DNA of 64,000 nt. Origin: Polytrichum commune (taxonomy: Eukaryota; Streptophyta; Polytrichopsida; Polytrichales; Polytrichaceae). The stretch is taken from positions 51,572,429 through 51,636,428 of the forward strand of contig OX485804.1 in assembly GCA_950295325.1 (NCBI GenBank). Reading direction: 5' to 3'. The translations under genes were made by a program, and so were the position numbers. Shown piece after piece: positions 1 through 64,000 of the stretch. Below the pieces are notes generated by a model, which searched no databases, had not been told where the DNA came from, and saw nothing but the letters and a program-made list of their open reading frames with translations. Positions within the stretch are counted from its first letter, which is position 1. Each line of letters starts with the position of its first letter.

Positions 1-319
1 GGGTGTAAAGAAGAGTGACGAAGTATGGAGAAACCAGAAAATCTGACAATTCAGTCTCCCAGTAGAAAAATCTTAATCCTTTCTACAGTAAGACAGCCTG
101 ATGAGCCTAAGAACAATTGATGTGCAATTGCAGCTAGCATAAAAGAAAGGCATTGAGGTGTAATTTAGACTGCAACCTCAATTTGAATCCACCAACTAGG
201 GTTACAAGCCCACGGATTGATAGCATAGACCCCACATGTCAAGCACTCCCCTTTGCAGCTGAAAAAGTTGCAAGGGGAGGATCGACTGAGGTGCAAATGC
301 GGCTTAGAATGAACGAAAT

Positions 320-930
320 GTGTTTTAAGTGTCATTTGGATGGCATTGGTTAAAATGCAATTTGCCAGAGGAACCCAATTCTCGATCCCATGCACTCTGC
401 AGAGTCCCTGTACTGCAGAATGCACGAGCATCATTGAAAGCAACCTCGATTTCAGTCTGCCTCGATTACTCTGTCTCCCTCTGGGAATCTTTCTGCTCAT
501 CTACTATGCGCATTCACTTTGAGTGTAATTTGGACCACATTGGTAATTGGACTTTGCAATCCACCTTGATCGTATTTTCTCACTCGGGGAATCTTTGCAC
601 TTATCTTTTGCTGGAATTTGGGCATGCGTTGGTCCAAATGCCAGAGAAACCCAAATTATCGATTGCCCTTCTCCCTCGGGGAATCTTTGTGCTCATCTTT
701 GTACCTGGCTCTCACTTTCAAGTGTAATTTGGACATGCATTGGTCAAAATGCCAGAAGTAACCCAATTCTGGATCCTATGTACTCTGCAAAGTCCGCTTA
801 ATGCAACGATGCAGCATTGAAAGCAACCTCAAATCAGTCCGTGATTATTCTCTCTCGTCGGGGAATCATTGTGCTCATCATTTACCTCGCAGGAAGGAAG
901 GGAAAGAAAGAAAAGAGAGAGAAACAGGAG
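320..930. repeat. Degenerate tandem repeat, about 200-bp units
   Basis: A motif built from GTGTAATTTGGACATGCATT, then a CCAGAGAAACCCAATT-like stretch, then GGGGAATCTTTGTGCTCAT, recurs about four times with substitutions (near 325, 520, 610, 725 and 860). CATTGAAAGCAACCTC occurs at about 432 and 817. The copies are too diverged to define an exact unit. I see no credible coding region here; the short ORFs are by-products of the repeat. Confidence 0.6.
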
Positions 931-1306
931 GAAGGGGGACCGGGGGGATATGGATACGCATATGTGCAAAACTCACTTAAGGTTTGTTTTGGGATCGGTG
1001 GGAGTCCAGGACTGCGTGAAGAGAGTCTGGCCACGCGAATTCAAGAAGGGCACCACCTTCCTCTCGGTTTCTTGATCCGCAACAGTGCGATTGACGGCGA
1101 GGTCTCTTCTTGTCTGCACCTCGTTGATCTCCTTCACACTCCGACCGAACCTCGGGAACCACAAAATGGGCAACCTGGGCTGGGACGCCGATCTTCCCCC
1201 ACCAACAACCCCCTCTCCATCCTCCCCATCTCCCCTATCTCCTTCCTTGAGCTTAGCGGCAGGGAATCCCATCCGGAGTGCTTGCAGATGGAAGGATGCG
1301 GGGGCC

Positions 1307-1379
1307 ATGGCGGACAGCGAATTGAACGCCCTCGCCAGGCGCCTCAGTGCCCGCAGTGGGAAGGAGCCCAAGCTGAAGG
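1307..1379 (+). CDS. Possible first coding exon of an unidentified gene
   Basis: An ATG in the context GGCCATGGCG opens MADSELNALARRLSARSGKE followed by PKLKG, and the frame runs directly into AAGG|GTGAGA, a good plant 5' splice site. The surrounding 1.0-1.6 kb is more GC-rich than the flanks, as around a plant promoter and first exon. I do not recognise the peptide and find no convincing downstream exon. It may be a truncated or retroduplicated gene start, or chance. Confidence 0.25.
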
Positions 1380-2600
1380 GTGAGAAGAAGTGCAACATCG
1401 AAGTTGCGTTATTATGCTGTTGCTGCTGCTGGGGTTGCTTCTTCTCCACCATTCCTATTGAGCTCTCCGTTGGACCTGATGAATTGTGGGCTAGCAGGCT
1501 CCTCGGAGCCGCCATTAGGGACATGGATCCCAACCCCTACTACCCCGACCCCTCTGTCTGTTTGTTTGTTTATCTGTACCGCGGATGGATCTCACAACCC
1601 CCTAACCCTCACTGCGAATTTGAATTCAAATTTGAACACCATAGCCTGGGAGGTTGCCTCCCTCCGCTTGTAGGTCTAGGGATTCCACTGAGCTTCCTCT
1701 TGGGTAACTTAGCTATTCCAGTAGATGTTGTCACACCATTTTCCAAACTCCTGGGTAGTCTTATGATAAATTCAAGATAAATATGTCATAGCTGCCAGTA
1801 CGGAATCAAGATGAACAGAATTTCTTCCTTCCCCCACAGAATTTCTTCAACAAAAACCACACACCCCGCCTCCAACCTTCTACAATGAACAGTCCAGCAA
1901 GCGCCAGAAACGGAAGCCCATTCCAAAACCCCTCTCTCCCTCTCCGCGCTCTCGCCCTCTCGCCCTGTCCCAATCTTAGATTCTTCTCTCGCCCAACCCA
2001 CATCCAATGCCAACTTCCCCGCTTGCAACACACACACGCCACCAACCTTGCCCACAGCGACTCAAAACCCACCCCGACAAGCCACCCCAACAATCAACTC
2101 GACACAATGCCACCCTCACTCCCTCGCTCGCTCGCTCGCTCCACAGTAGTCCCAAAAACAAACGTAAGGTAGATTGCCACCCGCTAACTACCGCACTTGG
2201 TGTCGCAGAAGATTGCCTGCGTCTGCGGCTGCATTGGTTGTTGCCTGGATGGATTCCGGAATAAGTTACGTGTTTCGCTTTCAAGGGGGTTGGCAGCAGA
2301 GATGAAGGAGGGAGTTTATTTTTTATTCCCTCCCCTGGGGCCCCACGCGTGACTCGATTCTCAGCTATGGCGAAAGCCAGAAAGTTTTGCAAGCAACGCA
2401 CACGCAAAGCAACGCAAAGGCGAAGGCAAGGCTTCTGGCAACAGATTGCCAAGCCTTTCTTCTCTCTTCTGGCAGGGGGAACTGTCCTCTCCCCATGACA
2501 GCCCCTATGTGGATGATGTATTGGAAGCACTATGGATGAATTATGCTCTCATCGGATGAATGTCGTGGTGTCCTCCTAAACCATGACAGAGTGCCTTGGA
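1380..2600. other. Non-coding stretch with simple-sequence tracts
   Basis: Contains CT- and CA-rich DNA and a short (CTCG)n run near 2121-2140. ORFs on both strands here are low-complexity by-products of these tracts. No gene is supported. Confidence 0.5.
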
Positions 2601-2607
2601 TGGATGG

Positions 2608-3010
2608 TAGAGTAGACAGACCTATTTCCGTTTCCCCAATCTTACCCACTATATAGATTCCCCTAAAGCCGTGAAGTTCCTCTCATTTATTAGTCGTCAT
2701 TTTCTAACAAATGGAAAAAGTCATGAAGAACCACACATGTTGTCTTCACACTAATAAGCATGATGGAAAAAGCAAGTTAAAAGGACACGATTTTGGGTTC
2801 CTTGAAAATGGCATGAATTGTGCTCAAGTTTTTGTCTCCCAGTTTTCGGAAATAAGTCAACTTGTGTTATGAATATGGGTTGGGAGAAAATCTTGTTTTG
2901 AAAGTTATAATGATTTCTAATCTAGGAAACAAATTGTGATTTTTTTGCTAAATGTTTGTGACATCAATTTTCAAACTTGTGAAAAATCACCCCAATATCA
3001 CCCATGTACA
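2608..3010. repeat. Left copy of a 400-bp direct repeat
   Basis: Starts near TAGAGTAGACAGACC and ends near ATCACCCCAATATCACCCAT. The same segment, with moderate divergence by eye, recurs at 3727-4125 in the same orientation. The spacing would allow a very small LTR-type element (TRIM), but I did not find a primer-binding site or clean TG...CA ends, so segmental tandem duplication is equally possible. Confidence 0.6.
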
Positions 3011-3726
3011 ACACTTATGTGAAATTGCTTAAGTTATTGGAAATAAGTACTTCTACTCTGTATTAGAGGTGTGTGGATGAATAGTGATGTTCATGATAGA
3101 TGATTCTCATGATGGCCCCTAGAGCAAGTGACACATGGAATGAGTGGCAAACACATGACTTGCACAATGTTGTTAAAGCCTTGTGCTCTCTCGCCCATTT
3201 TAAATAGAACAAATGCCATGTTTCATGGGGACCTAGATGCAACACTAAGACTTAGGTTGGCCATTTTTGAAAATCTCAATGTATTTACCTTATGGGTGTT
3301 GTTTGGTTTGACACCAAATTTTTCAAATTTTTTTTGGCATGTGTCGTATCCACACATGTCAAGACCATGTTCAATCCAACATGGATATTAGCTATAGTAT
3401 TTACTGGGTTGGCGATGTGGTTATCCAACCTATTGTAAGTGGCAAGTGGAAGCTCAACAATGTTATGTGTATTGCAAACCCTCCTCTCTAGCAAAGGGAG
3501 GGGACTATCCTTTCCATAGTTGTTTTTAACATCTATCATCGACGGGACCATAAAAATTTGCATGTGTAGGTTTATTGTTGATTCGTACTATATTAACCTC
3601 AATAGACTAATCTAGGGTCTACAATCCCAATGTAGGCATTAAATTGTTTAAAGCAAGCAATCTATAGGTTCTATATAGGAATTAACATTTGTACCCTATC
3701 TAATGGTAGGTGTTGTGAACATGTAG

Positions 3727-4125
3727 AGTAGACAAACCCATTTATGATACCCCAATCTTACTAAATAGAGTCCCCTTAAGTTATGAAGTTCCACACATGT
3801 AGCTGTCATTTTCAAAGGTGATGGAAAAAGTCATGAAGAAGCATACATATATAGCCTTCGCATTTGGCGTGATGGAAAAAGAAGTTAAAAGGACACTATT
3901 TTGGGTTCCTTGAAAACGGCATGAATTGTGCTCAAGTTTTCGTCTCCCAATTATCGGGAATAAGTTGATCTATGCTGTGAATATGGGTTGAGAGAGAATC
4001 TTGCCTTTGAAAATTTACAGTGATTTCTAAACTTGGAAACAAATAGTGCCTTTTTTGTGAAACATTTGTGATATCAATTTTTACACATGCGGAAAATCAC
4101 CCCAATACCACACATGTACTACGGT
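3727..4125. repeat. Right copy of the 400-bp direct repeat
   Basis: Pairs with 2608-3010. Shared landmarks in order are TAGAGTAGACA, CCCCAATCTTAC, AAAAAGTCATGAAGAA, TTTTGGGTTCCTTGAAAA, GGCATGAATTGTGCTCAAG and AAATCACCCCAATA. The 0.7 kb between the copies has no protein-coding signal that I can support. Confidence 0.6.
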
Positions 4126-4555
4126 TGAGGAATCCATAGTCGACCAAGTCCAGTTAGCCACTCACTAGGGTCATGTAATGTTGACATAGATGAGATCTAT
4201 AATTTTTAGGCAAACACACTTAAAAGTTTATGTGGTGGCAGCTTGTGATTGATTACCCATATAAGACAATAGTCGCAACAAGGAGTAGCATTGAGACGAG
4301 TAATTATAGGTTAACCTCTAAATCGACTATGTGTAACCCTAAAATTTACACTTCGAAATTTACAGCAATTTCTATACTCACAATGATTTATTTATTTATT
4401 TTTAAACAATAATTGCATTCTCCTTAGAATTTAATTTTCTTCGCAAGAAAAATAACTCCCCGCTATTACTCCTCCATGCAGATGCAAACTCTCTTATTTG
4501 ATCGGTTATAGGTGCCTCAACCTCGCACTCATGCGACATTGCTCAAGTTAACGGA
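4126..4555. other. AT-rich spacer, nothing recognised
   Basis: No ORF, RNA gene or repeat with clear boundaries was seen between the direct repeat and the array that starts at about 4560. Confidence 0.4.
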
Positions 4556-4559
4556 AATA

Positions 4560-5090
4560 GGTCTGCCTACTCCACCCGTCCCTCTCCCTATGGCAGCCCC
4601 TTGGTGGATGATAAAACACTGTGGATGATGTTCCTGACGGGTGATTCTCGTGGTAGCCAGTGGTGATCCGACACGTGGACTGAACCAGCAGAGGAATGTC
4701 AAAGCTTGTGGCAGAGCGCGCTTTCGATAGATGCAGAATTGGAGCACTGTGGATGACATTCGTTGACAGATGAGTCCAGTGTTGGGCCCCGCCGACATAT
4801 GACATGTGGATCGAGTGCAAAAGCAAGGCTTGCGGCAAATGCGATGAAGCCTCTCTGGCAAGCGGAACTGTCCGCTCACTGGCAGTCGCTTGGATGGATG
4901 ATCTATAGCACAGAGTACTATAGACGGCGGTTTGGATGGATGATTCTGTTGGCGTCCCATGAGAAGCTGACACGTGGGCTAACTGGCAAAGGGCAAACTT
5001 GTGGCAAATGTGAAGCCTTATTAGCAGGGGGGGTACTGTCCTCCTGCAATGACAGCCCCATGGATGGATGATAAGTTAGACCTTATGTCA
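4560..5090. repeat. Degenerate repeat array with GGATGGATGAT and ACACGTGG motifs
   Basis: A module of the form TGGATGGATGATTCT, GTGGT, GAGAAGCTGACACGTGG, GGCAAAGGGCAAACTTGTGGC recurs three or four times. Diverged relatives lie near 2470-2610, 3080-3190 and 6270-6400, so this is a dispersed family with a local array. Non-coding. Confidence 0.5.
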
Positions 5091-7300
5091 TCGCACTTCT
5101 TGAATCGGAACTTCCAACTCCAAAGACACTTTTGATTGTTGGATCAATCCAAGAATTGTGTCATCCCATTAGCAATTGCGAATCATGCAAATTCTCATTT
5201 TCAAGTTTTAGAATTGCAGCTAATAGAGTTATCCGTAAAGTGAGCTGAAGAGAGGGTTTTGGGCCTGGATTTGAGAAAATTGTGTGACAGGCCCTAAAAG
5301 TGGAGCAGGTGTCTGTAGCTATAAAAAAACACAGGCACAAATCTTTTGAGGGACCAGAAATGGTGAAAATTTTTTTTTGCTCCTGTGTTGCAAGCGCGCC
5401 CCAGGAATTTAGCGTTGCTTTGTCAGAGGGCCCTCTCCTGTTTCGCCAACAAAGAAGATCCACTGACAAGGCGGGGTGAAGTCCGCGGAGACAACCCCAA
5501 ATTTGTCGCAGCCTAAATCCGGAGAAACTAAAGGACTGCAGACCAGCTCCAAAAACAAGCAGACTAGCTCTGACCCTAAACCCTGGCCTTGTGTATTATG
5601 CCCTGGAATTCAAGAGCCTTACTTTGCGTTTCCATGGGTTTGTGTGAATAGTGCACTCAAAATCTGTCAAAACACCAGCTTACTTTACGGATAACTCTAA
5701 TATGCACAAATTAATGGGAGGTCAAAGCGAAGATGCTCTTCCTTTGTAGATGACCACATAGACCTTCCTTAATGTATTGACACTTGAACATATAATGGTG
5801 TCTCTATTTTGAGATCATTGTCCAATCCCATCGTACCACATGCCTTTTGGTGTCCATTTTAGCTACAAACCTCGTCATGTAGTACTTAAATTTAGGTGTA
5901 CTCCAACCAAGAAGAGTGACCATCTAGTAAGGTCCACCTACCTTATCAGGTATTGCAAGGCTTGTAGATTACAACTCGCACCCAATAAAAAAAAGAACAC
6001 GTGTTATGATGAGATTGGACTATATGCTCAAATCTAGATGCCGTTATGGGTTCAATAATGAACACAATCGGGAGGGGTCTCCATGGAAAGAATCTTCGTT
6101 ATAACATTTTGATTGCTTCTGCATCTCAATTATGATCTTGAAACTTGAAATGACAATTTGCATGCTTCACAATCACTAACGGGACGTTCTTTATTCAATC
6201 TAACGGCCATAAATGTCTACAGAGTTGAATTGCCTACAATAGGTTCATGTACCTTACTTGAAGAGGATGAAGTTCTTGATGGATGATTCTTGTGGTGGCT
6301 TGTGAGAAGCTAACACGTGGACCGAATGGCCCGATGGTAGTAGGCCAGATGAGAAGTGGTAGGACATGTCCTTGGATGGAGCCTATGAGAGGACAATTCA
6401 TTGGATCTCGTGATGCCTACAAATTATACTGACGTATGTGAAGGCGATTTGTCTATTGAACACCCCTTTGGATGATTTTAACTTTTTTTCTCCTAGGGCT
6501 GCATTTCATTTGAGAAGAAAACTTTAGACCATCGTTGACGTTATGAAAGGTGGCCTCATACTTGAGTTGGCGTGTTGTCCAAAATGTTGAAGATAGTTTC
6601 TTTTTATAATGAGCAATGACCACAAACCAACAAGCTTATCTTTACCTTCCAGTGGCAGTGACCTCCTACAAGCTCCACCAACGCGTCCATGGATCTTTCA
6701 CCTTGTAGGTATTCGAAGTCAAAGAGTCACATATTATGTTCATGAAACTAGAGTTGGAAGTTGAAAAGAAACACAAGAACTCATAAGGGGCGTCATCTTG
6801 GTTGCATGACGAGACCATAAGGTGAGATTTCCTGGGAAAATTAAGGCTTTGGAGATCTTTGTAGGGAAAAAATGGTTAAATGGACAGAGGGGTTGTTTCA
6901 CATTGGGACAACCCACATTAACTAAGTTAGTAGAAAAGGGAGGTCCCACCTATATGAGTTTTAACAAGACAAATCTAAAACCGAAATGCCCATGTGTAGG
7001 TTTTGGACCAAAATCATGTTGATTTTACAACTATATATTTTAATTAGCACCATGAGTCCCCCTACTCACTATTGCCTCTGAGATAAATTGTATGCAGTCC
7101 AACTTGAGCTCAAAAGGTCATACGTTCAACTTTTGAGAATTCTATTGGATCGTGCAGTTTTTAGCTTTTATTTATTGAGTTTATAGCTCTCTACTAATGA
7201 ACTATCATTTTTTTTCCTTCAAAAAATACCATTTTGATCGACGTAAATGCCTACTTTTGAATAAAAAGTAGGTGTTAGAATTGGGTCACTTAAGAAATTA
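5091..7300. other. Intergenic, dispersed repeat fragments only
   Basis: ORFs of 60-100 codons occur on both strands but show no domain, composition or splice context suggesting genes. A relative of the ACACGTGG module lies at 6270-6400. A short dispersed repeat (AGATTGGACTATATGCTC at about 6010) has relatives near 38.72, 48.09 and 48.52 kb. Confidence 0.5.
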
Positions 7301-7659
7301 GGAGACCTCTTCAATAAGTGTCTCCTCAGCGCACAACATTCATTAGAGCCTTGAGGGGCCTCCCTCTCTATCTTCTCTCTCGTGTTATCCTATTCCTCGG
7401 TTCATGCATATTCCATGAGCCGAATGAGCCGAACGTCCCCTTCATCGGAGCATCCAAGCTTATCATCAGCATCCTCATCTTCTCGCTCACTACCACTGTA
7501 CAACAGCCTCTCTTTCTTGAGTTTTGGGATCCTCTTGGCAGGACTGGGTTTAAGGTAGGGTGGGAAAAGCAGAAGCACAAGAAAGTGACCAAAAGAGACC
7601 GAGGATTCTTGGGAGCCTAAAGACACACTCAAGAAGGAGGAGGAGACGAAGAAGAAGCC

Positions 7660-9399
7660 ATGGGGCAACAGAGCAGCAAGGAATCGGAGTCCAGTGTGGT
7701 AGGGTCGACTGTGAGGGTTGTGAGTGGGGCCACAGGGGCAGCAGCAGGAGCTGTCAAAGACACCGCAGGTCAGATTTCCCAAATTTTACGTGTATATTAT
7801 TGCAAGAATGAATGAGCGTATGTATGTGATATTGTTTTGGATTTGGCACCTGGAGAGTGCAATCCAGTATCTCTTTCATGCCTCACTTCGCTTCGTTATG
7901 TGAGGGTACATGTCCAATTCTCAATTGAGAAATCCCTGCCCATTCCCAAGCTGCTCAAGGCGGAACCTGTGGCCTTTCTTGGATCCCCCCCTGACCTGTT
8001 CAGTTTAGGGTGGAAAGTCCATGAAAAATTACATGAAAACCCTTAAACCCTAAATTCTTCATTGCAGAGCGAAAGTGTATTCTTGCGACCTGTATCACAA
8101 GAATGAGTATGACATTGTCACCCTGGCCTTTTTGAGTCATCTCGAGAGTGCAACCCAGACGTTCTTTCATGGCTCACTTCGCATCGTTATGTAAGGGAAA
8201 ATGTCCAATTGCCTATTAAGCAACCCCTGCCCATTTCCAAGTTGCTCAAGGCAAGAACCTGAAGCCTTTCTTGAATTGTGACCTCCTTGGATTCCCCCTT
8301 ACCAGTTCAGTTAAGGGTGGAAATTTGTGAGGTGTGTTTTTGTTTTGGTGTGGTTACATGACATTTCATGACTAATTACATGAAAACCCTCAAATCTTAA
8401 ACTCTCACTTGTAGAATAAATGTGTGTTCATGTTTACATGCATGCATGTATCACAAGAATGGATGTGACATTGTTATGGGTCACTTCGAGAGTGCAGCCC
8501 AGTGGTTCTTTCGGGACTCACTTCGCTTTGTATGTGAGGGTAAATGTTCTATTGTCAATTAGGAATTCCTGCCCCCCTTCCAAGCTCCTCAAGACAAGAA
8601 TCTGCAGCCTTCCTTGGATCCGCCCTTACCTGTTCAGTTCAGGGTGGAAATCTGTGAGGTGTTTTGTTTTAATAGCTACTTGAAATTACATGAAACTTAC
8701 ACGGAAACCCTTAAACCTTCACTTGCAGAATGAATGTGCCTTCATGTATTCAAGAATGGATGTGACATTGTCAGCCTGGCCATTTTAGGTCACATCGAGA
8801 GTGGAACCCAGTCGTTCTTACATGGCTCACTTTGCTTCATTATGTGAAGGTCAATCAGATGAAACTTTAAACCCCTGTATACAGCATCCAAACTATGTGT
8901 TCTTCAATGCATTTGAATCCTATTGATCTTACATAAATTTGACTATCCTAGTGATAAAAACTGTGCTCAGCGCTTATTCTGTTGGTTTTAGGTATGCCTA
9001 CCTAGTTCACAATTGGATATAGCATGATTTGTAATGAGATGTAACAAGATATAAAGTGGGTGTTGTCTGAGCTTCAATGCATGAAGCTCAGCGTTGCCAA
9101 TATATCCTCATGTTCTTTCTTGTGTCCTGTTGGGAGCAGGGAATGTGAAGGAGGTTGTTGGAGCTGTTGGAGCTGAAGACAGAGAGGCTATACGGATACA
9201 GAAGAAGGAAACCTGGGGAAGGGTTGAGGAAGGTGACACTTTTTGGGGATTAAGTGAAAAATATCTTGGGGATGCAACGAAATGGGAGTCATTACAAGCC
9301 GCGTGTAGTCGGGAGCTTGGGACCGACCCATTGTTGCTTTTGCCAGGTACTCATGTTACAGAGTCGTGCATTGCCCGAGCGAAGGCTAACTCTCGCTAG
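7660..9399 (+). CDS. Small LysM-domain protein, two exons
   Basis: Exon 1 is 7660-7768 and exon 2 is 9140-9399, giving 122 residues. The intron has GT at 7769 and AG at 9138-9139 and splits a Gly codon, so both exons stay in one frame. The N-terminus is MGQQSSKESESS, followed by an Ala/Gly/Val-rich stretch. Residues about 60-105 match a LysM fold: RVEEGDTFWGLSEKYLGDAT, then KWESLQAA, then a LLLLPGTHV-like closing turn. LysM modules bind N-acetylglucosamine-containing glycans in secreted or receptor proteins, but this protein has no signal peptide and is probably intracellular, like the small single-LysM proteins of other plants. MGQQSS could be myristoylated (Gly2, Ser6); this is an inference. 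The start is the first in-frame ATG of the exon. The target is unknown. The intron is unusually repeat-rich. Confidence 0.8.
7795..8860. repeat. Tandem repeats inside the LysM gene intron
   Basis: Three full units and one partial unit of about 285-355 bp occur. Landmarks repeat in order: GTGACATTGTCA..., GAGAGTGCAACCCAGT, GGCTCACTTCGCTTCGTTATGTGAGGG, CCTGCCCATTCCCAAGCTGCTCAAG, CTTGGATCC, GGTGGAAA, ACATGAAAACCCTTAAACC (near 7822, 8107, 8461 and 8759). They make up most of the 1.37-kb intron. Confidence 0.75.
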
Positions 9400-9925
9400 G
9401 TTGGTACCAAAACCCAATTTTTTCATGTTTCCTGTGAACCCCATTTGTGAGAAATTGTACCATTATGGAGCTGTCTGCATCACAAACCAGTGTGACCTGA
9501 TGCTTCACACAATTCATTTAGTGACTACTCACAACTGAAGTCTACTGTGTACATGAGCCTCACATTTGGGTTTATTATTTATTCCTCTCTCCTTTCTGTG
9601 AAATGCCTCACAATGGGGACCTATTTCTCCTTCCCTTCTCCAATCTATGTTGTATGTCTTAATAATAATGGTCTGCACCAAACAAGAGTAGAGGAGGGTT
9701 GAAAGTCAGTACACAATTTGAAGCAGTGAGGACATATTTCGTGTGCAGTTATAATGTCGAAGTTTCTTGTTTCTTCTGGTTGTGTAGTTGCACTGTGGGA
9801 CATGTCTTTGTGTTTAGCATAGCTTCTAAAACTAGTCAGAGTATTAGCTTATTAAGTATAACGTGCATATTTTCTGGACATAAAAGACCATACCACTAAA
9901 TTTACATGTAACAACATATCAATGT
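9400..9925. other. Probable 3' untranslated and flanking region of the LysM gene
   Basis: No ORF is supported. An AATAATAATGG stretch at about 9660 could act as a plant far-upstream poly(A) element, but plant signals are too loose to place the end of the transcript. Confidence 0.35.
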
Positions 9926-9929
9926 ATTC

Positions 9930-10830
9930 TGCAATCATGGCCATGTAAGACATTTACTGTATTGATTCAACATACAAATCCAGCCCTGATACACATGTAC
10001 GAAAACACTTAGTGAATGTATCCATTGTATCAAAGTGCAAGACTTTCAAGCCTATGTTAGCTCAATTCATGTCAAGAACCATGTCGGTAATAACATGTAG
10101 AGGTGGAGCACAATTTGAACATGTAATTTTGAGAAGTTCTAACATGAGACAAAACTTGAGCATGAATTGCCTTGCTCACAGTTGGTCTGGTTCAGAAATT
10201 GCATCCAATTGTTGTTCACAATTGGTTCTATTGATCAATGATCTACTCTCTTGATCATATGAAGACATCATGAATGGGCATCTTTGCAATCCTACAAATA
10301 TGGCCATGTAAGATGTCTATTCTATTGATTCAACACACAAATCCAGACCTGAAATACATGTACAGTGATGTTGAGAACATACATCCATAGTTTTGAAGGG
10401 CAAACCTTCTTTGTACCCATGTTAACCCGATTCATTCCAACAACCATGTGAGTAATGTAACGTAGCCCAAAAGCTGATGGAACACAATTGCCACTGCCAA
10501 CACATAATTTTCAAGAAAGAATTCTGACACAAGACAAACTTGAATCTTACCTTATGGTGAGCATTAATTGCCACATTCATGGTTTATTCATAGTTATTTA
10601 TTTGGTAATCCAACACATGGACTTGCATCTAATTCACATTGATTCCGCAAGTCACACCCATGTAAGATGTCTACTCTATCAATTAAACACACAAATCCAG
10701 GCCAGACACATATGTACGACAATGGGTACATCCATTGGCAAACCTTTCAGCCAACTCATTATGTTAGCTCAATAGGTACCAAGCTTTCCGTTGGGGTTAT
10801 TCATGCCAACAACCATGTTAATAATGAAAC
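9930..10830. repeat. Tandem repeat, three units of about 355 bp
   Basis: Each unit contains GGCCATGTAAGA, a TCTATT/GATTCAACACACAAATCCAG stretch, CATGTACGACAATG and CATGTTAGCTCAATTCATG...CAACCATGT. Copies start near 9940, 10300 and 10655. The array sits between the convergent LysM and Ub-RING genes. Confidence 0.7.
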
Positions 10831-10980
10831 TAACTAGTTCAGGCCCGTGTTGTCCCAGCCCATTGCACCTGTGGATGCGAATGGATGTCTCGGACCATCC
10901 TTGCAACATATGTTTAAGTATGCCGCCATCGACCATTGGTCGTTTTGAACTTGGAAATGACATGCAATACATACAATAGA

Positions 10981-11282
10981 TGTGGTGTTCTAGTTTTGTA
11001 GTAGAAAGTCAAGAGTCTGCAGTGATTGATTCAGATACCTATAAAAATCAAACACATCGTGCTTTCACCTCCTCATCATGCAGTCGTCGACGATTGGCTC
11101 TCGTTCCAAAACGGTAATTGCGTCAAACGCCTATGCGCCCTTGCCATTCCAAAGTTCCAAAGCTCCAAAATGTACAAAAGATGCGGTGTTTGATTTTGTT
11201 GTAAAAGTCAAGTTAGCTGCAGTGGTTGATTTAGATACCCATAAAAATTGAACTCATCATGCTTTCACCTCATCATCATCTT
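10981..11282. repeat. Duplicated 3' end of the ubiquitin-RING gene
   Basis: 10981-11081 and 11182-11282 are direct repeats (TGTGGTGTTCTAGTTTTGTA... against TGCGGTGTTTGATTTTGTTG..., then GTCAAG, CTGCAGTG, GATTTAGATACC, CATAAAAAT, GCTTTCACCTC). The right copy holds the last codons and stop of the minus-strand gene at 11257. The left copy is a stranded duplicate of its 3' untranslated region and terminal codons. Confidence 0.65.
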
Positions 11283-13515
11283 GAATATTTTCCCTGCAAA
11301 TGGGACAGGAAGTGCCACCGCTTGCTTTCCAGACCCCGACACAATCGGCATGGAAGGTATGCCCACAGGCGGTGGTGTGATTCGCACTCGCAGGAGTCTT
11401 GTTGAAATCCTGGAAGCAAATCGAGCACGAATCTTCGGCCACAACGCGTTCCTGCTTCCGGACGGAGTTTTCTTTTTTGGGGACTGCAGCGGGATTGGGC
11501 CGCTCCTTGGCGGTGATGATGAGATACTCCCAGTCCACCATGTTCCCTCCCGGTACGAAATACTCGTACCGCTTCTCCGCTTTGTACCACTGGCTCATCA
11601 CCCTCTTGTTGGTGATTTCATCTTTCTCGGCGGCGGGGGGGCTACTATCTGTAAGCTTAGCACCTGCAGGGGGTCCATGCCTTCAGAACCTGCTTTGGAG
11701 CTGCTAAAATGTTTTTCAATCATAATTTCGCCAATAGAGAGCTTCAATTAATGAAAGGAAATCAGAAATACCTCTCTACGGACAATGGGAGACGCTCTAA
11801 ACGAAATGCTTACCCCTTGCATGCATGGAAGTTGAATCGTGACGTGTTGCTATAGTATTATAAGCATTCTAGATATTCTAAGATTTTTCTTCTTGGAAGT
11901 GAAAATAAATATGTACCTAGGGGGTGAGTCTAGACGGCGATCTATCCTACCTTTGGAAACATAGTTTTTATTTATTTTAAAAATCGTTTCTAGAAATGTC
12001 AGCATTTGAAAGTGTGAACCTTTTCTAATTTAGAAAAAAAATTGGTATCAACATCACCAATGGAAAGTGTTGAAGCCTTTTCTAATTCAGACAGAAGTGG
12101 GACTTATAGACTCCTCTCCTTGCCAGCCTCCTTCTTTCCAAGCACCATGTGCTTCAATCCTCTTTGTGAGATAACAAACCATCGGAAATTCATTAGGAGC
12201 ATTATCAAAAGTATCATTAGAAACGATTAGACTCACCCTGTTAGTCCTCCTTGTAGAAGTTCGTAAAGATCGAGAAGAAGTTAGTGTGGCCTGCTCGGCA
12301 TCTAATCGCTTCTAAGAACATCAACAAATGAAATTCTTAAAGCCATATCTAATTCAGACAGAAGTGGGACCTATGAATTCCTCACCATGCCTAGACCTAC
12401 TTCTGGCCAAGCATCAAGCTGCTTCAATTCTTTTTGTGAGATAACAAATCGTCAAAATTTCATGAGAAGCATTAAACCTAGAAACATCATTCGAAGCGAT
12501 TGCACTCACCCTGCTGCTGATCCACCTTCTGGCCGCCCTTGAAGCAGTTTGTGAAGATCGACAACAAGTTCACGTTCCCTGCTCCTCCTCGCCTTCCTCC
12601 AGAGATTTGTTTTCGTGACTTTGGATCTGCCTTGCGCCCCTCGAACATCCACAGACAATCAGAGAACGAGCAAGTAATGGCCTTCACCGGTTTCTTGCAC
12701 GCAGGACAGTGCACAGGTTGAACAACCACATTAAATGCCGTAAATCCCTTCTGGCAGATCACCATGTGCAAGTACGCTTTGCACGAGGGGTTCGTGCACA
12801 ACCCTTCGATGTTCAACCCGCGGACGACGTACCGCCACATCGGAACGGCCTTTCCGTACGGTTGCACCCTCATCATCATCCGGTTGGATATATCTGCGAA
12901 TGAAGTTTTGCAAGGCAAAGAAGCAGGCACGGCTCCCCCTCCTCTAAGACGCAACAAAAGCTGCACGGTGCTATCCTTCTGCACACCATAGTCACCGAGA
13001 GTCTTTGGAGAATTGCTCAATTGCTTGCCTTCGAAGATAAATCGCTGGTGCTTAGCAGGGATGCCTTCCCGTGACTGAACCTCTTCTTGGAGCTCCTGCA
13101 CAGTGGTAGAGCTAAGAGGTAGGCCGTCCACAACAATGGAGTTTCCGCGGATGGATTTCACAAAGAAGACATTGCGACCTGAGGCTGTGTGGACTGCGAA
13201 CCGGGGGCTGCTGATGAGGCCGATGTTGCTGTTGATGTTTTCGTCTTGGTGGAGTTTGGGCATGAGGTAGGAGAGCACCGTATCTTTGCTCAGACGCACT
13301 CCGCGGTAGGAGATGTAAACCACCCTGAGGCCAGGTAGGTTGGAGGCGACGTTCTGTTCGAGGTCTTCGACGGTGGAGTTTGTGGTACCGGAGTAAGGCA
13401 CGGTGAGGAATCCGGCCAGGGATTTCTCGTCGATGCTGATGTGTGACAATTGTATCATGGTGGCGGTTGCGGCACCGCCGCCGGAGCTATGATGATCTGT
13501 TGCCTTTAACCCCAT
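11257..13515 (-). CDS. Ubiquitin-domain, zinc-module, RING-H2 fusion protein; probable E3 ubiquitin ligase
   Basis: Exon 1 is 13515-12510 and exon 2 is 11663-11257, giving 470 residues. The donor GTGAGT and the acceptor CTGCAG join a split Gly codon (QQQ-G-AKLTD). Residues about 116-193 are ubiquitin-like ([18 protein letters not shown], then [15 protein letters not shown]) and are followed by another Gly and a long C-terminal extension. A first, weaker ubiquitin-like region may occupy 20-105. Next comes a Cys module: C240-x4-C245, C270-x2-C273, C282-x4-C287. Residues 359-386 ([24 protein letters not shown]) precede a RING-H2 finger with C415, C418, C435, H437, H440, C443, C455 and C458. RING-H2 proteins recruit E2 enzymes; a ubiquitin head could autoinhibit, recruit or be cleaved after GG. 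I recall similar Ub-Cys-RING proteins in fungi and protists. The ATG at 13515 is the first in frame; a CAG directly upstream could instead mark an intron end in the leader. The exon-1 end is duplicated inside the intron. Confidence 0.85.
12040..12590. repeat. Intron duplication copying the end of exon 1 of the Ub-RING gene
   Basis: About 12040-12320 and 12315-12590 are direct repeats offset by about 273 bp (TCTAATTCAGACAGAAGTGG, TTTGTGAGATAACAAA, ACTCACCCTG). The right copy includes the real exon-1 end and its donor at 12510. The left copy, read on the minus strand, gives an eroded version ([13 protein letters not shown] then a stop) followed by its own GTGAGT at about 12231-12236. It is a decayed duplicate exon end inside the intron. 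Confidence 0.75.
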
Positions 13516-13589
13516 CCTGTTGACAACGGAAGACAATTTTACCTTTGCAAGTCAGATACCGTTGCTGAATTTGCTAGAAATCACTGACC

Positions 13590-14410
13590 AGTGTGCTCTC
13601 AAGATAACAAAGAACATCATCGGTTATTTGATAAGATTGGTTTAATGCGTCAGCCCAATAATGTCATCACACAACTAAGTTGCTGCATTTGTCTATACCT
13701 AGTGCCGGATTCATTGGTGAGACTAGGAACTTTGCAGATTGATGTACTCTCAGTACAACGAAGAACATGACCATTCATCTCCTAAGATTGCAAAATGCGT
13801 CAGCCGTAGAACGTCATCACAGGACTAAGTTGCTGCATCTGTCGGCAGCAAGCACTTCTCACGCCAGACTCATCCTTGAGACTGGCAAATTTGCGAGTTA
13901 TCTGCTTTGAAGATAACTAAGAAACATCATCATTCATCTACCAAATTTGCAAACCCGTCAACCCAAGAAGAACGACACCACAGGACTAAGTTGCTGCATC
14001 TGTCGGTAGCAGGCAGCTTTTCCTGCCAGATCCATTTCTGACAGTGGGAAATTTGCATGTACTTTCGAGACAACTAAGAAGATCATCAGTCACCCACTAA
14101 GATTGGAAATGCGTCAACCCTGCATCACAGAACTAAGTTGCCGCAACATCTGTCGGTAGCAAGCACTTTTCCATGTTGACCAAGTCAGATTTATTGCTGA
14201 GACTGGAGAAATTTGCAAGTAATGTGCTCTCAAGGCAACCAAATGTATTATCAATCACAGACTACTGAGATTGGAAACGCGTCAGCCCTGCAAAAACATC
14301 ACTATCACAGAAGTAGGTTCCTACATCTATCGGTAGCAGGTACTCTTCCTCCTAGGCTCATTATTGAGACTGGGAGGTTTGCAAGTCATGTGCTCTTAAG
14401 ATAATAAAGA
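13590..14410. repeat. Tandem repeats upstream of the Ub-RING gene, five units of about 150-180 bp
   Basis: A unit with GCTCTCAAGATAACTAAGAA, CATCATCAGTCAC, AAATGCGTCAGCCC, ACTAAGTTGCTGCATCTGTC and GGTAGCAAGCACTTTTCC recurs. The GCTGCATCTGTC landmark falls near 13681, 13831, 13992, 14140 and 14320. Because the gene's ATG lies directly behind a CAG, the array may sit in a 5' untranslated intron or in the promoter. Confidence 0.75.
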
Positions 14411-15440
14411 ACATTCACAACCCTATCAAGAATAACCCAGAAACGTCAGAAAATTATATATTTCAAGAACACCTGACTTCTTGCATGCTCAGTTCCTGCC
14501 GGATATTTGTGGTGGATTGCATGTGAATTGCATGCGCGCTTACACAGATTCGCAGGACCTCAAGTTAATAGAACACATCATTTCTTGATGACTTCGACCA
14601 ACCATATTCAAGATCATCGCAAGTCACCGCCACCGTAAACATCATTTCACATGACCTTACTTAACCCAAGGTATGCAGCCTACATACGAATCCTGAAGCA
14701 ATACTGCAACGGGAATGCAACCTCAAAGCGGACGGTGACATGCATTCGACATCTCCAACAAACTCCAAGGCGGACATCCCAACCCATGCCAATACATGAA
14801 CTGAGGAGGAGGATGATTGAGCAATTGACATTTAATTCACCTTCCGGCTTTCTGATCGGTGCCTTCGGTTATGATACTTATTGCTCCTTAAAACGAAGTG
14901 CCTACTTCATAATTCGACAAGAGCGACACTTTTACATGGCCATCTCTCCCACTATCATGTCTGCCTGCAAGAGCAAGAGATCTGCCTTTCTGCAACAAAC
15001 AGACCCAAGACTAAACTTCAATTTATCCCAAACTGGCACTTGCATTACCCGGAAGAGGACGAGAAGACGCACTTAAAGAATTAGTCGGGTGGGGTCAAGA
15101 TTTAGTCGGGGTGCCTGACCCGTCCCGACTACCCACAACCAGGTGGCGAAGGATGTTATGCTGACTGCAAAAGATTCACAAATTGTTCGGAATTTTCAGA
15201 AATTTGCAGGAATCTGCAGGAATCGTAAGACTCAGGTCACTTGCGGCACCCATTTCGGAGGCACTTCGGGAGCCCAATTTCGTGCCTTTTCGTGCAATTA
15301 TAAGTGACTATGTGATCAGTGTTAGAAGAACTGTAACAGACTGCAGAATCTGGGGCGTGAAAATGGCCCCAACTTGGGGTTGACATGCTTGCCATCGCTT
15401 GACATGCATCATTTCTAGTCGGTGATGACCAGGCTTCCCG
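14411..15440. other. Upstream flank of the Ub-RING gene, no gene seen
   Basis: Several overlapping ORFs on both strands lack domains or exon context. If the leader of the Ub-RING gene is spliced, its first exon and promoter would be expected here on the minus strand, but I cannot locate them. Confidence 0.35.
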
Positions 15441-15562
15441 GGTGGGCGCCGACCAGCGGATGTAATCCACCCATGGTCTGGAACGCGCGCCGACCAGAGG
15501 ATTTAATCCACCACTGGTCTGGAACGAGCGCCGACCACCAGATGTAATGTGGACCACTCTAA
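15441..15562. repeat. Minisatellite, about three GC-rich units
   Basis: The unit GCGCCGACCAG...GGATGTAATCCACC...TGGTCTGGAACG occurs three times (near 15447, 15490 and 15531) with substitutions. Non-coding. Confidence 0.65.
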
Positions 15563-15605
15563 TCATCGAGTCATGCTGGAATTCATGCGGACCACTCTCA
15601 GGCCC

Positions 15606-15745
15606 TGATCACACCAAACTTTCCGTCCGGTTCCAACCGTGAAATTGTTGGGGATTATGTTGACAAATGATGATGACCCATCACTTTTCATAGTATTGCA
15701 GTCGGAGGTGCTGGCAGATGCTGCTAGAAATGCATGGTGTGATCA
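15606..15745. mobile_element. Small MITE-like element with TGATCACACCA ends
   Basis: Starts TGATCACACCAAACTTTCC and ends TGGTGTGATCA, a perfect 11-bp terminal inverted repeat. A diverged relative lies at about 39933-40050. Pieces with the same end (AAGTTTGGTGTGATCG) lie at about 26267 and 26656. No target-site duplication is clear. Confidence 0.5.
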
Positions 15746-15887
15746 ACCCCTCATTGTCGAGTCATGGTGGAAATAATGTGGGTCTAAGACCATGGGTCTT
15801 TCCCTAAGTCGTCTTGGGGGAACGTTCTTTTATGAGCATGCTCATGGTTGGGGCATTTTATCTTTGTTAGTAGGGTCTCCAATACTA

Positions 15888-15888
<1 letters not shown>

Positions 15889-15922
<34 letters not shown>
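15889..15922. repeat. (GT)n microsatellite
   Basis: An uninterrupted GT run of about 16 units. Confidence 0.9.
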
Positions 15923-15924
<2 letters not shown>

Positions 15925-15926
<2 letters not shown>

Positions 15927-16595
15927 TTTTAAATAAACAACTTTAAGTGAATCCCTAATGTGAATCACACAAGACTCAATGATGTCTTTATAACACAAGA
16001 GGCACCCATACAATATAACTTATGGACCACATATGAAAAATGAACAACACATTATATGGAGAAGTTGCATTCATAAATAAATAACCTTTAAAATTGGGTT
16101 TACATATGCATTGCCTAAGATATGAGGTCATGTACTATTGGACTAGCAAAATATGAGGTGTACTAAGATATGTGGATGTATCTAGAAGACATAATTATGC
16201 AACATGATAGAGAGATACACTTTCATCATCCCAAAGTTCTAGGTGATTGATTAATTTACCATTTTGATGATGGATTACACCCTCGAGGCCTCATAATATT
16301 GAGAGAGCAAATTATGACATGTGCCAACCAAACTATACATGCATATGTCATCATTTTTCTCTTACAAACCCCAAACTATTAATGGGAAATAATTCAATAC
16401 CATGGTTGTGAGAGAAATTATTTTTTGTTTTTTGGCAAAGGCCAAATGATTCCTTATTGTACATGTAGATTGATTCATAAATTCTAAGGGCATTTTTGCA
16501 TTGCATTTCAAAGGAGCTAACATAGTTTTTTTTTCCAAAATTTTCCCATAACTAGAATTATAGAATTATTCTTATTTATTTCACGCCCTTGAAAT
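15925..16595. other. AT-rich intergenic stretch
   Basis: No ORF, repeat unit or element boundary was recognised between the GT microsatellite and the start of the LINE. Confidence 0.4.
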
Positions 16596-16624
16596 CTACA
16601 TATTACTATGTACTAAAACATCAC

Positions 16625-17738
16625 ATCGCTCCTTCCAGACTACATAAACTGCATAGACCAACAACTAATACAAGCCCTCAACGACCCATGACAACTAGGC
16701 ACCATCTACCAAGGCCTAGCCAACTTTATATCTACCAAATACGGAGGCTCACTACACCTCCCCAAACTTAAACAACAAGCCTGCACAAGGTCACCCATAG
16801 CCATAACATTCTTCCTACTAGAAAGAGAGTATGAAATACACACCACCGCCACGAACCGCACATTCCCCGATAAAAACACCCCATTGGAACAAGCATGGAG
16901 ATCCAACCCATCTACACCAATCTCACATACAATGCAAAGGCAAAATACCAAAAATACCTAGACAAACTATACACATATGGTATCACAACGCTACCACAAA
17001 TCCAAAACAAAGAAACTAATGCCATACTAACCCCGGCAGAATTTCGAAACAACGCACAAACATGCCCCCAAAATCATCAAAGATGCACTACAACAAGCCC
17101 ATACACTTCCCCCCCCCCCCTACCAACAACCACGCCTCATAGGAACCACTCACAAACAACACCAAGCACATCCATAATCATTACGCATAACCCACAAACC
17201 CAACCACAGACCATCCTACGGCAACAATCCAAGCCAAAATTTACAAAAAAAACCACTGCCCGAAAAGATAAATGGGGGCCACAAGTCATCAACTTATGCC
17301 AATGGCAAACCACAAATAAACTCACACATCAATGGCGCACCAGAGGAGACCTCCTACACCCAAACAACATACTTCTAGACCTTAACCTACTCTTAATAGC
17401 ACAATACCACACAAAAGCCCTACAACTCAAAACCACCCAAGCATACACCACATACCTTAACCATACCCAAACAAAGGACAACAAATCCATACACCCTCCA
17501 CTAAAAATCACCAACCTCACAATATCCACCCAAGAGTGCAACCCAGACAAAGATATCCTCGCAAACAAACCTACCATACAAGTACTAGCCTTAGAATCCC
17601 ATATATACAACCATGCCGGTAACTACATGGCCACCATCACTACCGAAAGACTCCATTGGCTATGGAACATATACTCTCACAACAACCTCCTGCACTTAAC
17701 TAACTTTCTACAATCCCCGCCACAAAGACTTTGAAACA
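16625..17738 (+). pseudogene. LINE ORF2 fragment: post-RT region and linker
   Basis: Reads LLPDYINCIDQQLIQAL, (stop), LGTIYQGLANFISTKYGG and on to EIHTTATNR, then shifts frame near 16890-16950 into the 280-codon ORF that ends at 17734. That ORF contains GITTLPQIQNKE, WGPQVINLCQW and LALESHIYNHAGNYMATI. Many LINEs carry a region of this kind between the reverse transcriptase and RNase H. It is a defective remnant. Confidence 0.7.
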
Positions 17739-18117
17739 TAATTCTCATGGCTTGTACAAAGATACATAACTATACTCCTCAAGAAAAAACCAAAAACCAT
17801 ACAACCCAACAACAGCCGGGGATTCGTGGCACTCATGTATGTTCATTAGTGAGAGTTCATTCATCTTTGCAGATGAGATGAACCACTTTAGACACTTCCT
17901 TACGTCGTCGGCTCCTTGTCTCAAGGGTTTCAAAAACATCAAGTTTTAGTAGTTCAAAAGAATCCTAGTCGAATTTAATACTTGAGGCAATAATACAAAG
18001 GAGGTTAGACATAATTTTTTTTTTTAAATGCCTCATATAAAAGCAAGTGGTGCATCATGCGTTGCCAACCTATCATTACTAGTCCAGTTATTTCTAAGAA
18101 ATTAAAATGGATGGACA

Positions 18118-18510
18118 TTAAATCCCCCCTCACAAATTTTTAGGGTGACAAATCCGGGTTGGGGAAACCCTCTAAATTTTTTTTTGAACCCGACCGAAAT
18201 ATGTTGCCCATCCTACCCAACTTCAAAAAAAACATTGCCCTTGCATTTTTTAAGGCCACTTGACTACAAATCCCATATTGAGTGCACTGCACCTTCAAGG
18301 TCTAAAATCCAATATATATGTGCACTTCCAATTAGTAAATAAGCAATTGATTGGGATTTCATTCCTCAAGTGAAACCATCAATGAAGCACGTAATTAACT
18401 TGGAGGTCAGAAACATTACAAAATCCTCATTAACATTGAAATTATAATTTTGTGACTTATTATTCAAGATTATCTTTGTCATTCTAATGATAGATTAGTG
18501 CAAGTGTTCA
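18118..18510. repeat. Single arm of the foldback family found at 23703-24968
   Basis: Landmarks in the same order as the foldback arm are CCCCCCTCACAAATTTTTAG, GAACCCGACCGAAA, CATTGCCCTTGCATT, AAGGCCACTTG, CCTTCAAGGTC, AAAATCCAATATATA, AGCAATTGA and GTGAAACCA. Only one arm is present. Confidence 0.7.
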
Positions 18511-19090
18511 TAAGATAACCAAAATGAAACAATGAAGATAGAATATAAAACATATAACACAATTATTATGTAAAAATCAATTTTAATTTTAGGTAATATA
18601 ATATGAGGTATAAATAAATGGTATGCTATTTGGAATTAGACTTGTGAGACAATGTTATGGATGGGGTATACTCAACTTCATAAGTTTCTGACTATAGCTT
18701 ATCTTGAATTATTGTAATATTTCATCCTCATCATATATTGTATTATCTTTGAAATCACATTGTGTATATTTTCTTTGTCATTTGAAATTTTCTTTGTCAT
18801 TCTAATGATAGATAAGTGCAAGTGTTCATAAGATAACCAAAATCAAACAATGAAGATAGAATATAAAACATATAACAAATTTATTATATAAAAATCAAAT
18901 TTATTTTTTAGGTAATATAATATGAGGTATAAATAGATGGTATGTTATTTGGAATTAGACTTGTGGGACAATGTTATGAATGGGGTATAATCAAAAAATC
19001 ATAAGTTTCTAACTATAGTCTATCTGAATTATTGTAATATTTTATCCTCATCATGTATTGTATTATCTTAAAATCACATAGTGTATACTA
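18475..19090. repeat. Tandem duplication, two units of about 310 bp
   Basis: TCTTTGTCATTCTAATGATA, GTGCAAGTGTTCATAAGATA, GGTAATATAATATGAGGTAT and TGGGGTATA recur in order starting at about 18475 and 18790, with few differences. AT-rich and non-coding. Confidence 0.8.
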
Positions 19091-19970
19091 ATTATTTTCA
19101 AATAAATTTAATTGTATTATTATTATTATTATTATTATATTGATTTGATTTGATTTTTTTGGTTCACCAATTTACCATAAGGTGATATATATTATTTTGA
19201 CATATTACAAATATTTGAGCAATCACACACCCGTGCAAAATAAATGAATTATGAACAAAAATAAATGTCTATGACAACACATCATATTTATATATTGCAC
19301 ACGTTGATATCTTGTAATATTTATCAAACTAACTATGTGGAATTCAAAGCCACATAATGGCCTTGGAAACTGTAGTTAGGTTTTTGCTATGACTTAAAAC
19401 AACAAAACCCAGGGAACTAAGTCTCCAGGAAGACTGAGCTAGTGTCTATAAGGGTTAATGTCACATTGGATTAAGGTATCTAATGACAATACATGGTTAT
19501 CTTCATTCCTTACTCTCATTCATCTTAATTTACTCTCCTTTTAGATGTTCATTTGTGACTCTTCCGTCGTGAGTGATTCCATCCTATCTTTAGGGAATCT
19601 TCTATCACTCTATGTCTTGACCTATTTCAGTCATGAAGCTCAATAGCTTGGCGAGTAGTCGATGGCTCATAGTCAGGACAAAGTCCGGGGTAATGTCTTT
19701 TTGTAACCACATAGTCTTTGCTCATCATAAATCATAGTTGCGTTAATTCAACGATTTAATTCCTTCTTTAATCAACTTACAACCATCATGCAAGTGTCGC
19801 AGAGCTAGTAGCCATCATCTCCACTTATCCATTAAACTTGGCAACTCATCTAAAAAACATCCACACTGTCAATACACAAAACAATGCATGACAAGCTAGG
19901 CGATATCCTCTGTTGAAGCTTTAGTTTGTTGTTGTTTACTAAGAACTTGCATTGGTTATAGTCTTACTCT
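19091..19970. other. AT-rich interior of the 3.77-kb element
   Basis: Contains an (ATT)n run at about 19113-19137 and no supported gene. Confidence 0.45.
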
Positions 19971-20520
19971 TTGGTAGTAACGCCTTCTCCTTCTCTGGTA
20001 ACGTCCTGGCAGCCTATGGCCTACCTGCTACTAACTTCTCGCCTTCTCCTCTCTCTCGGCTCAATGGCCCTACCCAGGCTATACCCTTACCTCGGTAACT
20101 GCCGGGTAATGTCTATCTCTGACACTCAGGCTTCAGCCTTTGAACATGGCTATGGCCACTTAATCTCTCTTTTGGTAATGGCCTTGCTTCTCTCAAGCCT
20201 CTCAGCCTTTATTACGTCCTCTCAGACTACTTGCCTCTTTTACTTCTTCTCAACATCTATTCAACTTCAGCCTCTTGGCTAGGTGTTTTCTTTGTCTTGC
20301 TGATGAACAAGCGATCGCCCCTCTCGAGCGACTCGTCTTCTCCCTCACTAATTCTCAGGTTATGGCGAGTGCATACTTGCTTATTGCCAACACTTTTATT
20401 TCTCAGTCTCTCTCTCTTATCTCTCTGGTAATACCCTCGGATCACTCCATCCAACTGGTCTAAGGCTCTCACAACCTTCTTGGGTCTATTTGCCTTTTTG
20501 GTTATTCAACATCTTCTTTC
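19971..20520. other. CT-rich tract with recurring TCTCxCTGGTAA motif
   Basis: Strongly biased to C and T on the plus strand. TCTCTGGTAA, CCTCGGTAA, TTTTGGTAATGGCC and CTCTGGTAATACCC recur at irregular intervals. ORFs of up to 103 codons are by-products of this bias. Weakly repetitive, non-coding, origin unknown. Confidence 0.4.
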
Positions 20521-20867
20521 TTCCCTCAGGTTATGGCCAAACAATCACTCCTATAGGCTGACTTATGACTTTCACAACCTTATCAAATTACTCACTTTCC
20601 TGGTCACTCAATATTCTCTCGGCTATTGCCCTTAAGCTTTTTGACTATGTCCTGATATTTGACAGTCTTGATCTCGGCAGACATTACTCTTCAGGGGTTT
20701 GCTCAAACTTCTCTCACTAAGCCTATCGCTTGATTTTCCTCTCATGCTTCTCACATACAATTCAATTTCTCCTCACTTCTTCTCATGTTCATTGACACAT
20801 TGACACATTGAGTTTGACTATCTTTGTCCTTACACACTCAAAGTAGCATTCCAATGTATAACAAACA

Positions 20868-20890
20868 CACACACACACACACACACACAC
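20868..20890. repeat. (AC)n microsatellite
   Basis: About 11 AC units. Confidence 0.9.
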
Positions 20891-21845
20891 ATTACAAGAC
20901 TTGCACTTGCAATCACAAAAAATATAACATTTTTTTCTCCACTTTACTTCCACTAATCAAAGTTTAATCACAATTAGAGTCCAAATCACTTGGCTCTTAA
21001 GAATCTATATCCAAGCCCGCAAGCATCTCACTTGGGGTTGCCTAATTGCCACCCAACCTCAATCACTGAGTGTTGGTGCTTCTATCAGCCTATTGCTATC
21101 GACTAAGAGACTATGCCTAATTTCTAAAAGTGAAAATAGCATGCTCTTCCCCTCGGCTGCCTCCTCCTCATAGAGTCAGGGAAGAGGAGCAGTCGGTTAG
21201 AACTCCTAACCACTTGAAACGGCAATAGCCCTTCCATCCCACACTGGATGGCTTTCAGTGGCTAATAGCCGGATGAATCTCATCAAAATTTTGAAAATGG
21301 CCAACTTCGGCTAGGCGATAGCCAAAAAAATGGTTTTACAGAAACAACTCATGGGAGGTTAGAAAATAGGCTTAGAGCATCCAAGGCCACATCATTGCCC
21401 CTTGCCAACTAATTGATATTTACAAAATAGCTAGTAGTTCATAATAGCTATGAGGGAGAAAATAGGTCTTACATGCCAACTCGGAGGCGTTTCACTAAAG
21501 TAAGCTCCATCCGAGCTTCTTGATGGACTCATCCGATTATGGTTACCGGATGACTTTACTTGAGTGCCATGAATCCCCGGCCAACAACAACCACCACACA
21601 CTACACCCGGAAATCACCAAAGTATTAATAAATTCATTTAGGATCACACATTTGTACTACTCCCCACTCACATGCCCCATTCAAATCATGCAATATAATT
21701 CTCCTCACAATCGAGACATAATATTCGGCTCATTGGGCCACGCAAAATCCTCCAAATGGAAAGGAATAGGCCTAGCGTACCCCACAGAACATAACACGAC
21801 TCTAGAAGCCATACATTGGACTAGAATGACAGCCAAAGAAGACGG

Positions 21846-22209
21846 GATAACATTACCCAACCCAATACTCTTAACTCCGGCGCGGAGTTCGATGCGGCTC
21901 CGACGCGGCTCCGGGGAGGTTCGGATGCCAGCTCCGGTGGGTTCGGGTGGGTTGGGGCAAAAATTGCCCCCTATTTTTTTGATTGGGTGGGGCCTTACTT
22001 GATCTCATAAGGGGCCTCCTAGAGTAATTTGGGGCCGTAGAACCCAAATTTAGCAAAAAAAAACCAAAAAAAATCATCAAGGGGCCAAAACGGGGAGGGC
22101 CAGAAAAATGGACCCACCGGAGCTGGCATCCGAACCTCCCCGGAGCCGCATCGGAGCCGCATCGAACTCCGCGCCGGAGTTAAGAGTATTGGGTTGGGTA
22201 ATGTTAGGG
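21846..22209. mobile_element. 364-bp palindromic MITE in the LINE coding region
   Basis: The arms start TAACATTACCCAACCCAATA and are inverted repeats of about 90 bp (left about 21848-21940, right about 22112-22206). Host sequence AAGAAGACGG is duplicated at 21836-21845 and 22210-22219 (10 bp; 9 if one base is ambiguous). This fits a Mutator-like MITE. Removing the element and one duplicate leaves the LINE frame continuous (TAKEDGHTISILIVN). The arms are CpG-rich, unlike the LINE around them. Confidence 0.8.
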
Positions 22210-23620
22210 AAGAAGACGGACACACAATCAGCATATTAATAGTCAACCACAGTGATTGGACATCACAACAACTCCCAATCACCACATACACAAACCTACA
22301 TACATGAGCAACCATCCCTCCTCATGCTATACATTACGACCCCACACCAAAATGGCCAAAATATTATAAACGCGTGGAGACATCCCTAACATCAATAATA
22401 TGCATACATAATCAAACAAACTTAATAACAAACCTACAAACCCCACATGAACTACACCAAGTTCTTATGAACACAATTAGCACACACATAGATACATACC
22501 CCATCACCCCCCCCCCCCACACACACACACTACAATGTCAAATTCTCCAAGACATGGAAACATGCCCCCAAAATTAACATTCCCAACCTAAAAAAACAAC
22601 ACAGAGACACCACTACCAACCAAATACAATCACATCCACCCCCTTCGATACCATCCACAACAATGTATCTATAGATACGGCTCATTTATTCCACCCACCA
22701 AAAACTTTGAAGACCAAGTAGTGGGCAATACAATTGGCTCGGGAGTCTACAACCCCAATAACAACACCCAAATAGCCCAAATACCGATATGCACAATACA
22801 TGGCCAACCACATGAAAAATATTTTTTGGCCCCTCACACATCCAAACCCCAACTGCATGCTATGCCACCTCAATGACATCAACACATGGCCCCACTTATT
22901 ATCAACATGCGAACACCCATGCTTAAAAGGCTTAAGAATTACAAAGCAATACACCTCATTACCCAGACATTACAAGCTAACATAAACACCCAAATCCTCA
23001 CACTAACCAATGCAGGCAACCTTAATAACAAACCCCCTGAACAAACAATCCTAGACTGGCTCATTAAATGTACATGTCCACAAAGGGCATGCAATTGTCA
23101 AGCCATAGTACGACTAGATAGCCTATGCAATCAGAGCCCTAAACCACACACAAACACCTAAAAATGGTATGGTAGTCATATATGGTATTTGTAATTGTCA
23201 TATGATTGTGGGGTGAACAATCTTAGACCCGAAATATTATGCATCCTCGGAGCCCCACCTACAGATTGACCATCCTTCACACCCAACCCAAACCTCAAAG
23301 TACAAATATTTGAATTCACTTACTACAACAACAGATTCCCCATAGAAGCCACCAACCGAAAACTTGACAAATATGCCATCCTCCACCCACTCTTATCCCA
23401 ACTAGGGTGGATTGTACTAACACCTATTATAATCACAACAAAAATAAGGGGCACTATGCATTCAACAACTGTTAATGTCCTCCAAGACCTACAAATCCCT
23501 AACTTTTAAATCTATAAACGGATGGAATCCTTCTCCCAAATTGCTATAAGGTACCTAAAACACATAATCCTAAAAAAAAGGAACTTAGAAAAAAACACAA
23601 GCCCTGGTCCACTTGACTAA
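22210..23620 (+). pseudogene. LINE ORF2 3' part: RNase H remnant, zinc knuckle, C-terminal domain
   Basis: After HTISILIVNHSDW the frame is interrupted by stops. An RNase H start is visible at about 22670 (IYRYGSFIPPTKN, with the catalytic Asp replaced by Tyr). It jumps near 22800, across a deletion, to FWPLTHPNPNCMLCHLND, then HLLSTCEHPCLKGLRI. A C-terminal segment follows to about 23617 (LKVQIFEFTYYNNRF, HPLLSQLGWIV). The homologous parts of the 46.0-47.5 kb copy show the same order. Defective. Confidence 0.7.
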
Positions 23621-23702
23621 ACACACTTACTAACACTAAAACCCAAAACTAACGTAAAAAACCAAAACTAACATAGAACACAAAGCCCTACCACTAACCA
23701 CA

Positions 23703-24968
23703 TGGGGGCGTTAAACTCTCCCCCACAAACTTTTTTGGGGAGGTAGATTTGGCCAAGGGCAACTGCCCGTCCATAATACGCAGATTTTATGGACCCGACC
23801 GAAAACTGCTGCTTGCTCCTTCGACTTTGGAAAAATCATTGCCCTTGCATTCTTGAAGGCCACTTGTCCACAAATCTCATATTGAGTACACTTCACCTTC
23901 AAGGTCCAAAATCCAATATATAAGTTCATTTCCATTGAATAATTAAGCAATTGACTGAGATTTCATTTTCAAAGTGAAACCACCAATAAAGTGTGTAATT
24001 AACTTGGAAGTCCAGAATATTACAAAACCCTCATTAGCACTAGGGTTATAATTTTCATGACTATCATTGAAAGGGTCTTTGTCATTCTAAAGTGGAACTA
24101 AAATTAGTGATTTATTTATAATATGTTAAATATTATAGTCTAGTTAATACCTTCTACTTTTACAAAGTATTCTTATGCATTTGAACTAATCAAGTGTGAT
24201 TGAATGTAACTAAGTGTAATTAATTTTGATTGATCCTAATGAAGCCCATTTAAATAAATAAAAAAGTATGCTTAACAAATTAATCAAGCCTAATGAATTA
24301 TAAAATGTACCTACTGGAATTAATCATGATTTACTGGAATCAATTCCAGTAGGTACATTTTATAATTAATTAAGCTTAATTAATCTGGTAAGCATACTTT
24401 CTGATTTAATTGGGCTTGATTAGGAATAATCAAAATTAATTAGACTTAGTTACATTCAATCACACTTTATTAGTTCAAATGCATAAGAATACTTTGTGAA
24501 AGTAGAAGGTATTAACTAGATTATAATATTTAACATATTATAAATAAATCACTAATTTTAGTTCCATTTTAGAATGACAAAGACCCTTTCAATGATAAGT
24601 CACAAGATTTACAACCTCAATGCTAATGAGGGTTTTGTAATATTTTTGACTTTAAAGTTAATTACATTCTTTATTGGCGGTTTCACTTTGAAAATAAAAT
24701 ACCAGTCAATTGCTAAGTTATTCAATGGAAGTGAACTTATATATTGGATTTTGGACCTTGAAGGTGAAGTGCACTCAATATGGAATTTGTGGATAAGTGG
24801 CCTTCAAGAATGCAAGGGCAGTGATTTTTTTGAAATCGGGCGGGCGGGCAACAATTTTCTGTCAAGGCCAAAAAATATGGATTTTCTAGACAGGTGGTTG
24901 CCCCTACATGAATCCTCCTCCCCCGAAAAGTTCGTTGGGGTGGTAGGGGGGGAGTTTAACATCCCCCC
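23703..24968. mobile_element. Foldback element, two arms of about 0.6 kb
   Basis: Two arms of about 610-620 bp (about 23704-24320 and 24345-24968) are inverted copies of each other around a very short centre. The ends are G-rich (GGGGGCGTTAAACTCTCCCC on the left; GGGGGGATGTTAAACTCCCC on the right, read inward). A probable 9-bp target duplication with one mismatch flanks it: CTAACCACA at 23694-23702 and CTAACCGCA at 24969-24977. A transcript would form a long near-perfect hairpin. The 132-codon ORF in the right arm is not considered real. The family recurs as one arm at 18118-18510. Confidence 0.85.
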
Positions 24969-24979
24969 CTAACCGCACA

Positions 24980-25910
24980 GTACGTCCACCTATGAAGATA
25001 AGCACTAAGGGCCAAGTTCCATGTACCGTCCCAGACTATTTTTTAAGTGGGTGAGAAACGGGTGATGTCACCCATTTAATGGAGGGGTACTTCTATGTGG
25101 GGTGCCGGTGTATTATGATTTCCTACTTTCTCACCAAATTTGGTGAGTGATGAGATATCACACTTTATGAAGGTGACGGGCAATGAAGGTCATCATCATT
25201 TAACTTTTGATATTTGATTTGCACATGAATTTTTGTACATTTATTGAATGAATTCCAAATTATGTGTTCTTGGTGTCCATAGGTTGGTACCAATGTCATC
25301 TATGGGAATATATAAACATTTCTATATTTTACTTTAAGTTGAAATCATGATGGTACGTTGTTTATAAGTGATTTCTGATACATTTGAATAGTCTTTGAAT
25401 TCTTTTTATTAAACCCGACACTTACTATCACATTACATTTTATATATGTATTGTTTTTTATTAAGATCCAAACATCATGAAATAAACGCTCCCACGAGTT
25501 CGCTTTAGTTCACGATGAAAACTCCTACAATATAACATACAATCATCTTCTATCTCTTCTTTCCTTTACATTTCTTTCCTTTTCATTTGAATAGTAACGA
25601 AACGCTTGTTCATGCATTAATAAACTCAAGAGAGTAATAGTTAATACTAATATTACATCACACTTTGCAAAATCTCATATAGGTGATTGATGTGTACCTT
25701 GCCCTTCACTAAAGAGTACCACTACACCGCAAGGAGCCCTAGGGGTACCCCCTGAAAAGAAAGTACTTGAAGAACAATATGGCCTTAGGGTGTACCCAAC
25801 GTGACCGGCCGATCCGGTCACCGGAGCTCTCTAACCGGCACATGTCCTTACTTTGACCATTAGGACGACCAGTCCTTACACAATGTACACCCATCCATGG
25901 GGGGTACTTG
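24980..25910. other. Intergenic, nothing recognised
   Basis: AT-rich in the first part, with a GC-richer stretch at 25790-25880 (GACCGGCCGATCCGGTCACC, partly palindromic). No gene is supported. Confidence 0.4.
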
Positions 25911-25913
25911 TCC

Positions 25914-26690
25914 TTGGGTGAGGGGGATGGCCACATGGCACCAACCTTTTCCCACCCATTTATTTTTCAGAAAATGGACGGGGACCATACATGCAACCTC
26001 GCCCTGAGTTGGCCCCACACTCATGCTCAAGCGAAGATGAGAGGTGGACAAACATAACATGACAAGGTACAAAACCATGACGCTCCTTTTTCTTTTCTTT
26101 TCTTTCTTTGCAAATAGTGACATGCAATGTCGTACAAAACGAACGTGGCAGTGATTTTTGAGGGACTCCTCACACCATCCACTTAATTTGGGCACCATCC
26201 GTCAACATCTCCCCGGCATTTATTTCTAAACATAATCCCTGCAATTTCAGGGCTGGAACCAGACGGGAAGTTTGGTGCGATCGTGCATAATTCGCCGTCA
26301 TAAAAAACTAACCTCGGGTGAGGGGGATGGGCACATCGCACCACCCTTTTCCCATCTGCCCACTCATTTATTTTTCAAAAAAAAGACCGGGACCGTTACA
26401 TGAAACCTTGCCCTAAGCTGACCCCACACTCATGCTCAAGCGAAGATGAGAAAGGTGAACAAACATAACATGTCAAGATTAAAATAAAAAAAACCATGAC
26501 ATTCCTTTTTCTTTTCTTTATGTTCTTTGCAAATAGTGACATGCAATGTCGTACGAAATGAAGATTTTTAGTGAGGGACTCATCACACCATCCGCTTTGG
26601 ACACCATCCGTCAGCATCTCCCCCCAACTTCAGGACTGGAACCGGACGGAAAGTTTGGTGTGATCGGGCAGAATTCGCCGTCATCGAAAA
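25914..26690. repeat. Direct duplication of about 400 bp upstream of the reductase gene
   Basis: About 25914-26309 and 26314-26690 share, in order, GGGTGAGGGGGATGG, CCCATTTATTTTTCA, CCCCACACTCATGCTCAAGC, GAAGATGAGA, AACAAACATAACATG, TTTGCAAATAGTGACATGCA, ATGTCGTAC, CACACCATCC and AAGTTTGGTG...GATCG. Each unit ends in the same AAGTTTGGTGTGATCG motif as the small MITE at 15606. It lies 0.5-1.3 kb upstream of the start codon. Confidence 0.8.
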
Positions 26691-27195
26691 CTAGCGTGTC
26701 CGTTTATCTGTAGCTACACATCCGGCCTCATATCCTTCCGGCCATTCACAAACAAGCAAGCTCGTGTCCCAAGCAAGCAATGTCCGCACTGCTCTGACAA
26801 ATTCTTAGAACGGATCTTCAGCGCCCCCGCATTCTCAGCATGCTCCCTTCAAATGCCACATCCAAACCAGAAAAGGAAAGTGAACTTGCAGACTTCATCA
26901 GTCGAAAGATTCGTCTTTTTCCTCAGAAATAGGGACCGAGGCATTCATCCAAGCCCAGCTAGAGGAGCGCAAGCAGGCAGGGTGGAGAATCATCGAAGTT
27001 GGACACTCCAAGGATTTGAATCTCAGTTCCCTTGAACGAACGTTGTGGGTTCATCCCGACAGTAGAAATAATTCTTCGGTGACCTCACAGATTTGATCCT
27101 CCAAGGCCATCATCGTTCGACCAGTTACTTTTGACCAAGAGTGACCACACCGGATTCAGATTTTTGGTAGGAAATCTGAATTGCACACTCAGAAC

Positions 27196-29340
27196 ATGCC
27201 GATGATGATGGGAACAGTTCACTGCGTGTCAATTTCCAATATTGTTCGCCTTCCTTGTCATGTCAAACCTCATGTCAAATTCTCACCACATGCATACGCA
27301 AGACCAATATTCCCCACACAAGCTCTATGTGGACCATTTGTGCCATCAAAGCTCGGAGCTTCTGGAGCTCAAGGACTTCCTGGTGTTTGTAGGTTGCAGG
27401 AGGCAAGGAAGGAAACTCGAAGATTCACCGGCGGTGATGGGAAGACGAGGAATACGGTTACAGCAATGGCACAGCTACCAGGCTTGTTTCCGAACCCGGA
27501 AGGATGGTTAGTTGTTGCGTTGGAGCTGGTGATGTTGTATAAGGGGCTGACTACTGGGTACAATGAAGCCATGGGGAGTAAGAATTTGGGATACTCCAAG
27601 TTTGCCAACACCGGTGCGGAGGAGGTGGACAAGAAGACAAGGATCCCGGGCAAGTGGGGGATGTTGCTATTGTATGCTCCTGCTGCTCTTCTTGGCTCCA
27701 TTTTCCTGGCACACAGGCTTGGCTTGATTTCACTTACCCCAGTGGCTGAGCTTTTTGGAGCTTCCGGTGTTGCAGCAACATTGCAGAGCGCGGTGGAGTT
27801 TCCAGACCTCCGTGTCTTGCTTGTCACTTCGGCTTTGACCATTCATTTCTGGAAACGAGTTCTTGAGGTACGAAATCTACATAATCTCTTGCAACTCATG
27901 GATTGAGATACTCCTCCGGCTCAGTAATGTGAAGTTTATCTGTGAATAAGGTTCCCATTAGGTTTAGGTGATGTGTATGCACAGGAAATGCGTTGCACCG
28001 GCAATGTGTCCGAGTTGCTTTATTTGTTTATCTTGCATCTAATCCTAATGTAGAGTTCATTGCATTCATCCTGCTTCAAGGCTTTCCTCGCCTCATTGTG
28101 CACTTTCTTGAGGTATTAATATCTCGGAGGGACTGGACTGTATGTATGAATTGGGATGTTCCACGGGCACTGTGTGGATTAGGTTTTGGTGATGCGTGTG
28201 CAGAGGAAAATGCAATGCACCGCAATTTGTCCGAGTTGCTTTCTTATCTTGCATGTGAATCCAGCGCAGCATTCATTGCATTTGTTTTCCACGCTGATAC
28301 AAGGCTCGCCTCGCCTCGCCTCGCTGTGCGCTTTCTTGGAGCAGTGTGGCAAACAAATGCAATGAATGCTGCGTTTACATTTGCGTTGCAGGATAAGAAG
28401 GTCATAGCAACTAGGACACATTTCCAAAGCATACATTTCTCTGAGTGTTTTCTTTCATCTTTGCATTGAAGCAAGCGTGCATTGCCCCATATCTTGAGTG
28501 TTTGTTTCTCTCTTCTTTGCACATAACCTGGACTTCTCTTTGGAGTCAACCTTGCATAATCCACCATATCTCGACCTCACTGTGCGCTATTTAGAGCAGG
28601 TGGCAGAAGCGGACTGCAATTCCAAGGCTTTTCTCTCTACTGTTTTCTTCTCATCTTTGCCCCATCTTTGCATTCAAGCTTGCAATTCATTCGGCATCTC
28701 CTAACCCTCGCTCTGCACTTTCCCAGAGCGGGTGACAAAGAGGACTGCAATTCCAAGCCATTTCTTCTCTCTAGTGTTTTCTTCTTCTCATCTTTGCATG
28801 CAAGCTTGTATTTCAGTCGCCATCTCCTCTCCTAACCCTCGAGCTGTGGACATGTGCCTGTTGCAGTGTCTCTTTGTGCACAAATTTTCAGGGAGCACGG
28901 TGCTCAAAGACGCTATTTCCATCTCAGCGGGATACTTCTTCTATGTAGTCACATACATTTACATTCAACTGCTGTCCTCCAGTCTTCCCGCACCATCGCC
29001 AGACCTCATGTACTTGGGACTGGCACTCTTCACCATCGGCCTCACGGGGAATGCATACCACCACTGGCTCCTGGCCAATCTCAGAAAGCCTGGTGACACC
29101 AAGAAGTACGTGATTCCCACCGGTGGATTGTTCGATGAGCTAGTTTGCCCTCACTACGCCTTCGAGATCCTGGACTTCATTGGGATTGCACTCATGTGCC
29201 AGACCATCCTGGGATGGTGCAACACATCGTTCGTTGTGTTCTACCTCCTGGGACGTACTCTACAGACCAAAAAATGGTACCTCAAGAAGGTGGATGGCTT
29301 CCCTGAAACAAGGAAGCTCCTCATTCCCAGGATCTTCTAA
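27196..29340 (+). CDS. Steroid 5-alpha-reductase-family membrane oxidoreductase, two exons
   Basis: Exon 1 is 27196-27867 and exon 2 is 28867-29340. GT at 27868 and AG at 28865-28866 join FWKRVLE to CLFVHKFSG in phase 0. From the ATG at 27196 the product is 381 residues; from the ATG at 27466 it is 291, the usual family length. The C-terminal half is the 3-oxo-5-alpha-steroid 4-dehydrogenase domain: GNAYHHWLLANLRKPGD, KKYVIPTGGLFDELVCPHYA, FEILDFIGIAL, and the ending KKWYLKKVDGFPETRKLLIP. Several hydrophobic helices indicate an integral membrane, NADPH-dependent reductase. It resembles the plant group typified, from memory, by Arabidopsis At5g16010, whose substrate is unclear, more than DET2 or polyprenol reductase. 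The 90 residues before Met-27466 are basic, Ser/Pro-rich and acid-poor; they may be a plastid transit peptide or untranslated leader. The intron and the 3' flank contain duplicated segments. Confidence 0.85.
27960..28860. repeat. Duplicated segments in the reductase intron
   Basis: AGGTTTAGGTGATGTGTATGCA...GGAAATGCGTTGCACCG and GTCCGAGTTGCTTT recur at about 27960-28090 and 28180-28330. A second module (GGACTGCAATTCCAAG, TTTTCTTCT, CATCTTTGCATGCAAGCTTG, CATCTCC, CTAACCCTCG) recurs at about 28610-28720 and 28738-28850. The second module abuts the acceptor of exon 2. Confidence 0.65.
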
Positions 29341-30450
29341 GCTTGGAAGTTTTTCTGTGTGTTGTAGTGATGACATGTGTACATGTAGCACTTCCATCCT
29401 CTGTTGTATTATAGGTGTAAATGTAGTGTACAATACCTCTGGCAAACCACCGTGCTCTTGATTCAAATGCTACGAAGCTGCCGTTTCAAACTGAGTGGAG
29501 TTAGATTGCAGTTAGATTTAACTGATTACAACAACTACAATATGTTTATCTCAGGATATGACACTCTTGAATAAAAGTTTTGTTTGCAGTTCACTGTGGT
29601 GATGATAAGCTCTTCACATGGAAAAATGAGGATTTCCGATTACCTCAACAGGGAGATCATGAGCCATGTGTTTGGATTTTGCTGTATGTAGATTGTGGTC
29701 TACAAGCCCCAGTTTTGGATTCTCGGAAGATGTCAGGAAGATCCTCTTCTCCCAAGATATTCTAAGCTTGAGTGCAGCGAATCTACTATAATACAAAAGT
29801 TATAATTGTAGTGGACAATTCGTCTGCCAAACTACTGTGCTCTTGGCATGATGACAATTAGCAAGGACAGCTGCAAACCTACCAAGCTCTTGGGATTGGA
29901 GTTAGAATCTGATCACAATGATATCTGTAATATGCCTACCTTGGGACATGATGCTCTTAAGCATGAATATTGTTTTCAACTCACTGTGGTCATGAGCTGT
30001 TCACTTGAACAAAATGTGATTCAATCTGGAAATGAGGATTTCAAGGAGACGAGCCCTGTGTCTGGAATTGCTGTATGTATATTACAGTCCAGAAGTACCA
30101 CTTTTGGATACTCGGAAGGCAAGGAGATGCTCATTCCCAGGATCTTTAAAGATTTCATCGGTGATGTGTACAAGCATATCCATCCTCTGTTAACATTGTA
30201 TTCTAGGTGCAAATGTCGTGTATGATTCCTCTGGCAAATCACCATGCTCTTTATGGAAATCAGCAAAGGAGATATTCAAAACTACTGCAAGCTGTTGGTA
30301 TTGGAGTCAGAAACTGAGCACAACAGAATCTGGACATGTTTACCTTGGGACCCAAACCTCTTCAATGGCCATGAGCTCTTCACTCTGAGCAAACTTGAGT
30401 CAATCTGATAATGAGGATTTTAATTTACCGCAACAGGGAAATTCAGAGGC
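29300..30450. repeat. Three diverged copies of the reductase 3' end, about 380-400-bp units
   Basis: The end of the coding exon and its 3' flank recur downstream. Coding-end remnants lie at 29300-29345 (the true stop), about 29720-29775 and about 30100-30165; the last still reads KEMLIPRIF in frame. Each is followed by CATCCTCTGTT..., GGTGTAAATGT.GTGTA, CTCTGGCAAACCACC.TGCTCTT, and later AATGAGGATTT (about 29626, 30032 and 30411) and GTGTTTGGATTT. The copies are diverged and non-functional. Confidence 0.75.
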
Positions 30451-32540
30451 ACGTGTTTGGATTTTGTATGTTTTTGAAGAAATTGAGCAGCTTTTGTTGG
30501 CTTTATACCTGGTCATTTTTCAGGTGATGTGGGTTTCCTGCACAGACAAATGTCGACATGGAAATAAGAATCTGAAATCTGGGAAGAAATCAGAAACATG
30601 TGATAAGTTGAGGTGTTGGATTTGCAATCAGCCTCCTGTTAGATTCCAATCTAGCTTTCAATTACGCTTCAGATTCTTCCTTAGCTACTGAAAAAAATGA
30701 GCTGAATCTGGAGATCTGGAAGTGACTTTTATTGGGTTGCATCACCTTGTTGCCTTTTTATAACATGAATTGATGATTTTCACCTAGCTATTGAAATAAC
30801 TAAATAAATGCACATAGTGTAACATGATGCTCAATGACTACGAGCCATTTGTATGGTTCAAGGATTTTAAATTGCCACTGGCATACGTGCTACACTGGCC
30901 TTAAATTAGTCCGGGCCTCACAGTCTTTGCAGGCATACATCATCGCACTCTGAAGAACTTGAGCTCCCTTTGGAACTTTTGTAGGTTTCACCTGATTGCA
31001 TTCAATCTAAAATGATGTACATGACCTTCTCGCAGAACCCGAGACTGGACGTTCATTTTTGAGGACAACAGAGCATGAACTGGTAACTGATTATTTGGAG
31101 TAGGAAATTACGAGTAGATATTGAGCTGGTAGATTTGAACAATGTCTATATGCACTGATATTGAGGGTTGAGGGCTGGGGGTTCAGAGTTAAGGGTTTAA
31201 GGAGCCACATATCATCAGAAGTATGCTGAAATGCAAGAGTGAATCGCGTTCCCATTTCTTTTCCCTTTCCAAGACTTTCTTTTCCTTGATCAGTTTGAAG
31301 GTTCAATTTCGTTGTGAATTTGAGTAGTGCTGATTAGCAATTCAACCTGTTGTTTTGAGATGAGCTTTGTTGAAGCAGACTTTATATCAGACAATGATTG
31401 TCGGCATTGAAGGCTGAACCTGAAGTGGAATTTGAAGAGTGTAGGAAATTCCGTGTTTGGGTACAGGCAATTGCTCCTTATAGCTAAAAAAATAAAATAA
31501 AAATAGAGGAAGTGGACATCACCCATCCCCTCTGCATGATGGATAAATAACTCAAGAAACTTGAATTTGCTGGAACTAGAAGTTACGTTTCCCCTATGAA
31601 ACTCAAACTTTATGCCAATCTCAGATTCTCCATTGTTCCTTTTCTTACATTTTCCCTTCTGATTCCTTCACATTCTGTCTAGGAATCATGATGGATTGCA
31701 TACGAGTATGCTGCCATATGGATTCCATGTTATGCAAAAGCCTGTAATAAATTCAATCCAGTTTAAGTGTCAAGGAATCTATTCTAAGTATTATGTTTAG
31801 TGTCATAAGGTATTTTATGTCACTGTGGTAATTTTTTGGATGACACTTCTTATGAATAAGTGAACAAATATTGTCATGGATGATCGATGAGGTCATCCAT
31901 TGGCCAAAACCCTACCTTCACTTGTCAGCAATTTTGTAATGAAATATTGTCATGGAGGATTGAAATTTGGATGACAAATCACTTGGTAAGTGACAGTAAT
32001 TGCAACACTGTAGATCTATAATCCCCGAAATATTTACAACGAATGACAAATAACGTTGGGTTAACATTTAGTGTTGGTGACACTACACCGCGGTTTACAA
32101 TCAGTATTGAGCAAGACATTTAGAATTGGTGACACTAAATATCATGTTTAGTGTACCATTTGAATTTAGGCTTGCAAAATCCACACCCTGTTGCCAGCCA
32201 ATCGCATCTTCATCTTCTGTTATGTTTCTCTTCACTTATGGTGCTATAGTGCAGTCATGTAGGCCTAACTTCACACACCATTACTAAGTAAGAGGTCTTC
32301 TTCTCACTTCTAGTATTGGATACATCCTCTATGCTCTATAATATTTGAGGTATATCAATTGTTGACATCTCTCTGTTTTGATAAGATTGAGTCACGTGCG
32401 TTAAGAGCAGACAATCGGAGCTCATATTCGAACTGAAAACTCTACGGTCTTAGGGATCTGAATTTTTATTCTTGAATCTCTCACTCTCTCCACATGTTGG
32501 GCCCACAAAATAGGCTCAACCTATTATATAATATTATGTA
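30451..32540. other. Intergenic region downstream of the reductase gene
   Basis: No gene is supported. GTGACACTAAATATCATGTTTAGTGTAC at about 32130-32160 recurs near 34530; TTTAGTGTCA motifs also occur at about 31797 and 60070, suggesting a short dispersed repeat. Confidence 0.4.
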
Positions 32541-32543
32541 TTA

Positions 32544-32669
32544 GGTAATCGTTTTATTGGAACCGGTTATCGGTGCAGAACCGGTTCTGTCAAGGTGGCA
32601 AGCCTGCGGGCGAGCCAGCTTGACAGAACCGATTCTGCACCGATAACCGGTTCCAATAAAACGATTACC
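32544..32669. repeat. Palindromic element, 126 bp
   Basis: The left arm GGTAATCGTTTTATTGGAAC is followed by CGGTTATCGGTGCAGAACCG, then TTCTGTCAAG. The right arm is its inverse complement with one mismatch. The loop is about 25 bp. A shortened form lies at 42528-42587. Confidence 0.8.
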
Positions 32670-32671
32670 GG

Positions 32672-32856
32672 ACGTAATTGGTTGGCCGCTTTTGTTGAGC
32701 CGCACATGTGACCTAAACAGTGGGTCACCTCTCACCATAACCGATTTAGATGATCATAACCGGCTGGGATGTCGAGATTATCGTCTGCAAACCTGTGTGC
32801 TCAGAGCCAATCGTGTAGTGCCACCTCGGCGAAACAAAGCGGCCAACCGGTTACGT
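32672..32856. mobile_element. MITE-like element with GGTTGGCCGCTTTGTT ends
   Basis: Starts ACGTAATTGGTTGGCCGCTT and ends AAGCGGCCAACCGGTTACGT, an inverted repeat of about 25 bp with few mismatches. The whole unit, together with the neighbouring palindrome, recurs in opposite orientation at 42343-42587. No coding capacity. Confidence 0.75.
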
Positions 32857-32859
32857 GTT

Positions 32860-35800
32860 TCTCAACTAAAAATCTGATTTAAGAACATGCCAATCAAGAA
32901 GTGTGGGCTCTACATTTAGTAATCATTAGTGATGGATCAAAATAGGACTTCAGTCATCGAGTTAGTGTATGCCTCATTGCAACAATTTGAGCATCTAATC
33001 AAGGAATGGACTCTGACACTAGAATTTGGAATTGCACTTCATCCTTTGCAAGATTTCAAATCGTCTGAAGCAAAAACAACTTTAGTATGTACATGCTTAT
33101 TACAAGTAGAACATAAGTAGAAGCAATTAATGTTGGCTTAGGTTGTTTACCCTTGGGGTTATGTAGTTCCTCGGAGTGCACCCAAGAGAATTTTTATGCT
33201 CTCTTTTTTCAAGCCCCAATGGACTTGTATGATCTTGTGTGACAATAAAATCAACTCAATACAAATTTTATTTCTTAAAAACAAAAAATTAATATAACTA
33301 AATACAAAAATATGGTCTAGTTCTCTTTCCAAACTGATATGCTAGGACCTTGGACCATGCTCCCCCGAAATCCCAAAAGTGATAGGCATAGCATAACATA
33401 CTTCTAACATAATATACACTATAGGTACTCCATTGACTTTACCTCGGCTATTACATCTGCCTCATCTAGAACAAAACCAATTTAGGAACCGCTTCGTCCC
33501 TCTAACCTAATACCATTGGTTGCAAACCCCTTGAAAAGACATGTGTATGCTATACCCAAACATCCCGATCCAAGATGTAGCACTAAATCTACAATGAAAA
33601 GAATGTTAGGGGCACGATCTAGGCACAAACTCAAATTTATTCATGGGCCCACTGAACCAAGTGTGCTAGTTGAGTAATGTTATGGAGTTCCAACTAAAAT
33701 AAAATTGGGAGAGTTGAGACAACCTTTTCAGGTTTCTTATGTCGGTTGTGAATGTATCATCAAGAAGGAACTGACTTCTCAACCTGACTCGATTGAGGTA
33801 GTTACACACCGTAGCTTTTAGACAAAGGTATTACATATCAAAATAAATTTTCCTACCTTTTTCCAAAGAATGGACAAGTGCTCACTACTTACAACCTATC
33901 CTTTTGAGTTAGACCGTACAACAAAATCCTTTTGCAATGTAAGTTAGGATTGCATATTGGGATACATTCTAGACTCATGATGGCTAGTTTGACAAATGCC
34001 CATGATGGACTTCATATATATATATATATATATATAGATGTTTGCGTACAAAGTCATAGCATCTTTTGCTTCAAGTCATTTACGTGCTTTCAATGTGTGT
34101 TTGTACATTCCGGTAGGAGTAATTCCATTGGAGTCAAATGGGGAGAATTTAAAGACAACCGGCTAGTAAGATCTATGTCTTCCAAGACAAATTGGTTGAT
34201 TTCTTAAAGTAAACCATCAGTTTTGTTCCAAGATGATCACATAGTATAAAAGATCCTTTGGGAAAATAAACCTCTAAGTGTCAAAATGGGTTTGATTTTG
34301 TTGGTCATTTCAATCCATTGGCTTCAAACTACACTACGTATAATATTTAGTGCCACTTACTATGTGGAATTACGCAATGCTATATCTAGTTATTGTATAT
34401 CTCATCTATTACCAACAAATGTTGAATTGGTTGCTTCGACACTACAGAACATCAATCAACAACTTTACTTGGTAAAAAATCACATCAATAGTAAAAGGAT
34501 AAAGTAACATGTAAATATAAATAGTAAGTGACACTAAATATCATATTTAGTGTAGTTATTGGTTCTCCCAATTCTTAGGAATGCATTGCTCCTTCGACAA
34601 GTCTCGATAGGGTTCCACTTACAAGCAAGATTGTCTAGTGTACTATTCATGAAGTTGTGAACGTACATGTTGAGTGCAAGACGTGTGCCTCTCAACCATC
34701 TCCAATCTATTGGATACCCGTTGTGAGCCCCACTATGATTGAGTTGCAACCAATATTATAAAAACTTATTGTCCATTTCCATTGCCCACACAACATTATT
34801 CACATCCATAACATTGTTTTGCAGGATTGACTATATTCCATGGAATATTCCCACATATCAACATGAATGTGGAGAATATTTGGGAATACTCCGTGGAATA
34901 TAGTCAGTCCCACAAAAATCGTTATGGATTTGAATAATGTTATGCATTGCAACGTTTTCCTTTCTAAACCAATTGGTTATGATTTCAAAATTGTTTAGAA
35001 ACACAACCAAAAAGCTACAGTTGGTAATGGATATTATTTATTGAATCATTACATTTTCTTGGTAGGTTTTGCAATATTGAAGAAGTTGATTGTTGCAACA
35101 CACAGTTCTAATGGACAAAATTTCTTCTAGTAAGAGCATGACATGGTGATACAAAGAGGGAAGACATTGATCATGAATTCTTCTACAATGACATGCGCAA
35201 TTAGATTGCCCCACGCTATTTCATCAACATTCCACAATATTTTGGATATTTGCAACTAAAGAAACAAATGTCTAGGACAATTATTGTAGGCCAATCATAT
35301 CTGGGTGGTAAGAAGATGAAGAAGCTAAAAATATCATTATGTCCCCTCTTAGATGACACGACAATACACTATTGACAACCATACATTGATTGTTGGAAAT
35401 AAGACCGATGTAGCAATTTTTGAGTCGCACAAGATAGGTGTGGCAAACAAGATTCCTCCTAGTGCTACAGACAAATAGATAAGAATACCATGACAATTCA
35501 AATGATCGGAATATTTACAATTTGAATCCTCCCAATGTAGTGTCATTGGTGAATGTGGCATTTTGGAACTAGTGAATGTTGTGGTAAAGACCATAAACAT
35601 TCTACTATGGTGTAACTATGATAGATCATGTTGTATAGAATGTGCCATGCAATAAACCCAACTTTTAAATTGTTCTTGTTACACCCAAATGGTAGACTTC
35701 CCCTTTGCACAAATGCAATCACAAGTTTACTCTCGAACCACGTGGTCAATGAACACTTTACTTTTGTCATGACATGGACCCCTTGTTCTTCTTTCCCATC

Positions 35801-36070
35801 GCTACACCTTAGCATACTAACTTAGAGCTAATGAATCAAACTTCCAACAAAACATAAGATCCTATGTATTAATTATCTCCAGCTTGAATGCCACGATTTA
35901 TGATTTTACATGATCTGAAATGTTCTGCAAATTCAAAACACCCAAATATTAATATGCTGTGATATAAAGTTGTCCGTGATCGGAAGACCTGTGTTACTAA
36001 ATTTAGCTTCATCCCCAAGACCCCTTTTACACATAGAATTTTAGTAATGGAAACTTGAGTCTGCTTTAGA
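32860..36070. other. Intergenic, with (AT)n and one short hairpin
   Basis: Contains an (AT)n microsatellite at about 34015-34037. About 34802-34932 is an imperfect inverted repeat (CATAACATTGTTTTGCAGGA, CTATATTCCATGGAATATTC, mirrored by GGAATATAGTCAGTCC, CAAAAATCGTTATGG). ORFs of 60-90 codons on both strands are not supported as genes. Confidence 0.45.
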
Positions 36071-36074
36071 CTAA

Positions 36075-36662
36075 GGGCCACTTCACACACAAGGCTGAAG
36101 GCCCTTGACCATGGCAATGTAAGAGCTCTCATTGGTCGAAAAGGCGGAGACCGTCCAAGTTCACTTCACACTAGGAGGTGAAGGCCTAAAGGCCCAAGGA
36201 AAAGTTTGTGGATGAAAAGTCTACATGGAGTCCTACATGGCTAGTTGTGGATAAGGGTGCATGGTCTACCGGAATTTGCATCAGACCCACCTCCAAGAGG
36301 TGGGCTTGACGCAAATTTCGGGAGACCATGACTTTTTTAATATTTTTTCCAGCAGGACAGATTTCAGGACAGTGCATGGCAGATTCCAAGACAGATTCCA
36401 GGACAGACAAACACCACCAAGTAATTATCTTAAATTGATAAACTTGGAGACATATTATATTAAACCAACTACTCCCCTCTTTTTCCGCCAACAAAATATG
36501 CAATGGTCCCGCAACATGGTTCATTCTCACTTCACACTATGCTTGAGGGCCCAAGACTACATAAAAGGGCTTTCCCAACACCCATGGTACGGCTTTTGGA
36601 TGAGAGTCAAGGGTCCTCACCATTACAAGGTCACGCCTCTTGGCTCATGTGTGAAGTGACCC
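36075..36662. mobile_element. PIF/Harbinger-type MITE, 588 bp
   Basis: The left end GGGCCACTTCACACACAAGG and the right end, read inward, GGGTCACTTCACACATGAGC are terminal inverted repeats of about 15 bp with one mismatch. TAA is duplicated at 36072-36074 and 36663-36665, the 3-bp target typical of PIF/Harbinger. Inside, about 36276-36321 is a small near-palindrome (AAATTTGCG/TCA...CCCACCTC). No coding capacity. Confidence 0.75.
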
Positions 36663-37106
36663 TAATAAGAGGGAAGAAAAAACGAACTCACTAGAAGATC
36701 GTCCAGATAAAGGGAACCCTATCTATAGTCCAGCATGGCATGCCCTTATTGGTTGGAATCCTGTCTTTACTTCTTAGACCACACCTCTCATTGGCTGGCC
36801 TGACATCTCCGTGTGTCTCACGTGGCAAAAGCTTTCGCATGTGGTGGGCCCCCCGTTGGGACCCTTTCCATGCACATCGCATCATGCAACTTCATGCGAA
36901 TAGGTAACCTAGCACTTTTTCCCCTTGATAAACAAGTCGAGGCTTAAGTGTGTGATTTTTATAGGTATGCTAATGGATTAGGGCCCCCTTTCACACCATA
37001 ATAAACAAAGCAAAGAGACTCCCACACTCCAAATTTGCCAATTGGAGGGAAAGGTTGTGGTAGTGAGCTTTTCGAGCTCGCTTTACACAAGAAGGAAAGC
37101 AACTAA

Positions 37107-37486
37107 GGGCCGGTTCACACGGGTCCCAAGTGCCTAAGTCCCAAGTCACTTGAGGTCAATCCGTGCAATCTAAGCCGTTGAGAGCATGAGAATTGGGACT
37201 TATCACTTCACACGGGGTCCCAAATCCTAAGTCCCAAGTATGACATGGATGCCCACATGACAACATTTTTTGGAACATATTCATTGGGCTTGTGTTGAGA
37301 GTTGGGTCCAGCAAAAACCTTGACCCTATTCTCAACACAAGTCCAGTGAATGTTTTTGCATAAGACAATGAAGATTTGAATTGAACGATAGTTAACCATT
37401 TTTGAGGTTCAAAAGTTGGGACTTGCTAACATGAGCAGGACTTGGGACTTGGGACTTGGGACTTGGGACCCCATGTGAACTGGTCC
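37107..37486. mobile_element. PIF/Harbinger-type MITE, 380 bp
   Basis: The left end GGGCCGGTTCACACGGGTCC and the right end, read inward, GGACCAGTTCACATGGGGTC are inverted repeats of about 20-25 bp. TAA flanks both sides (37104-37106 and 37487-37489). The right end carries a short (ACTTGGG)n run. It shares the GGGCCRSTTCACAC end pattern with the element at 36075, so the two are one family or sister families. Confidence 0.8.
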
Positions 37487-37491
37487 TAAAG

Positions 37492-38130
37492 CGCTCCAAA
37501 ACCAATCCAAAATGACATGTAGCCTACATGACACTATATGGATAACATTGTCTAGGGATGGTGATGCCGTGTTTCTTATGTTGGCAAATTATACCTCCAC
37601 CATTTCATGATTGGTCACCCATCCAAGTGACAAGCATTTTTTACCAAACTTTGTGTGCTTTTGTGTTCACATAGAGAAGGATATTTCATTCATAATGTTG
37701 TCCCATAAAAGGGGTTGCGTTGGTGTGTGTTTCGTTGCCACCATAAGTTAGTTCATCCTCTTTTCCAGTTATATATGTAGTCCATAATTATTCAAGTCTT
37801 CCCTTGAGAAAGTGCAAGCATGTGATAGATGTCTCACGGCATTGACTTCAAGGTTTCTTGACCAAGGAATTGGAGACCAAAATGTGAATTGTGAAGCTTG
37901 GAAATCGGAAAGGAGCCACTAAAGTGCTCGGGAGCCAATCCAAAATGACATGGAGCCTACGTGACACTAAATGGATAATGTTGTCTTCAGTTGGTGTTGC
38001 ACATGCTGTGTTTTTTTTTTTTAATGTTTAGGTCTTAATGTCACCAACGCTTCATAACCAATTTCTCATCCAATTGGAGAGCACTTTCAAACTTCAATGT
38101 GTGTTTTTGTCCACGAGGATAACAATTCGT
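37492..38130. repeat. Direct repeat pair of about 190 bp
   Basis: About 37492-37680 and 37926-38120 share GCTC..AACCAATCCAAAATGACATG, AGCCTAC.TGACACTA.ATGGATAA, GTTGTCT and TGTGTGCTTTTGTGTTCAC-like parts. Diverged and non-coding. Confidence 0.55.
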
Positions 38131-39930
38131 ATCATACACGTTAGAGGATTTTTTTAATATTTAAAATATTTAAAATATTGTATAAATGACTTAGATTGAA
38201 ATACATGTTGTGCTTATCTTGTCATTGTTGTTAAATATAATCCGTATTTTCACCCACTACTTCTTTGTGGTAGATTGTAGTTTGTGTTGAATATACGTAT
38301 ATAGTTTCATACATCGAGCAACATTTCAATGTTAAGTTTGTTTGAGGCTTGCACGAGTTACCATGTAGACCATAGAAAGCATATTGCCATCTTTAAGGGT
38401 TAAGGTAAGTGGACCTTAAATGGACACTTTTAGCTCTACACCCACTTCTCATAGGATACAAAACACACAAATAGTGTGAGATGATATTAGCAATTCCAAG
38501 CTGTGAAGGTGGTCATTCTCTTTCCTATTAATGATCATATGCGGCGCCTCCCCCCCCCCCCCCACACACACACACACATATACAATGTCAACTACTAAGC
38601 CTAATGAGACCTAATTCAATTACATGTCCTAATTAAACACCTATTTTTGAATGGTAGGTGGTTTAAGATTGGAACTGAGAACAAACATCACCATGTCATG
38701 TGTATAAAAGAGCTTGGACTATGACCTCAACTTTTATCAACCACTCTAGACGTGTTAGTTGTCAACACAATCGGGAACACACGTATTTTTCATGAAAAAA
38801 TTAGCATACCTTACACTTCTGATGATCATAACTAAATCAAAAGAGGTCCGATTTACAATCAAATTTTGATGATACTTCATCATAGATTTGCTAATGCAAC
38901 ACAAATTTTAGTCCATAAATTTGGTTAGTAGAAGATGGAGAATATGAAATTAACCAAATCACTCCCACAAACTGTAAGGGTTAAATGGGTAATTGACAAC
39001 GCACAAACATGGGAAGGCCGTATTAAACCAAAACAACAATTGACTCGACATGGCTACACTTCCACTTGGTGGGTGGGGGGGGGGGGGGGGCAAAGAGCAA
39101 TACATACTATAGGTTGATAACATGCTAGGCAAAAATTGCCCAATAATTTATTAATTTCAAAAAAATGGCTTAGACATAAAAACAAATTGTGAAAAATCAA
39201 GCAAAATTGCGTATACATGTTTGTTTTTATTTATTTATTTATTTAAGCGCATAACATATCTTACATACAAATTCATGTATTGTAACTTCTTTTCGTTCAT
39301 TCATGGTGGCTAAGTACATGATGTTAACCTTTAGGGTTTAGGTTAAGCCTTCTTAGTGTGCTAATTAGGGTTGTGAGAAATCTTTTATGTCATAATGTGC
39401 TCATGTTTAATAAAGGTTGTTTGAGAATTCGCAAGCATGGCTAAGAGGCATGTTCAAAACAATCATATTTTCCATGTTTTTTTGACAAGGTTGAGTGATT
39501 GTTGAGTGTGGCAAGTGATATTGAAAATTTGAATGCACCAAATTTCCTAATATCTAGACATTTTGATCTTTATTCTTCCTTTCATTTAGACAATCTAAGC
39601 CAATAATTTTTTTTTTTAAAAAGGTTTGACTACTTTAAGTTATGTTTTTGTCCAACTTGTCATCACCCTATGGTATAAGATAACCCTAGCCCAAATGTAC
39701 CAAGAGATTTTTGGGCATAACCGGTCAAGATCCTAGTGTTTCCAAGTCCAACAACCAGTTACATATTATGACCTTTCAATGTTTTTATATTAACATGGGG
39801 TATATTCCACATATATCCTCTAAAGTGATAATCGATTTTCACGAAGTCTTGAATTTCTCAAACTCAACCAGTTCATCCATAACTAGCGGCCGGTTCTCCC
39901 CCATTCATTGCCATGGCTTTCTCTCATGCC
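38131..39930. other. Intergenic with homopolymer tracts
   Basis: Poly-C followed by (CA)n at about 38549-38578 and poly-G at about 39070-39090. No gene is supported. Confidence 0.45.
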
Positions 39931-39932
39931 CC

Positions 39933-40050
39933 AATCACATCAAACTTCTAGCCGTGAGATTGCTGAAGATTATGTTGAGAAATAGATGTTGGCCCACCAC
40001 TTTTTCACATTATTATAGCCGGATGGTGCCAGAAGTGGCCGGTGTGATCG
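39933..40050. mobile_element. Diverged relative of the MITE at 15606
   Basis: Begins AATCACATCAAACTTCT and ends GGCCGGTGTGATCG. The interior shares CGTGA.ATTG, GAAGATTATGTTGA and CCACTTTTTCA-like parts with 15606-15745. Confidence 0.4.
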
Positions 40051-42340
40051 TCGGCCCCTCATGAGCCCCCATTGGGGCAAATGAAAACCTCAAACTCGTC
40101 CAAGCTATAAAGGAAAAGGGGAATCCTTTGACTGCTTTTTGGGAGCACGAGTGTGGTTCCCTACCGCATTCCATTGTCCCCGAAACCCACCTTTGGGATT
40201 TGGTTCCGGAAGGAGCTAATGGGATGTGCACGGCGGCTCAATTGGCTTCTTGATAACAAAGTTCTAGGGAACCAATAAGCAAGGACCGGCCCATACCCCC
40301 ACCCACCATATAATATGCGTGCCCTAGCTATAGTAGAGTGACCAGGTTGGGAGGCTAAATCAATCAAATACACTCTAAACCCCGTATTATCATACCTGTG
40401 ACAACCAAGGTGCATGTGATATTGGGGAGTTTCACAGTGTTAACATGGATGCGTGATACTATAGAATTAGTGTAGCATGTGACACTATGGAATACCACAA
40501 AGGAGATGTGAGGACAATTTGAATTTGTTCTCCTGTCACCTACACTAGTGTGGTCCACTTCACTTGGCCTTCCCCGGCGATGTGGTAGACGCATGCACCA
40601 ACATTCAACAAGTGGCAGAAGAATAAGAAGAGAGGGAGAACAAGAATAAGCAGGCGACACTCCACATGTTGACACATGGCGCAATGCGAGGGTGTGGGTT
40701 TACTTCTTGAGTGGTTTGCATTAATGACAAATTTTGTGATATAAGGGAGAGAAATGTGACAATAAGGAGTGAGGCTTGAACTACGAACATATGTTCCCTA
40801 GGGTTTGGGGGTATTAGAGAGTGTGTGACATTATGGGGGTTGATATTACGGAGTTTTGGGGTGTATCATACGTGCACTGGCACTGTGAGTTTAGTTTACT
40901 AGTGATATTTGCACTTATGGTCTAGTGGCTAATAGCATGCCCACACATATTGGTGTGGGTTACCGACAGACAACTCCTACCAGTAGGGGCCACTTTTAGA
41001 GTCGGTTTGGAGAGTGAAAGCCACTGGACGTAAGCAGTGTTGATAGGAACCATTAGTTGGTGGCCTGCACCGGTGTAAGCATGGGTGGGCTATAAGGTTA
41101 CACCGATTATTATTTTTATTAATGTCGGTTGACAATTTGGAGGGGTTCTATGACATCTTCTATGAGATTAAGGACATGTTTCACACTAAAAATATTAGAG
41201 CAAGCCCACTCATCCTGCAAATATCGGACTCAAATGCAAGGATGCATATACCAAATGTGACAAACAACTTCATTGTGAAAGTATTTCAACTTTCACATGC
41301 TTCACCCAACCTTGCCTTGGGATTCGGGTTAATCTTCAAGTAACTTCACTTCACCTTCTTCAGAAGGTGAGTTATGTGGATCAGAGTTCGGGAAGTTTTT
41401 GAAGCCTTAGTGGCTAATTGCCGGTAGTTGCTACGAAGGGTTGGATTTTTTCCAATTTACATCGGCAAGAGCCGGTCTTTTGTAAAATCAATCAGCCAAT
41501 TGCCTATATTTTCATGTTTTCATGTTTTCATTGGCCAATATCCGATTAAATGGAATTCATATCGGCACTAATTGTTTAAAAAATGTATGAAAAGTTATTA
41601 GAAATCATTTCTTAGTACAAAATCTTGAATAAGTGAAAAGAAAGGCATGTTCAAAACTGTAAATTTGAAGAGTCAATATCCTTGGCAAGAATTGAACCTA
41701 GCAATGCCTTCACCGCTTGAAGGCCAAGGGTCCCCCAATTCTTCATAGAAGCAATTGGATTTGGTCATGGAAAGGTTGCATAATTCAAAAAGTTGAAGGT
41801 TTAGGGTACTTCCTCAAGTGCATCATCAGATGCCCCAAACAAATAGCGCTCTGGATGCTTCCGGCTGAAATCCAGTAACTCACAAGAAGAATCGGCTACA
41901 TTTCCGGGACATTTTCTGGTCCATCGGCTAATTGCCGAAGGATTGAAATTACAATTGGATTGCCATCCAATGGTTGGAAATTTGGACCGGCCATGAGGGG
42001 AAATCCATCGGCTGATAATGAACTAGCCGTCGGTTTTCCCCAAACATAGATGTGGATCAGTATCCAGGCAGATTTTTGGGCATTAACAGTCAAGATCCTA
42101 GTGATTCCAATACCATCCGGTGGGTTACACGTGGACATCCTTCAGTTTTTTTTGTTCTTTATCAAATAGAGGAATACTCAGTAAACTCCTCTAAATCAAT
42201 TGGTCGTTTTCCTGAAGTCTTGAATTCGGACCGACTGTTTCACAAACTCAACAACTTTGATCCATGTCTACATGTACATGAGGGAGAACCGACAACTACA
42301 TACTCGTGTCTAATTCATGTTGGGCCACACTAATTCCCAC
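40051..42340. other. Intergenic, nothing recognised
   Basis: Several ORFs of 60-106 codons on both strands have no domain or splice support. CGGCTAATTGCCG-like and CATCGGC motifs scatter over 41.4-42.0 kb without forming a regular array. Confidence 0.4.
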
Positions 42341-42342
42341 TT

Positions 42343-42587
42343 CGTAACCGGTTGGCCGCTTTGTTTCGCCGAGGTGGCACTACACGATTGGCTCTGAGCA
42401 CACAGGTTTGCAGACGATAACCTCGACATCCCAACCGATTATGATCATCTAAATCGGTTATGGTGACAGATGACCCACTGTTTAGGTCACCTGCGCGGCT
42501 CAACAAAGCGGCCAACCGGTTACGTCCGGTAATCGTTTTATTGGAACCGGTTATCGGTGCAGAACCGGTTCCAATAAAACGATTACC
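42343..42587. mobile_element. Second copy of the composite palindromic element, inverted
   Basis: 42343-42525 corresponds to 32672-32856 and 42528-42587 to 32544-32669, both in reverse orientation. The second part is a perfect hairpin here: 25-bp arms (GGTAATCGTTTTATTGGAAC then CGGTT) around a 10-bp loop. The junction between the two parts is the same at both loci, so they moved or were copied as one unit. Confidence 0.75.
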
Positions 42588-42599
42588 TAATACTTACCC

Positions 42600-44495
42600 A
42601 CACTAATTTTTTTAATCCCAATTTAAAGTGGTGCACTGTACTTTCCAATGTGCGAATTTAGTGTGGGCTTTTTCGTCCGCATATTTGGATGAAAATTCAA
42701 GGCAGAGCATGTGTTCCCAAACAGGGGTGGGCATCGAAAACCACTCTGGGGAAAGCTCAATGCATGGTGTGAAGCAAAAGTGGATTTTAGTTTATTTTAT
42801 ATTTCTTTCCGAGTTCCGGAGGGGGAGCTCTTGGCCGTTGAAATGGGACATTCTGAAATGCCGCCTTTAGGGGATATTTCATTGTTCCTTGAGATACTTG
42901 TTGGCCATGTGCCGAACTAGGGGAAGGTTTGGAAAGGGAAGAAGAGCCCGCCCTCCTCCATAGGCCAAGTTGGACGTACATAGTCGTCACTTATATGCGC
43001 TAGAGCCTTCGTGTCCTTTAATTTGGTGGCCATCTTGGGAGCGTACTTTTCTTCTGTAAGTTTGAGGACACAACAGGTGGGCCAAAGACTTGATGGAGCA
43101 TATATATATATATACATGGTGTAAAAGGCCGCCATCATAACTCTCTACACAATCAAATGCATTCTAATTTTTGACCTATGAACAAAACTTGGTGTAGACC
43201 TCTACTTTAGTTCGTTAGTTTGTGTGTGTGTGTGCGCGTACGTGTTTTTGAAGACAATCTAGAAGCAAAGAATTTTCAGTTTTAGGGTTTTGAGGTCTTT
43301 TAACTTTGGTCCTAGTTATTTAAAAGAATTCAAAGATTGGGTAGTTTTCATGAAAATAATTGGCAAAGAACTAGTGGTTTATTAGAAAGTTATTTGACTG
43401 GGATTCTGTTATATGAGAACTATGGTTCTAAATCAAGTATGGTTATTTGGGAATCTGAGAATTATGGTCATAAATTTGAAGAACCGGTCTAACAACTAGC
43501 GGCGGTTAGGTGCCAGTTTTAACAATCGCCCATCATTGGTTAACCCCTAACTTCCCATGCCCAACTTCCCTCAAATCTACCCATAAAATGCAACCTCAAT
43601 TTCAACAACCATAGTAGATCGAAAGTTTTTTTTTTGACAAATCGATGTTTGCAAATTAGAGGTGATTACTCACAATCCAAATTTCAAACATTGAAATTAT
43701 GTTATGTAGGAGATTATAATAGGAACGTAACTAGTGGTCTTGAGGGGACAACAAGCTAGAAAGTAAATTAGGGTTGGTTTTTTTTATCGAACCTCCACTC
43801 AAATCATCTCCAAAATGAAAAATGTTACCCTCATTAAAAAGAGGGCCAATATACCTACTCAAATCGGCTCACAAATATTCAAACTATTATTTTGTGATTT
43901 TTTGGGGAAGCTTTGCAATTTGAGGCAACGGTGCTACAACAATGCACCTTCCACATGGATTTACATCCACCAACACATGTCCAACTAAAATTCCAACAGT
44001 AGATGTCTAGGATATGTTGTGTTTGTAAGTCATGCAAATTTCAAATCAATTGGGAATCATTTGCGGATAGGGATCAACCAAAAAAAAAACATAACATGTA
44101 TAGGATATGCTACCCCTAAACCGCGGAGGTGACAAGTGTCAAGTTTTGGTTTCTGGACCGCTTCCACTATAAATCAGTTGAGAGCACACTCCCATATTTA
44201 AATTAATCACAAAATAAGTAACTTCGTTGAATCAAAATTATCCACGTGGCAGAACATAACATACTTGAACATGAACAAGAGGAGTAGTTGAAACAATCAA
44301 GAAACCATTTGAACTAGTGTCAAAGGGGTCAGAGCGAACTGCTCTTGACCGGAGTATTATCGCATAGGACATTAGGGGTTAAGACATCCAAATGCACCAC
44401 CATTTGAGGCTCCTGGTTGCCCAACAAGGAGCTACAACTGGCTTCCTTCTCCATGTTGTGGCAGAGCCTACCACTATTTCTAGCAACCACCAATC

Positions 44496-44526
<31 letters not shown>

Positions 44527-44592
44527 CTCTCTCTCTTGAAAAATGTTGCTCAACGGACTCAACTAATAAAGCTCTAACACACACAAACTTAT

Positions 44593-44634
<42 letters not shown>

Positions 44635-46019
44635 CTTGATTTTTTGCTAGACTAACCTAACTTAACCAACAAGGATTTGCCAAAACATTGATGAACTTTT
44701 TTGCATGCCATGCTCACGACTACGATTGCTCATGACATCAATATGCTTTCTCCAACTGATTCAAGGAATGATTTTTCTCTAATGCTTTTAGCTACCAAGA
44801 TACGAAACAACCTACGAATTTTGACGACGTTCTTGTCAAAAAGACACTACTAAAAATAAGAAGCGCCACGCCCATCATCTTCCACACTGGAGACACTAAC
44901 CTGAACGATTCAGTTGTGTTATCGTTTTTACTTAATAATCTTACACAATTTAAACCGTATGCTTGTGTAGCCCTCCATTAGGTCACGCCCTTCCATTTTT
45001 GTTTGTGCCACTCGAGGGACCCAAGGCACCAATGAAACGAATGCGGTGAGCCCCACATTTGGGTAATTGATGCAACTTTTCCGTAAGTGATCGATGGACG
45101 ATCTTTTTGAATGTGGACGTACTTCAATAATACGAATGGTCTTGCTTATAAATTATGATTCCACACACTCGGCCTTTGAAGACCACGTGGAGGATGTGGG
45201 TTAGTGGCACACCCGAGACGAGATGATACCTTCAAACCTTTGAAAACGATACCCATATGATGATAAGGCATGGCCTCAAATAGGATGATGTTTCGTAGCA
45301 CCTAAGCTTTCAATGATGGGGAGGGTGCAAATGTTGATTGCTGTGTAGATCTCATGGGGTTTATAAAGACTTCATGGTTAAAGTTATTAAAGACATCATC
45401 ACCTAACTCTTCACCTTCGCTCCTAACTCAAACAAGTACTCTCAACATCCACGTGACAATGCATACTTCCAATTTCACTTCACCTTAATTCTATAAGAAT
45501 ATGCCCCCCTCCCAACTACACTAAGCAATCTTATTAGTGTGGACCACCCGTTACTACACACAATTTATGGTTAAAGTTGTAAAAGACATCAACAAGAGTA
45601 GAGGCATCCGTAACCGATCACGTAAGAGATTCTCCACTAGGTCTAGAGAAACATAAGGCGGTGTAATTTTTCTTCTTCTTCGTGTAGGAAGATAGAAATA
45701 AGGAGGATTGTAAAAAAATTGGTAATTTTATTCCCTTACATTGAAATTATTTTGAATTTTTGAAGCCAAAAGTTGACCCAGACATATTACCAATGTCTAG
45801 AGTATGCCATGGCTGCTCATCCCTCCTCACTCAAAACCAAGACATGTGTTATGACATTATTGGTTTTGGTCTGATTGAAGTTTAGTCCCAACTTGATCAA
45901 AATTTTGGTACCCTATAGATTGCCAATGGGGTCTCGACCGAGAATGGACCCCTCTACTATAAACACTTCTCAATAACATACTCTCAACATCCACATGACA
46001 ATACATACTTCCAACAACA
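42600..46019. other. Intergenic, with AT microsatellites
   Basis: (ATT)n at about 44499-44526 and (AT)n at about 44596-44632. About 45420-45530 and 45970-46030 share ACTCTCAACATCCAC.TGACAA and ACTTCCAA; the continuation of this repeat reappears right of the LINE at 47520. No gene is supported. Confidence 0.45.
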
Positions 46020-46030
46020 CTTCACCTTCA

Positions 46031-47508
46031 AGAAAAGAAAAGAAAAGAAATACCCATATTATATATTGGCGTGAATGTGAGCCCGTTTACCAAATGTTGA
46101 TCACAATAGTTCATGATACAACATGGGGTGTTATGCCTCCTTCAGGAGGTGGGCTCTGGGAGCGCATTAGAAATCCTAGGGCCTTATGGGGTGGGATAGG
46201 GGTTTGTTTATTTTCTAGATTCCTTTTGTTTAGGACTAGGTAAGTGAGATATTTGATGGCGTTCTGGTATATATTTTTCATGAGGGTCTTGATGTTGGGG
46301 TTCTGGAATTTTGAGGTTGGTCAATTTATTTATGGAGTGTTTGTTTATGGCTCCTCTTACTCCGGTTGTGATGGTGATGAGGGGGTTGGTGTTCCATCCA
46401 TTGTTTTATATGGTGTTGATTAGTGGGTCGTATTTGGTGTGCTTATGTGAGAGGGCTTGTTCAAGGAATCTATCATGGCATTATGTGAATTCAATAAATT
46501 GGACTATGTGAGTGTGGGAGGGTGTCATGGGTGTTTGTGTTTGGTTTGGGACTCCAAGTATGCATAGGATATTTGGTCTTAGTTTGGCTTGACATTGGCA
46601 GGTTGTTTGTGGGCATATGCATTTAAGGAGCCATTCTGGGATTGTTTGTTCAGGTTTTGTGTTGTTGGTTTTGCATGCGTTGGTTAGTGTGTAGAACCAT
46701 GTGTTTTTGTTGGCTTGTAAAGTTTGGGCAATAAGGTGTACTGCTTTATTGTGTCTTGCAATTCTTAGGCCTTTTAGGTATGAATGTTCACATGTTGATA
46801 AAAGGTGGGGCCATGTGTCTCTATCATTGTTGTAACATGGTGTGCAATTGGGGTTTGGGTGTGCGAGGGGCCAAAATACATTTTTCCTGTGATTACCTAT
46901 GTATTGTGCATATATGAGTTTTAATAATTATGTGAGTTGGGCATTTGTCACGCTTTCGTCTTTCCATAAATAATTGGAGAGTTTTGATTTATTTGGTTGT
47001 TTGATAGCCATTTGTCTATGTATGGGAATTTATTTATGGTTGTAGCAACTTCACAGGTGCTATGTTCTTTTATTATAAATGTGTGGAGATTACATATGGC
47101 TCCATCATGTGTGGTTGTTGGGCAACTTGCTAGCCAATAGGGGGTAGCGTGGGCTATGTGTATATGGGGTGTAGTGGATATTTTTTCTTTAAGTGTACCC
47201 TCATTGGCTAGTGTGTCGGCTATTTCATTTTCATTAATGCTTGTGTGCCTGCATACTTTGTGTATGTGTATTGTGTATGGGGTCCAATATATCTGATGTA
47301 TAATTGTTGCTACGAGTAATTTATTTGGGTGTTGTTGTTGTGATGTTGGATGTTGTACGTGGTTGTTGATTAGAAATATGCTATCAAGGCTGTCGATGAA
47401 TATGTATGTGTCTATTTGGGTGTTTTGTATGGTTTTGATGGCAATAAGTATAGCGTTAAGTTTTGCTCTTAAGATGTTTTGGTATCCTGGTAATCTATCT
47501 TGGTAATC
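46031..47508 (-). mobile_element. 5'-truncated LINE copy with 11-bp target duplication
   Basis: CTTCACCTTCA flanks the insert at 46020-46030 and 47509-47519. Read on the minus strand, the copy starts inside RNase H and runs through a zinc knuckle (NPNC..C, HLLSTCEH, LKGLRIARHN) and the C-terminal domain to a TTTTC-repeat tail next to the left duplicate. Truncation at the 5' end and a variable-length target duplication are typical of target-primed reverse transcription. Domain order matches the LINE at 16.6-23.7 kb. Confidence 0.8.
46948..47508 (-). pseudogene. LINE RNase H domain fragment
   Basis: An open frame of about 187 codons. RLPGYQNILRAKLNAILIAI corresponds to the RAELYA helix of RNase H, but the catalytic Glu is Lys. 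IFIDSLDSIF keeps the second Asp, and TSINENEIADTLANEGT keeps the last Asp with the His-containing HKVCRHTS loop before it. It ends in degenerate sequence. The insertion deleted everything upstream, including the first Asp. Confidence 0.75.
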
Positions 47509-47519
47509 CTTCACCTTCA

Positions 47520-48963
47520 TTAAGAGCTCACCTCTATTTTACAAGAATGTGGTACCCCTCCCCACCCCCTCCCCCACTCCAAAGTTCTACACTAAACAAA
47601 CTTATTAGTGTGGGCCAATGTAATTTTCTAGAGCTTGCAATAAACCTATGCCAATTCTATCATTTGAATTAATGTGAATCATAATGTTTCCTTGTTTACG
47701 AAGTTGATGTCATGGTTTAAAGTTTTATGTTATGCTACTTTTGATGTAAAGGTGACAAATATTTTATGTAAGTTGTTGGTCGGAAGTCTCAAGGAGACTA
47801 AGGGAATACCATGTCTCTTGAACACGCATTACTTCCACCCCAACTAGACAATTTGATTAGCCCATGTTGATTATGTCCACGCTAATTTATCACCCACACC
47901 AATAGGATTATTAATTAGTGTACTTACACAATGAACACATGGGTGCATATGTACTAAGGCCCACATACGCTAAGGTAGACATGCCTAATTTGATTACTTA
48001 TCTTAATTGGACATTTGTTTATGAGTCATATATGGTTAGGTGTGACTCAAAGAACGGATATCAAAAAGACATGTGTTTAAAAATGATTTGACTATGTGCT
48101 CAAAACATGATAACATTCTAGGCTTAATAGCCAACATTATTGTTTTTTTGGGGGGGGGGGCTATTGCACAAGAATATTCACATTGAATATGAATAATATA
48201 ATCTTATGAGTTTAAAATAGTGAGGAAAGTGGCTATGGCCTTGATGTGAATTTCCTAACCATCTCGTACTAGGTAATCATGTGTTTCATATCATATGAGA
48301 AGTGGACTAGTTAGAAAAAAAAAAGCCATTTAAGACCCATATATGTAGCTGAATTCCTTCAAAAGCAAGGCAAAGTTCTATTTTAAAATTTTGGAACATG
48401 TAATAAGCCTAGATGTGCCTAGTTTTTTTATATGGTCTTCAAAGGACACTTATATAAGAGTGGTGTTTGGTTGGGCACGAATTTAAAAACAAATACAAAA
48501 AAGACATGTCTTAAAAAGAGATTGGACTGCATGCTCCAAAAATTGTCAATTATTTAGGGGGCTGCCACACGAAAGGCAACAAGATTGCCAGTGCAGGCTA
48601 AGGCAGGGCGTAGGCTATTATGAGCCAGCTCAGCGAATTCCAAGGTAAGTCACCACACGACCGCCAGTGGGTCACCGGGACCAACAACTACCGGGAAGTT
48701 GTCCTCGTAGCAGATGGCCAACAAATTTCGGCAGACCAGCAAGGATACCTTTGCAAACCCTCACTTCTACAACTCATTTCTCTCTGCTGCGGTTTGAATG
48801 CTTGCAATTTGTCTGCGAAACTACACACCCTATCAAGATGGACATCGAGGTCTAGAGGCGCATGATTCTACTTGTCTTTCAGTTGTCACTGTTTTGCACG
48901 ATGGATAGTTTGTCAAGAGATGAAGGTGTGATCTCTATATGACATTGGCAACAACTATGTTGC
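47520..48963. other. Intergenic, left flank of the PIF/Harbinger element
   Basis: Repeat remnants only. TTTAGGGGGCTGCCACACG at about 48555 could be an element end after TTA, but I could not find the matching right end. ATGAGCCAGCTCAGCGAATT at 48620 followed by CAAG|GTAAGT might be an untranslated or N-terminal exon of the transposase transcript. Confidence 0.35.
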
Positions 48964-50115
48964 ATGGCGGTTGCGGTGCAGGAATTCAGGCGAGCGCGTG
49001 CGAGGCGGCCTCGACGTCTATGGGCCCATGAGAGAGGGTTGCGACAACCCGGATCCGTCGATCGGAACCTACTTGGCTCGTTCAATGCAAGGGAATTCAA
49101 AGGACGCATGCGTATGGACGTCTCGACATTTGAATATTTGTGTTTCATTCTCGCGCCTTCCTTGTAGAAACAAGATACAAATATGCGGTCAGCCATTCCA
49201 GTCTAAGTCAAGGTGGCGGTATCAATCTCAAGATTGGCCACATGTAATTCCATGCGAACTATTGCAGATTTGTATAGGATTGGCCTCTCAATGAGTCAAC
49301 TAGCAATCTCTCAATTCACTAGTGCCATGAAAACAGTCATTTTGAAGAAATTCATTAGATGGCCCTCCACATCCATCATGGAGAAATTTGCTCGTGAGTT
49401 TCAAAACCTGCATCAAATACCATACGTGGTTGGGGCGGTCGATGGATCGCACATATCCATCGTTGCACCTCGTTTGCATGCTGCTGATTATTACAACTAA
49501 AAATGATTTCATTCAATCATGTTGCAATGTGTGGTATCGAGTAAATATTTGTTTTGGGTTTTTGACATAGGTTGGGCGGGATCAATACACGACGCCAACC
49601 TGTGGGGAAGGACCGCGATCGGACAATTATGCGAGGCAGGAAAGCTCGCGTCGTATGTTTTGGTTGGGGATGTTGCATACCTATGCCACCCGTGGATGTT
49701 AGCTCCGTTTAGGGAACACAAAGACAGATTAACCCGAGAGGAATACGACTGGAACTTCGTATAGAGCTCCACACGCATGTGCATTGAGCGAGCATTCGAG
49801 ATGCTAAAAGGCAGATGGCGAATTTTGTTGGAAATGATTGACGTGCATTTGAAGAATGTGCCTGAATTGGTCAATACATGTCTGGTTCTGTACAACATCT
49901 GCATCATTTTCGGGGATAACTTTTGTAAAACCGAATGGATACAGGGAGCATTAAACGAGGTGCACAATGGCCTAATGCTAGGGAAATTTCCGGGGGCATC
50001 AATACAAGAAAGAGTTGCAGTGGCCAACCGTACTCTGCATAGTTTGGCTGGCATTGAAGAGAACTCTAGAGAAACGTTGGAATACATCAAACAAGAGGCT
50101 ACAAGAGAATTTTAA
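48964..50115 (+). pseudogene. PIF/Harbinger (HARBI1-like) transposase, five in-frame stops
   Basis: One continuous frame of 384 codons, broken only by stops at 49165 (TAG), 49204 (TAA), 49498 (TAA), 49504 (TGA) and 49762 (TAG). Landmarks of the DDE_Tnp_4 nuclease are PYVVGAVDGSHISIVAP (first Asp), DIGWAGSIHDANLWG, SYVLVGDVAYLCHPW (second Asp) and MCIERAFEMLKGRWRIL (Glu). ELVNTCLVLYNICI follows near the end. The length matches a full PIF transposase. No frameshift was found, so inactivation is probably fairly recent. It lies tail to tail with the Myb-like ORF at 50271-51831, the usual two-gene make-up of this superfamily. Confidence 0.85.
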
Positions 50116-50270
50116 ATTTCAATGAATATAGGAGGCAAAACATCCAGGGAGCTGTGTGCAAGAAAAAATGATATTACCAAAAGTCTATGGATGACAAAGA
50201 CAAAGGCGTGTGTAGCACAAACGTTCCCTATGGACGTCGAGTAGCCACCCACCACCCACTCTATAGCTAC

Positions 50271-51831
50271 CTAGAGCTTGTCTATCAATTTTTGCATGGT
50301 TTGTTGCATGCTCATGAGTAAAGCCATCTTTATGTTATTGGCCTTCAAACTTTCCATGAGATTCTTGCTTCTCTCTTGAATCTCACCTATACAACGTTCC
50401 ATGAACATGCCCTCCTTCCGCTTTGGTTCCGGAGATTTTGATGTGTTTTTCCCACTCCTCTACTCTATAGTGTTAGTATCCGATGTGGTTGTGCATTTGA
50501 CTCCATCTCCATCCACTGCGCTTGCGTGGGCATGTGAGACAATGTTAACTCTATCGAACATGAACTCGTCCACCAATTGATACCAACAACATCTTTCTGA
50601 TCGTTGCGAGCCATACTTCATGTTCATAGCCTTGTCCTCTTTGTAATCGTTGTAGATGGCATTCCATTTTTTTCTACATGCCTCACTATCCTTCGAGAAA
50701 TCTGGGCACATAGACATAAGTTTTGTATATAGCTGCGACCGGTTGTCCACATTTGAACACCACCTCGGATTGCAAAATGCATTTACAAGTCAGTAATTTG
50801 CGCACATTTTATGTTGCTTGCAAATTCTTCCAATTCTATATTCACATATACGAAAAGAACTCGGCAAACATTGCAAAGAAATAAACACATCTAATACAAA
50901 CCAATACAGAAATTCAGTGCACGACACAACATAATTGAAATCCCGAAAATAAATTTGTTGGTGCAGCAGAAAATGCTATGAATCGGCTGCAACCACAGCA
51001 GACTGCACCTGTGTCTTGCATCAGTGGCCGAATCGGAAAAAAAAACCCGGCTAGGAGTCCACAAAGGTTAATTGCGTGGGAGCTGACCACAGAGGTGAAC
51101 TCTGTACCCTGCTGCAGAAGCAGCCATCCTCCGAATTCGGCGACTACTGCTGGGATTTTGTGGAATTTGGTAGCAACACCAAGAGGTGTTGTCTGCACCT
51201 AAGGACAACCACATAATGCGATACAGACGAACTTGACAGAGCTCAGCATCGCAATCTGGATGCGACCAGATTTTGACATCGTTTGAAAACATTGCAGAGC
51301 AGGGCAAGGGATGTTGAATGCGGATTGAAAGAAAAAAAGAAAAAAAAGAAAAGCGAGCATTACCTTGCTTCGGGGGCGCAGAGAAAGTGCTGTGCATCTC
51401 TCCTCGAATGCCAATCAACTGGATGACCCAGTGATCCTTCCAATGCCCACTGCTCTTCAGGACCTCCATTTCGTCCAATTCGACGATTTCCGGTTTTTTC
51501 CGAGCAACTCTCCGCTTCTTGGTGGATTTGGATTGCTCTGTGACACATTCTTGCGAAACACACTTCTGAGAGCTCGCCGTCAGGTCGATGTTGCCGCTAG
51601 GACCGCCTTGGTTGAGAGGTGCAAACCCCACCCCGGAAGTGGAGGCACGAAGGAGTGCGAAAAGAGGAACTGCATTTGACTACCATGGTGTGGAAAACCT
51701 TGAAAGAATGGTGCAGGAGGAATGCTACTTCCTTGTACACGGAATTCGGTGCCCACAGCGGGATGATTGGCAGTGGAGACGTCAATCGGATTGGTGGCAC
51801 CGACGTCTCGCAGAGGTCCATGTGAATCCAT
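50271..51831 (-). pseudogene. PIF/Harbinger Myb/SANT-like DNA-binding ORF1, broken
   Basis: The ATG at 51831 opens MDSHGPLRDVGATNPIDVST. A one-base shift near 51635-51640, in a G-run, moves to the frame GGPSGNIDLTASSQKC...KKRRVARKKPE, then HWKDHWVIQLIGIRGEMHST, which is the start of a trihelix-like domain. A donor (AAG|GTAATG) ends that exon at 51364. The second part, about 50770-50271, holds SQLYTKLMSMCPDFSKDSEA, CRKKWNAIYNDYKEDKAMNM and WYQLVDEFMF. There is a stop at 50462-50460, then a helical tail (MFMERCIGEIQERSKNLMES, LLMSMQQTMQKLIDKL). The exact acceptor is unclear because the frame is damaged. The protein would bind element ends and assist the transposase. Confidence 0.75.
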
Positions 51832-51839
51832 GAAACTCA

Positions 51840-52700
51840 AGAACAAGAAGGGTTCCGAAAAAAACAAGGGAAAAAAATAATTAGAAAATTGTGGATATGG
51901 ACATGATTTGGATTTTCTAACCATCTTGCTCCACTTGCGTGGTTCTTATCATATGAAAAGTGGGTGCATGGAGAAAAAGAAATCCTTTTAAGATAATAAA
52001 CCAAAAATGAGTGAATGACCACTACTGGTGCACTAGACCATTGAGTAGAATGATCAATGTATGGACCTAGAATGGCTAATTATAAAAGTGTTGGCCCAAA
52101 TGGATTGTAATGATAAGTTGGATGCAGTGATTGGCTCGATAGGTCCTATTTCACACCACTTGGGATCAATCATGAGTGCTAGTGAGTTAACCATTTTGTG
52201 TGCATTCGTATGCAGTTAGGATGTTTTGATGCTCAAATTAGAGAAATTATATTATTCAAATAGGCGATTCGACTTACTAACCTCTTTGAAAAATGTAATT
52301 GCTTATTTCGATGAAGTAAAATCACAATACAACTTGCATTCCTCATCATCTTCTCTACTCTATCACTGAAAAATATTGAAGCCACTCTTTATGGCAGAAT
52401 CAGTTTATTTTCACCGTTTTCCATATTCCTACCTTAGGACCCGCTTAGCTGAAGTTTACGGGTCATAATGGGTCGCCACGCGCGGGCACATTGCCAAGTC
52501 AGCAAGGGCCTGACCGACACTGGGCTGCCAGGGTGTACGACGACAAGATAGGGGGGCTCCCACCACCCTGCTTAATATCACGGGCCATAATATAACGGGT
52601 CCTGACCGTCCTGCTGTGTGGCCCGCAGGCACCCGCGCCAGATGCATATCCTTTAGGCCGCCACTGTGTGGCTCGTGACGATCGTCCGCCATAGCCACCT
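51840..52700. other. Intergenic, no gene seen
   Basis: About 51905-51990 resembles 48245-48340 on the other side of the PIF/Harbinger element (TTTCTAACCATCT, TATCATATGAAAAGTGG, AGAAAAAGAAATCC), so the element may sit within a repeat. 52450-52700 is GC-richer. Confidence 0.4.
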
Positions 52701-52702
52701 GG

Positions 52703-53044
52703 TCACTGGAGTTTGGAAGCCAGTGTCCGCTCTCCTCTGACACTACAACAGCAGCAACAACAACAACAAAAGGATCTAATCTCATCATTCATCGAGTTCG
52801 TCGCCAATTTTCCAATCGACCGCAGCGCATCCGCAAGGCGGTTGCCAAGACCTCGCGGAATCCGGTTTCTCACGGAGGCAGGTTGAAGACTCCCAGGACT
52901 ACATTCCCTGCTGTCCTTCATTGCTGAGCGTCCGTCCCGTTTGAAAATTGCTCGGGATCGGTGAAAAGAAGGCGAACTAGTTATTACAGTCTGAGGAGGA
53001 GGAGGAGGAGGAGGAGGAGCGCAGGGTGGAAGTTGCACATTCAT
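52703..53044 (-). CDS. Unidentified 113-codon ORF with poly-Pro and poly-Cys tracts
   Basis: Starts at a true ATG: MNVQLPPCAPPPPPPPPQTV. A basic middle part (NRIPRGLGNRLADALRSIGK) is followed by a run of eight Cys. The Pro and Cys tracts come from GGA/GGT- and CAA-type triplet repeats in the DNA, so the ORF may be a repeat by-product in the promoter region of the CPBP gene. It could also be a small divergent gene. I recognise no domain. Confidence 0.25.
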   Translation of the reverse strand: MNVQLPPCAPPPPPPPPQTVITSSPSFHRSRAIFKRDGRSAMKDSRECSPGSLQPASVRNRIPRGLGNRLADALRSIGKLATNSMNDEIRSFCCCCCCCCSVRGERTLASKLQ

Positions 53045-53132
53045 GAAATAGAGATCAATTTTGTGTAAGTTTTGGTGGCTATGGTGGGCAGGTGTAGCTA
53101 ACTCTTAATTAGTGAAAATTAGAAGCGGTGGG

Positions 53133-53151
53133 GGCGGGGGGGGGGGGGGGG

Positions 53152-53181
<30 letters not shown>
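53133..53181. repeat. Poly-G plus (GA)n tract upstream of the CPBP gene
   Basis: About 20 G followed by about 14 GA units. GA/CT tracts are common in plant core promoters and leaders, so this may mark the transcription start region. Confidence 0.85.
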
Positions 53182-53185
<4 letters not shown>

Positions 53186-54650
53186 GGATTACTTTTGGAG
53201 AGTTTGGCAACTTCTGTGGTGTGGAGTCCGTTCCCACGTCTTCGAGAGCTCGCTAATGATGAAGAGAAGCTGTTTTGATTAGACACGAAATCTAGAATTT
53301 TTAATTCGTTGAGCATTTCGCAGCTTCTTCTTTCTGGCATCTTATTAGACTAGAGAGAGGTGTAGTTAGATGAATAAATAAGTGACATCTGTTTCATGTC
53401 AGAGCGGCGTGCAAATTATAACATCGTGGTTGTGGATTTTGCGAAGAGCGTATTACCGGTTCAAATCTGCATCAGGATCCTCGCGCAGTAGCGGAATTAG
53501 TGTCTGGAGAGAAGGCTAAGTTATGTTTGTTAAGTTCTAGTGAGCTTAGGTTTCGTGGTATCGGATTAGTTGTTGTCTATTGTTTTGATGCATTTTGTGT
53601 TCTAGTTCTCTTATCTTCTAATTGCGACCTCGGACACCTAGTCTACAGGAACTACTTCCTTCTTGCCGGAAGTTTACCGGTGGTAAGAAGTGTCTAGAGA
53701 ATAAACACCTAGCGCTTACGATCAAAGATCCCTTCTCCCTTCATATTATTGTGTTTTAGCATTCTCTATCTCCGGTATGTTCGAGCAGTGTACATGTTTT
53801 AGTGTTTCGTAACGTTGGTTCAAGCCTGCTGTCTCTCCTTATCGTAATTTGGTGAGTCCACAGTTCAATCCAAGGCGAATAACTTCTGGTAGGCGTTATG
53901 CCACTGCATTTTGTATAATTTTTTTGAATTAGGTGCATAGGGTATGTCGGTGGTAGCGAGCAGATAGAATTCTTATTTTTATGGTGAGTTGTTGATGATT
54001 AGAGGAACTTCGAGTGTCGAGTTCAACTTATCATGGTACTATGATCCATCGCAAGGTTGCTCATGTTGTTCAACTCCTATAGGGGGTTTGGACCTCAATT
54101 TGGGCCTCTCATTCATACGGAATTTTGAAATTGTGCAACGTGAATATAGATTGTGATGTGGCTTTTTGGTAGACAGTGATACCTTGTTGTCTGTCTTGCA
54201 AGGTTATTCTTCTTGGCACCCACCGCCCAGAGTAACTTGAAAAGAGTTAGATGAAGATTTCATATCATCAAGTACAATGAGAGAATTCAAAACGAGTACG
54301 AACATGCTAAAAGCGTCTACGGGTTAATAAAATCTGGAATCGAAGAATAGCATGACTGACCTCTCATTTGAAATTTCTGCCTTGAAGATTATCGACATCA
54401 TATGACAAGTATCTTGGCAAACGGTATTGGATTTTATCATCGGACTCTTTACTTATTAGTGTGCCCGTTGTTTGTGCATGCGCAGGTTCATTGAATCAAA
54501 TAGATTTTATCAACGTTTACTGCTTGTTGTGAATATTTTGTGCAAGAAATATTCAAGAACCGCTGCAGAAAAGATTGATGGCAGTGTTTTAAGCATTTCT
54601 TGGAGAAGCTTATCTACATCAGTCTTGTTCGATCTAGGGGCTTTTTACGA
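53182..54650. other. Probable leader or 5' intron region of the CPBP gene
   Basis: 1.4 kb without a supported coding exon lies between the GA tract and the start codon. T-rich stretches and GCGCAG at about 54480 (a possible acceptor) fit a spliced leader, but the exons cannot be placed. Confidence 0.35.
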
Positions 54651-57600
54651 ATGGCGGCACCTACTCGGGGACTCCTAGGGAGCTCATCATCGAGTATAAT
54701 AATTTCTGCGAAAATCTCATGGCCGGCTACATCCTCAACCTCAACACCCACTACTTTCTCAACATCCACTTCGTCAACATCCACTACTTTTTCGGGGCTG
54801 AGTGATACTACATCATCAAAGAAAGATTCTGAGAGGGGAGTTCGAGGTGTACATAGCTTGGTTGAGTCCTCTTGTGGAGTTTCTGCATCGAATAGAGTCC
54901 AGAAAACACTAGTCTGTCAGGGGAACAGCCTACTCGATGGGGCCTTTGGGGCTTCTGCATTTACAGCTCATGGTACTAGTTGCAGAGGTATATCTGTTCT
55001 TCGGGTAGGATCTCAAGTTGAAGGAGGACATGCACATGCGTCTATGTCCTCCTGTTCAGTTGGACTCTTAGATAGCGTACCTGTTTCTGGAGCTTTGCAG
55101 TGTCGAAGTATAAGTGGGGGTCTTTTAGTGTTGCCTCCGCTCACGCACAGACTGCGGTCTCCAGCTAATGGGTTTCGAAGAGTCAAATTTGCTGAAAGGA
55201 ATGGAGGTGGTGTACCCTGTATCACCATGGCCTGGAGGAGACATGATGCGGCGGAGAAAGTGAAAGACATCGGCGAGGCAGGTGACATGCAGGCTCTTGA
55301 AGTGAGCATCTCTCTCTCTCTCTCTCTCTCTCTGAAGTGAAGAGGGCCGCATTCATGTTTTTGGGTCCAATTTTTTTTGTCAATTCTCAAGGAAGATGAT
55401 GTGTTATTGTCTAGTCGGCACCATGTCGTCAGTGGGGATCACTTTTTTGAGTGATCGCAACAGTACAAGCCACCAAGTATCTAGTTTGTCTTGGGGTTGA
55501 AGTAGTAGGGCGTCTCCTGCTGGTGGCAGCCTGTCCACACATACAGTAGGGGACGAAATGTGTTTTTTAACTGTAAGCAGAACTGTAATTGGTAAGAAAT
55601 CTGGACTTCTAGAGGGTATACATAAGAAAGTTCCTGGATTCTAGGTTGGTTGACATTTCATTTGGGAAGGAACTGGTTGTAGTACTTGGCTGATTTTATC
55701 GTGATTTTTTTTTTACTGCTTAGCTATATTAGTTGCACTCTGTAGGGACTTAAATATATTATTCTTTGTTTTGATGCCCTGCAGAGTGAATGGCATGCTG
55801 ATTTAAGTGAGTCGAGCCCATCTCCTGAAGTACAGGCTAGCTGGGAGCAGATTGGTATGGTATTCAGGGTGGTCTATGCATTGGGTAAGTTTACATCTCA
55901 TGCGCAATGAAACTTTTGTTTCTTTGATGTGTCTGAGACCAAGTGTATGCACATCTTCACATCAAATTTGCTGTCATTGATTTGTGTTCCTTGATGTGCC
56001 ACCAGCGATGTATGGAGGGCTTGCCTTTGGTGGGAATGTGCTATGCAACATCACAGGAGTGGACCTGTGGGGTGGGTTTGAACTCTCGCCGCAAGTGATC
56101 ACCACTGGATTTGGTTATGCGGTACCTCCAATGATGGCTCTACTCTTCATTCTTGAGGTTTGTGACCATATCCTTTTTGACCAAAAGTTTTTGTGTGCAG
56201 TTCCAGCTTTGCATGGAGTATAAATGGATACTCATGAGCATGTTCCTGCATTAAACTTTCTCAAGCAGCAGTCATACTGTAGCTAGCATATTCTCCCTTG
56301 CATACTTATTCTAAGTGTTTTCTCTTTCTCTGGGAGAAGCAAGGAGAGATCTGCACATACATCTAACACTGCATCACGTATTTTGTTTGTATTGCTTTTG
56401 TAGGACGAAGTTGTGAAGACTTGGGGCCCTGCTCGGGCGATACGCGATGTAGAAGATGAAGAGTTAATGGACTTCTTTGTCGGCATGTCACCATGGCAGG
56501 TAATTAAACTCGTGGAAACATGGAGAATTTTAATGGACGAGTTATGGAAAGTGTGTTTGTAGCTTCTACATAGCATCGTCGGTCCATGTCTGCCTGGCCA
56601 GATTGAGTACAGCTCCTGCTAGATACCAGTAGCCCTTCTTGCATTTGGGCATGTGGAATTACAAATGGTAGTATTTTCTTGTGATGTAATTGTATCATTT
56701 TGGATTGCACTTGAGCAGGAGGGCTTTAGGCAATCATAAGTGGGAATTCTCCGCAGTGCAATTGTGATTGGATTGTATTACTAAATCTATCAAGTCTCTC
56801 TGTTTACAGTTCCCCTTTGTAGTAGCTGCTGGAGCAGTTGCAGAAGAGCTCTTCTTCAGGGTGGGCGTTCAGGTGATTGCAACTCGCGGTTTTTTTGTGT
56901 CAGAATTATTCTTATTTATCAGCAAAGAATCTGAACATCAATATTGTATTGTCATTTTGGACTAATGGCTTTTGAAGAAAGGCCTACACTTATATGCATG
57001 TCTGCCATTTTCTAGCTTTTTCATGTGACTGGCAAGTGTGTAAGTATGGAGAGCACATGCTGTGGGATTGTTGGCTGACTTTTGTTTCTTTTTTGAGCAG
57101 GGCGGCTTGGCACACAGTCTGCAAGCGAGTAACAAAGGAGTTACAGACACAGCAGTTGGACTCGCTGCTGTAGTAAGAACACACCACTTGTTGGGCGTTG
57201 CATGTGTTCTTGTTATAGCTGTTGGAAAGTTTTGAATGTTGAGGAAGTAATGTACTGGTATAAAGTTGGCGTGTGAAATTTGTCAGCAAATTTACATCAT
57301 GAAATTATCTCTATTAATGTGAAGATTTGTTTTGCAGACTGGTGTCATCCCACTTTTTGTTCCATTCGCTCAAATATTCGCTGCTGCCCTCACTGCTGCA
57401 CTGACTGGGTCAATGTACTACATTATTGCTTCACCTAAAGGTGTGTTTTAATCTTCCAAAACCTCTATCAGTTGCTATCAGGTATTTGAACCTAAGGTGA
57501 TCTGTCTCTACCACTCATTGTGTTCATTTCTTGTCCTCTTGTAGGGATGCACAATATTCCAAATTATTTTTGGTTGGGATCATTCTCAATGGAAGATGTG

Positions 57601-58390
57601 TGATGTTTTCTTTGTTAAAGTTTTCCTTTTGTAATTTGAGTGAATTTTCAAGTGCAGACCCCAAGTATGTGGTTGCTCCTGTTGTACAAGGCCATAACAA
57701 TCGACGGGATATCAAACAGCGGGTTGGAGGTGAATTTCCTTACATACTACTTGTCAATTAATCGTCCACCCTCTTCCCCCTCCCTTCCCCTCTCCATTTC
57801 TGTTTCTCTTTGTAAAACACTGGCCATAATTGATCTGTGAATGTTTTCAGCATGGTATGAGCGGCGCCAACAGAAGAAGATCTACTCTCCTCTCATGGAG
57901 GCTCTCCTTGCAATGTACCTCGGTTTTGAGTGGGTGCATGTAAGTTCTCTTACTTTCTGACGGTGTTGATATATCTTCAGTGGTTTATTTGTTGACTATC
58001 CCTTCGTTTGCCATAAGGGGTTCATCAATCTAGTGCAGAAATTTGTCGCATAAAACATGCTACTGTGGAGATTGGCATTTAGATGTCTTTTATTGATGAC
58101 GAATGCTGGCCTTTCCAGAGCTTTCTTCTTTGTGTCAATTTATACTCTTTCCAGAGGTTTCTTGATATATCAGAGCTGATAAAAGCCTTGTATGCATGTT
58201 GCAGACGGGAAACATACTTGCTCCTATGATCACACACACCCTTTACTCCATTGTCATTGTGGGTAATGGTCTTCGACGCATTCATGATAACAGAGAGAAA
58301 CTGAGACAAAGAGTGAACAAAATTGCGGGGCAGAAGCTTGCAAGTATTGGAGTCCAGGAATTGGGTTCTGAAAGTCAAATAAAAGGTTGA
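54651..58390 (+). CDS. CPBP (CAAX protease-like) intramembrane protease, probably plastid-targeted, ten exons
   Basis: Exons: 54651-55301, 55785-55884, 56006-56157, 56404-56499, 56810-56872, 57101-57172, 57338-57440, 57658-57729, 57851-57939 and 58205-58390. All nine introns are GT-AG and phases agree, giving 527 residues. The first ~110 residues are very rich in Ser and Thr and poor in acids (MAAPTRGLLGSSSSSIII), as in a plastid transit peptide. The CPBP core follows: EELFFR at 345-350 (motif EExxxR, the catalytic glutamates), LTGVIPLFVPFAQIFAAALT, DPKYVVAPVVQG, WYERRQQKKIYSPLMEALLA, FEWVH, and the last motif APMITHTLYS with H477. In this family the Glu pair and two His activate water for peptide cleavage in the membrane. 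The usual FxxxH of motif 2 is not seen; Gln stands near its place. Related plant proteins are chloroplast membrane proteins of poorly known substrate. Confidence 0.88.
55308..55334. repeat. (TC)n microsatellite just inside intron 1 of the CPBP gene
   Basis: About 13 TC units begin five bases after the GTGAGC donor. Confidence 0.9.
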
Positions 58391-59010
58391 CTCAAAACAT
58401 TTTTGTGTACTTCATTAGCCTCCTGTACTTCTAGTAGGATATACGGAATTGGCATGCTATGCCTGCGGGATTCATATGTCTCCAATTTGAGTGGCTGTTA
58501 GTGAGCCTATCTTTGTTGGGTGGACTTGTATTGTCAGCAAATCATACCCAGAGAAATGTAGTTGTAGAGCAGGGGCCTTTAAATGCGGATAGTGTGGTGG
58601 GCTGCTAGGCAAACTGACTTGTATAATGCAAATTTTCTAGATGAAGAATTTTGAGCAGGTCCGGATGGTGGCAAGGCAAGGCCGCATGGACCAGTGGGAG
58701 TGATGAGACTTTACTTGTGACGGCTGGCCTGTACATAGCAGCGTTGTTTTGGCCTAAAGTGCATGTATTGAAGGCAAGACCTCATGTCTTGCATCTTTAT
58801 TGAAATCTTTGAACTTTGCGCTGAGTATCTGAGGACTCTCTGTTTTATGTATGTCCTGCGATTTGTACATATGATGCATTGGGATGTTGTGTCATAAGCA
58901 TATTATGTTTATATATGTGGCCTTTGTGTCAGAATATTTGCTCTAGAAAAACCCTTCAGATATGTGCTCCTAGATATATTAGGGATGCTTTCTCCTTCAT
59001 CAACTGGGGA
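58391..59010. other. 3' untranslated and flanking region of the CPBP gene
   Basis: T-rich and AT-rich sequence. TTTATATATG and TTGTACATATGATG near 58860-58915 are plausible plant polyadenylation-region elements. No other gene. Confidence 0.35.
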
Positions 59011-59017
59011 ATGTCAA

Positions 59018-59225
59018 CATAGAATGGAATGTCAACCCCTTCATTACCATCACGACAAGAGCACGAGGTGCTATCCACAAACAATCATTAAAAACACTAA
59101 GAAAACCTCAAAACACCTCCAAGTGAAGTTAAAAACTCATGAAACACATCCATCAAATTGCCATCAAATATCTCACTCACCTAATCCTCAACAAAAGAAA
59201 ACTAGACAATAACCAAACACTGGTG
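59018..59225 (+). mobile_element. 3' fragment of the LINE family
   Basis: Plus-strand translation gives NPFITITTRARGAIHKQSLK and, after a frame change, LMKHIHQIAIKYLTHLILNK followed by RKLDN. This closely matches the end of the C-terminal domain of the copy at 46.0-47.5 kb (NPLITITTGVRGAINKHS...). Everything upstream is missing. Confidence 0.65.
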
Positions 59226-59813
59226 GACACTCCTTGAAAAAGCCCCCAACATCCAAACATAATCCCCGCAACCAAAACTAACAAAACATTACCTCCATCT
59301 TGTTTACACATTTACTTAAATGAAGCCCATCTTCCACAAGGAAGGATGTACCCCTATTTTGAAGCTGATAAAATATGATCAAGGTAATGAAGAACGAGCT
59401 CCCATTCATGTTGGTACAACCAAAAGTAGTGGTGTTATTTATTTTATTTCTTCACAATCATCCATGCCCGACAATCATCAAGGTTTTAGCTATAGTGGGT
59501 ACTGGTCAACAATGCTCAAATGGTAATAGGGACACGGCTCAAGCATGCCCTTCCCTAGGTTGTTCCCTAGGTTGTGTCGTTAGTTGTTCATGTTGTAGTT
59601 TAAGTCGTCCCCTTGATATTCACAATAATATTAGAATTGGACTTGAGGTACCATAGCATCATAGTTGGTTCGTGCAAAAATAATTCCCCAAAATAAACTT
59701 GTAAACCACTGGAAATTATGAGCCCAGTCAAACGAATAAGTGAAAAATTATATTAGAAAAATAAAATATTGCCGGACCGGAAAAGATATTGCTGGACCTT
59801 ATCAGGAAAATGA

Positions 59814-59845
<32 letters not shown>

Positions 59846-60245
59846 CATAGGGCAAACGACATTTCATTTAACTAATGAACCTTATTTTTCAAAAAGAAAT
59901 GAATATTCATTTTGAGGTGCACGAACCATCTATGGTGCTACGGTATGTCTTTTGGCTAGTCTTTGAAGAAAGAGAGAAACACAGTCTTGTTGCAAAATAG
60001 AGAGCAAGTAGTGTCGTTGACTATGTAATTCCAAAAGAGTAGTGCCACTACATTGCTTATGGTATTTAGTGTCACTTACTCTATTTTGAGGTGTATGCTA
60101 GATTACATTCATGATCAACAACTTCATCATTAGTGTCATATCACGATACTTGGAGTTCAAGTGCGCTTACTAATATCTTGGCATGGATATGTTCAATGAT
60201 GTTATGAGGTGCGTGGTTATGTTACACAATGGTCCACACCAATCA
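59226..60245. other. Intergenic with an (ATT)n tract
   Basis: (ATT)n at about 59815-59845. Shared TTTAGTGTCACTTACT motif near 60070. No gene is supported. Confidence 0.45.
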
Positions 60246-60249
60246 CAAC

Positions 60250-60845
60250 TCCGCTACAATTCATACCATCATACACAATGATTGGACAATCAGTCCAACC
60301 AACCTGCTTCAACAACCACATGTAACTCCTATACTTATCATCCCACCTCTCACTTTATAATATACCGAAACATTGCCCTTCCATGTATACTACTACAACA
60401 AAGAACCCCTACTCTCCTCCATTCTAATACTCTTCCACATACCCACCACACCACAAATACCCACCTTCCTCCACCAACTCCCTACAACACTCCTATCCAC
60501 TTGCACCTTCAACCATAACATCAATCCTCCCCCTATGTTTCCCATCCGCCCAATCCTAATATACGGATGGCTCATTCACACCACCGGATGGAGAAGGATT
60601 TTTTTTTTTGCAGGAGTGGGAGTTTTGATTGGACCACTACAAGTTAAAGTTGATGCTCGCCTACCCATATACCCCAATATTCTTAGAGCAGAATTATACG
60701 CACTCTTGATCGCCGCGGAACACACCAAAACGCTCCCAACGGATACATTCATATTCACAAATTGCCTCAACAACATATACCTTCTCCTCAACCAAATAAG
60801 AAACCCATCCTCACAATACAACCACCCACATAAGATGCACACTGT
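60250..60845 (+). mobile_element. Internal fragment of the LINE family with RNase H start
   Basis: Reads through the unidentified domain (NDWTISPTNLLQQPH) and a degenerate linker into RNase H: VDARLPIYPNILRAELYALL, IAAEHTKTLPTDTFIFTNCL, NNIYLLLNQIRNPSSQYNHP. The catalytic Glu (RAELYA) is kept, but the Asp of IFTDCL is Asn. A run of T at about 60599-60610 disrupts the first strand. The match stops at HPHKM. Both ends are truncated, so this is a non-functional remnant. Confidence 0.7.
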
Positions 60846-60849
60846 AGTT

Positions 60850-61635
60850 AGGGTGGTTCTTGTACAACGGTGTTGGGTAGCTTAGGATGAGGCTGAGTAG
60901 TGTACAAAACACTAGCCCTAATAAAGTTGTGAAAAGATGAAGTTGAGGGCCTCTTTCATGTTGTCTCTTGTGGGGTGTGTGTGCTGATGTTGTGTCGTGT
61001 GCCTCTATGGCGTCAGCTCTCCTCTGTGCGTATTGATGCTTGGGGTTCTCTTGAATTCTATGCTTTGTTCATTCACTCCTTCTTGTTTGTACCGGGCTAT
61101 TTCTTCTTCTTGTCTTGCTATTTCGGGATTTGGGTGGGCTCTTGCCGTATGTGCTGCTTACTGCCCCTAGTTTTTTAGCGACAATTCACGCTTCAAGCTT
61201 AAGCTTCGTCATGCTGAATTTTTTGCATACAATGAAATCAACAATCGGCCAAAGTCTAAAATGCACTCAAGTTTGTCTACTTGGTCATTCTGAACCTAAT
61301 GCCTTAGCTTATAGGTTACCTAAGTTAGATTCCATGCATACCATTGTATAAGTTGCAATGGAACTTGACGACGAAAAATCCGGACTATGCTTTAGCACCT
61401 TAGATATGCGCACAACACTACTAGAGTTTTAGACTTCCAATTCATGCGTCTTCTTAGTTTCACAATCAATGATCGCGGTAAGTTGTCCTTTCAACGTTCA
61501 TCTCTAATTCTACCAAATGCTAGGAAGATAGAAAACCTACGATTCGAATGGTTGACACAATAGCCCCTGGCAATTCCCGGAGACATTATCTCTTAACTCC
61601 CTCTTCTTTAACATAAATTCATCCTCACATATTAC
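60850..61635. other. Intergenic, nothing recognised
   Basis: ORFs of 60-80 codons without domains. No repeat boundaries were seen. Confidence 0.4.
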
Positions 61636-61639
61636 AACG

Positions 61640-62398
61640 GGGGGCATTCACAGTTGAGGTACTACTTTTGGGTGTCTAATGGAAAAAATACTTTTTTAGA
61701 TAACTTCACATGCTTGGTATGCTTAGATTTGTATTGTGAAGCATATTTTGGATCATACCTACATTTCATACTCCATATTGAGTACACCGACAAAGTTAAT
61801 TTAGAAGGAATAGGGTCATCTAAGATATCATTTTGATTCCTTAAAGGACATTTAGGAGTGTTGTCTTAATTGTTCACCTTAGGATCAAGGAATGAAAAGG
61901 ACAACAAGAATCAATCGAAACGATCCCAAATTTTTTCCTCACAATCATCGTTCAAGTGTGTACCAATAGAACCAAGTATGTATTGAATACCAATTGCCCA
62001 ATTTTACATGAGGCACCAAACATGGCCAAAAATACATATAATTACGGCCACACGTAAAAGGAACGTCTAGGATTAGAATTGGACAAAAAAATTATTTGAA
62101 CGGACACATGACACTTATACCAAGGTACTAAGATGCAAAACAGGAAATAATTGACCTCCAATGCACACCTAAATAGCAAAAAAATGCCATTGATGTGGCC
62201 TAGGGTTTAGGGTTTAGGGTTTAGGGTGATTATTAAATAATAATAAAAATATTTCTTGATAAAACTTATGAACTATCTACTTATTTATGTAAAATTCATT
62301 GATCAAATAATAGTAAATCATGATAAAAACCAAGATCAATGCGACATAGTCCTTAAGTCCTTTGTCCCAAAAGTAGTACCTCAACCGTGAATGCCCCC
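61640..62398. mobile_element. TIR-bounded element carrying telomere-type repeats, 759 bp
   Basis: The left end GGGGGCATTCACAGTTGAGG then TACTACTTTTGGG, and the right end, read inward, GGGGGCATTCACGGTTGAGG then TACTACTTTTGGG, match over 33 bp with one mismatch. Only AACG (4 bp) is shared by both flanks, so the target duplication is uncertain. No coding capacity. The interior contains the TTTAGGG run at 62201-62226. Confidence 0.65.
62201..62226. repeat. Interstitial plant telomere repeats
   Basis: TAGGG followed by three TTTAGGG heptamers, all perfect. This is the canonical land-plant telomere unit at an internal site. Confidence 0.9.
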
Positions 62399-62399
62399 A

Positions 62400-63690
62400 A
62401 CGACACTGGGATAATTTGCCACAGAATGAAGACCATAGTAGAGTATGCAATTCACATACAAACTTAGAATAATTCACATCCACATTCACTGGCATTTGGC
62501 ATGTAAGTCTTCTTGCCTACCAAAAAAGATTCATAGCGAGGCAATTGATTTTTCGGTGCTAAGGAATCAAATTTTCTCATCAACACTCAATAGGTGGGAT
62601 CAATACATTCACTTTGATCTTTCTCTCAGATCCACTTATCAAATTCCTTAACCACAGGCAATTGCTTCAAGTCATCACAGATTCTGACCATTGATTCTGA
62701 TTCACATAACTATGTCTTGAAAGATGCCTTTGGTAGATGTGATGCCGGACTATTATAATAATCCAATGTAAGAAATCACTTTGAGGCAATAACAATCTCA
62801 CAAGATCAACACGATCCCTCTGGCTTGACTAACAACCTCTCGGATTTTATCAGACTCTTCTCAACTCCAAACTATAGCATGACATGCGATGGTAACTCAA
62901 CCAATTCGCAACCACAAAGACTTTAGATTGATTTAAAAATGTCAACATATAACCACACAATTGAAGTCAAGGAATCACTCTTTGTTGACTTCTTAGTCCA
63001 ATCCACAATCCACTTTAAATGCTAAAATTAGACACATCAACGTGTAGACCAATGCAATCACCTTGGCTACACTCAATTGCTTAGAGCATCAGACAATTGC
63101 CTTGCAAGTATGTAGCACATATAAATGCACTAAGACACAATCCGTGCTTGATAACTCAAATTCAAGGTGGCTCAAAGGCCAAGTCTCGGGGGGGGGGGGG
63201 GGGGGTAGTCATTGGTTGGAGTAGCAATATACGTGCGAAGTACTATAGGGTATGGAATAATAAGTAATTTGGAATTATAAGTAATGCAAGCCATTTTTCT
63301 ATTAACCCAAAGTAGAAATTTACATAATGATAGCATGTGAAAAAAAAAAAAGAATTGAAAGTAATACCCCCCTATAAAATAGTGGTTGTTCGCACATATA
63401 TCCTTAATGTTTTAACACACTGCCCCCCCCCCCCCCTGAGGGCCAAGTAGTTCAACAAAGTCTGATAGTGAGAAATTTTAACGTTCTCAGGTTTTTCTCT
63501 CTCATTTCCTAACCATATATACTTTGGAGAAAATATGAGGTAGATATCAAAGTGCATGCTTCATCCTATCGGACCATGACATTCCTATCACTATTTCATG
63601 ATATCTTGAGATAATAGCCTTTTTAGACTTACTCAATTAGGAATTTCTAGTTTATCTTAGGCCAAATTTACACATACTATCTATTAAAGC
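62400..63690. other. Intergenic with homopolymer tracts
   Basis: Poly-G at about 63188-63205 and poly-C at about 63423-63437. No gene is supported. Confidence 0.45.
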
Positions 63691-63719
63691 TAGGAAAAAC
63701 AAAAAAATTGTATCACACC

Positions 63720-64000
63720 CCACATATCAATACTAAATACCCTCCCTCCCTACCACTCCACAAAACATCAACAAGAAACAACCACAAAGCAACACCTACC
63801 TAGAGCAATAAACCTTTCGCAACCACCATGGAGTGTCAATTGTGAACCAATCCCCACAATAGCAACAACATTAGTATGGGAGCCAACAAAAACCTGCCAC
63901 ACCTAACTGAATGCAACTCCAAATGTAGTGACATATTCGATGAAAAAAAGTTAGCTGGATGCAATGGACCTAACATACAACCTAGAGTATGCAACTATCT
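63720..64000 (+). mobile_element. Possible start of another AC-rich retroelement, running off the window
   Basis: Composition turns very A- and C-rich on the plus strand, as in the LINE copies. A frame from about 63892 is open to the edge: LPHLTECNSKCSDIFDEKKL then AGCNGPN...RVCNY, with a C-x3-C...C...C pattern that could be a zinc finger. I cannot tie it to the LINE directly because no other copy here includes its 5' part. Confidence 0.3.

Follow-up and report, generated by a model that had tools for sequence, protein, structure and literature searches.

A gene of two exons on the minus strand of Polytrichum commune contig OX485804.1 holds a joined reading frame of 470 codons for a ubiquitin-family domain with an intact LRLRGG tail, an unassigned cysteine-rich (Cys) module and a complete RING-H2 finger. 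The presence of all three parts in one gene had been put forward in a first-pass annotation of the same DNA, and all three were found, although the first part belongs to the ubiquitin family and is not ubiquitin proper. Of the explanations weighed below, the one ranked most likely, and still held tentatively, is that the protein is the precursor of a RING-H2 ubiquitin ligase that would be cut directly after the two glycines of the tail (LRLRGG/G, G193/G194). Positions refer to the window, which is the whole stretch of 64,000 nucleotides that was analysed, and the features of the locus are collected in the table.

Features of the ubiquitin-like/RING-H2 gene, with window positions and residues of the predicted protein
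Feature	Positions	Strand	Extent and content	Basis
Exon 1	12510..13515	-	residues 1-335 and one base of codon 336; ATG at 13515	open frame and splice check
Intron	11664..12509	-	846 bases, GT..AG	
Exon 2	11257..11663	-	rest of codon 336 to stop	
Possible degenerate second ubiquitin-like domain (weak)	13201..13464	-	residues 18-105	alignment to the protein's own ubiquitin-like domain
Ubiquitin-like domain (Ubl)	12937..13173	-	about residues 115-193; ends LRLRGG, then G	Pfam ubiquitin
Cys module	12631..12834	-	residues 228-295; C240-x4-C245, C254, C270-x2-C273, C282-x4-C287	
W/Y block (...DWEYL)	11518..11589	-	residues 361-384	sequence
RING-H2 finger	11293..11427	-	residues 415-459; eight ligands	Pfam zf-RING_2
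Decayed tandem copy inside intron	12030..12330	-	copies end of exon 1, donor site and about 200 intron bases	

Gene structure and surroundings

The exon bounds and the splice joining 12510 to 11663 hold as originally drawn. The intron carries GT..AG signals, with AGG/GTGAGT at the donor and CTGCAG/G at the acceptor, and the joined frame is open through both exons, its single stop lying at the end. An alternative acceptor, also in frame, would start exon 2 at 11648 and give a protein of 465 amino acids, five residues shorter. The GC content at third codon positions is 0.65 in exon 1 and 0.63 in exon 2, as against a GC content of 0.38 in the intron. The stop-free frame of 354 codons exceeds the longest found in any of 60 Markov windows of the composition of the window (mean 165, maximum 235), but it falls within the range of 60 Markov windows of exon composition (mean 272, maximum 433). 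The length of the open frame by itself is thus only moderate evidence and not decisive; it is the domain matches that identify the locus as a gene. The exons are presumably spliced as drawn.

The locus contains several local duplications. The copy inside the intron, whose unit is about 270 bases, has a mean column identity of 82% between 12030-12330 and 12300-12600 (repeats D4 and D7, spacing 267 and 270); a stop and gaps occur in it, and it appears decayed. At the other end of the gene, a stretch at 11217-11279 spanning the final codons and the beginning of the 3' region recurs 200 bases further downstream, at 11017-11079, with 87% identity. The region upstream, at 13591-14411, is filled over about 800 bases by imperfect direct repeats (D1, D2, D3 and D5) with a spacing of roughly 150-160 bases or multiples of it, and is perhaps the promoter region. 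A tblastn search of the window with both exons (E up to 1) matched, apart from the gene, a single other stretch at E 0.13; a second copy of the gene is therefore not recognisable in the window.

Ten other open frames of the window were searched against Pfam, and three matches above the cut-off were obtained. An open frame at 28705-29340 carries a 3-oxo-5-alpha-steroid 4-dehydrogenase domain (E 1.3e-27), and pieces of mobile elements lie at 46951-47538 (RNase H, E 5.5e-06) and 49765-50112 (DDE_Tnp_4, E 1.3e-07); the DDE transposase frame also has a match to a plant transposon below the cut-off. These matches fit a repeat-rich plant genome. Nothing was found in the window with Rfam.

Domains of the predicted protein

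Pfam was searched with the two exon frames separately, and the HMM check that the first-pass annotation had proposed for ubiquitin and RING-H2 domains placed both above the Pfam cut-off. The ubiquitin family (PF00240) matches residues 118-191 with E 1.6e-17 and 63.5 bits against a cut-off of 25.4. When aligned with ubiquitin, 36 of 73 residues are identical (49%). Residues retained include K6, K48, K63, R42, I44, Q49, D58, S65, R72, R74 and the terminal GG, while four lysines (K11, K27, K29 and K33) are lost and further changes include L8I, A46E, H68Q and V70L. The identity of 36/73 and the loss of four of the seven lysines rule out that the domain is ubiquitin itself. The expected tail, LRLRGG followed by a further glycine, was borne out at residues 188-194: LRLRGG occupies residues 188-193 and G-A-V-P follows, so that the residue after the GG is not a proline, as would be expected of a processed ubiquitin-type precursor. 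The domain had been described as an N-terminal ubiquitin head, which does not stand, as it is internal and is preceded by 114 residues. Because it is both internal and distinct from ubiquitin, a cut after the GG would free a 193-residue piece and not ubiquitin. In a search of the PDB with exon 1, 428 matches were returned, with ubiquitin and ubiquitin fusions among the best 60 of these.

The 114 residues before the Ubl may be a degenerate second ubiquitin-like domain, giving an ISG15-like arrangement, although this is weak, a lead and no more. When residues 18-105 were aligned with the protein's own Ubl, the score was reached by 7 of 1000 shuffles at gap penalties of 8/1 and by 50 of 1000 at 11/1. 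Against ubiquitin the corresponding counts were 213 and 536 of 1000, which is not significant. Residues 1-105 had no match in Pfam, and their only match in the PDB was a TonB-dependent receptor at E 0.037.

Between the Ubl and the RING lie the Cys module and the W/Y block. The module has the C-x4-C, C-x2-C and C-x4-C pairs that had been claimed for it, plus an extra cysteine, C254, which makes seven cysteines within 48 residues; when the protein was shuffled 5000 times, 76 of the shuffles reached that density. No Pfam family matches it above the cut-off, the best being DNA_ligase_ZBD over 9 residues (10.7 bits against 25.8). In the PDB (E up to 10), residues 194-335 gave as their only match an antibody chain at E 0.95, and no ribosomal protein. 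Two eS31 chains among the best 60 of the 428 exon 1 matches do have residues 117-248 as their best stretch, which runs into the start of the Cys module; since residues 194-335 alone find no ribosomal match, this is read as an extension of the ubiquitin match. The module probably binds zinc, and two Cys pairs with a hairpin between them would fit a zinc ribbon. It may serve to select a substrate or a partner. The part of exon 2 ahead of the RING, including the W/Y block, had no match in Pfam. NCBIfam gave four matches, all far below the cut-off. Single-sequence structure models had a mean pLDDT of 32.8 for exon 1 and 40.7 for exon 2, too poor for the fold to be read.

The RING-H2 finger is the second clear domain. 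Pfam zf-RING_2 (PF13639) matches exon 2 with E 3.2e-11 and 43.8 bits against a cut-off of 27.3, and all eight ligands previously listed for it are present in the protein sequence in the C3H2C3 order (C415, C418, C435, H437, H440, C443, C455 and C458), spaced as C-x2-C-x16-C-x-H-x2-H-x2-C-x11-C-x2-C. The PDB search with exon 2 gave 54 RING-finger matches (E up to 0.01), of which the best was the plant protein of AT5G66160 (7bvw, E 7.8e-09). We take I417, W447 and P456 to be residues that contact the E2, and R459, directly after the last cysteine, to stand at the linchpin position, both as in active RINGs. The finger is predicted to be active as a ligase.

Relatives and comparison with known systems

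Similar Cys modules, together with a W..A..Y..F block, presumably occur in fungal, ciliate and rotifer proteins that are annotated merely as ubiquitin-like or RING. If this likeness holds, the gene would belong to a family that is widespread though it has no name. Neither the whole protein nor the Cys module had a relative in the viral contigs, bacterial and archaeal genomes, phages and plasmids that were searched; these collections are without eukaryotic genomes, and so the absence of relatives in them says nothing about plants. The Cys-module peptide had no match in viral contigs and exon 1 had none in phages. In plasmids, exon 1 had one match, restricted to residues 117-201, at 388162-388416 of NC_014824.1 from Ruminococcus albus (38.6% identical, E 8e-10), a stretch annotated as a ubiquitin family protein. 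Two patterns were also used whose conserved positions were chosen after the presumed similar proteins of eukaryotes. GLNxxGxCxNxxCxA had 0 viral matches. CPxC...CxFxxCxW, as a DNA pattern, hit 8 viral stretches, and the version with an additional Thr hit 3 bacterial ones, but the translations of these 11 loci are unlike the query by eye and tblastn with both exons (E up to 1) gave a best E of 0.59, so they are taken as chance. A peptide pattern from exon 2 hit 9 stretches of viral contigs, none of which is a relative by tblastn.

Fusions of ubiquitin or a Ubl with a RING are, as a general kind, already known from algae and from RBBP6. Sibbald et al. (2019, PMC6332867) describe two ubiquitin-RING fusions of Guillardia theta and a Bigelowiella natans gene in which two ubiquitins are combined with a zinc RING finger, with cited RNA-seq in support of expression. 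In Chlamydomonas, Arabidopsis, yeast and human, S27a and L40 were the only clear-cut ubiquitin fusions that they found. The algal fusions resemble the present gene in that a RING finger, or a region like one, is joined in frame to ubiquitin, of which there are one or two units. Compared by description and not by sequence, they are shorter, at 145, 199 and 273 amino acids against 470, and the present gene differs in its diverged Ubl, 114-residue leader, Cys module and W/Y block. The ribosomal fusions eL40 and eS31/S27a, several of which are among the best 60 of the 428 PDB matches, likewise have ubiquitin, GG and then a partner, but the partner here carries a RING. No plant gene with a diverged Ubl and intact tail, a Cys module and a RING-H2 finger was found among the literature matches listed, and a term search of the main text of a paper on the plant RING repertoire (PMC6118397) returned no instance of ubiquitin-like, ubiquitin domain, UBQ or DWNN.

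The closest arrangement in order of parts is that of RBBP6, in which a Ubl (DWNN), a CCHC zinc knuckle and a RING are reported from all eukaryotic genomes examined (PMC1360078), plants having RBBP6 as well. DWNN is described there as a proposed modifier, and as being without conserved K48 and K63, whereas the Ubl of the present protein keeps both lysines and LRLRGG. Membership of the RBBP6 family was rejected: with matches up to E 10, most of those above about 0.1 being dropped by the HMMER filters, there is no DWNN among the 5 Pfam families for exon 1 and no CCHC in the Cys module (1 family listed for residues 194-335). Parkin and other E3s with an integral Ubl are similar in having a Ubl and RING-type domains in one chain, but parkin is an RBR and a single RING-H2 is seen here; an RBR E3 such as parkin or HOIL was likewise rejected, as IBR is absent from the 5 families for exon 1 and from the best 25 listed for exon 2. 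The RAWUL domain is a distant Ubl that is located after the RING, whereas here the Pfam ubiquitin family itself matches, ahead of the RING. The PRC1 RING proteins with RAWUL, which have putative plant members, also bring a RING and a ubiquitin-like domain together (PMC2447854). ISG15 has the LRLRGG tail and would share the tandem of diverged Ubls in a precursor, the first Ubl being uncertain in the present protein. Its Ubls are 29% and 31% identical to ubiquitin and its precursor is cut to expose LRLRGG (PMC9722776), but what it sheds is eight C-terminal residues and not an E3.

Cut precursor or attached domain

If the junction is cut, one protein would be made in which the N-terminal 193 residues, with one clear and perhaps one degenerate Ubl, precede the E3 part. 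A deubiquitinase would likely act at the G193/G194 bond, and cleavage there would yield an ISG15-shaped head and an E3 comprising Cys module, W/Y block and RING. A GG is often missing from Ubls that remain part of their protein, and a cut precursor is favoured above all because the tail is fully kept although the domain is half-changed. The retention of LRLRGG, R42, I44, Q49, D58, R72 and R74 despite an identity of 49% counts in the same direction. Proline after the GG would hinder most deubiquitinases, and so the glycine found there counts for cutting as well, while a RING with all its ligands, best matched by a plant RING, counts for a RING E3 precursor. ISG15 provides the precedent for a precursor with tandem diverged Ubls (PMC9722776). 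Against cutting, the kept tail comes from a single sequence and may mean merely that the fusion is recent, and with half of the ubiquitin residues changed, including L8I, A46E, H68Q and V70L, the surface may escape recognition. A ubiquitin-eS31 fusion that stays uncleaved is described from Giardia, though the glycine at position 75 is replaced there (PMC11354881). Taken together, cutting at G193/G194 is a plausible first choice, and we hold it with less than even confidence.

A close second is that the Ubl is never cut and regulates the RING in cis, through autoinhibition, donor-ubiquitin mimicry or docking of an E2 or the proteasome, as may be compared with parkin, which is activated via its own Ubl. 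The internal position and divergence of the domain agree with this, as does the tendency of eukaryotic architectures to pair UBL domains with ubiquitin-signalling domains, RING-superfamily E3s included, a trend named by Burroughs et al. (2007, PMC1949818). In RBBP6 a single chain carries Ubl, zinc knuckle and RING, and the Ubl of this three-domain protein has a di-glycine in human and mouse (PMC1360078), which also weakens the argument from the tail; what an attached Ubl leaves without an obvious role is the complete LRLRGG-G. It is a good deal less probable that the fusion is near-neutral, with a Ubl that takes no part in signalling itself and only helps the downstream E3 to be expressed or folded. 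The same possibility has been raised for protist ubiquitin fusions (PMC11354881), and the local duplications of the locus, found in its intron and at its 3' end, would suit it, but a domain that has diverged from ubiquitin while preserving tail and core suggests long constraint, and the RING ligands are intact. Least probable of all is that the exons are unjoined or the locus a pseudogene, so that the fusion protein is never made. The weak-looking pyrimidine tract of the acceptor and the two in-frame acceptors speak for this; against it, the frame is intact across both exons and the splice, the exons and intron differ in GC as given above, and the exon has none of the stop and gaps of its copy in the intron.

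The cut precursor, should it exist, invites a bolder proposal, which we consider improbable: a plant polyprotein made up of an ISG15-shaped modifier and its own RING ligase, both of which would be released in equal amounts by the cut at LRLRGG/G. The diverged tandem-Ubl modifier, which keeps K48 and K63, would be conjugated by that E3 in a private branch of conjugation, with the putative zinc module as adaptor. Cutting at the junction would make the gene one for a modifier-plus-ligase polyprotein, whereas ISG15 has been reported from vertebrates only (PMC9722776). If it is uncut, the protein would be a compact natural case in which a RING-H2 ligase carries a tethered near-ubiquitin domain, and would offer a clean test of donor-ubiquitin mimicry in cis.
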